Of a DNA stretch of 35,013 bases, positions 1-35,013 are shown piece after piece (positions within the stretch are counted from its first letter, which is position 1; each line of letters starts with the position of its first letter). The stretch lies in assembly GCA_001829415.1 (NCBI GenBank), contig MIBE01000032.1, forward strand, positions 83,444-118,456, given 5' to 3'. The notes below the pieces were generated by a model. It was not told the origin of the DNA. It was given only the letters and a program-made list of their open reading frames with translations, and made no database searches. The translations under genes and the position numbers were made by a program. Source of the stretch: Spirochaetes bacterium GWF1_51_8. Lineage in GTDB: Bacteria > Spirochaetota > Brevinematia > Brevinematales > GWF1-51-8.

Positions 1-521
1 TCAAGATAGGAAACGAATGGCATTCGAATAAACTGACAGCATACGACCGGGCGGCAAGCGATTACTTCGGCGCGGCGGTGGGAATTTCCGCCGACGGGAA
101 CACGGTGTTTGCCGGGGCTTACGGCGACGACGACAACGGAAACAACTCCGGATCGGTCTATTGTTTCCATTGGACGGGCACGGAGTGGCTGACGAATAAT
201 AAAATCAAGCCCGCCGACGACGCGGCGGACGACTATTTCGGGGGATCGCTCTCTGTTTCCGCCGACGGCAACACGTTCTTCGCGGGAGCGTACGGCGACG
301 ACGACAAGGGATCGAGTTCCGGTTCGATATACCGCTTCTATTGGAACGGGAGCACATGGACGGAGAAGAAGTTCCTTGCCTACGACGGCGGCAATGCAAA
401 CTATTTCGGGCAGACTCTTGATTCCAACCCCGGGGCTACGGTGTTTGTCGCGGGCGCGCCGCAGGACGACGATAAAGGGATCGGTTCCGGTTCGGCATAC
501 AAGTTCAGTATCTACGAGTAA
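1..521 (+). CDS. FG-GAP repeat protein, 3' part only
   Basis: The reading frame is open to the left edge, so the start lies outside the window; the GTG at 78 is an internal valine. Visible residues form about three repeats of roughly 50 residues, each built as a DYFG segment, then ISADGNTVFAGAYGDDD, then GSxYxFxW. This is the pattern of FG-GAP / integrin-alpha-like beta-propeller blades, which bind calcium through the Asp-rich loop and usually sit on secreted or surface proteins. The gene ends with TAA at 519-521 and converges on the RCC1 lipoprotein gene. Ligand and export signal cannot be judged without the N-terminus. Confidence 0.8.
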   Translation, partial: KIGNEWHSNKLTAYDRAASDYFGAAVGISADGNTVFAGAYGDDDNGNNSGSVYCFHWTGTEWLTNNKIKPADDAADDYFGGSLSVSADGNTFFAGAYGDDDKGSSSGSIYRFYWNGSTWTEKKFLAYDGGNANYFGQTLDSNPGATVFVAGAPQDDDKGIGSGSAYKFSIYE

Positions 522-603
522 CCGCTATAGATCAATACAACTATACAGAACCTCTTCGGCAGGGTGTGTTGACAAACTCATTTAGCTATTGCGAGGCTGT
601 CAT

Positions 604-620
604 GGTGAGCAGGCCGAACC
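604..620. repeat. GAGC-GCCGA core hairpin, copy 1
   Basis: Short palindrome with arms GGT and ACC around the core GAGCAGGCCGA. The core recurs at 3677-3696, 30600-30619, 30782-30811 and 30915-30937 with different but self-complementary arms. It lies between two convergent genes. Confidence 0.6.
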
Positions 621-668
621 ACAGCCGAAGCAATCTATCTCATTATTGAATAGAGTTTTACACTAACT

Positions 669-711
669 GCTTCTACCGCGCTTCAATAAGTTGGTGTATC
701 GCGGTAGAAGC
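669..711. repeat. 12-bp inverted repeat in the convergent intergenic gap
   Basis: GCTTCTACCGCG at 669-680 is matched perfectly by CGCGGTAGAAGC at 700-711, with a 19-nt loop. No T-run follows, so it is not a classic terminator. It may still stop or protect transcripts from the convergent genes. The rest of 522-746 shows no gene. Confidence 0.6.
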
Positions 712-746
712 AATGACAGAAAACACTAGTATATCTTTAATTTATC

Positions 747-767
747 AAAAAGCCCGATAGAATCGGA
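747..767 (-). terminator. Rho-independent terminator of the RCC1 gene
   Basis: Read on the minus strand, a 5-bp stem CCGAT/ATCGG with a 3-nt loop is followed by GCTTTTTG. It sits within 10 nt of the RCC1 stop codon. The short stem makes it a modest terminator. Confidence 0.55.
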
Positions 768-771
768 ATTG

Positions 772-1875
772 TCACCAAACCCTGATCCATACGCTCGAGT
801 CGGAATTGTTTCCCTTTCCGAACTGACCATAGAAGTTAAAACCCGCCGCCCAGACAGAACCGTCGGATTTCACGGCGAGGCTGTGGAACTCGCCGCCCGC
901 GATCCGGACGACACCCGAGAGCACATTGACCCAGTTACTGAGGTCGGTAGTATCCCCAGTACCGAGCTGGCCGTAGCCGTTTTCCCCGGTCGCCCAGAGC
1001 GACCCGTCTATTTTCAGCGCGAGGCTGTGGTAACGCCCGGCGGCGATCTCCTTCACATCCGAGAGCACGAAAACCCAGTTGCTGACGTCGGCGATATCCC
1101 CGGTACCGAGCTGGCCGTAGATATTGTTCCCCGCCGCCCAAAGTGTACCGTCAGTCTTCAGCGCGAGGCTATGCGCGTAACCGGCCGCGGCTTTGCCGAC
1201 ATTGGAGAGGACTGCGATCCAGTTGCTGACGTTCACTTTTTGACTGTTGCCGAGCTGACCGTAGTAGTTGTATCCTGTCGCCCAGAGGACGCTGTCGGTC
1301 TTCAAAGCAAGGCTATGCGCGTAACCCGCCGCGATCCCGCCCACACCGGAAAGTACGCTGATCCAGTTATTAGTGTCGATGTAGTCGCCCTTGCCGAGCT
1401 GTCCGTAGAAGTTATATCCGGACACCCAAAGCGACCCGTCTGTCTTCAATGCGAGGCTATGATAGTACCCGCCCGCGATTTGCGATACGCCGGAAAGGGT
1501 CTGAACCCAGTAGTTGGTGTCCATATTGTCGCTCTTACCGAGCTGGCCCTGGAAGTTCCGTCCGGCCGCCCAGAGCGTACCGCCGTTCTTCAGCGCGAGG
1601 CTGTGGTTGTATCCGCCCGCGATCTGGACGACATCCGAGAGAGTCTGAATCCAGTTGTTGGTGTCGTCGTAATCGCCCTTACCGAGCTGGCCGGAGTCGT
1701 TATAGCCCGAGGCGATCAGGCCGCCGTTCTCGAGGAGAACAATACTGTGATTACCGCCCGCCGCAATCAGGATTTTACTGTCAGCGGGAGTTTGTGCGGG
1801 AACGATATCGCACCCTGTGAGCGCAACCATGCCCGCCAAAATTCCGAGAAACCTGATTTTCATTTGAATTTTCAT
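772..1875 (-). CDS. RCC1-repeat beta-propeller lipoprotein
   Basis: 367 residues. An N-terminal signal ends in the lipobox LTGC (Cys about 22), so the protein is probably lipid-anchored in an envelope membrane. The rest is seven repeats of about 46 residues, each carrying an HS(L/I)(A/V)(L/V)K segment followed by LWAxGxNxYGQLG and a NW(I/V) segment. Seven blades match the RCC1/BLIP-II propeller fold, used for protein-protein contact rather than a fixed chemistry. The start ATG has GGAGGT five bases upstream. A second ATG four codons later is possible but has no such site. The neighbouring FG-GAP protein is another propeller, suggesting related envelope roles. The long plus-strand ORF across this gene is a shadow. 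Partner unknown. Confidence 0.85.
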   Translation of the reverse strand: MKIQMKIRFLGILAGMVALTGCDIVPAQTPADSKILIAAGGNHSIVLLENGGLIASGYNDSGQLGKGDYDDTNNWIQTLSDVVQIAGGYNHSLALKNGGTLWAAGRNFQGQLGKSDNMDTNYWVQTLSGVSQIAGGYYHSLALKTDGSLWVSGYNFYGQLGKGDYIDTNNWISVLSGVGGIAAGYAHSLALKTDSVLWATGYNYYGQLGNSQKVNVSNWIAVLSNVGKAAAGYAHSLALKTDGTLWAAGNNIYGQLGTGDIADVSNWVFVLSDVKEIAAGRYHSLALKIDGSLWATGENGYGQLGTGDTTDLSNWVNVLSGVVRIAGGEFHSLAVKSDGSVWAAGFNFYGQFGKGNNSDSSVWIRVW

Positions 1876-1994
1876 ATCTTACCTCCAAACCTTGCTCCTA
1901 TCCGATTGTTTCCGCTCCGCAATACCTGTTGTGAGCGGACAGGGAAAGTCAGTGCCGTGTGAAAGAATGGCTATTAATCCTATGTTATTACTAT

Positions 1995-2023
1995 AATATA
2001 GGTAAGATTTGACATTTAAGCAA
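1995..2023 (-). promoter_or_regulatory. Possible sigma-70 promoter for the RCC1 gene
   Basis: On the minus strand TTGCTT, a 17-nt spacer and TATATT. The implied leader is about 110 nt. The spacing is ideal but the -35 is only a partial match. Confidence 0.35.
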
Positions 2024-2052
2024 GCTTTTCCGAAAATATAGGGGGAGTAAAT

Positions 2053-3015
2053 ATGCGAAGATTTTCCATCTTATTGATCATATTATTCGCGGGGTTTCCG
2101 GGTATCGTGAGCCCGATGGCGACGATATTCCGCGCGGAGATGGGGAAGACCGAGCTTCTTCTCGAGTTCGACCCGTACTATATGCCGCTCGGCTGGATTA
2201 TCCCGTTGTCCGGCGACTCGGTGCCGGTGCTCGAGCTCGCGCACGAGAGCCATGTGTACGGCTACCTGCTCTCGACATTGTTCTCGTTCCAGACCCTTGT
2301 GCTGGAAGCGAGCGCCTACCCGTTACCGCTTCTCGGCGCGGGCATACGGGCGTGGATGCCTGAGTTTTATCAGTCGTGCACGGTCTTTCCCGGGTTCAAC
2401 CTCGTGGAATCGCTCACCACGTCCTATTTCCAGGAGCCTTACGCGATTTCGCTCTTTCTCGGACAGGTCGTGAATTTCACCACACCCAAGCAGATCGATA
2501 TCGAGATCAGGAACAACGTCATCATCACGAACCTCTACGGCGGCAACGCCTATTCCGGCTTCCTGATCTCCTACGGGAGCCACCATATCAAAAAGAACCT
2601 CCTCATTCCCGACGACTGGCTCGAGATCGAACTCAAGCTGAAGGGAGGAAGGATCAACGCCGACACCGATATGTCGTGGAACTACAAGCTCGGCGCGCGG
2701 GTGCATTTTCACCCCGAGATCGATTCCTATTTCTACTTCTGGATCAAACGCGACCATCTCGATAAAAAGCTCAACGAATTCAGCTTCATCTATAACTGCT
2801 TCCTCGAGGGGTATATCTGGTTCTCCGCTGACGACTGGAATTTCCTGAAAGCGATGGTGATGTACGGGAAGAACTTCCCGGTCGCCGACGGCAAGCTCGT
2901 GCTGGGAATCGGGATCGGCGTGATCTGGAATATCACCCCGATGTATCAGGGTTCGCTTGTGGATACGGAATGGACGGAGTTTCAGCTTCTGGTCGTGCCG
3001 GTGATCAGGTTTTAA
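2053..3015 (+). CDS. Outer-membrane beta-barrel-like protein, unknown function
   Basis: 320 residues. Residues 1 to about 22 form a signal peptide (basic MRR, hydrophobic run, small residues). The mature part has many short alternating stretches with aromatic ends and no long hydrophobic helix, and it finishes with VVPVIRF. A final phenylalanine after an alternating strand is the usual signal for barrel assembly into the outer membrane. I do not recognise a named family, so the barrel call rests on these general marks. The start has GGGGGAG about six bases upstream. The last 20 codons (2952-3014) are copied exactly at 4690-4752, which makes this gene end the left border of a probable insertion. 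Monocistronic as far as can be seen. Confidence 0.7.
   Translation: MRRFSILLIILFAGFPGIVSPMATIFRAEMGKTELLLEFDPYYMPLGWIIPLSGDSVPVLELAHESHVYGYLLSTLFSFQTLVLEASAYPLPLLGAGIRAWMPEFYQSCTVFPGFNLVESLTTSYFQEPYAISLFLGQVVNFTTPKQIDIEIRNNVIITNLYGGNAYSGFLISYGSHHIKKNLLIPDDWLEIELKLKGGRINADTDMSWNYKLGARVHFHPEIDSYFYFWIKRDHLDKKLNEFSFIYNCFLEGYIWFSADDWNFLKAMVMYGKNFPVADGKLVLGIGIGVIWNITPMYQGSLVDTEWTEFQLLVVPVIRF
2952..3014 (+). repeat. 63-bp direct repeat, left copy
   Basis: The final 20 codons of the outer-membrane gene plus TTTTA. It is identical base for base to 4690-4752. The match ends inside the stop codon (TAA here, TAG in the other copy). Confidence 0.95.
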
Positions 3016-3085
3016 CTCTTTATTGAGGGATGGGGTTGATTGAGAAGATGAATTCTATATCAGATTCGACTGCCGGAACACGAAA

Positions 3086-3117
3086 CATACTTTCTTTCCG
3101 GCTGGAAAGAAAGTATG
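3086..3117. repeat. 14-bp perfect hairpin, TTTCTTTC family
   Basis: CATACTTTCTTTCC and its exact reverse complement are separated by the 4-nt loop GGCT and followed by CAAAGAA. The TTTCTTTC/GAAAGAAA arm and the CAAAGAA tail recur at 19382-19450. Confidence 0.85.
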
Positions 3118-3177
3118 CAAAGAAAGAGCTCCCCGCCGGATACCGCATCTGTTTATTTGCATAAATACTGATACAAG

Positions 3178-3244
3178 GCGAAACGGAAAACGCTGAAACT
3201 CCTCCCTGCGGTCGTCAAACAAACGGCGTTTTTATACGTTTCGC
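3178..3244. repeat. Nested inverted repeat
   Basis: Outer arms GCGAAACG (3178-3185) and CGTTTCGC (3237-3244); inner arms AAAACGC (3187-3193) and GCGTTTT (3226-3232). The loop holds the GC-rich segment CCTGCGGTCGTC. No ORF or start signal fits. Confidence 0.65.
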
Positions 3245-3473
3245 GAGAATGGACATTCGTGATGAAAGTGATATTTATATGCGGTAAAGCGGCGTGGATA
3301 AGATAGGGAAGGGAAGGAAGAAAAAGGCATTATTTCCTAATGTTTTGTATTTTTTTGGCTGCGACTCACAGGATGTGAGAAGTCCCGCGCTGACAGGGAT
3401 GTCGAGGAGCGGGATTTTGTTTTCCCACGCCACTATGCCGGGTTTGGGATTTACGTATCTTTGAGGTTTCCCG

Positions 3474-3568
3474 CGCGCTTTAAAGCGCGTTTCACTACCG
3501 GGAAAATCCGTCGAAAAGGCATTTGTTCGACGACCGAAGGAAGGAGTTATGCCTTTTCCGGATTTTCC
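3474..3568. repeat. Compound palindrome with GGAAAATCCG arms
   Basis: A 16-bp perfect palindrome CGCGCTTTAAAGCGCG lies at 3474-3489. Next comes a long stem: GGAAAATCCG (3501-3510) pairs with CGGATTTTCC (3559-3568), and AAAAGGCAT (3514-3522) pairs with ATGCCTTTT (3549-3557). Both modules reappear in the second island: GGAAAATCCG arms at 19516-19643 and a GCGCTTTAAAG variant near 19697. Confidence 0.75.
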
Positions 3569-3615
3569 AGGCTCTTCTCCCAAGCTTTATCATGCGCGGT
3601 GTGTCTTTCTTTGGA

Positions 3616-3645
3616 ACTTTCTTTCTGCACAGGCAGAAAGAAAGT
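3616..3645. repeat. 13-bp hairpin, TTTCTTTC family
   Basis: ACTTTCTTTCTGC (3616-3628) and GCAGAAAGAAAGT (3633-3645) pair perfectly around the loop ACAG. Confidence 0.8.
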
Positions 3646-3676
3646 GAATGTGGCATCAAGGCGGGCCTGTCGCTTG

Positions 3677-3696
3677 CCCTGAGCGTAGCCGAAGGG
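3677..3696. repeat. GAGC-GCCGA core hairpin, copy 2
   Basis: CCCT and AGGG arms close the core GAGCGTAGCCGA. Confidence 0.65.
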
Positions 3697-3704
3697 TTCT
3701 TTTC

Positions 3705-3735
3705 CCCTTTCTTTCTCCTGTGAGAAAGAAAAGGG
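3705..3735. repeat. TTTCTTTC-family hairpin with one bulge
   Basis: CCCTTTCTTTCTC (3705-3717) pairs with GAGAAAGAAAAGGG (3722-3735), leaving one unpaired A. It lies about 75 nt upstream of the orphan gene. Confidence 0.7.
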
Positions 3736-3808
3736 ATTCTTTATAGCTTTTCAGCCGAACGCTTGACAGATGTTTGATTCTTTTTCTTCTTAGTAATAGA
3801 ATAATTCT

Positions 3809-4552
3809 ATGTGGAATACTAACATACCCTACATCGTCGTTGAAGTTGCCGCAAATCGTGGATTTGATTGGATGACTTTTTTTATCATGCTTGCAACCAT
3901 TGCATCGGCAGCGTTTGCATTTTTTATGATGAAATATACTAACAAGATGAATGTATTGAATGAGAGAATTGTTAAAATTGAGGAAAGAAGGTTTTGTAGT
4001 GAAAATGAGATTCAAATTCAACTAGATTTCGTAATATCTGAAATGGAATTTAGAGAAGTAACTGACACAGTTGGTGAATTGATTCTTAAATCACAATATA
4101 TAATAAAGAATATCGGAAAAGTTAAAGCTGATAACATAGTAATTCATGAAATTGATGAAGCTAAGGATAACCCTGTTTTCCAGTCTAAAATAAAACTAGG
4201 ACCCGGAAAAGAAGAAACTTTTTATATTGAAGATACAATTGCACTTGGAAAATCCACAAGATTGAAAAGTTTTAACACATCGTGGAGTAATAATAAGTCG
4301 TCTTTTAATAATAAGAGATTTTTAAAAGGTAATATTCAAGTTCTCTCTGAGGAGTATAAAAAACTTGCTAATGATGGAGTAACAATTTATTGTGATGGAA
4401 TAAGTAAGCATATATTTTTATCTTATGAAAACAAAATTAAAGGATTTCGTTTAGATTACAGATTTCTTAAAAATGAAAAAAGTAATGATGAACTTACTAC
4501 ATCTGAAGTTAGTAAAAAATTCATAGAATTAGTAAAATTAAGAACACAATAA
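3809..4552 (+). CDS. AT-rich orphan single-pass membrane protein
   Basis: 247 residues, family not recognised. Residues about 20-41 form one strong membrane helix. A short charged helical stretch follows (about 46-62), then a soluble domain rich in alternating beta segments, including an IIKNIGKVKADNIVI stretch that resembles Ig-like folds in membrane-anchored hypothetical proteins. No catalytic motif is visible. Composition is far from the host: bases 3961-4020 contain 17 G/C of 60, while 18001-18060 in the GH13 gene contain 40 of 60. The ATG lacks a clear ribosome site. It is the only complete gene in the island bounded by 63-bp repeats, so it is the likely cargo. A defence or sensing role is possible but unsupported. 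Confidence 0.7.
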   Translation: MWNTNIPYIVVEVAANRGFDWMTFFIMLATIASAAFAFFMMKYTNKMNVLNERIVKIEERRFCSENEIQIQLDFVISEMEFREVTDTVGELILKSQYIIKNIGKVKADNIVIHEIDEAKDNPVFQSKIKLGPGKEETFYIEDTIALGKSTRLKSFNTSWSNNKSSFNNKRFLKGNIQVLSEEYKKLANDGVTIYCDGISKHIFLSYENKIKGFRLDYRFLKNEKSNDELTTSEVSKKFIELVKLRTQ

Positions 4553-4637
4553 TTTTTCAGATACGCTTTTCATAAGACAGAATCCGAATAGATAAGATTT
4601 GTACAGTTTCAGCAATCATCTGACATTCAGAAAATCC

Positions 4638-4692
4638 TTACACCCTTCCGTAAATGTCCTCGAACCTGTCGAGCGGGATTTTGCCGGGATTC
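4638..4692 (-). pseudogene. 3' tail of a lost minus-strand gene
   Basis: Reading leftwards from the edge of the right 63-bp repeat, the frame gives NPGKIPLDRFEDIYGRV and then TAA (complement of 4638-4640). Its codons (GGC, CTC, GAC, GAG) match the GC-rich host style, not the AT-rich gene beside it. The upstream part of the gene is absent: at 4690 the sequence switches to the copied barrel-protein end. The family cannot be named from this tail. It is likely debris from the rearrangement that made the island. Confidence 0.5.
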
Positions 4693-4752
4693 GCTTGTGG
4701 ATACGGAATGGACGGAGTTTCAGCTTCTGGTCGTGCCGGTGATCAGGTTTTA
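4690..4752 (+). repeat. 63-bp direct repeat, right copy
   Basis: Identical to 2952-3014. In frame it still encodes SLVDTEWTEFQLLVVPVIRF followed by TAG, a detached copy of the barrel protein's C-terminus with no gene upstream. Confidence 0.95.
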
Positions 4753-4758
4753 GAAGAG

Positions 4759-5019
4759 TTATTTATTTAATGACGAGATTTTTATGCATTTCGTCGCCGA
4801 TTTGAGTAAACCGTCTATCGATAAGTCTTCGTCGATTTCCGGCCAATGGATGCCGTAACCTGAGGGGGAAACCGTGTAGTTATTTTTAATCTCGTCCGGG
4901 GACTCTGCAAGCTTTTTCGATTGCTTTGAGAGATCGATTTCATAACTCTCGCCGTCGATCTCGATCATCAGATGGGAATCCCTGAATTCGAGATTTGCGA
5001 CTTCATGATGTTTCTTCAT
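4759..5019 (-). CDS. DUF2442 domain protein
   Basis: 86 residues from the chosen ATG. The segment LEFRDSHLMIEIDGESYEID followed by LSK and later GYGIHWPEIDEDLSIDGLL is typical of DUF2442, small proteins usually encoded next to DUF4160. The longer frame to 5055 is rejected for two reasons. The ATG at 5019 lies one base after the restored DUF4160 stop codon (5021-5023), and AAGAAGG lies just upstream. The pair is often listed as toxin-antitoxin-like, but no activity is visible here. Moderate to low GC suggests acquisition. Family assignment is good; function is inference. Confidence 0.75.
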   Translation of the reverse strand: MKKHHEVANLEFRDSHLMIEIDGESYEIDLSKQSKKLAESPDEIKNNYTVSPSGYGIHWPEIDEDLSIDGLLKSATKCIKISSLNK

Positions 5020-5020
5020 A

Positions 5021-5325
5021 TTAAGCCTTCTTCGCTTTGTTCCATTCCGCGACAATATATTCGAAATGACCTAGTATTATTCTTCTTAAAAGTTTTTATC
5101 CGCCTGACTTAGATTGTACTCATACGCCAAACGAATATCGTAATCGGATTGATCGATCCAAAATTTGCATTCTGATTCCGCTTTTTCACAATGAATATGA
5201 ATAGGTTCATTTTTCTCATTAGAATAGAAAAGAATCTCCATCCATGAATTAATAGTATTGTAGGCATTCAGTAAACTCTTTTTATTTCTATACCTTATTG
5301 TAGAATAAAATATCACAGAAGGCAA
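5021..5325 (-). pseudogene. DUF4160 protein gene with a frameshift
   Basis: The first frame starts at a TTG and gives a DUF4160 core (EILFYSNEKNEPIHIHCEKAE, then CKFWID) but stops early after ADKNF. The missing C-terminus is directly downstream in the -1 frame: LLRRIILGHFEYIVAEWN then KAKKA and a stop at 5021-5023, exactly what the family normally ends with. The switch falls on a run of five A (minus strand; T at 5093-5097), so a single-base deletion or read error is the simplest cause. The local sequence TAAAAAC is not a canonical slippery heptamer. The N-terminal 28 residues are longer than usual for the family. Partner of DUF2442. Confidence 0.75.
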
Positions 5326-5343
5326 ATTTTAAAAAAAGCATAT

Positions 5344-5371
5344 AAAAAAGGCCGCCCCGAAGGACGGCCTT
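5344..5371 (-). terminator. Terminator of amtB-glnK
   Basis: Minus strand: AAGGCCG and TCC pair with GGG and CGGCCTT around a TTCG loop, followed by a T-run. Strong rho-independent terminator 20 nt after the glnK stop. Confidence 0.9.
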
Positions 5372-5390
5372 ATCCTGTTAATGCTCACAA

Positions 5391-5738
5391 TCAGAGAGCG
5401 CTGTCGTTTAGTTCGCCGGTGCGGATACGGACAACCTTTTCGAGGTTTGTCACGAAAATCTTACCGTCACCGATCGCTCCCATCGAACCGCTCTTCGCGC
5501 CGGTCGAGATGGCCTCGATGACCGTGTCGACCATGTTGTCGGCGACCGCGAGTTCGATCTGGATCTTATTCAGGAAGTCTACCTGATATTCACGACCGCG
5601 ATACAGCTCCTTATGACCTTTCTGTTTCCCGTGCCCCTGCACGTCGATGATGGTCAGGCTGTCTATGCCTTTGGCGTAGAGCTTCTCGCGAACCGATTCC
5701 AGACTCTCGGGCCGGATTACCGCTAATATGAGTTTCAT
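5391..5738 (-). CDS. glnK: PII nitrogen regulatory protein
   Basis: 115 residues, against about 112 for the family. PII is a cytoplasmic trimer that reads 2-oxoglutarate and ATP/ADP and controls nitrogen proteins. The T-loop is intact (GHKELYRGREY, Tyr51 being the usual uridylylation site), and the C-terminal KVVRIRTGE is present. The B-loop, normally like ARTGKIGDGKIFV, reads AKSGSMGAIGDGKIFV here, a three-residue insertion. The gene lies 17 nt after amtB, the classic pair in which GlnK plugs the ammonium channel, so glnK fits better than glnB. AAGGAG lies about eight bases before the ATG. It is transcribed from the sigma-54 promoter at 7081-7096 and ends at the terminator at 5344-5371. Confidence 0.93.
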   Translation of the reverse strand: MKLILAVIRPESLESVREKLYAKGIDSLTIIDVQGHGKQKGHKELYRGREYQVDFLNKIQIELAVADNMVDTVIEAISTGAKSGSMGAIGDGKIFVTNLEKVVRIRTGELNDSAL

Positions 5739-5755
5739 TTCTCTACTCCTTCTTC

Positions 5756-7039
5756 TTATTTGTCATGCATCACATAGGCTTCGGTGCCCATTTCGCCCAC
5801 ATCCAGACCGTCGATTTCTTCTTTTTCCGGTACGCGGATTTTGAAGATTTTATCGAGGATAAACCAGAAGATCAAACTGGCTCCGAAGACAACCACCGCT
5901 GTATAACCGATCCCTTTGAGCTGAAGTAAGATCAGTTCGAAAGTTCCGGTATACCAGAGACCGCCGTTAACCGCGAACACGCCGACTAAGAAAGTTCCAA
6001 CTACGCCGTTCAAGAGGTGAACGGAAGTCGCGCCCACAGGGTCGTCCAGCCCGAGGTTTTCAAACATCGGGATACCGAACACGATCAGGAGACCCGCGAT
6101 GACACCTATGATCGCCGCGCCGCCCACAGTAACCGCATTACATCCGGCGGTAATCGCGACCAGACCGCCCAAGAGACCGTTCAGGATCATACCGAAGTCC
6201 GGTTTCTTGAAACGGATCCATGAGATGATAGTCGCAGTCAGCATACCTGTGACGGCCGCCATGTTAGTATTCACCGCGATCTTGATCACATCCTCGTTGA
6301 CCGCGAGCATGGAACCGGGGTTAAACCCGAACCATCCCAGCCACAAGATGAAAGTACCCAAAGTCGCGAGGGACATGGAGTGCCCGGGGATCGCGTTCAC
6401 TTTGCGTTTCCCGGCCGCCTTGCCGAACTTCCCGATACGGGGACCGAGGATGATGATACCGGCTAAGGCCGCCCATCCGCCCACGGAGTGTACCACGGTA
6501 GAACCCGCGAAATCGATGAACCCGTCTTTGAACAGGAAGCCGTCCGGGTTCCAGATCATCATACCCACAGCGGGATAGATGACTGCGACAAGCAGGACGG
6601 AGAAGAGCACGAACACCAAAAACTTACTCCGTTCCGCGATAGCGCCGGAAACAATAGTCGCCGCGGTACCCGCGAACACCAACTGGAAGAAGAAGAACGC
6701 CATTTCGGGAATGGTAGGTCCAGTCGGATATGCGGTACCCATCGAGTAGAAGAACACTCCGCTACCAAAGTCGCCGAATACCTTGAACATGATAGCGTAT
6801 CCGATCGCCCAGAATGCGATGGTGGCCAATCCGAAGACCACAAAGTTCTTCGCCAACACAACAACCGTGTTCTTAGCACGGACAAACCCCGACTCCACAA
6901 ACGCGAAACCAGCGTTCATGAAGAAGACCAACACACCCGCGATCAGCACCCATATGGTATCTACCCAATTGAATTGAGGCGCTGCCTGGGCCGCTTCAGC
7001 GACGGCGTTGGTAACCGCCTGCAGAATTTCGTTCGTCAT
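5756..7039 (-). CDS. amtB: Ammonium transporter
   Basis: 427 residues, about eleven membrane helices, full length for the Amt/MEP family. It moves ammonium across the inner membrane and works as a trimer. The conserved DFAGSTVVHSVGG segment with the first pore histidine (about residue 185) and DPVGATSVHLLNG with the second are both present. The C-terminal EIDGLDVGEMGTEAY tail is the family's cytoplasmic signature, which GlnK contacts. A family-typical hydrophobic N-terminus follows a short extra segment. GGAGG lies about seven bases before the ATG. First gene of amtB-glnK, with a sigma-54 promoter about 42 nt upstream, so it should be induced by nitrogen limitation. Confidence 0.96.
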   Translation of the reverse strand: MTNEILQAVTNAVAEAAQAAPQFNWVDTIWVLIAGVLVFFMNAGFAFVESGFVRAKNTVVVLAKNFVVFGLATIAFWAIGYAIMFKVFGDFGSGVFFYSMGTAYPTGPTIPEMAFFFFQLVFAGTAATIVSGAIAERSKFLVFVLFSVLLVAVIYPAVGMMIWNPDGFLFKDGFIDFAGSTVVHSVGGWAALAGIIILGPRIGKFGKAAGKRKVNAIPGHSMSLATLGTFILWLGWFGFNPGSMLAVNEDVIKIAVNTNMAAVTGMLTATIISWIRFKKPDFGMILNGLLGGLVAITAGCNAVTVGGAAIIGVIAGLLIVFGIPMFENLGLDDPVGATSVHLLNGVVGTFLVGVFAVNGGLWYTGTFELILLQLKGIGYTAVVVFGASLIFWFILDKIFKIRVPEKEEIDGLDVGEMGTEAYVMHDK

Positions 7040-7080
7040 TTCAGAACCTCCGAAAATATTTTGTTCTGGTTATATTATAA

Positions 7081-7096
7081 GCAAACCTCGTGCCAA
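7081..7096 (-). promoter_or_regulatory. Sigma-54 (-24/-12) promoter of amtB-glnK
   Basis: Minus strand reads TTGGCACGAGGTTTGC, with the -24 GG and -12 GC ten bases apart. It matches the RpoN consensus TGGCACG-N4-TTGC at every position. Start of transcription would be near 7069, giving a leader of about 30 nt. It implies RpoN and an enhancer-binding activator, neither encoded in this window. Confidence 0.88.
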
Positions 7097-7155
7097 CCCC
7101 TAAATAGTTTATTATTGTATAACCAGGTATGAATAAGAAATACTATATATTAGTC

Positions 7156-7169
7156 TTCTGTAAACAGAA
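7156..7169. promoter_or_regulatory. Palindrome upstream of the sigma-54 promoter
   Basis: TTCTGT-AA-ACAGAA lies about 60-75 nt upstream of the -24 element, a usual distance for an activator site. It does not resemble the enteric NtrC site. Weak call. Confidence 0.3.
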
Positions 7170-7267
7170 AAGATTAAAAACTAACCACACGCGGTGTTAT
7201 GATTAATAAATAACCATCTTCTTTCGAGAATATGACTGTATTACAGGCATCATTCACGGGAAAGACT

Positions 7268-7296
7268 TTGATTTTTCCCGGGGGATTTGTTATAAT
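7268..7296 (+). promoter_or_regulatory. Sigma-70 promoter of DAHP synthase
   Basis: TTGATT, a 17-nt spacer and a perfect TATAAT, only 21 nt before the ATG and just upstream of AGGAGG. It leaves a short leader with no room for a riboswitch or attenuator. Confidence 0.75.
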
Positions 7297-7317
7297 AGTC
7301 ACTTCTAGGAGGACGAT

Positions 7318-8670
7318 ATGGCTTTATTAGAATGGAAGAAGGACGGCTGGCGGAATTTCCCCGCGGCGCAACAGCCGGAGTACCCCGACGGCAATCTCTT
7401 TAAACAGGCGCTGATCGAAGTCGAGAAGCTCCCGCCGCTCGTGTTTTCGGGCGAGGTCGAGAAACTGAAAAGCGAGATCGCGGAAGCGGGCGCCGGGAAG
7501 AGGTTTATCCTTCACGGCGGAGACTGCGCCGAAAGGTTTATCGATTGCAACTCCGCGGCCATTGTCAATAAAATAAAAATCCTGCTCCAGATGAGCGTTC
7601 TTCTGACCCACGGCCTTCACCATTCGGTTGTCCGTATCGGACGGATCGCCGGACAGTACGCGAAGCCGCGTTCCAGCCCCACCGAGACGATCGGCGGAGT
7701 CGTGCTCCAGAGCTACAAGGGCGACAACGTGAACGGGATCGAGCCGGATGTCGCATTGCGTGTCCCGGACCCCGGACGGATGGTGAAAAGCTATTTCTAC
7801 TCGTCGGCGACACTGAACTTCGTCCGCGCGATGATCGACGGCGGATACGCCGACCTGCACCATCCCTATACATGGAATCTCTATAATATCGAAAAAAGTC
7901 CCCGTTGGAACGAGTATAAAAAGCGCGTGGACAGCCTTCTTGACGCGATCCGCTTCATGGAAACGTTCGGCGGGCTGAACTCCGAAAGCCTCGGCCGCAT
8001 CGACTTCTTCACCTCCCATGAGGGACTGCTTCTCGGATACGAGGAGGCGATGACACGGAAATCGCCGCTCAACGGTAAGTACTACAACCTCGGCGCGCAT
8101 ATGCTCTGGATCGGGGAACGTACCCGGCAGTTGGACGGGGCGCATGTCGAGTACTTCCGGGGTATCGGGAACCCGGTCGGTATCAAGATCGGGCCGAAGA
8201 TCGCGCCGGAGGAATTGACCGATCTGGTCGCGAAGCTGAATCCTTCCGACGAGCCCGGGCGGATCACGTTGATCACACGGATGGGTGTCGAGAAGGTGGA
8301 TACGTCGTTACCGCCGCTGATCTCAGCGGTTAAGAAAGCCGGGCAGGCTGTGACATGGAGCTGTGACCCGATGCATGGGAATACGATCACGGTGGGCGAG
8401 GGCGATCTCGCGAGAAAGACCCGCGACTTCAATTCGATCCTCGAGGAACTGAGGCGCGCGTTTGCAATTCACACCTCGGCCGGTTCGACGCTCGCGGGAG
8501 TGCATTTCGAGATGACCGGCGACGATGTGACCGAGTGTATCGGCGGCTCGCAGGAACTCACACATTTAGACCTTCAGAAGAATTACGAGACCTATGTCGA
8601 CCCCCGCCTGAACTATCACCAGGCCCTCGAAATGGCATTTTTGATCATCAGCGTGCTGAAGGATTCTTGA
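7318..8670 (+). CDS. Class II 3-deoxy-7-phosphoheptulonate synthase
   Basis: 450 residues, full length for the plant/mycobacterial-type enzyme. It joins phosphoenolpyruvate and erythrose 4-phosphate to make DAHP, the first step of the shikimate path to aromatic amino acids. Visible marks are HGGDCAERF with metal-binding Cys70, the substrate-binding VRIGRIAGQYAKPRSSPTE, NPVGIKIGPK, CDPMHGNT with a metal-binding His, and GVHFEMTGDDVTECIGG near the end with acidic ligands. AGGAGG sits five bases before the ATG. It stands alone with its own promoter. The short N-terminus suggests it may lack the extra helices used for aromatic feedback in M. tuberculosis; this is inference. Confidence 0.95.
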   Translation: MALLEWKKDGWRNFPAAQQPEYPDGNLFKQALIEVEKLPPLVFSGEVEKLKSEIAEAGAGKRFILHGGDCAERFIDCNSAAIVNKIKILLQMSVLLTHGLHHSVVRIGRIAGQYAKPRSSPTETIGGVVLQSYKGDNVNGIEPDVALRVPDPGRMVKSYFYSSATLNFVRAMIDGGYADLHHPYTWNLYNIEKSPRWNEYKKRVDSLLDAIRFMETFGGLNSESLGRIDFFTSHEGLLLGYEEAMTRKSPLNGKYYNLGAHMLWIGERTRQLDGAHVEYFRGIGNPVGIKIGPKIAPEELTDLVAKLNPSDEPGRITLITRMGVEKVDTSLPPLISAVKKAGQAVTWSCDPMHGNTITVGEGDLARKTRDFNSILEELRRAFAIHTSAGSTLAGVHFEMTGDDVTECIGGSQELTHLDLQKNYETYVDPRLNYHQALEMAFLIISVLKDS

Positions 8671-9097
8671 TTGGTGACATTCGGTGGGGTGATTAATTGA
8701 GGATTCTTATTTTCGATAACGGTTTGGTGCGTTTCCGGGGCAAGGATGTTGAGCGGCATTTGATATTCATGGTATAGGTTGCGGCCGATCTCCTGCGATA
8801 GGGTCTCTTTTGGGAAAGAGATTTGCATGTGAGGGTTTTTAAGACAAGATTTTTTGTTTCAATGCTTTCGCTGCGATTTAAGTGTTCCATCCGGAACTTG
8901 ATTAACTCGACCAGATCGGGTTTATGGATAGGAAACTGTTCTTTTTCGTACTCCACAATCAGTACCGACCACGTTTCAAGCCGTCTCCCTTCCTTGGATT
9001 CGGGCGACGGATCCCTATCGATAAGTTCTTCTACAATTGATAAAGCATTATCGTACTCTTCTTTCGTTCTGATGATGCTGGGAATGACATCAGTCAT
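8616..9097 (-). pseudogene. higA: HigA-type antitoxin gene, frameshifted
   Basis: The first about 70 residues are a clear HigA-like (COG5499) N-terminus: IRTKEEYDNALSIVEELIDRD, then a VEYEKEQFPI segment and PDLVELIKFRME before the helix-turn-helix. The family's end, LSQEIGRNLYHEYQMPLNIL, is found in the -1 frame. One base missing from the CCC run (plus strand 8801-8803) would join KRP to LSQ as the family requires. A T6 run at 8850-8855 marks a possible second slip, because the helix-turn-helix in between fits poorly in frame. The annotated end is that of the shifted frame and overlaps the DAHP synthase 3' end. It starts 8 nt inside higB. Confidence 0.65.
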
Positions 9098-9404
9098 TCT
9101 TTTCTCCTTTTGTTAATCGATTCCAATCAATCTTATCATATTCGGCATGAGTTCCGAACCATTTTATCATCACTATCCCCGTTTGGTAGGCGACCTTGAT
9201 TGCCAAACGATAATGCTTTCCTTTAATATTGAATATTATAAAATTACCGTGTAAAATACTTGCCGCGCGATAGAGCTTTTTAACATCCTGCGGGGATTGC
9301 CAATTACGATTCTCTGTATCATCCAACCAAGCTTCCAGCACATCTTTGCAATCTGAATGCTTACTAGTAGCGAACTCAATCACTTCACGGCCTAATACTC
9401 TCAT
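9090..9404 (-). CDS. higB: HigB-family mRNA-cleaving toxin
   Basis: 104 residues, normal length. Segments AASILHGNFIIFNIKGKHYRLAIKV and GTHAEYDKIDW are the family's signature (HigB_toxin, RelE fold), which cuts mRNA on the ribosome. The basic and His residues around the KGKHYRL strand and GTHAEYD loop are kept, so the toxin looks intact. GGAG lies eight bases before the ATG. Toxin-first order with an 8-nt overlap into higA is usual for higBA. The paired antitoxin is frameshifted, which is puzzling for an active toxin: either the shift is a read error, another antitoxin covers it, or the toxin is not made. GC is lower than in neighbouring genes. Confidence 0.85.
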   Translation of the reverse strand: MRVLGREVIEFATSKHSDCKDVLEAWLDDTENRNWQSPQDVKKLYRAASILHGNFIIFNIKGKHYRLAIKVAYQTGIVMIKWFGTHAEYDKIDWNRLTKGEKND

Positions 9405-9423
9405 TAATTTCTCCTATTTAGAG

Positions 9424-9461
9424 TTTACCTAAATATAAAAAAATAGAAATTTTTAGGTAAA
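9424..9461 (-). promoter_or_regulatory. higBA promoter with operator palindrome
   Basis: TTTACCTAAA (9424-9433) and TTTAGGTAAA (9452-9461) are perfect inverted arms. On the minus strand a -35-like TTTACC lies in one arm and a -10-like TATATT, 18 nt on, touches the other. A dimeric HigA bound here would cover the promoter, as in other autoregulated toxin-antitoxin operons. Confidence 0.55.
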
Positions 9462-9557
9462 AACAATAGGAAATTAGACCCTTTTTAGATTTTCACTATA
9501 CATTTTAATGTATTCCTCATCAATTAATATATACCTGTTCGGAAGATTTGTCAATGA

Positions 9558-9574
9558 GTTCTGAAATTCAGAAC
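9558..9574. repeat. 17-bp palindrome downstream of the beta-lactamase gene
   Basis: GTTCTGAA-A-TTCAGAAC, perfect. It lacks a T-run on the minus strand, so it is only a weak candidate terminator for the beta-lactamase gene. Confidence 0.4.
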
Positions 9575-9599
9575 ATCTTTTAATTCCAAACCCCGTTTT

Positions 9600-10397
9600 T
9601 TACGGCAATATCCCGAGCTTCTTCAATCCGGCCTTGGCGATAGCGATCCGCGCAGGCGCGAAATCAGGGCCGGGGTCGGCCGATTCGATATTCACCGCGA
9701 AGCAGTAGGTGTTATCGGGTGTATCGACAAACCCGATCCACCACCCGATCTGCGGGCTGACACGTACCGCGAAACCGGTCTTCGCGTAGATATCGTAACC
9801 GTAACCGCTCTCGAAATGCATGATCGATTGAAGTTCCTCCACGGTCTTCGCGGGAAACGGCAGTTCGCGTTTCACGAGCTTCGCGAGGAAGTCAACTTGG
9901 GCGATAGGCGTGATCCTGAAATTCCCCTCCAGCCAGAACTTGTCCACTCCCGCGGAAATATTCTTGTTCCCGTAATCGCAGAGATTGAGATAATACAGCA
10001 TTTTAGTTGCGCCTACTTTCCGCGCGAGTTCCTGGAAGACCCAGACAGCGGATACCTTGAACGCGCTCGCGAGAGTCTGGTCGGAGTTCCAGTTCTCGTA
10101 GCTGTAAACCGTCCCGTCCCATTCGATGACCTGCGAGGTGTTCGAGACCGCGCCGGTATCGAGGATAATCAACGAATTCAGTATCTTGAACGTGGATGCA
10201 GGGAGGAAACCCGTCATGCAGCGTTCCTGATTGTATGCGGTGTAGTACCCGTTTTTAACATCGTAGACAATAAAACAACCCTCGACCCCGTAGGACTTGA
10301 ATTCTTCTGTGAGGTCTATGGGACGGATATCCTTGGGCGCGGAACATGCCGAGAGCGCGAATGTGATGATAAGAGCGGAAAGGATAGGGTTTTTCAT
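9600..10397 (-). CDS. Class D (OXA-type) beta-lactamase, lipoprotein
   Basis: 265 residues, the usual length. Lipobox LSAC puts the acylated cysteine at 18, so it is likely anchored in the envelope facing the periplasm. Class D motifs appear in order: STFK at 68-71 (Ser68 nucleophile; Lys71 normally carboxylated), SAV at 116-118, YGN at 142-144, FWLEG at 154-158 and KTG at 206-208, followed by GWWIGFVD. All catalytic motifs are present, so an active serine beta-lactamase is expected. A penicillin-sensor role of the BlaR type is less likely because there is no membrane sensor domain. TAGGAGG precedes the ATG. It is divergent from a small gene and has its own promoter. Confidence 0.93.
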   Translation of the reverse strand: MKNPILSALIITFALSACSAPKDIRPIDLTEEFKSYGVEGCFIVYDVKNGYYTAYNQERCMTGFLPASTFKILNSLIILDTGAVSNTSQVIEWDGTVYSYENWNSDQTLASAFKVSAVWVFQELARKVGATKMLYYLNLCDYGNKNISAGVDKFWLEGNFRITPIAQVDFLAKLVKRELPFPAKTVEELQSIMHFESGYGYDIYAKTGFAVRVSPQIGWWIGFVDTPDNTYCFAVNIESADPGPDFAPARIAIAKAGLKKLGILP

Positions 10398-10417
10398 TTG
10401 AGCCTCCTAAGGGAGAT

Positions 10418-10446
10418 ATCATAAAGCGGAATTCCCGGAAAATCAA
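10418..10446 (-). promoter_or_regulatory. Promoter of the beta-lactamase gene
   Basis: Minus strand TTGATT, a 17-nt spacer and TATGAT, ending about 20 nt before the start codon. The spacer contains the palindrome CCGGGAATTCCGC, which could hold a regulator. Confidence 0.65.
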
Positions 10447-10495
10447 GTGTGAATCCGAAAACCTTTAAAACTGAAGCGTTTTTGAAAATATTCTC

Positions 10496-10524
10496 TTGAC
10501 ATCCGTCCGTTTTCAGGGTATGAT
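10496..10524 (+). promoter_or_regulatory. Strong sigma-70 promoter of the 65-residue gene
   Basis: A perfect TTGACA, an ideal 17-nt spacer and TATGAT. It is among the closest consensus matches in the window and drives only a tiny gene. Confidence 0.8.
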
Positions 10525-10562
10525 TATACCGATGGATGGAGATTTTCGGTACGGAGGCTGAT

Positions 10563-10760
10563 ATGACAATCAACGCACCCGCCGCATTGCAAAGCTCCCT
10601 GATTAAAAACGGGGTGATGAGCGAACTGCGCGGCAAGATCGACGAAGGGATCGCCAAGGGCAACACCAAGGCCATGAAGGTAGACCAGACCGGCCAAGGC
10701 CGTGAAAGTTTCGGTCTCAACAACCTGAACTCCGGCGGTTTCGTAAATATCAAGGTATAG
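10563..10760 (+). CDS. Small protein of unknown function, 65 residues
   Basis: No family recognised. The sequence starts MTINAPAALQSSLIKNGVM, continues with a charged helical stretch (ELRGKIDEGIAKGNTKAMK) and ends in a Gly/Asn-rich tail (GLNNLNSGGFVNIKV). No signal peptide, membrane helix or cysteine. The ATG at 10563 is preferred because GGAGG lies five bases before it. The ATG at 10536 would lie only about five bases after the predicted transcription start. The strong promoter and good ribosome site suggest an abundant product. It could be a structural, DNA-associated or regulatory small protein; none is shown. Divergent from the beta-lactamase gene. Confidence 0.75.
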   Translation: MTINAPAALQSSLIKNGVMSELRGKIDEGIAKGNTKAMKVDQTGQGRESFGLNNLNSGGFVNIKV

Positions 10761-10805
10761 TTTATCAGTTATTTTCCTATCTAGTGTTGCATCCGTCAGT
10801 AGAGC

Positions 10806-11492
10806 TTATTCCTCGAAAGAGTCCGTTTTCGGGAAGTTCCCGGCGTAGACCCGGCAGAATTCCATATCCTTCACCCTAAATTTCGCTTTCGTATACCCCT
10901 TCTCGTCGTTGATCTTCATCAGTTTTATGAACAATGCCGACGGGTCGCATTCCGCGACCTTCGAAGTCGTGTCCGTGCCGCTTTCGACAAGCATCCTCGC
11001 GAACACCGGACCCACCCCGTAGAGGCGCGACAGGCCGCAGAGCTTCGCGAGGTCGAGCACCGTGTCATAACCGATCTCGTACCGTTCGGCAAGCGCGATC
11101 CTGTCCTGACGTGTCAACGCCGCCTCGAAATACTGCTTGGCGTTTTTTATCCCGTGCTCTTCGAGACGTTCGATGACATCGGGATCGATCCCGGGGAACT
11201 CTTTCAGCAATGACGGGGGGCGCTGGAAACCGGAGAGCTCACGTTTCAGCACGGCAAGGAACTCTTCCGGGATGCCGGTCTTCTTCGCGAGTGCAGATAT
11301 TTTATCGGGGTTTTTCAACGCCGCCGACAGTTGTTCGAGGTGATCGATTCCCTCGTTTTTCAATAGGCCGAAACGGGCGGCGGTGTCTTCCTTCAGAATC
11401 ATCCTGCTCGGGATCATCTCCATCCCGTCGAGGACGCGTAGATACTTTTCGACCGGGTAAGCCTTCAGGTCGATATAAAACGAGTCTTTCAT
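10806..11492 (-). CDS. DUF4332-like helix-hairpin-helix protein
   Basis: 228 residues from the chosen ATG. It is all-helical in appearance, with several helix-hairpin-helix-like units such as FPGIDPDVIERLEEHGI and, near residues 155-174, SRLYGVGPVFARMLVESGTD. This matches the DUF4332 pattern, whose repeats resemble the DNA-binding hairpins of DNA polymerases and ligases. No nuclease or glycosylase residues are apparent. An earlier ATG at 11507 is in frame, but AAGGA is placed correctly only for the ATG at 11492. It converges on the 65-residue gene. A DNA-binding or scaffold role is inferred from the fold only. Confidence 0.7.
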   Translation of the reverse strand: MKDSFYIDLKAYPVEKYLRVLDGMEMIPSRMILKEDTAARFGLLKNEGIDHLEQLSAALKNPDKISALAKKTGIPEEFLAVLKRELSGFQRPPSLLKEFPGIDPDVIERLEEHGIKNAKQYFEAALTRQDRIALAERYEIGYDTVLDLAKLCGLSRLYGVGPVFARMLVESGTDTTSKVAECDPSALFIKLMKINDEKGYTKAKFRVKDMEFCRVYAGNFPKTDSFEE

Positions 11493-11660
11493 TTCTCTTT
11501 CCTTCATTCTAAAGATAGGATATTTTAATACAACTCAACGGGATGTCAAAAAGTTTACGAATCTTATTCCGGACGGAAATAATTTGACGAGTTTGAATCA
11601 GCATAAAAACTGAAAATGAAACGGGCTATTTGCGGACAGACGCGCAGAGAGGAAAAGATG

Positions 11661-11810
11661 TTATGCGCAGTCCTTGAAAATATGTTCCTTGCGGAGATAC
11701 TCGATCGCCTCGATATCGCTCGCGAACCTGCGGATATAGTTCAGGTCCTCGTCGAGCCGGATGCTGACCCAGATTTTCCCGTCTTTCAGGACGATTTCGG
11801 CTTCTTTCAT
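11661..11810 (-). CDS. Small acidic protein, 49 residues, unknown
   Basis: A short gene opened by ATG with GGAGG five bases upstream. The product starts MKEAEIVLKDGKIWVSIRLD and goes on with EDLNYIRRFASDIEAIEYLR, a beta-strand pair followed by a helix. Codon use follows the GC-rich host style (CTG, GAC, CGC, ATC), which supports real coding. No family recognised. The compact beta-beta-alpha look resembles small regulatory or antitoxin-like proteins, but no partner is present. It ends at 11661-11663. Confidence 0.65.
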   Translation of the reverse strand: MKEAEIVLKDGKIWVSIRLDEDLNYIRRFASDIEAIEYLRKEHIFKDCA

Positions 11811-12126
11811 AGCTTCCTCCATCGATAGGTACATTTAATTGTCGGATAAGTTCGAAACCGGATAATGATTTTATGTGATATATTCTAAAAACCGAATAGA
11901 ACAAATACGGGGGTTGAATTGCGGGTGAACGCGAAGAGAGGTGTCGCCGGACAGGGTTTCACGCAGAGAACACAGAGACGGGAATAAAAGTCTCTTTTTT
12001 AAGAGAGTCTGCGGATTATCTCCGTGTACGATGTGCGGAATAATGGTTTTTAGCCCTGAGAGTAAATCCCATTGTCGAAAATGAAGATTTTCAAGGTAGA
12101 TATGCTGTTCGAGAACAAGTTTTCGG
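11811..12126. other. Intergenic stretch with repeat-like sequence
   Basis: No credible gene. It holds a GTTTCACGCAGAGAACACAGAG segment type that recurs in altered form near 30650-30720 (TTTCACGCGG and GTACGCAGAGAGAAG). An imperfect hairpin around AGTCTCTTTTTTAAGAGAGTCT (about 11990-12010) may end transcription from the methyltransferase gene. Confidence 0.4.
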
Positions 12127-12798
12127 TTACGCCTTCTCGAAGATCAGGGTGTAATGGACGAAGCCGCCGGTGAACTGTTTGACCTTGAACCCGAGCGGCG
12201 TTACCTTGCGGATGAGAGTGCTTTTTAACGGGTAGTCCGGGTCGATCAGGATTTCCGTGAATGTCAGAAGCCCGCCGGGCTTAAGCACTCTGCGGATATC
12301 CGTGACCGCGCGCCGCATGTCGGGGATTTCGCCGATCACCATCATCATATAGCAGAGGTCGAAGGTGTTGTCCGCGAACGGCATCGCGTAGACGTCGGCG
12401 ACACGGGCTTCGGCGTTGGTGATCCCGGCCTCTTTCAGCCTGCGTCCCGCGCGTTCTGCCATCTTCGGCTCGATATCGATCGCGGTGACACTGCCCTTCG
12501 GGCCGACCCGTTCGGCTGACGCGATCGTGTAGGTGGCGTTACCGGGGCCGATCTCCAGAACCTTCATCCCGGGCAGTATTCCGTGACGCGCCGCCATTAC
12601 GTCGGGCGGCTGGACATACTTATGCCTGTACTTGTTATCGATCCACGGCGCCATGAATTCCGGCATCGGGAAATGCCAGAACTTGCGGACGATTCTCGCG
12701 AGAGTATTGAACACGAGCAGGATCAGCACGACAGCTAAGATTAACGGGCTGAGCAAGATAATAAGGACTATTTTGAGAAATAGAGGCACCTTCTTCAT
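12127..12798 (-). CDS. Membrane-anchored SAM-dependent methyltransferase
   Basis: 223 residues. Residues about 7-31 form an N-terminal membrane helix. A class I methyltransferase fold follows: motif I LEIGPGNATYT (81-91), acidic motif II VTAIDIE (104-110), then FDLCYMMMVIGEIPD and RRVLKPGGLLTFTEIL. This is the UbiE/Methyltransf_11 style, acting on small molecules or lipids. The helix suggests an envelope lipid or quinone substrate, which is inference. It starts 7 nt after the accB stop with only a weak ribosome site, so it is probably translated by coupling in the aminotransferase-accB-methyltransferase operon. Confidence 0.85.
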   Translation of the reverse strand: MKKVPLFLKIVLIILLSPLILAVVLILLVFNTLARIVRKFWHFPMPEFMAPWIDNKYRHKYVQPPDVMAARHGILPGMKVLEIGPGNATYTIASAERVGPKGSVTAIDIEPKMAERAGRRLKEAGITNAEARVADVYAMPFADNTFDLCYMMMVIGEIPDMRRAVTDIRRVLKPGGLLTFTEILIDPDYPLKSTLIRKVTPLGFKVKQFTGGFVHYTLIFEKA

Positions 12799-12805
12799 CG
12801 AAGAG

Positions 12806-13324
12806 CTATTTCTTTTCGACGATGAAAATAGCTTCCTTCGCCTGTACCGAATCGCCGTTGCCCTTTAGAATCTGAACGATTTTGCCCTTGATCTCGGCCT
12901 TGATTTCGTTCATGACCTTCATGGCCTCGATGATACAGACCGTGGTATCGGGCGAAACGGTGTCGCCGACTTTGACGAACGGGTTCGCGCCGGGCGTCGA
13001 GGATTCGTAGTAGGTGCCGATCACGGGCGATAGGATTTTGTGGTACTTGGCGGCGTCGTCATACTGACCGGCGGCCGGAGCGGCGGCAACTGCGGCAGGC
13101 GCGGCGGCGGGAGCGGAGACCGCAACAGGCGCCGGAGCGGCCTGAGCCTGCATCATCACCGGAGCGGGCGCGGCCATCATCGGTATATCCGCGCGCTTGC
13201 GGGAGACTTTAATATAAAACTTATCCTCTTCTTCGAGTTCGACTTCTTCTACATTCGTGCTTTTAAATATATCCCCTATTTCCTTGAGAATTTCGGAATC
13301 GATACCGCAGATGTTTTTACTCAT
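12806..13324 (-). CDS. accB: Biotin carboxyl carrier protein of acetyl-CoA carboxylase
   Basis: 172 residues. A helical N-terminal region (about 1-45) is followed by an Ala/Pro/Gln-rich flexible linker (about 50-87) and the biotinyl domain (about 95-172). The domain carries IIEAMKVMNEI, with biotin on Lys136. It carries CO2 between biotin carboxylase and carboxyltransferase in the first step of fatty acid synthesis. The N-terminal region argues for AccB rather than a decarboxylase gamma chain. GGAGG lies seven bases before the ATG. accC, its usual partner, does not follow; a methyltransferase gene does. It is 13 nt after the aminotransferase stop. Confidence 0.93.
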   Translation of the reverse strand: MSKNICGIDSEILKEIGDIFKSTNVEEVELEEEDKFYIKVSRKRADIPMMAAPAPVMMQAQAAPAPVAVSAPAAAPAAVAAAPAAGQYDDAAKYHKILSPVIGTYYESSTPGANPFVKVGDTVSPDTTVCIIEAMKVMNEIKAEIKGKIVQILKGNGDSVQAKEAIFIVEKK

Positions 13325-13337
13325 GACTAACCTCCTG

Positions 13338-14525
13338 TTATTTTTCCAGAATCGCGTCGATACGCGCGATCGCTTCTTTTAAGCGCGGGATGGACTCGCA
13401 ATAGGACATACGAATATACCCCTGCATACCGAACGAGTTCCCGGGAACGACTGATACATGGGCTTTATCCATCAGAATATTCGAGAATGCGACTGCGTCG
13501 GTGGGAACTTCTCCGCCCACTTCGTTGCCGAGATAGTACTGGACGTTCGGGAAGACATAGAACGCGCCTTCCGGCTTCTGGCAGCGGAACCCGTGAAGGG
13601 CGTTGAGCGCGTCCACAATAAAATCGCGGCGTTCCCTGAACTCGGCGATCATTTTATCAACATACTTCTTCGATTCTTTGATCGCGGTCATCATCGCTAT
13701 CTGCGCGATGGTGTTCGGGTTCGAGGTGGAATGGCTCTGGATATTGTTCATGGTGGAGATGATATCGGCAGGGCCTGTGGCATAACCGACACGCCAGCCG
13801 GGGATCGCGTACGACTTGGAGAACCCGTTGACAGTAATTGTCTGCTCGGCAATCTTCTTCGACAACGACGCTATGCTGACATGCGGGCGTTCGTAGCTGA
13901 AGTACTCGTATATTTCGTCTGAGATGATGAAAATATCTTTCTTCACCGCCATTTCCCCGATCCTGCGAAGTTCTTCCTCGGAATAGCTCACGCCGCTGGG
14001 ATTGGACGGATAGTTCAGGACGATGCCCTTGACACGCGCTGTGATCGCGCTTTCGAGGGTGTCGAGATCGACCTTGAATCCGTCGTCCTCGGAAGTCTGG
14101 ATGATCTTCGGGACGCCGCCCGCCATTTTAATCATCTCGGTATAGCTGACCCAGTACGGCGCGATCAGGATGACCTCGTCGTCGGGGTTGACCAGCGCTT
14201 GAATCGCCTCGTAAAGCGCGTATTTCGCGCCGGTAGTGATGATCACATTCTGGGCGGTTGTTTCTATCTTATTTTCGTTTGTCAGCTTTTCAGCGACTAA
14301 TTCCTTCAATTCGGGAAGGCCGGACGCGGCGGTATACTTCGTGTTCCCTTCGCGGACAGCGGTGATCGCGGCTTCACGGGCTTCGTAGGGCATATCCCAG
14401 TCGGGTTCGCCCGCGGCAAGCGAGATAACGTCGATACCCTGCTTTTTTAACGCCTTCGCTTTCGCGGCGATAGCAAGGGTTTCTGACGGCGATATCGAAC
14501 GTACACGATGAGCTAATTCGGGCAT
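13338..14525 (-). CDS. Class I aspartate/prephenate-type aminotransferase
   Basis: 395 residues, full length. A cytoplasmic PLP enzyme that transfers an amino group between aspartate (possibly prephenate) and 2-oxoglutarate. Fold-type I motifs are complete: SLAAGEPDWDMP near 35-46, TTGAKYAL, NYPSNPSG (171-178), SDEIYEYFSY (202-211), NGFSKSYAIPGWRVGY with PLP-binding Lys237, and the substrate arginine in YIRMSYCES near the end. The sequence is of the Ib (thermophile/Bacillus) type, some members of which also use prephenate. First gene of the operon with accB and the methyltransferase, with its own promoter. Exact substrate not decidable by eye. Confidence 0.93.
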   Translation of the reverse strand: MPELAHRVRSISPSETLAIAAKAKALKKQGIDVISLAAGEPDWDMPYEAREAAITAVREGNTKYTAASGLPELKELVAEKLTNENKIETTAQNVIITTGAKYALYEAIQALVNPDDEVILIAPYWVSYTEMIKMAGGVPKIIQTSEDDGFKVDLDTLESAITARVKGIVLNYPSNPSGVSYSEEELRRIGEMAVKKDIFIISDEIYEYFSYERPHVSIASLSKKIAEQTITVNGFSKSYAIPGWRVGYATGPADIISTMNNIQSHSTSNPNTIAQIAMMTAIKESKKYVDKMIAEFRERRDFIVDALNALHGFRCQKPEGAFYVFPNVQYYLGNEVGGEVPTDAVAFSNILMDKAHVSVVPGNSFGMQGYIRMSYCESIPRLKEAIARIDAILEK

Positions 14526-14558
14526 GTTTTCACCTCTTTAAAATTTGGGATTCTTAAT

Positions 14559-14587
14559 ATTTTAACGAGAAGAGCGTTTGTTGTCAA
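14559..14587 (-). promoter_or_regulatory. Promoter of the aminotransferase-accB operon
   Basis: Minus strand TTGACA, a 17-nt spacer and TAAAAT, about 34 nt before the start codon. Confidence 0.75.
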
Positions 14588-14663
14588 TCAAATCGGCACG
14601 CCGTTTAGTTTTTTAGTTATTTTCTTTACATATTCCGCGCTCTAATTCCGAATCTGAAATTCC

Positions 14664-14692
14664 TTGTCATAATGCTTTTCCGCTGTTAAACT
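14664..14692 (+). promoter_or_regulatory. Promoter of the secreted-protein gene at 14714
   Basis: TTGTCA, a 17-nt spacer and TAAACT, ending about 20 nt before the ATG. Confidence 0.6.
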
Positions 14693-14713
14693 ATTTCCGT
14701 GAGGGAGGAATAT

Positions 14714-15262
14714 ATGAAGAAAGTTTTATCCCTGCTCGGGGTTTTAATGTTCCTGACGGCAGCGGCGCTGTTCGCGGACAAATCGCCGGTCCCGAAGCTG
14801 AAAAAGTACTATTCCGCGAACTCCAATTACTGCTTTCTCGTCCTGCCCGGCGGTGACGGTGTTCCCTGCAAAGGAACGTTATACCAGACCGGGTATAAGG
14901 CCGGACTGCTCACTCTTTGGAGCGCCAATCTGGTCAATCCGGTTTCGCCGTTGAAGGTAATCGTCCCGGATAACGGGAAGTATGTCGTCACGTTCGACGA
15001 CTGGGATTCCCCGGGGATTACAGAGAATATGATCGTGATCTATGGCGCGTCAGGCAAGATGGTCAAACGGTTTTCTATCGGCGATTTTGTAAATAATAAA
15101 CTCCTGCAGGACATTCCCGAGTCGAAGGACGGGTATGCATGGCTGGGGAAGACGTGGTTCGAGAAGGACGGTGAAGTGCTCGGGTTCGAGATTATCCTGA
15201 TGAACGAGGATGGGAATAAGACCGTCAAACTGCTTCTCAAGACCGGCGAAAGAACGGAGTAA
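14714..15262 (+). CDS. Secreted protein of unknown function
   Basis: 182 residues. Signal peptide at residues 1 to about 21 (MKK, a leucine-rich core, ALFA then DKS). The mature protein is mostly beta: VIVPDNGKYVVTFDDWDSPG followed by ENMIVIYGASGKMVKRFSI. This resembles a short periplasmic module found in hypothetical proteins, in which a displayed value or phrase is tracked through beta strands; I know no named function. The ATG at 14714 has GGGAGG five bases before it, whereas the upstream GTG start has none. It has its own promoter and stands alone. Confidence 0.75.
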   Translation: MKKVLSLLGVLMFLTAAALFADKSPVPKLKKYYSANSNYCFLVLPGGDGVPCKGTLYQTGYKAGLLTLWSANLVNPVSPLKVIVPDNGKYVVTFDDWDSPGITENMIVIYGASGKMVKRFSIGDFVNNKLLQDIPESKDGYAWLGKTWFEKDGEVLGFEIILMNEDGNKTVKLLLKTGERTE

Positions 15263-15340
15263 TAATCTGATATTTTTTGACGCTCATGCTGTTCAATGAT
15301 ACACTAACGAATGAAAAAATCTAGTCAACAGGATAATGAA

Positions 15341-15637
15341 ATGGATAAAAGTATTCATCAATCGCTTAAAGACGTTTTTCCCTTTCTTAAGGAAAAATTC
15401 GGCGTTTCCCGGATAGCGGTATTTGGTTCTACGGCAAAAGGTGCAATGATGCCGGATAGCGATATCGATATGGTGATTGAATTCGAGCATCCGCTTGGTT
15501 TGGAATTTTATGATCTTAACCGCTTTCTCAGGAACTATTTGCATCGAAGGGTAGATATTTTAACTCCTGAAGGACTAAAAAGTATACGCTCCGAACGGAT
15601 CAAGAGAAGCATCATGGAATCATTGATCTATGTCTAA
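15341..15637 (+). CDS. mntA: MntA-type nucleotidyltransferase antitoxin
   Basis: 98 residues. Minimal nucleotidyltransferase fold with the GSx10DxD active site: Gly29-Ser30, then Asp41 and Asp43, in FGSTAKGAMMPDSDIDM. In characterised MntA-HepT pairs this protein attaches AMP groups to a tyrosine of HepT and blocks it. The later acidic residue in VDIL is also present, so it looks active. AGGA lies seven bases before the ATG at 15341; the in-frame ATG at 15311 lacks a site. It overlaps hepT by 8 nt. Low GC compared with neighbours supports acquisition. Confidence 0.85.
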   Translation: MDKSIHQSLKDVFPFLKEKFGVSRIAVFGSTAKGAMMPDSDIDMVIEFEHPLGLEFYDLNRFLRNYLHRRVDILTPEGLKSIRSERIKRSIMESLIYV

Positions 15638-15995
15638 AAGAGCATTAATAAACCTGCTCGAGGATATTATTGAATCGTGTAATAGGATTGTTCATTTTTG
15701 TTTAGGACTTGATTATAAAGGCTTTATAGTTGATATTAAAACACAGGATGCCGTTCTTCGGAATTTTGAAATAATCGGTGAAGCGGTAAAAGTAATTGAT
15801 AAAGCGATAAAACGTAAATATCCCGATGTACAGTGGAAGAGGATTGCAGGATTTAGAGATGTTCTTATTCATCATTACTTTGGCGTAAACTGGGATTCAG
15901 TTTGGGAGACAGTCCGCAAAGATATTCCTGTTCTTCAATTGCAGGTAAATGAAATAATTGAAAAAGAGTTTCCCCCTAATTCAAATCTGTTTTAA
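15630..15995 (+). CDS. hepT: HepT-type ribonuclease toxin (DUF86)
   Basis: 121 residues, helical. The RNase motif Rx4HxY is complete: Arg76, His81 and Tyr83 in FRDVLIHHYFG. In characterised pairs HepT cuts RNA, or is held inactive when its tyrosine is AMPylated by MntA. NFEIIGEAVK near residue 45 is another family mark. Both members of this pair look intact, unlike the other two toxin-antitoxin-like modules here. Bases 15661-15720 have only 16 G/C of 60. The gene ends 14 nt before the GTG of the DUF362 gene, but the composition change suggests separate origins. Confidence 0.88.
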   Translation: MSKRALINLLEDIIESCNRIVHFCLGLDYKGFIVDIKTQDAVLRNFEIIGEAVKVIDKAIKRKYPDVQWKRIAGFRDVLIHHYFGVNWDSVWETVRKDIPVLQLQVNEIIEKEFPPNSNLF

Positions 15996-16009
15996 TTTTA
16001 GGAGGCGTT

Positions 16010-17131
16010 GTGGCTTCGAAAGTATGGTTCACCAATCTCAGGTCGTCGGGAAAGAGCCTGCTCGCCAAGCTCGATACTCTTCTTCGCGCGGCCGGGATGA
16101 TGACGATCGATTTCAATAAGAAGTTTACCGCGATAAAAATCCATTTCGGCGAACCGGGCAACCTCGCGTATATCCGTCCGAACTACGCCCGCGTCGTGTC
16201 GAAAATGGTACGCGAGGCGGGCGGATACCCGTTCCTCACCGACAGCAACACTCTCTATAAGGGGCGGCGCGCCAATGCGGTCGATCACCTCGAGGCGGCG
16301 TTCGAGAACGGGTTCAACCCCATGGTCACCGATTGCCCCGTGATTATCGCGGACGGCCTCAAGGGCACGGAATACCGCGAGATCGAGATCGGACTGAAGT
16401 ACTGCAAAACCGCGAAGATCGGCGCGGCTATCGCGAACGCCGACATCGTCATATCGATGAACCATTTCAAGGGGCACGAGATGACTGGGTTCGGCGGCGC
16501 GCTGAAAAACCTCGGGATGGGTTCCGGCTCTATCGGCGGAAAGCTCGAGATGCACTCCCAATCCAAGCCGAAGATCGTCCGGGAGAAGTGCACCGGGTGT
16601 AAGAAGTGCGCGGTGAACTGCGCGCAGAACGCGATCCGGATCGACGGCGAACGGAAGGCGGTGATCGACTATCAGCTTTGTGTCGGGTGCGGCCAGTGTA
16701 TCGCGGTCTGCCGTTTCGACTCCGCGGTGACGAACTGGGACGCGGGCGGCGACGATGTCAGCAAGAAGATGGCGGAATATGCTTTTGCCGTAGTAAGCGG
16801 TAAGCCGAACTTTCATATCAATTTCGTGATGGATGTTTCTCCCGACTGCGACTGCTGGGGTTCCAACGATGCCGCGCTCATTCCGAACCTCGGGATTCTC
16901 GCCTCGTTCGACCCGGTCGCTCTCGATCAGGCCTGCGCGGACATGACCCTCGCGGCGCCTCTGCTCGACGGTACGGTGATTCAGGAACGTCATCCCGGAC
17001 ATCAGGGCACGGGTAACGGCGAAGACAAGTTCCATTTCGCCCACCCGTCCACGGACTGGCGGATACAGCTCCAGCATGCCGAGGAGATCGGACTGGGGAC
17101 TCGCGCTTACGAAACAATCAACTTAGGATAG
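16010..17131 (+). CDS. DUF362 protein with two 4Fe-4S clusters
   Basis: 373 residues. The DUF362 domain flanks a ferredoxin insert with two CxxCxxCxxxC sets: Cys194/197/200/204 and Cys224/227/230/234. MNHFKGHEMTGFGGALKNLGMG is typical of the family. DUF362-ferredoxin proteins are thought to be electron carriers or cluster-bearing redox enzymes, probably in anaerobes; no substrate is known. The start is GTG with GGAGG four bases before it. It leads a three-gene run, with 2 nt to the next gene. No signal peptide, so cytoplasmic. Redox role is inferred from the clusters. Confidence 0.85.
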   Translation: MASKVWFTNLRSSGKSLLAKLDTLLRAAGMMTIDFNKKFTAIKIHFGEPGNLAYIRPNYARVVSKMVREAGGYPFLTDSNTLYKGRRANAVDHLEAAFENGFNPMVTDCPVIIADGLKGTEYREIEIGLKYCKTAKIGAAIANADIVISMNHFKGHEMTGFGGALKNLGMGSGSIGGKLEMHSQSKPKIVREKCTGCKKCAVNCAQNAIRIDGERKAVIDYQLCVGCGQCIAVCRFDSAVTNWDAGGDDVSKKMAEYAFAVVSGKPNFHINFVMDVSPDCDCWGSNDAALIPNLGILASFDPVALDQACADMTLAAPLLDGTVIQERHPGHQGTGNGEDKFHFAHPSTDWRIQLQHAEEIGLGTRAYETINLG

Positions 17132-17133
17132 GA

Positions 17134-17835
17134 ATGATGCTTGGGATAAAGACTGAAAACTTGGGGCCTCATGAACGGAAAGTATTGGATAAAATTCTCG
17201 GACGGGACGGGATCGGTATCCTGAACCGTTGCGGCTACGTTCCGGCGCTGGCTATCCTCCAGGAACTGGAGACCGCCGGGTTTCCAGTGACATTTACCGA
17301 CCGCTGGCTTCCCGAATGGTACCTGCAGGCCGGATTCGACTCGGCGGACTGTTACCGTCACGGGACTGTCATACCGGAATGCCTCGCCATGGAACACGGC
17401 GGGCGGGGGAGCGAGGTCGAGGCCTTCTACACCCCGGTGCTCGACGGGCTGAGGACTTACTATATCGAACTCACGGAGCGGGGAGCGGGCCGCGATGCGG
17501 TGATCCGGGCTGATATCGCCAAACGGGGCGCGTTTTACACCCCACTCACCGCGCATATGGAAAGGATGCGGACAAAGTTCATCCAGAAGTGCTATTCGAT
17601 GGATAAGTATGTCGTTCTCAGGATGGAGATCGACTATAAATGGAAGAAGCTGGAAGAGAAGGAAATCCTCGATCCGCTCTTGGGTACCGATTTGCGGATG
17701 CTTGTCGAACTGGTCGCGAAGGAATACGACGTGCTGAAACTGAACTATATCCTGAACGGCGGCGACGAGGAACTGAACCGGGTGGGGATAATGAAGAAGT
17801 ATGAAAAACGGATTGCCAAGGCGGAGAGCGCATGA
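17134..17835 (+). CDS. Conserved-looking protein of unknown function
   Basis: 233 residues, no family recognised. No signal peptide or membrane helix. It is a mixed alpha/beta protein with a His/Cys-containing segment (CYRHGTVIPECLAMEHGG, about residues 73-90) that could bind metal, and a C-terminal helical, lysine- and glutamate-rich part. AGGA lies five bases before the ATG. Its end overlaps the GH13 start by 4 nt (ATGA), so the two are translationally coupled. It may handle the product or substrate of the DUF362 or GH13 protein, but nothing in the sequence proves that. Confidence 0.75.
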   Translation: MMLGIKTENLGPHERKVLDKILGRDGIGILNRCGYVPALAILQELETAGFPVTFTDRWLPEWYLQAGFDSADCYRHGTVIPECLAMEHGGRGSEVEAFYTPVLDGLRTYYIELTERGAGRDAVIRADIAKRGAFYTPLTAHMERMRTKFIQKCYSMDKYVVLRMEIDYKWKKLEEKEILDPLLGTDLRMLVELVAKEYDVLKLNYILNGGDEELNRVGIMKKYEKRIAKAESA

Positions 17836-19301
17836 CCCGAAAGAAAGCGTTGAAATGGAACGGGCATGAAGTGTTTTACCAAATTTTTCCAGAGACGTTC
17901 GCGATAGGCGGCGGAGCGGATATCCATTCTAAGGCGGCGAAGGGGTTTTACCCGCCGGACGCCATCCTGCGCGCGTGGAACGAACTGCCGTCGGGCGATA
18001 CGGAGTCCCGCGAGTTCTGGGGCGGAGACCTCGCCGGGGTCGCGGAGAAGCTGGATTATATCGCCGGTTTGGGCGCGGACACGATCCTTCTCACATCCGT
18101 CTTCGATTCCCCGTCCAATCACCGTTATAACGCCCGCGACTACCGGAAGATCGCTCCGGGGCTGGGTACGCTCGACGACTTCGACTGGCTGATCGACTCC
18201 GCGCACGCGAAAGGAATCAAGATAGTTTTCGATATCGTCCTCAATCATTTCTCGTCCGATCACCCGTGGTTCCGTGAGGCGCTCGCCGATCAGAACTCGA
18301 AATACCGCGATTACTTCCGTTTCCATGACGGAGGCTACGACTGCTGGCAGGGGCATCCGTCCGTCCCGGAATGGAATCTGAGCAACCCGGCGGTACGCGA
18401 CGAGCTGTACCGCGGTAAGGACAGCGTTCTCGTGTTCTGGCTCGCGCGGGGAATAGACGGTATCCGTCTCGACTGCGCTAACGACCTCGGTACCGGAATC
18501 TGCGGCGAGATTTGTTCAATAGTAAAGGAGTTCGATCCGGATGTCCGTGTGTACGGCGAAGTGTTTCCCTATGCCGCGCCGTTCGCGGAAGTCCTCGACG
18601 GAGTACAGAGCTATTTCTTGACCGGCGCGATAGATTCGTACCTTCTCGACGAGATCGGCACGGGCGATTTTCTCAGGGCGCTCGGAAGGGTCTGGAACGG
18701 GTTCCCGTCACGGAAGCTATTCCAGTCGCTTACGATCACGGGCTCGCACGACATCCCGCGCGCCATGACCCGTTACGGCAGCGACAACGAGCGGGTGATG
18801 CTCGCGATAGCCCTGCAGTTCACGTTACCCGGGACGCCGGTGATCTATTACGGCGAGGAAGCCGGGATGACCGGGAGCTATGACCCGGTAAACCGCACGC
18901 CGATGATGTGGGAGAAGGCCGACGCCCCGGAAGGTTTCGCGGGGTTTTACCGAAAGATGGCCGCCCTGCGCGAGGTGAGACGTGAATGGCGCGAGGGCGA
19001 TTTGACGGTTATGAGCGTAGACGACGGATGCGCACTCTTTTTCCGAAGTACGGACGAGCCGGGCGAGTTTTCCCTTGTCGCGGTCAACCCGGGACATGAG
19101 AAGAAGGCGTTCCGCGCGCACATCCCGTACCCGTATCTCTACGACTCGATCAAGCTGAAGGACCTGCTGACAGGGCGGGAACTTTCCACGCGGATGGGAT
19201 ACGCGGATATCGAGATCGGCGGGAAGGAAGCCTGTATCTGGGTGCCGGAGCCGGACTATATCCGGAACTACCACTTTTATAAGAAGAACGAATTGAAATA
19301 A
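17832..19301 (+). CDS. GH13 alpha-amylase-family glycosidase
   Basis: 489 residues, cytoplasmic (no signal peptide). A TIM-barrel with the four GH13 regions: I DIVLNH (134-139), II GIDGIRLDCAND with nucleophile Asp214 and Arg212, III YGEVF with acid Glu243, IV GSHDIPR with His306 and Asp307. Catalytic residues are complete. TPVIYYGEEAGMTGSYDPVNRTPMMW is the usual substrate-side loop, and a beta C-terminal domain follows. The short N-terminus without a separate beta domain fits maltodextrin- or cyclodextrin-type enzymes inside the cell. Exact substrate unknown. ATGA overlap with the gene before. The partnership with a ferredoxin-DUF362 protein is unusual. Confidence 0.9.
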   Translation: MTRKKALKWNGHEVFYQIFPETFAIGGGADIHSKAAKGFYPPDAILRAWNELPSGDTESREFWGGDLAGVAEKLDYIAGLGADTILLTSVFDSPSNHRYNARDYRKIAPGLGTLDDFDWLIDSAHAKGIKIVFDIVLNHFSSDHPWFREALADQNSKYRDYFRFHDGGYDCWQGHPSVPEWNLSNPAVRDELYRGKDSVLVFWLARGIDGIRLDCANDLGTGICGEICSIVKEFDPDVRVYGEVFPYAAPFAEVLDGVQSYFLTGAIDSYLLDEIGTGDFLRALGRVWNGFPSRKLFQSLTITGSHDIPRAMTRYGSDNERVMLAIALQFTLPGTPVIYYGEEAGMTGSYDPVNRTPMMWEKADAPEGFAGFYRKMAALREVRREWREGDLTVMSVDDGCALFFRSTDEPGEFSLVAVNPGHEKKAFRAHIPYPYLYDSIKLKDLLTGRELSTRMGYADIEIGGKEACIWVPEPDYIRNYHFYKKNELK

Positions 19302-19381
19302 AGAATTGATAATTACGATTTTAAATTATTTATGATTACATCTAAGAACCCTGAAGTTTTTAGAAAATCTTTTAGTTCATT

Positions 19382-19450
19382 CTTACTTTCTTTCCCTGTC
19401 CGCCGACGCCATCGGCGGAAGGCGCGGTGAGCGGGCAGAAAGAAAGTAAG
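19382..19450. repeat. Inverted repeat, TTTCTTTC family
   Basis: CTTACTTTCTTTC (19382-19394) pairs with GAAAGAAAGTAAG (19438-19450), then CAAAGAA. The interior contains a smaller stem (CCGCCGA and TCGGCGG). Confidence 0.75.
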
Positions 19451-19515
19451 CAAAGAACCCCGCATAGGAACGCGGGGCAAGCTACCCGCCGCGCTGATAA
19501 AGCTCAGGAGTAGAG

Positions 19516-19643
19516 CCGGAAAATCCGAGTCGCCTGTCTACCTTCTGCCGAAGGTAGAAGGCAGGGGCGCAACTCGCATGAACAAACCCCTTGAAGCGAT
19601 AAAGGAAATGCGTCGGACATGCGCCCTTGGTCGGATTTTCCGG
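19516..19643. repeat. Large nested inverted repeat with GGAAAATCCG arms
   Basis: CCGGAAAATCCGA (19516-19528) pairs perfectly with TCGGATTTTCCGG (19631-19643). Inside lies CTACCTTC (19538-19545) paired with GAAGGTAG (19550-19557). Confidence 0.75.
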
Positions 19644-19650
19644 GAGCAAG

Positions 19651-19690
19651 CCCCGCATTCAATAGTGCAAAGAAGGTAAGGAATGCGGGG
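19651..19690. repeat. 10-bp inverted repeat
   Basis: CCCCGCATTC (19651-19660) and GAATGCGGGG (19681-19690), with a 20-nt loop. No T-run follows. Confidence 0.65.
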
Positions 19691-19796
19691 TAAAAAGCGC
19701 TTTAAAGTGCGCGGATAAAACAGCCAGCTTCAATTCCGCGATGTAGTTATGTCTTCGGTTGTTCGAACCCCGCCGCTGTGCCGCGACTCCTACTAA

Positions 19797-19887
19797 GCGG
19801 AACGGTCAGAAACGCCGATGTTCGAAGCGAGACTTTTTATCGCTTCAAATGGTAGTTGAACGCGAGTTTCGGCGTTTCCCGTTCCGC
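19797..19887. repeat. Three-layer cruciform-like inverted repeat
   Basis: Outer arms GCGGAACGG (19797-19805) and CCGTTCCGC (19879-19887); middle AAACGCCGA (19810-19818) and TCGGCGTTT (19869-19877); inner GAAGCGA (19824-19830) and TCGCTTC (19840-19846). Confidence 0.8.
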
Positions 19888-19933
19888 GCCCCTCTTCTTT
19901 GGAACGGCATCAGGCGGGGAACCTCTTTCTTTG

Positions 19934-19967
19934 GTTCTTTCTTTCTGGGTTTGAAGAAAGAAAGAAC
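19934..19967. repeat. 13-bp hairpin, TTTCTTTC family
   Basis: GTTCTTTCTTTCT (19934-19946) pairs perfectly with AGAAAGAAAGAAC (19955-19967) around an 8-nt loop. Confidence 0.75.
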
Positions 19968-20106
19968 AGAAGGTTTTGCATCCTCGGTGAGTTTTTAAAC
20001 TCTCCTGCGTTACTAAGATGTTTTATAATAATCCAATAGTCGCTAATTAGCATCGGGAATTGTTTTTTTAGACTTACCATAATAAAAAACAGTCGGGGGA
20101 GGTTTT

Positions 20107-20787
20107 ATGAGTATCGAAAAAGCGCTCAATCAGCTTCTGGAGTATGAAAAGCTCAGGGAGAGCTTTCCCGACCTTGTGACCCTGCTTAACGAGTACCGTG
20201 TCAGGAAATCCGACCCGGGTGTTAAAGACCAGCTATTTCTATCCCTGATCGAGAGCTATGTCGAGGTGTACAACGAATACCTCAAGAAGACCGACGAGGT
20301 GAACTACCTCTCGATCACCGACCCGTTGACGAAAACCTACAACCGCGTGAAATTTAACGAATTGCTCGATCTGGAATTGCAGAGGGCGAGACGATATCGC
20401 CGTTTCTTCACTCTCATCCTGACGGATATCGACCGTTTCAAGAGCATCAACGAGAAGTGGGGGACGGAGACGGCGGACGAGGTGCTTCTGCTCGTTCTGA
20501 AGCATGTTCGCAACCACAGCCGTAAAACGGACTATATCGGCAGATGGGGCGGGGAAGAGTTTGTGATCCTGCTTACCGAAACCGATATCACGGGCGGGAT
20601 CGAGCTTGCCGGGCGGATGAGGTACGATGTCGAGAACGGCGAGTATCCGGTGAGCGAGAAGGTGACCGCTACGTTCGGGGTCACACAGAACCTGCCCAGC
20701 GACAGCGCCGATACCATCATCACACGGGTGACCCGGCTCCATGACGAAGCGAAGACGTCCGGCGGTAACCGGATTATAGCAAAATAG
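20107..20787 (+). CDS. GGDEF diguanylate cyclase
   Basis: 226 residues. A helical N-terminal part (about 1-65) leads into a GGDEF domain that makes cyclic di-GMP from two GTP. SITDPLTKTYNR (69-80) opens the domain. The active site GGEEF (148-152) is intact and the inhibitory site RKTD (139-142) lies five residues before it, so product feedback is expected. No membrane or PAS sensor is fused, so input must come through the N-terminal helices. GGGGGAGG stands before the ATG. The PfkB gene follows, and its ribosome site overlaps this gene's stop, so the two are coupled. Confidence 0.9.
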   Translation: MSIEKALNQLLEYEKLRESFPDLVTLLNEYRVRKSDPGVKDQLFLSLIESYVEVYNEYLKKTDEVNYLSITDPLTKTYNRVKFNELLDLELQRARRYRRFFTLILTDIDRFKSINEKWGTETADEVLLLVLKHVRNHSRKTDYIGRWGGEEFVILLTETDITGGIELAGRMRYDVENGEYPVSEKVTATFGVTQNLPSDSADTIITRVTRLHDEAKTSGGNRIIAK

Positions 20788-20795
20788 GAGGCATT

Positions 20796-21713
20796 TTGAG
20801 CGCGAAAGAGTTCGACGCCGTAGTGATCGGCGCGGCGGGTATCGACACGAATATATACCTCTATTCCAACGAAGTCGATTTTAACGTCGAAGTGAATTTC
20901 AGCCGCAACCGGGACTATATCGGGTGCGCGGGCGGCTATTCCGCGAGACTGTTCAATACGCTCGGGAAAAGCACAGCGTTCATCGGTACGATCGGCGACG
21001 ATTTTCAGGGACATTATATCCGTGAGGAAATGGCGCGAGACGGTATCGACCTCGAGGGCCTGTTTTTCGATCCCGAGGGCACGATCCGTTCGGTGAACTT
21101 TATGTACAAGGACGGACGCCGCAAGAACTTCTATGACGGCAAGGGCGCGATGGGTATCCGTCCCGATCTCGCGAAGTGCGCTTCGATCATGAAAGGGGCC
21201 AAGGTCGCGCATTTCAGCATCGTCAACTGGGCGCGTTACCTGCTTCCCGTGTCGCGCGAGGCCGGGAACATTATCGCCTGCGATATACAGGACATCTCCG
21301 ACCCGAACGACGAGTACCGGCGCGATTTTGTCCGGGCGGCGGATGTGCTCTTTTTCTCCTCGGTGAACTTTGCCGATCCGTCGAGGCTGATCGATCAATT
21401 CCTCGAGGACAACCCGGAGCGGATCGTGATCTGCGGACGAGGCAAGGACGGGTGCGCGCTCGGCACGAAGAACGGGATCGAGTTCTTCCCGCCGGTAGAA
21501 ATGGAAAAACCGGTGACCGACACGAATGGAGCGGGGGATTCGCTTGCGGTCGGGTTTTTGACCGCGCGTTACCTCGACGGGTACCCGCTCGAGGAATCGA
21601 TCCTGCGCGCCCAGATCACCGCGCGTTATACCTGCACTATCGAGGCGAGTACGTCCGCCTTCATCACCCCGTCCCTGCTGGAAAAATACTATTCGGGGAT
21701 GAAGCATCGATAA
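20796..21713 (+). CDS. PfkB-family sugar/nucleoside kinase
   Basis: 305 residues. Ribokinase-fold kinase using ATP. The glycine pair GCAGGYSARLFNTLG near 43-57 and the second signature TDTNGAGDSLAVGF (241-254, catalytic Asp248) are both present. Substrate not clear: the N-terminal lid resembles ribokinase and adenosine-kinase relatives. The start is TTG with AGGAGG four bases before it, overlapping the stop of the GGDEF gene. A carbohydrate kinase behind a diguanylate cyclase suggests joint expression, not a known pathway. Confidence 0.88.
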   Translation: MSAKEFDAVVIGAAGIDTNIYLYSNEVDFNVEVNFSRNRDYIGCAGGYSARLFNTLGKSTAFIGTIGDDFQGHYIREEMARDGIDLEGLFFDPEGTIRSVNFMYKDGRRKNFYDGKGAMGIRPDLAKCASIMKGAKVAHFSIVNWARYLLPVSREAGNIIACDIQDISDPNDEYRRDFVRAADVLFFSSVNFADPSRLIDQFLEDNPERIVICGRGKDGCALGTKNGIEFFPPVEMEKPVTDTNGAGDSLAVGFLTARYLDGYPLEESILRAQITARYTCTIEASTSAFITPSLLEKYYSGMKHR

Positions 21714-21907
21714 AATACCCGGCAATTATTTAGGATATTCCAGTCCGCGATTGTAGAAATCTATATACGGCACACAAAAATCTGGCATCTGTGAAAGGAG
21801 AGGGAAAACTTCATAAGGAGTGGTTATTGAAGGAGGGCAATCCGAAAAGCTCCAGTCTTGAGCATCGGCCGAAGTCAGGGGGAGTAACAAGGGGAAGGAA
21901 GGCCTAT

Positions 21908-23137
21908 ATGCAAAAGATGGAACGGCCCGTCGGCGAGGACATGCGGCACGCCGCGGGTGAAACGGCTGGGATCGGGGGGATTACCGACCGTTCGGAGGCA
22001 GAGAAATCCCGTGATAAGTATTTCTCGCTCTACGATTTTTCGCCTTCCGGGTATGTCACGCTCGATAAGGAAGGAGTCATCCTCGAGGCGAATCTGACGT
22101 TCGCGAACATGCTGGGAGTGGAACGTTTCCGTCTCCTGTCGAGGCCGCTCGCGCTCTTCCTTGAAAAGTCGTACTGGGATATCCTTTACTTCCACAGGGA
22201 AAAGGCGTTTTCCTCGAAAAAACGCGAGTGGTGCGAAGTCCAATTCAAGAAGATGAACGGCGAGAAGTTTTTCGCCCAACTTCAGACTATCGCGGTCAAG
22301 GACCAGAAGGAAAACTATACACTGAGCCTCTCGGCTATCATGGATATCACCGAACGCAAGGCGATGGAAGACAGTCTCCGGGTCGCGTTCAGGGAGCTTC
22401 AGGAGATATTCCAGGTGTCCGGCGACGGGCTTCTCGCGCTCGATGAGAATTTGAATATTCTGCGCATGAACGATGTGTTCGCGGAAGTCGCGAATATCAA
22501 GTCCGGCAAAGTGATCGGTAAGCATTACAAGGACGTGATTCACGAACCGCTCTACCCCCGGATCGGCCGCGCGGTCAACGAGATCACGCAGGGCGCGGAA
22601 TACTACCAGACCGAAGTCGAACAGACTTCAGAGGGCGGCAGGCTCGCGATCTACAGGTTCCGGGCGCACCCGTTCTGGGACAACGACAACCATCTCGCCG
22701 GGATGCTTATTGCGTTACGCAACGTCACCGAGCAGATGGAGATCCGCGAGGCGATATCCCGTGAGCAGAAAACCCTGTCGTTTATCCTCGAGAACATCGA
22801 CCAAGGCGTGATCACGATGGACGACGAGGGATACATCATCCATATGAACTCCGCGGCGGAGAAGTACACCGGCATCCCGCGCAAGGAAGCGGTCGGGGGA
22901 CATGTCAGCGATGTCATCACCCTCGCGAAGGAACGGACGGATTACACGTGTGTCCGGTGTCTCCAGGAGCTTGCTAACGGGATCGTGGAGTTCCGTGAAC
23001 ACGCCCCATGCGGGAAGAATATCTTCATGGTCTGCCGTGACGGGAACGCCGTCCGGATCGAACCTCGTTGCGCGCCGATTATGGACGAGAAACGCGCGAT
23101 CACCGGCGCGACCATGATCTTCAAGGTTATCGAGTAG
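21908..23137 (+). CDS. Triple-PAS protein without an output domain
   Basis: 409 residues from the ATG at 21908, which has AAGGAAGG five bases upstream. An in-frame GTG at 21791 and a TTG at 21827 (AAGGAG upstream) are alternatives. PAS domains lie at about 35-150, 160-275 and 285-405; the first two end in DITERK and NVTEQM linkers. Nothing follows the third: no histidine kinase, GGDEF or effector, so signal must pass by contact with a partner. The third PAS has Cys348-x2-Cys351, Cys368, Cys376 and Cys388, unusual in PAS and possibly a metal or redox site. A neighbouring GGDEF gene is the nearest possible target. Cytoplasmic. Confidence 0.82.
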   Translation: MQKMERPVGEDMRHAAGETAGIGGITDRSEAEKSRDKYFSLYDFSPSGYVTLDKEGVILEANLTFANMLGVERFRLLSRPLALFLEKSYWDILYFHREKAFSSKKREWCEVQFKKMNGEKFFAQLQTIAVKDQKENYTLSLSAIMDITERKAMEDSLRVAFRELQEIFQVSGDGLLALDENLNILRMNDVFAEVANIKSGKVIGKHYKDVIHEPLYPRIGRAVNEITQGAEYYQTEVEQTSEGGRLAIYRFRAHPFWDNDNHLAGMLIALRNVTEQMEIREAISREQKTLSFILENIDQGVITMDDEGYIIHMNSAAEKYTGIPRKEAVGGHVSDVITLAKERTDYTCVRCLQELANGIVEFREHAPCGKNIFMVCRDGNAVRIEPRCAPIMDEKRAITGATMIFKVIE

Positions 23138-23156
23138 CTTAATTCGCCTGTATTCT

Positions 23157-23184
23157 TTGACACACCTCGAAAATGATTTATAAT
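23157..23184 (+). promoter_or_regulatory. Promoter of the gene at 23209
   Basis: Perfect TTGACA, a 16-nt spacer and perfect TATAAT. The start of transcription would be near 23191, which rules out the upstream in-frame ATG at 23173. Confidence 0.8.
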
Positions 23185-23208
23185 ATTCCTAAAACTATGG
23201 AGAGCATG

Positions 23209-23682
23209 ATGAAAAAATGGATCGTTTTCGCGGTTATCTTATTATCCGCCGCATGCGTGCAGTCCGCGATGCCGACTTTGGAAAAAGTGCATGCGATGAA
23301 AAAACCGGGAACCTACGAAGAGTACCTGAACAATATCCGGACCCTTTTGATTTTCCAGAAGGAGTATTTTCAGGAAGCCCTGGACAGCCTGACCGCCGCG
23401 AAAAAGAACAGTAAGACCGATGCTGAATTTGCGGCCGCGAAGGAACCTATCGACAAAGCTATCTACGAGTATACGATGCTTTTCAGCGACAAGAACCGTG
23501 AGCAGATGGAGTACGCGAAATCGCTGGATGGGGTTACCGCGCAGAAGGTTTACACGGAACTCGCGCAGTACTACCGCGATTCGGAAGCGGTCATTCTGCA
23601 ATACAACCAGTTTATGGTTTCGGGAACGAATCAGGGTTATCCCTCACAGGAAGTACTGAAAAAACCCGGCACCCCGAAGTAG
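23209..23682 (+). CDS. Exported helical protein of unknown function
   Basis: 157 residues. N-terminal signal (MKKWIVFAVILLSAACVQSA). Cleavage after SA by signal peptidase I is likely. SAAC is a poor lipobox because the -3 residue is Ser, but a lipoprotein is not excluded. The mature part looks all-helical and charged, with repeated Tyr/Glu/Lys, giving a helical-bundle look. No family recognised. The ATG at 23209 is chosen because GGAG lies six bases before it and the promoter lies just upstream. It stands between the PAS gene and the DNA glycosylase gene. Confidence 0.75.
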   Translation: MKKWIVFAVILLSAACVQSAMPTLEKVHAMKKPGTYEEYLNNIRTLLIFQKEYFQEALDSLTAAKKNSKTDAEFAAAKEPIDKAIYEYTMLFSDKNREQMEYAKSLDGVTAQKVYTELAQYYRDSEAVILQYNQFMVSGTNQGYPSQEVLKKPGTPK

Positions 23683-23705
23683 AAGTTCTATTGTAAGAGC
23701 GATAC

Positions 23706-24440
23706 ATGAAACCCAAAGCGCTTCTCCAGAAAATCTTCACCCTTCTCCAGTCCCGTTTCGGCGATCAAAACTGGTGGCCGTTAGTCCGTAACGGTAAGGC
23801 GGTCTATCTCCCGGAATTCCGCGCGCGCGAACGGACTCCCGCCGAGGTATTTGAAATCGCGGTCGGCGCGATCCTCACCCAGAACACGGCGTGGGGTAAC
23901 GTCGTCCTCGCGATAGCGGCGTTGAAGGAAGCGAAACTGATATCCCGCAGAGCCATCCTTGACACCGATCCCGCCCGCCTCGCCGAACTCGTCAAACCGT
24001 CGGGATACTTCAACCAGAAGGCGAAGAAGCTGAAAGCTCTCGCGGGATATATCGCAGAAGAACTGCGCGGGAGTCTCGTGAGGCTGAAGGAAATGCCGCC
24101 CGATGCGGCGAGAGCGAGCCTGCTGTCGGTGTGGGGTATCGGCAAGGAGACCGCCGATTCCGTCCTGCTCTACGGGCTCGGGATGCCGGTTTTTGTGATC
24201 GACGCGTACACGAGGCGGGTGTTCTCACGGATCGGGCTGATCGACCCGGCGGCGGAGTATGACGAAATCCGGGCCTTTTTCGAGAAGCACTGCGCGGACG
24301 ATATCGACCTCTACCGCGAGTATCATGCGCTGATCGTCGCGCAGGGGAAGGATATCTGCCGGAATAAGCCGTTATGCCCGGAATGCGATCTCGATGAAAT
24401 CTGTGCCTACCGGAAATCTAAAATAGCGGAAAGCAGATAA
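23706..24440 (+). CDS. MagIII-like DNA glycosylase (EndoIII family, 4Fe-4S)
   Basis: 244 residues. An HhH-GPD fold: AILTQNTAWGNV near 55-66, hairpin SVWGIGKETADSVLLY (141-156), catalytic Asp166 in VIDAYTRR. The C-terminal cluster cysteines are 218, 224, 227 and 233, spaced C-x5-C-x2-C-x5-C instead of the usual C-x6. In endonuclease III the hairpin carries a lysine before T-A that gives lyase action. Here that position is Glu (GKETA), as in the Helicobacter 3-methyladenine glycosylase MagIII. So a monofunctional glycosylase for damaged (alkylated) bases is the better call. It starts 24 nt after the gene before. Confidence 0.85.
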   Translation: MKPKALLQKIFTLLQSRFGDQNWWPLVRNGKAVYLPEFRARERTPAEVFEIAVGAILTQNTAWGNVVLAIAALKEAKLISRRAILDTDPARLAELVKPSGYFNQKAKKLKALAGYIAEELRGSLVRLKEMPPDAARASLLSVWGIGKETADSVLLYGLGMPVFVIDAYTRRVFSRIGLIDPAAEYDEIRAFFEKHCADDIDLYREYHALIVAQGKDICRNKPLCPECDLDEICAYRKSKIAESR

Positions 24441-24483
24441 GATTTCGCCGTGGAAATCCTATCTTTATATTCAGTATAGACAT

Positions 24484-24512
24484 TTAACCCAGCATATTTA
24501 ACACCCCGATAA
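24484..24512 (+). promoter_or_regulatory. Weak sigma-28-like element before flaA
   Basis: CCCGATAA (24505-24512) matches GCCGATAA in seven of eight bases, and TTAA lies 17 nt upstream. The spacing is about two too long. Low confidence. Confidence 0.3.
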
Positions 24513-24594
24513 ATTATTCAGAAAAAACCTAATGTGTTTTAATTATATTCCGATTCTTTAAATTGAGTAAGTAATTGTGCAGAAGGAGAGGAAT

Positions 24595-25548
24595 ATGAGA
24601 GTGGTCTATGGGTTCATCTTCGCGCTCGTACTCACGGTAGCCGCCGGGAGCGTATTCGGGGTGATTACCCGGACATTTATCGAGTTCGGGCAGTACGACA
24701 AGAAAATTATTGATCAATTCCCCGATCCAAAGAAGACTTATATTACCAATATCGACGGTGTTCCGAAAGCCGTCTTGGGATATATGGACTTCATGCTTTC
24801 CAACTGGGTCGTGGAACTTAACGATTCCGCGGCTTTTCTCGAAAACAGAATTCTGAGCTATATCAAGCCAGTGGATAGTAAGAAGTTCGGCCTCGTCATG
24901 GGTGTACGCGTGCACTTCCCCACATGGAACAACAACTGCTACGCCGTGATCAAGCCGCCGTTCGCGATGAAGATATACAATGAGCAAGGCTCGTTCGCTA
25001 ACGCCGAAAACGGAGTGATGCCCAACGCATGGGAGATCAAGGCGATTTCCATCTGGGTAAACGGCCGCAACTACAACAACCAGATCAGCCTTCGTCTGCT
25101 CGACCGCGATAAGAACGTCTTCGAAGCCTACTTCGGCTCATTGTTCTTCAACGGCTGGCGTAAGCTGACATGGGTCAACCCTAACTTCACCGAAAAGATG
25201 TACGCTAAGTCGTTAAAGAAAGTGCCGTTGTATCCTAAAGACATCCCCTACCTTGTATTCGACTCGTTCGTGATCTATCGCCTCGGCAGCGAAATCGGCG
25301 GGGACTTTGTCACCTATATCCATAATGTCGAAATGAGCTATACGCCTTATATCGTCGACGACGAAGTCACCTCGGACATCAACGACGAAGCCGTATGGGG
25401 TATCATCACCATGAAGGGTAAGAAGGATAAAGAGCTCGAAGATAAAATGCTGACTGAAGACATCATTCTCTACGAGCAGGAAAAGTACCGTATAGAATTG
25501 GAACAAAAGGAACTTATCCCTTATAACGGCGGCGCGTCCACGAACTAA
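24595..25548 (+). CDS. flaA: Spirochaete flagellar filament outer-layer protein
   Basis: 317 residues. A signal peptide of about 21 residues fits FlaA, which is exported to the periplasm and sheaths the endoflagellar filament. The conserved centre VMGVRVHFPTWNNNCYAVI, the NAWEIKAISIWVNGRNY segment and the LTWVNPNF segment mark the FlaA family. The sequence has a charged, glutamate-rich C-terminus. The ATG at 24595 has GGAGAGG three bases upstream; the GTG 18 nt earlier does not. A terminator follows at 25570. The gene stands alone rather than in a flagellar operon, as is common in spirochaetes. It is the best taxonomic marker here. Confidence 0.93.
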   Translation: MRVVYGFIFALVLTVAAGSVFGVITRTFIEFGQYDKKIIDQFPDPKKTYITNIDGVPKAVLGYMDFMLSNWVVELNDSAAFLENRILSYIKPVDSKKFGLVMGVRVHFPTWNNNCYAVIKPPFAMKIYNEQGSFANAENGVMPNAWEIKAISIWVNGRNYNNQISLRLLDRDKNVFEAYFGSLFFNGWRKLTWVNPNFTEKMYAKSLKKVPLYPKDIPYLVFDSFVIYRLGSEIGGDFVTYIHNVEMSYTPYIVDDEVTSDINDEAVWGIITMKGKKDKELEDKMLTEDIILYEQEKYRIELEQKELIPYNGGASTN

Positions 25549-25569
25549 GACCATAGACAAAATATAGAT

Positions 25570-25598
25570 GGGCTGTCTCAAAAGGCAGCCCCTTTTTT
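25570..25598 (+). terminator. flaA terminator
   Basis: A GGGCTG/CAGCCC stem with inner CT/AG pairs, then CTTTTTT. Strong, 22 nt after the flaA stop. Confidence 0.9.
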
Positions 25599-25656
25599 AT
25601 TTTTAGCCTTTACCGAAAAACTTCTTATCGCTTATATATCAGATTTGGTTCCGGGA

Positions 25657-26628
25657 TCAGTTTATCCTGACGACCGCTTTCCCTGCCGGATGTCCCTCGT
25701 CGCAGTAACGGACGGCATCGGGGAGCTCGTCGAAGCTGTACCGTTTTTCGATCACCGGCTTGATCTTACCGGTTACCAGTAGTTCTGAGATGAAATCCAA
25801 GTCGCTGCCCGTCGCCGTATCGGTCAGACAGATAATTTTCTTATTGCTGAATAAAGTGGATACCTTGCCGAAGAGTAAGGCATGAAATATCTGCGGATTC
25901 TTTCCGCCGACCATAATATAGATACCGTTATCCTTGAGCGACCGCAGGTAGTGCGAAAGAGGGTGGTACCCATTCACCCCGGCGATTAGGTCGTACTTAC
26001 GCCCGCTTTTTGTGAAATCGGTCGTTTTATAGTCGATGAAATGATCGGCGCCCAATGAACGGACTAGTTCCTCTTTCCCGGAACTGCTCACCGCTGTCAC
26101 TTCGGCACCGAGGTATTTCGCGATCTGGATCGCGAAAGTACCTACGCCGCCCGAGGCGCCGTTAATCAGTACGCTTTGCCCCGGCTGGATATTTCCCTTA
26201 TTACGGAGTGCGGCTAGGGCGGTATACGAAGCTAAAGGGACGGCGGCGGCTTCCTCGAACGGTATACCGGCGGGTTTCTTCACGAGTTGGTCTTCGGTGG
26301 TGCTAACATACTCCGCGAACCCGCCGAAACCATGATCGGATAGGAACCCGTACACCTCGTCCCCCGGCTTGAACTTTTTCGCGGCGGAACCCACCGCTTC
26401 GACAATTCCGGCGACATCTGCCCCCAGAATATTTATCGCCGGCTTAAAAAACCCGAACATCAAACGGAAGATACGCGGTTTACCGCGCATATAGCGAATA
26501 TCGGCCGAGTTGACGGACACCGCCATAATCTTTATCAAAACTTCGTTATCCTTAGGTACCGGTTTTTCCACCTCGGTCAGTTTCAGGACGTCCGCAGAAC
26601 CGTACTCGCGATAAACATAAGCTTTCAT
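25657..26628 (-). CDS. Zinc-free quinone reductase-like MDR enzyme
   Basis: 323 residues. Medium-chain dehydrogenase/reductase fold. The nucleotide-binding loop NGASGGVGTFAIQIAK (156-171) is complete and the structural and catalytic zinc cysteines are missing, placing it with quinone/enone reductases using NAD(P)H. Residues VNSADIRYMRGK in the N-terminal half are usual for this group. Substrate not predictable. GGGGGA lies five bases before the ATG. It converges on flaA and has no clear operon partner. Confidence 0.88.
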   Translation of the reverse strand: MKAYVYREYGSADVLKLTEVEKPVPKDNEVLIKIMAVSVNSADIRYMRGKPRIFRLMFGFFKPAINILGADVAGIVEAVGSAAKKFKPGDEVYGFLSDHGFGGFAEYVSTTEDQLVKKPAGIPFEEAAAVPLASYTALAALRNKGNIQPGQSVLINGASGGVGTFAIQIAKYLGAEVTAVSSSGKEELVRSLGADHFIDYKTTDFTKSGRKYDLIAGVNGYHPLSHYLRSLKDNGIYIMVGGKNPQIFHALLFGKVSTLFSNKKIICLTDTATGSDLDFISELLVTGKIKPVIEKRYSFDELPDAVRYCDEGHPAGKAVVRIN

Positions 26629-26732
26629 TGTTTTCCCCCTTTTGTTTTATAGTTCATTCGAATTGCATTCAATCCATGCTTGTCGGTATTAAGAACGAAA
26701 TTGAGGGGGATTTATTTCACTTTGATAGTGAT

Positions 26733-27404
26733 TTATTTTTGACGCAGTTCCCATTGAAGCTCGGCTTCGCTTTTCCGAAGGTAGACCGGGACGACACCGC
26801 GGTAATCCCCGCCGCCGGGGACATAGAACTTCCGTCCGGCCTCGCAGATCGCCAGCGCGGAGATCACCGTAGCGGGAAGACGGGTCATCCCCTCGAAGAA
26901 GCCGCTGTATTTGACAAGCCCGTCGCCCGCGATAGACAGGCTTTCCGGCGGGAATGCCGAAAGCTTATCCGCGAGCACGCCCGGCTCGATATCCATATCT
27001 TCGGTAATTCTTTCACCATTATGGAAAACCGCCGCGAAGACCCGTTTCATCCGGGCGTCGGTCATCGCGCAGACATACTCGGTGCGCGGTTCGGCCGAGA
27101 GGGAGAGGAGTTCGAGCGAGCTGATCCCGACAAGCGGCTTCTCAGCGGCCCAAGCCAGCGCGCGGGCGGCAGAGATGCCGATCCGGATACCTGTGAACGA
27201 TCCCGGGCCGACGCCGGCGGCGATCAGATCGATATCGCGGATATTCAGCCCCGCCTCGGCGAGTGCGGCTCCCACACGGTCCATCAGGCGCTCTTCCGAA
27301 CTGCCGTCGTCCGCGACCGATGTGTCAAAGAGTTTCCCGCCCGATGTCATCACCCCGACAGCGGTACGGCTCGCGAGCGAGCAGTCGATCCCGAGGATGT
27401 TCAT
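26733..27404 (-). CDS. tsaB: tRNA threonylcarbamoyladenosine biosynthesis protein TsaB
   Basis: 223 residues. An ASKHA-fold protein that binds TsaD and TsaE in making the t6A base at tRNA position 37. It opens MNILGIDCSLASRTA, and the hallmark GVGPGSFTGIRIG spans residues 64-76. It lacks the metal-binding histidines of TsaD, so it is the non-catalytic partner. It overlaps rsmD by 4 nt (ATGA) as the last gene of pyrH-rsmD-tsaB. Confidence 0.94.
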   Translation of the reverse strand: MNILGIDCSLASRTAVGVMTSGGKLFDTSVADDGSSEERLMDRVGAALAEAGLNIRDIDLIAAGVGPGSFTGIRIGISAARALAWAAEKPLVGISSLELLSLSAEPRTEYVCAMTDARMKRVFAAVFHNGERITEDMDIEPGVLADKLSAFPPESLSIAGDGLVKYSGFFEGMTRLPATVISALAICEAGRKFYVPGGGDYRGVVPVYLRKSEAELQWELRQK

Positions 27405-27961
27405 ACTTCAGCCTTCCGGTAGATAAACGTCGTGATCCATGTGTCGCCGTAGTTGCGGGTGTCGGTAAAATAGGGATATTCGGAAAAGGCGCATTTCTCG
27501 CCGTGCTCGATAATAAAAACACCGCCGGGTTTCAGGACGCGGAACACGTTTTCGTAGATCCGTTCGAAAGTTGTCCGGGTGTCGTCATAGAACGGGTCGG
27601 CGAAGACGATATCGAAGACGGGGAGCTCGTCGTCATGCGAGAACGCGTCGACAAAGGTAGTGCAGTTGTGTTTCAGTACCCTGTATCTCGACGGATCGGC
27701 GACGATCGTGTCGAGGTTCTGCTTGAGGAGCTTCAGGACGCGGAAGTTGTGATCGATAAAACAGCACACCGCCGCGCCGTTGGAAAGAGCTTCGATGCCC
27801 ACGGCGCCCGTACCGCAGAAGATGTCGAGTACCGACGCACCAGCGAGAACCGGACGCAGGATGCTCATGACCGCCTGGCGCACTTTCTCGGACGTCGGCT
27901 TGACTCCGTGCTCGGGGACGAGAATGTTCCGCCCCTTGTATTCCCCGGATGTGATTTTCAT
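27401..27961 (-). CDS. rsmD: 16S rRNA (guanine-966 N2) methyltransferase
   Basis: 186 residues, full length for RsmD/YlbH, which methylates G966 in the small-subunit rRNA during assembly. It starts with the family mark ITSGEYKGR. KPTSEKVRQAVMSIL and the SAM loop LDIFCGTGAVGIEAL (45-59) follow. Catalytic motif IV, usually DPPY or DPPF, reads DPFY here (122-125), so a Phe replaces the second Pro. The Asp and the tyrosine are kept. One nt separates it from the pyrH stop, and its end overlaps tsaB by 4 nt. Confidence 0.94.
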   Translation of the reverse strand: MKITSGEYKGRNILVPEHGVKPTSEKVRQAVMSILRPVLAGASVLDIFCGTGAVGIEALSNGAAVCCFIDHNFRVLKLLKQNLDTIVADPSRYRVLKHNCTTFVDAFSHDDELPVFDIVFADPFYDDTRTTFERIYENVFRVLKPGGVFIIEHGEKCAFSEYPYFTDTRNYGDTWITTFIYRKAEV

Positions 27962-27962
27962 T

Positions 27963-28664
27963 TTAACGGATGATCGTACCGACAGGCATGCCCTCGATCG
28001 CTTTTCGGATATTCCCTTCTTCGAAAATATCGAGTACCTGCACGGGAAGGTTGTTGTCCATACACAGGCTAATCGCGGTTGCGTCGAGAACCTTCAACTG
28101 CTGGCGGAGAACAGTCATATAGTTCAGTTCGTCATACTTGACCGCGTCGTCGAACTTTTTCGGGTCCTTGTCGTACACGCCGTCCACCTTGGTAGCCTTT
28201 ATCATGATATCGGCCCCGATCTCGACCGCGCGAAGGACGGCGGCCGTATCCGTGGAGAAGAACGGGTTCCCGGTACCGCCCGCGAAGATGACGATGCGCT
28301 TTTTCTCGAGATGCCCTATCGCGACACGGCGGATAAAGTCTTCCGCGACGGCATGCACGGGCACGGCGGTCTGGGTGCGGACCTCGTAGCCGAATTTCTC
28401 CTCGAGCATCGACTGTAACGCGAGCGCGTTGATCACGGTCGCGAGCATCCCCATATAGTCCGCTGTCGAACGCTCCACGCCGTGAGTCTGCGCGTCGATT
28501 CCGCGGATAATGTTCCCGCCGCCGACAACTACGCCGATCTCGACATCGAGTTCCTTTGCCTGGGAGATTTGAAAAGCGACCTTAGTGACGGCGTCATAAT
28601 CGAGGCCTGAACGGCCCCCGCCGAATACCTCGCCCGAGACTTTGACTAATACACGTTTATACAT
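27963..28664 (-). CDS. pyrH: UMP kinase
   Basis: 233 residues from the ATG at 28664. Makes UDP from UMP with ATP, in pyrimidine synthesis. An amino-acid-kinase fold: RVLVKVSGEVFGG at the start, GVVVGGGNIIRG, then VERSTADYMGMLATVINALAL and IFAGGTGNPFFSTDTAAVLRA. The GTG at 28673 is in frame, but the ATG fits the family start MYKRVLVK, and GAGG is placed for it. It follows tsf as in most bacteria, with a terminator between (28704-28728), and leads rsmD-tsaB. frr, usually the next gene, is not here. Confidence 0.95.
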   Translation of the reverse strand: MYKRVLVKVSGEVFGGGRSGLDYDAVTKVAFQISQAKELDVEIGVVVGGGNIIRGIDAQTHGVERSTADYMGMLATVINALALQSMLEEKFGYEVRTQTAVPVHAVAEDFIRRVAIGHLEKKRIVIFAGGTGNPFFSTDTAAVLRAVEIGADIMIKATKVDGVYDKDPKKFDDAVKYDELNYMTVLRQQLKVLDATAISLCMDNNLPVQVLDIFEEGNIRKAIEGMPVGTIIR

Positions 28665-28703
28665 GGCTCCCACCTCTTATTGAATTTTACCTATGGTAAG
28701 AGC

Positions 28704-28728
28704 AAAAAAAAGCCCCTCCAAAGAGGGG
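28704..28728 (-). terminator. Terminator between tsf and pyrH
   Basis: Minus strand CCCCTC, loop TTTG, GAGGGG, then C and eight T. It lies about 10 nt after the tsf stop. It would lower or prevent read-through from rpsB-tsf into pyrH. Confidence 0.92.
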
Positions 28729-28736
28729 ACAATAGT

Positions 28737-29570
28737 TTACAAACTTATTCTGACAAACGAAACGACTTTAACATCGACACCCTTTGCCTTCGAGAAATCG
28801 GATACGATATCCTTCACCCGCTTTTCCTCGTCGAGGATATAGCACTGCTCGAAAAGGATGGATTCTTCGTAGAACTTCTTGAACTTGCCTTCGACGATCT
28901 TCGGGAGAACGTTCTCGGGCTTGCCGGTGGCGCGGGCTTCTTCCATGAAGGTCTCTTTCTGCGCGGCGAGTACGTCCGCAGGAATACCGTCGGAAGTGAC
29001 GGCTACGGGGTTCATCGCGGTGATCTGCATCGCGATGTTCTTCATAAACTGCTCGGTGTCGGCGTCCTTAGTGACATCTTTGCTGAAATCGAAATCGACG
29101 ATCACGCCGACTTTATTCAGGTGTATATAAGGGAACACTTTCCCTTTCGCATCGAGGAATTTCCAGTCGGACACGAGGATGTTTTCTCCGACTTTCGCGA
29201 CGACATTCCTGCGAAGCTCGTCGAGATCGGCGGGAAGTTCCTTCGCGAACGGCACGCCCTTCTTCATTACGAGATCGGCGGCATCGTCGCAGAACTTGCG
29301 GAAATCGTCGGTCTTAGCGACAAAGTCGGTTTCGCAGTTCAGCTTGATAACGAGGCCTTTTTTATTATCGCCGGAAACACGGTAAACCACAAATCCTTCG
29401 TTAGCGGCGCGGTCTGCCTTCTTATCGGCCTTGTTCAAACCCTTCTTACGGAGAATGTCCACCGCTTTAGTCATATCGCCGCCGGTTTCGTTGAGGACGG
29501 CTTTGCAGTCCATCACCCCGGCGCCGGTTTTATCTTTAAGTTCCTTAATCATTTCCATAGAAACAGCCAT
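28737..29570 (-). CDS. tsf: Elongation factor Ts
   Basis: 277 residues, usual length. It is the guanine-nucleotide exchange factor for EF-Tu. The N-terminal UBA-like domain contains IKELKDKTGAGVMDCKAVL, and NCETDFVAK (78-86) is the contact with the EF-Tu G domain. AAGGAG lies eight bases before the ATG. It is cotranscribed with rpsB (33 nt gap), and a terminator follows. Confidence 0.96.
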   Translation of the reverse strand: MAVSMEMIKELKDKTGAGVMDCKAVLNETGGDMTKAVDILRKKGLNKADKKADRAANEGFVVYRVSGDNKKGLVIKLNCETDFVAKTDDFRKFCDDAADLVMKKGVPFAKELPADLDELRRNVVAKVGENILVSDWKFLDAKGKVFPYIHLNKVGVIVDFDFSKDVTKDADTEQFMKNIAMQITAMNPVAVTSDGIPADVLAAQKETFMEEARATGKPENVLPKIVEGKFKKFYEESILFEQCYILDEEKRVKDIVSDFSKAKGVDVKVVSFVRISL

Positions 29571-29603
29571 TCTAAAGACTCCTTGATTGATTGGTGAATA
29601 GAT

Positions 29604-30512
29604 TTACTTGTCGTTCGAGGTCAGACCGGAAGTCTCCTCGATGTCGGCGACAAACTCATCTTCTTCATCATCGACGAAATCGGGCATCTCGTCAGAAATA
29701 GCCTCGCTGACAGCGGCAGGCGTGGCGATAGCCTCGGCGGGAGCCGCGGTTTCAGCCTTTACCGCATCCGCATCCGCTTCGACGGCGGGAGCGACTTCCA
29801 TATCCTGCTTCGCGGCAACGGTCGATCCTTCGATTACGGCGTCGGCCATGATTTCGGTGAGGAGTTTTACCGCGCGGATCGCATCGTCGTTACCGGGAAC
29901 GATAAAGTCCATGAGGTCGGGATCGCAGTTGGTGTCGGCGATACCGAAAATCTTGATGCCGAGCTTGCGGGCTTCGAGGATCGCGTTGATCTCGCGTTTC
30001 GCGTCGACCACCCACAGGGCGTCGGGCAGCTTCTTCATATCGCGGATACCGTCGTAGAACGAGCGCATCCGTTCGATATTCTTCTCGGTCAGCACGAGTT
30101 CCTTCTTTATCATCTTCTCACGGTCCATTTCGACCTTTTTTTCGAGCTTTTTCAGCTTATCCACACTGCGCTTGATGGTCGCGTAGTTGGTAAGGGTTCC
30201 GCCGAGCCAGCGCTTGCTGACATAGGCGCTTGCGGCGCGCAAGGCTTCTTCCTTGATGGCGCCCTGGGCCTGCTTCTTCGTCCCGACAAATAGGACGCTT
30301 CCGCCCTTGAGGACTACTTCCTTCAAGGCGTTATAGCACTCTTTCAGCTTTTCCATAGTGTAACGCAAATCTATAATATAGATATGGTGACGCTTCTGAT
30401 AGATATACGGGCGCATCTTAGGGTTCCAAATCTTGGTCTGATGACCGAAATGGACTCCGGCTTCGAGTAACGCCTTCATTAATTTGTTATCATCGTAGAT
30501 CAGACTAGCCAT
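29604..30512 (-). CDS. rpsB: 30S ribosomal protein S2
   Basis: 302 residues from the ATG at 30512. The core is standard: LLEAGVHFGHQTKIWNPKM at the start, FVGTKKQAQGAIKEEA, RWLGGTLTNYATI and GIADTNCDPDLMDFIVPGNDDAI. About 70 extra residues follow, rich in Ala, Glu and Asp (EDEFVADIEE among them), a longer acidic tail than in most bacteria. A TTG eighteen bases upstream lies inside GGAGG and is not a real start. The gene sits just before tsf as usual. Promoter at 30549-30577. Confidence 0.96.
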   Translation of the reverse strand: MASLIYDDNKLMKALLEAGVHFGHQTKIWNPKMRPYIYQKRHHIYIIDLRYTMEKLKECYNALKEVVLKGGSVLFVGTKKQAQGAIKEEALRAASAYVSKRWLGGTLTNYATIKRSVDKLKKLEKKVEMDREKMIKKELVLTEKNIERMRSFYDGIRDMKKLPDALWVVDAKREINAILEARKLGIKIFGIADTNCDPDLMDFIVPGNDDAIRAVKLLTEIMADAVIEGSTVAAKQDMEVAPAVEADADAVKAETAAPAEAIATPAAVSEAISDEMPDFVDDEEDEFVADIEETSGLTSNDK

Positions 30513-30548
30513 GGCTGGTGAAACCTCCAAAGTGATTTATAGCCAATC

Positions 30549-30577
30549 AGTATAACTATAAAAGAATAATCTGTCAA
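30549..30577 (-). promoter_or_regulatory. rpsB-tsf promoter
   Basis: Minus strand TTGACA, a 17-nt spacer and TATACT, about 37 nt before the rpsB ATG. One of the best consensus matches in the window, fitting a highly expressed ribosomal operon. Confidence 0.85.
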
Positions 30578-30584
30578 ATAAGTG

Positions 30585-30960
30585 AAAAGTAAAAAGTGAC
30601 CCCTCGGCTTCGCTCGGGGCAAGCAACTGAAAAGTAAGAAGGGAGATGGGTTTCACGCGGATGCTTCGGCTACGCCCCCGCTTTGCGAGGGCAGGCTCAG
30701 CACAAGGTACGCAGAGAGAAGAAGCATAGCTCCCTATGAAAGAGGTTTGAGTGTCTTTCTCTTTGTTCTCTGAGCGAACTGCCGGACATCGAGCGGAGCC
30801 GAGATGTCCGGTAAATCAGTGCAATCCGTGTTGAACTTTTGGTACGCGATAGTCGAACCATTGGGTACAGAAGCCGCTTATATTATCCCTATAGGACGCG
30901 GAAAACCCCCCTGTCATACTGAGCCTGCCGAAGTATGAGCCTGCCGGGCATATCCACATG
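30585..30960. repeat. Non-coding region with three GAGC-GCCGA hairpins
   Basis: No gene seen. The hairpins are CCCC/GGGG around a GAGCGAAGCCGA core on the minus strand (30600-30619), CCGGACATC/GATGTCCGG around GAGCGGAGCCGA (30782-30811), and CATACT/AGTATG around GAGCCTGCCGA (30915-30937). Between them are degenerate pieces of the same elements (30664-30700) and a TTTCACGCGG/CGCAGAGAG segment like the one at 11940-11975. It lies between the rpsB promoter and the end of the CHAT gene. Confidence 0.65.
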
Positions 30961-30971
30961 CTTATGCGAAC

Positions 30972-32189
30972 TCAGACTTTCCGAATATAATTGGTAAATA
31001 GACGGAAGAAGCTCGACAGCTTCGGGTCGATCAAGGACGAGATGATATACGAAAGTTCCGGGTTTTCCGGGCTGAAACAACGGTAGAACTTCAGGAAGCT
31101 GTATGCCGTATTGTCCGGGATATCGAACGGCGAGGCGATCACGTAATGCGCGCCCGAGGCGAGAAGATTTTCGACCATGCCCTGCGGTGTGAACCCTGTC
31201 TGACAGCAGTTCAGGACGGCGAGGCGCATATTCTTGACATGGGGCAGACGGTCGCTCCACCGTCCGTCGAACAACAGACACCCGCGCCCGTCGCGGATTT
31301 CGCCGTGGCCGTTATAATGGAAATAGTTCGCGGCGGCCAGCTCGTCCTGGTACTCCCGGAATGTGTTCTCCGGGTAGCTCTCGAGCTTGTAGGACGCGCG
31401 AAGGTAATCGATCAGTTCGGCGGTCTCTTTCATCGCGTAGGTCAGTTCCTGCGAGTAGACCAGCGTGAACGAACGGTTCTTCTTGAGGAAACTCCTCCGT
31501 TCGCCGGGGATCAGATTACGGATAAAACATTCCGGGAAAAGGATTTCGAGCGGGAAGAACGGGTAATTGCCGCCTGCGTCCGGCTCGTAGTACGCGTCGA
31601 TCTTCCGAAACGAGATATCGCTCGTGAACGGTAAAGGCAGGGCGGAGGCGGCCCTGTGGAGAGGCTCGAAGATGCGGGAATAGTCGGGGTCGGGATTTGT
31701 CCGGAGCTCGTTATTGATATCGTTCAATGTCCCGATGATCTCGTCGGCGAGATAGGCGAGGTCGCGCCGTGAGAAGACGGTGCGCTCATAGAGCAGGTTG
31801 AGCGGATCGGTGTAGGTCAATCCGAGAGAGTCGCCGTCCCATGAGAAATACAGACCGATCGCGGGAAGTTCGCGGGTGTCGTTGAGGCGGACCAGCCTGT
31901 TCAGGAAGGTCTTCTCGAAAGTGAACGCCGGGTGACGGCAGAAAAGGGTTTCGATGATTTCGGCGGACATCCGGTAGGTCTTCACGGGCGATACTGGAAA
32001 ACCCGTGCCCTTACGGCCGGGCCCGCCTGTCAGCTCGACAAGCGCGGCGGCTTCCTTCACGGGATCGAAGTAGGCGATCCGGTTATTCCGCCCCATCTTC
32101 TCGATCAGCGGAAGCGCGGACTGGGCTGGGATTTCGAGGCGGCCGCCGTTCAGGTTCGCGACACCCGCCTTCAGGAACAGCATCGGCAT
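30972..32189 (-). CDS. CHAT-domain caspase-like protease
   Basis: 405 residues from the ATG at 32189. The C-terminal half is a CHAT domain, a caspase-like cysteine protease fold: NYFHYNGHGE with the probable catalytic His295, then MRLAVLNCCQTGF with the probable catalytic Cys329, GMVENLLASGAHYVIASPFDIPD and FLKFYRCF. Both dyad residues are present, so it may be active. The N-terminal half is unique to my eye, possibly a partner-binding region. No signal peptide, so cytoplasmic. Its start overlaps the upstream gene's stop by one base (TGATG), meaning translation is coupled. Last gene of the four-gene operon with a UPF0182 membrane protein. Substrate unknown; bacterial CHAT enzymes often act in defence or controlled proteolysis. 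Confidence 0.85.
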   Translation of the reverse strand: MPMLFLKAGVANLNGGRLEIPAQSALPLIEKMGRNNRIAYFDPVKEAAALVELTGGPGRKGTGFPVSPVKTYRMSAEIIETLFCRHPAFTFEKTFLNRLVRLNDTRELPAIGLYFSWDGDSLGLTYTDPLNLLYERTVFSRRDLAYLADEIIGTLNDINNELRTNPDPDYSRIFEPLHRAASALPLPFTSDISFRKIDAYYEPDAGGNYPFFPLEILFPECFIRNLIPGERRSFLKKNRSFTLVYSQELTYAMKETAELIDYLRASYKLESYPENTFREYQDELAAANYFHYNGHGEIRDGRGCLLFDGRWSDRLPHVKNMRLAVLNCCQTGFTPQGMVENLLASGAHYVIASPFDIPDNTAYSFLKFYRCFSPENPELSYIISSLIDPKLSSFFRLFTNYIRKV

Positions 32190-33100
32190 CAGTTTTCCGG
32201 CTTGACTACGATTATCTGCGCTTGCTTGAGGCACTTTACCGTCAGCGGGTTTGCCATGATCTTCGCCGCGTCCTCGTTATGGATCACGAGGTCGGTGCCC
32301 ATCTTGCCCTTGACCTCGATCGGCATGATATAGAGAATCTTCGTCCCGGAGCGCGCGGACTTGAACGCGTAAGTGAGGCTCGTCGTGAACTCGCAGATAC
32401 CCTTGTCGGTCAACGCCTTCTTCTCGACGATTTCCGGCCCGTAAATCAGCCGTCCGTCCTGGTCGTATATCCGCATCTCGATACTGGGATTGAATTCTTT
32501 GAAGATCAGCGTATCGATGATGATGCTGTCGTAGTACTCCGCCATCTTCGAGGACGGGTAGTTGGTCGGGAGCGCCATATTCTCGATATCGCGGTAGAAC
32601 AAAGTCGCGAGACCGTTTTTACCGTAGAGCGCGAGTTCGGCGATACCGTGAAACTGGTTTTTCTTCTGCACCGGCGGGTAGTAGAACGCGCTGTCCACAC
32701 GGTCGATGATCTCGAAACGGATATCGTTCTTCTGGGAGTAATAGTCTTTCAGGCTGAATATCGCAGAGATACGGAGATAGCCCAGCGCCTTGATCAGGTT
32801 CTGACGGAGCAGCTCGCGGATTTCCTGAGAGTACTGGCTGAATAACTGGCCGATATTCGGATTGTCGAACTTGATCGGCAACGCGATCTCGGTGCGGACC
32901 TTGCCGGTCGTCCAGTTGATCATACTGCTGTAGGTGTCGATCTTCTCGACAAGTTCGTGCGAGGTGATCTCGTTCTTCGTCCAGAAAAAGTTCGGGTCGA
33001 AATTTGCGGACGCGATGGCGCCGACGAGGTTCCAGCAAAAAAGGATGATGCCGGAAAGGATCAGGAAGCGTTTTGCATGCGCGCGGTTATTTTTTTCCAT
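32189..33100 (-). CDS. Exported LPP20/FlgT-like protein
   Basis: 303 residues from the ATG at 33100. An N-terminal hydrophobic segment (about 11-31) is a signal or anchor, with AIASA as a likely cleavage site. The C-terminal part, from YYDSIIIDTLIF through RIYDQDGRLIYGPEI to TDLVIHNEDAAKI, follows the pattern of LPP20/FlgT-type envelope proteins. The middle domain is beta-rich and not recognised. The longer frame to 33385 is an arginine-rich artefact overlapping the previous gene. It overlaps that gene by 14 nt and the CHAT gene by 1 nt. Expected in the periplasm or outer envelope. Confidence 0.75.
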   Translation of the reverse strand: MEKNNRAHAKRFLILSGIILFCWNLVGAIASANFDPNFFWTKNEITSHELVEKIDTYSSMINWTTGKVRTEIALPIKFDNPNIGQLFSQYSQEIRELLRQNLIKALGYLRISAIFSLKDYYSQKNDIRFEIIDRVDSAFYYPPVQKKNQFHGIAELALYGKNGLATLFYRDIENMALPTNYPSSKMAEYYDSIIIDTLIFKEFNPSIEMRIYDQDGRLIYGPEIVEKKALTDKGICEFTTSLTYAFKSARSGTKILYIMPIEVKGKMGTDLVIHNEDAAKIMANPLTVKCLKQAQIIVVKPEN

Positions 33101-33503
33101 TTTTCTTATCAGTCCCCTGCGATTTGGATTTCGAGGAGCCGACGATATCTTCCATCGAGAGTGTGACCGGTTTCCATTCCTTGAAATTCGCCTGGGACGC
33201 TTCCGTGCTTTCGATCTTCTCAGCCTGGACTTCCGCCGCCTTTTTGTCGCCCTCGAGCAGCATATGGATAGTGAGCGCGGCCTTCTCGGCAAACTCGTCC
33301 ACTTTCCGCTGGTATCCCGCCTTCTTATAGAGCTTGATCGCGGATACCTGCTGTTTTTCCTCGTAGTACAAGTGGTCTGCCACACGGATTATACCGTCGC
33401 GGTAATCCGTGGCGAGGAAAATTTTAAGCGCGTTGCGGTGATCGCCCCTGTTGAAAAGTTCGTTACCCTGTCGGATCAGATTGATCCGGTCTTCATCGGT
33501 CAT
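33087..33503 (-). CDS. Small helical TPR-like protein
   Basis: 138 residues. Residues about 4-75 look like two or three TPR-like helix pairs (LIRQGNELFNRGDHRNALKIF, then a HLYYEEKQQVSAIKLYKKAGY pair), often used for protein contact. The rest is charged and disordered, ending GTDKKNGKK. No signal, so cytoplasmic. It lies between the UPF0182 gene (6 nt gap) and the LPP20-like gene (14-nt overlap). It may be an adaptor for the CHAT protease; this is inference. Confidence 0.7.
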   Translation of the reverse strand: MTDEDRINLIRQGNELFNRGDHRNALKIFLATDYRDGIIRVADHLYYEEKQQVSAIKLYKKAGYQRKVDEFAEKAALTIHMLLEGDKKAAEVQAEKIESTEASQANFKEWKPVTLSMEDIVGSSKSKSQGTDKKNGKK

Positions 33504-33509
33504 ACTTAC

Positions 33510-35013
33510 CTACTCGACAAAATTAGCGGCCTTTTTTAACTCCTCTCCTAATTTATCGACAGTTTCCTGATAAGCTTTTAGGTTTCCGTCTAATCTTAAT
33601 TGCTCTATTTGCAGGTACAGCCCGTAAGAATTCCGGATCATCTGGGTCATCGTCGCGATCATGAATTCCTGCTCGTCCGACGGCTGGTATCCGAAGATTT
33701 TCTTCAGGATGTCGTCGAACGAGTCCGCGATATAGACCTTTCCGTCGAGGATCGCGATCAGCTTTACGAGCTGGGGTATCCCCGCGCTTTCGGCCTCGAG
33801 GAAGATCGGCTTGAGATAGAGGATTTTATTCCCAAATGGGATGAACTGGATATTGCCGCGGAATATTTTCGAGCCCTTCTGTCCCCAAAGGGTCAAGAGG
33901 CGCGACATCTCGTCGTCCTGGTTGATGAGAGATTCTACCTGTAACGGCCCCAGCGAACTGGACGTTTTATCAAGATACTTCAGCGACAGCTTGGGACCGT
34001 TGTCGTAGTACGCGATAAACCAGCTTACGAGGTTCTCCTTTTTGACCGGGGTGAACGGGTGAATGAGCGAGAAACGAAGATTGTCGTCCGCCCGGTAGAG
34101 GATGAAATACGGCTTGAAGAGGCTATTCGTCGCGCCGTAGATCTGCTCGGGGATTTTCCACACGTCTTCGCCGTTGTAGAAGCTCTCGCTGTTCTCGACA
34201 TGGTAGTTGCAGAGTACTTTCGACTGTATCTCGAAGAGGGTGGACGGGTAACGGAAATGCTCCTCGAAGTCGGTAGGTATTTCCTCGCGGAAGAGCTCCG
34301 GGAAGAGGAAAAGGTACGCCTGCGCGATCGGGTCGGACTTATCGACTATATAATAGAAGACGTCGCCAGTGTAAGCGTCGATCACGACCTTCACGGAATT
34401 GCGGATGTAGTTGATGCTCCCGAACATCGTCTCGAATCGTTCGGAGATTGGGAAGCGGTCGGACACGGTGTAGGCGTCCATAATCCAGTAGAGCTTGCCC
34501 TTGACCACCGCGATATAGGGATCGTTGTCGTACTCGAGGTAGGGGAAGATGATCCGCACCCGTTCGTTGATCTCGCGGTGATAGATCAGGACGGAGTTGG
34601 AAACGATATATTTCGTCCAAAAAATCATTTTTTCGTTGAGGACGGTGCTGAAAATGAGCTTGGAGAAGAAATCGCCTATCGGGATACCCCTTTCTGCGGA
34701 ATAGACGGTCGTGATGCGGTTCGTGTCCGAGCTGTACTCGAACTCCTCGGCGAGGGTCTTGACGATGATATAGTTGCTGGTAAGTTCCCCGAAGTATATC
34801 TGCGGCAATGTGACCGCGAGATTCGAATAGGACGCGGTATTCTCGAGGTCCTTGATCCAGAACACCGGCTTGCCCTGCGGGTCGACAAGATTTGCCGGGG
34901 ACATCGTCAGCCCGAAACCGTGAGTGTAGCGCAGGTGGATATTGTCCCATGTGAACGCGTCGGCGGGAAGGTTGTTCAGGTTCAGTTCGCGGGCGGAAAG
35001 CACCACCTGGTAG
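33510..35013 (-). CDS. UPF0182 membrane protein, C-terminal part
   Basis: The frame is open to the right edge, so the N-terminus lies outside; the GTG at 35006 is an internal codon. About 500 visible residues begin YQVVLSARELNLNNLPADAFTWDN and continue IHLRYTHGFGLTMSPANLVD, which is the hallmark of the large extracytoplasmic region of UPF0182. Full-length members are near 900 residues, with about seven N-terminal membrane helices. Function of the family is not established. The protein should sit in the inner membrane with the visible half outside the cytoplasm. It leads the operon with the small helical, LPP20-like and CHAT genes. The end is TAG/TAA-type at 33510. Confidence 0.85.
   Translation of the reverse strand, partial: YQVVLSARELNLNNLPADAFTWDNIHLRYTHGFGLTMSPANLVDPQGKPVFWIKDLENTASYSNLAVTLPQIYFGELTSNYIIVKTLAEEFEYSSDTNRITTVYSAERGIPIGDFFSKLIFSTVLNEKMIFWTKYIVSNSVLIYHREINERVRIIFPYLEYDNDPYIAVVKGKLYWIMDAYTVSDRFPISERFETMFGSINYIRNSVKVVIDAYTGDVFYYIVDKSDPIAQAYLFLFPELFREEIPTDFEEHFRYPSTLFEIQSKVLCNYHVENSESFYNGEDVWKIPEQIYGATNSLFKPYFILYRADDNLRFSLIHPFTPVKKENLVSWFIAYYDNGPKLSLKYLDKTSSSLGPLQVESLINQDDEMSRLLTLWGQKGSKIFRGNIQFIPFGNKILYLKPIFLEAESAGIPQLVKLIAILDGKVYIADSFDDILKKIFGYQPSDEQEFMIATMTQMIRNSYGLYLQIEQLRLDGNLKAYQETVDKLGEELKKAANFVE

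Follow-up and report, generated by a model that had tools for sequence, protein, structure and literature searches.

The TPR-CHAT protease of Craspase (Csx29, type III-E CRISPR) carries a His-Cys dyad (H585/C627) and is encoded together with partner proteins, and the substrates of CHAT proteins are commonly encoded nearby (PMC9729208). CHAT-domain proteins encoded in the gene context of ECF54 sigma factors have also been proposed to regulate these through proteolysis (PMC8999054). Among envelope proteins, Treponema pallidum Tp0624 (PDB 5jir) consists of a D1-D2 unit followed by a C-terminal OmpA-like domain (D3), and the consulted sections of PMC5104382 do not mention CHAT in connection with it. 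The family UPF0182 (COG1615) appears in the literature in passing mentions, and no functional study of it was found.

Here, relatives of these proteins were analysed in a gene cluster that lies in a 35,013-nt stretch of the genome of Spirochaetes bacterium GWF1_51_8 (contig MIBE01000032.1, positions 83,444 to 118,456; hereafter the window), and the cluster was compared across 13 Brevinematales genomes from four families (f1 to f4), of which f1 holds the genus of the window. The core of the locus is a two-gene unit coding for an exported Tp0624 D1-D2-like protein and a cytosolic caspase-like CHAT protein, a predicted protease with a His-Cys dyad. In f1 and f4 this unit is apparently joined with a membrane module (a protein with two transmembrane segments, here termed two-TM protein, UPF0182 and a TPR-like protein) in one transcription unit. 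As in Craspase, a CHAT protein with such a dyad has co-encoded partners. In contrast to Craspase, however, the genes read in and near the operon include neither Cas7-11/gRAMP nor Csx30, no TPR domain was detected within the CHAT protein itself, the partners are envelope proteins and the inheritance is that of the core genome. The operon also differs from the DdvA and ECF54 loci, as it contains no sigma or anti-sigma factor gene. A first-pass annotation of this DNA had stated that no described system with this gene set was known, and we likewise found no paper describing the set.

Organisation of the gene cluster

The genes are arranged on the minus strand in the order two-TM, UPF0182, TPR-like, LPP20-like and CHAT (Table 1). 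The first-pass annotation had described a four-gene operon. Re-computation reproduced the four genes and their positions, the 6-nt gap between the UPF0182 and TPR-like genes, the 14-nt overlap between the TPR-like and LPP20-like genes and the 1-nt overlap between the LPP20-like stop codon and the CHAT start codon (TGATG), as well as the numbering of His295 and Cys329, which is counted from the ATG at 32189. Yet the set proved to be larger: a fifth gene, encoding the two-TM protein (272-277 aa), is situated beyond the edge of the window, 4 nt upstream of UPF0182 and in the same orientation, and the UPF0182 gene itself is cut by the window. Its N-terminal half with seven transmembrane segments is located at L002:6426-7586, on the other side of a short run of Ns. 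Since this run lies inside the gene (window position 35013; near position 6457 of L002), the gene is divided by an assembly gap.

Table 1 Features of the gene cluster in the window. The table indicates the feature, its position in the window, the strand and remarks.
Feature	Position	Strand	Remarks
UPF0182 (PF03699), C-terminal ~498 residues	33510..35013	-	large non-membrane domain, predicted outside
TPR-like cytosolic protein, 138 aa	33087..33503	-	spirochaete-wide family
LPP20/Tp0624-like exported protein, 303 aa	32189..33100	-	N-terminal hydrophobic export segment, then Tp0624 D1-D2-like domains
CHAT (caspase/separase-like) protein, 405 aa, cytosolic	30972..32189	-	ATG at 32189
Predicted catalytic His295 codon, HG motif	31305..31307	-	
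Predicted catalytic Cys329 codon, NCC motif	31203..31205	-	relatives NSC, HCC or HSC

All four f1 genomes have a sigma-70 promoter matching the consensus at 12 of 12 positions (TTGACA-16-TATAAT) upstream of the two-TM gene. In the window's genome, rpsB, which is located downstream of CHAT, has a separate promoter-like site (11/12). The compact five-gene layout, the consensus promoter upstream and the separate site of rpsB make the cluster look like one transcription unit, whose five genes would be co-transcribed. The intergenic region between CHAT and rpsB (window 30531-30971) contains a dispersed repeat, CTGAGCCTGCCGAAGTATG, of which 17 copies were found in the genome at up to two mismatches and none in the reversed control. 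Upstream of the operon (L002:9895-11133), three tandem small genes resemble those for Hsp20-type small heat-shock proteins, and relatives of these genes adjoin the operon in other f1 genomes as well.

The CHAT protein

The CHAT protein of the window matches the Pfam family PF12770 with an E-value of 1e-4 and 22.2-22.3 bits, which is under the gathering score of 24. It is clearly homologous to two relatives that exceed this score, those of genome G003 (25.8 bits) and genome G005 (32.5 bits); the CHAT proteins of f2 and f4 that were scanned gave no Pfam CHAT match by themselves. His295, Cys329 and Glu255 are invariant in all 11 rows of the alignment, which share 17-68% identity with the window protein, and the His/Cys dyad is also present in the CHAT proteins of G002 and G012. 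The first-pass annotation had described an intact His-Cys pair and had made its reading depend on the conservation of both residues in homologues; the pair is intact and invariant in all 13 of them. Conservation is low in the N-terminal part of the protein, which shares 11-25% identity with the other families. In the window copy, no transmembrane or export segment was detected by hydropathy.

Searching solved structures by sequence returned nothing for CHAT. In a fold search, ranks 1-14 were taken by the Craspase TPR-CHAT protease, and the transmembrane anti-sigma factor DdvA (PDB 8rw5, 8rot) followed at ranks 16 and 18 with E-values of about 0.02; because the query model is of low confidence (pLDDT 56), these matches are suggestive at most. 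A literature search for DdvA yielded no paper that treats it as a CHAT protein. Taken together, the protein is a weak but real CHAT-domain protein and a predicted His-Cys protease.

The exported protein and the membrane module

The LPP20-like protein matches the D2 domain of Tp0624 in a sequence profile comparison (E=4.8e-8) and D1-D2 by fold (E=3e-15, TM-score 0.68), and is the D1-D2 unit of that protein. Unlike Tp0624, it ends after the D2-like region without an OmpA-like D3 (no Pfam OmpA match) and is paired with a CHAT protein. One LPP20-like relative, at L069, does contain OmpA. To Helicobacter Lpp20 (5ok8) there is a weak fold match (E=0.08). Neither the window protein nor any of 11 LPP20-like members matched Pfam LPP20 (PF02169), and a search with the alignment yielded nothing useful; the only relative to pass the gathering threshold, and this just barely, stems from Desulfobacterales. 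In a Desulfobacterales MAG (L053:1129-8801), a cluster encodes more than one exported protein similar to the LPP20 family, and no CHAT gene was seen there.

UPF0182 was the only protein of the operon named by NCBIfam. It is a full-family match in Pfam (E=1e-135; 454 bits compared to a gathering score of 27), and hydropathy revealed seven hydrophobic segments in the N-terminal half and none in the C-terminal half. A search of 60 genomes found relatives in 28. The TPR-like protein has a marginal Pfam match to TPR, and the two-TM protein is predicted by hydropathy to consist of two transmembrane segments followed by a cytosolic part. Searches of solved structures by sequence returned nothing for UPF0182, TPR-like or two-TM. 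The topology guessed in the first-pass annotation agrees with the hydropathy profiles, which predict seven transmembrane segments and a large outside domain for UPF0182, a cytosolic location for the TPR-like and CHAT proteins and export of the LPP20-like protein. That annotation had further regarded the two small proteins as possible parts of a candidate protease system. They are not dedicated to such a system, because both families are spirochaete-wide (TPR-like in 179 of 198 genomes, LPP20-like in 332 of 393 sampled genomes) and mostly occur without a linked CHAT gene.

Distribution and linkage in Brevinematales

All 13 Brevinematales genomes contain both the LPP20-like and the CHAT gene; named relatives are MAGs designated Brevinematales bacterium and Spirochaetes bacterium GWF1_49_6. 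The two genes are adjacent and co-oriented in 12 genomes, and in the thirteenth (G002) the contig stops inside the start of CHAT, directly after the LPP20-like gene. This pair is the tightest unit of the cluster. The complete five-gene order is intact in seven genomes (G000, G001 and G003 of f1; G006, G009, G011 and G012 of f4), to which G002 (f1) adds an eighth that is split at the contig end. Neighbouring genes of the five are spaced by -14 to +40 nt, and LPP20-like and CHAT overlap by 1 nt in both f1 and f4. In f2 the set is divided into two-TM–UPF0182–TPR-like and LPP20-like–CHAT, while in f3 only LPP20-like and CHAT remain together.

The first-pass annotation had proposed a search for co-occurrence of UPF0182 and CHAT, and would have given up its reading if they were neighbours in this genome alone. 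The five-gene order in two deeply divergent families bears out the association for f1 and f4. UPF0182 is not obligatory, however: the CHAT pair stands without UPF0182 beside it in five of the 13 genomes, and in two families UPF0182 lies elsewhere. Nor is the membrane arm always complete, since no UPF0182 gene was detected in G008 and no two-TM gene in G005. Elsewhere in the phylum there are UPF0182 genes to which no CHAT gene is linked, and the linkage of UPF0182 to the two-TM and TPR-like genes was seen in Brevinematales only. Outside the order, neither the inspected Spirochaetota loci nor two loci from Desulfobacterota showed a link between LPP20-like and CHAT genes. As the LPP20-like and TPR-like families are phylum-wide, the CHAT gene and its pairing with the LPP20-like gene are an order-specific addition.

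Around these genes, f1, f2 and f4 have no other neighbours in common in the 19-kb stretches compared, so that the linkage is not leftover synteny. In the family tree the groupings f1+f4, f2+f3 and f1+f3 were all not rejected, and f1+f2 was marginally rejected. On this tree, a five-gene order that is ancestral and one that was joined twice are not distinguishable; either reading speaks for a functional tie.

Selection and alternative explanations

All five genes are under purifying selection, with dN/dS values mostly between 0.06 and 0.17 (in f1, 0.10-0.17 for CHAT and 0.06-0.16 for two-TM, UPF0182 and LPP20-like); one higher value, 0.22 for TPR-like, was obtained between two near-identical copies (dS 0.09). 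This pattern disfavours the role in phage defence for which the first-pass annotation had proposed a challenge assay. In such a system, directed against phage or serving programmed cell death, CHAT would kill the cell on a membrane signal. From Craspase, CHAT is known as an effector domain in defence (PMC9729208), and the two-TM protein has a weak PADLOC match to a SLATT-type model (E=0.002), which we read as a chance two-TM resemblance. In contrast, the PADLOC models did not match CHAT, LPP20-like, TPR-like or UPF0182, and the CHAT gene is single copy in the window's genome, occurs throughout the order and adjoins the housekeeping genes rpsB-tsf-pyrH in f1. These findings make defence very unlikely, and the cluster is better assigned to core envelope biology. 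It is also improbable, if less so, that the CHAT protein has no proteolytic role and serves as a scaffold or as a regulator of envelope genes, with its His and Cys being structural. The divergence of its N-terminal part would agree with such a role, and catalysis is so far a prediction, but the invariance of both dyad residues even in very divergent homologues fits catalysis better.

A more serious competitor, albeit one we consider somewhat unlikely, holds that the LPP20-like/CHAT pair is the whole system, that is, a protease with a secretory partner, acting for example in quality control or processing of this partner before export, and that the other genes are mere operon neighbours from a separate membrane module. 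The persistence of the pair alone in f2 and f3 speaks for this, as do its own promoter-like element in f2 (9/12), the existence of two-TM–UPF0182–TPR-like as a three-gene module of its own in f2 (L080, L081, L082) and the position of the TPR-like gene next to a folD-like gene in f2 and f3. However, two deep families share the same arrangement of the joined modules, and neither its retention since the common ancestor nor a double joining is likely without a functional benefit.

Proposed function and implications

We prefer, though tentatively, to see the cluster as a vertically inherited, conserved envelope-protease operon of Brevinematales, which would encode an envelope-reporting protease with periplasmic input and CHAT cleavage as output. 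The LPP20-like protein and the outside domain of UPF0182 would report the state of the periplasm or envelope, and the membrane proteins, together with the cytosolic TPR-like protein, would keep CHAT inactive or activate it. Once active, CHAT may then cleave a target in the cytosol, perhaps the TPR-like protein or the region of the two-TM protein on that side of the membrane, and this cleavage could change envelope maintenance. As in the sensor-to-protease path suggested by the first-pass annotation, the direction of the signal, the physical contacts, the protease activity and the substrate are inferred. Since CHAT is predicted to be cytosolic and the LPP20-like protein to be exported, direct contact between the two would need something that crosses the membrane; the lack of a membrane gene co-encoded with the pair in f2 and f3 counts against the proposed path.

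Links between CHAT and the envelope may be more general in Spirochaetota, as CHAT/amidase pairs and a CHAT protein with a membrane segment occur in other lineages. In family f14, CHAT adjoins a gene for an N-acetylmuramoyl-L-alanine amidase (Amidase_2) in both genomes inspected (L097:3148-5503 in G119; L098:4191-6522 in G026), with an overlap of 8 nt in one of them. The CHAT protein with a membrane segment is encoded in G021 (L100:1708-5655), where its gene clusters, in the same orientation, with two unassigned genes and the gene for an ECF-type sigma factor. Apart from these, of the five genomes of one family in the same class, one (G014) carries a lone, distant homologue that is CHAT-like and shows the motifs SSHA and NNC (L096:4336-5433).

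It would go further to regard the operon as a new form of transmembrane signalling, an envelope-stress pathway in which a caspase-like protease in the cytosol is switched on by the state of the periplasm as read by the Tp0624-like protein and UPF0182. We rate this as unlikely at present; if true, the pathway would provide the first functions for UPF0182 and the Tp0624 D1-D2 unit. Their association with a protease dyad already offers a testable handle on these two conserved families without known function, and the presence of the D1-D2 unit in most sampled Spirochaetota genomes (see above) lends this broader relevance. Should the proposed path be real, a caspase-like protease would serve the homeostasis of the envelope in a double-membraned cell, and not defence.
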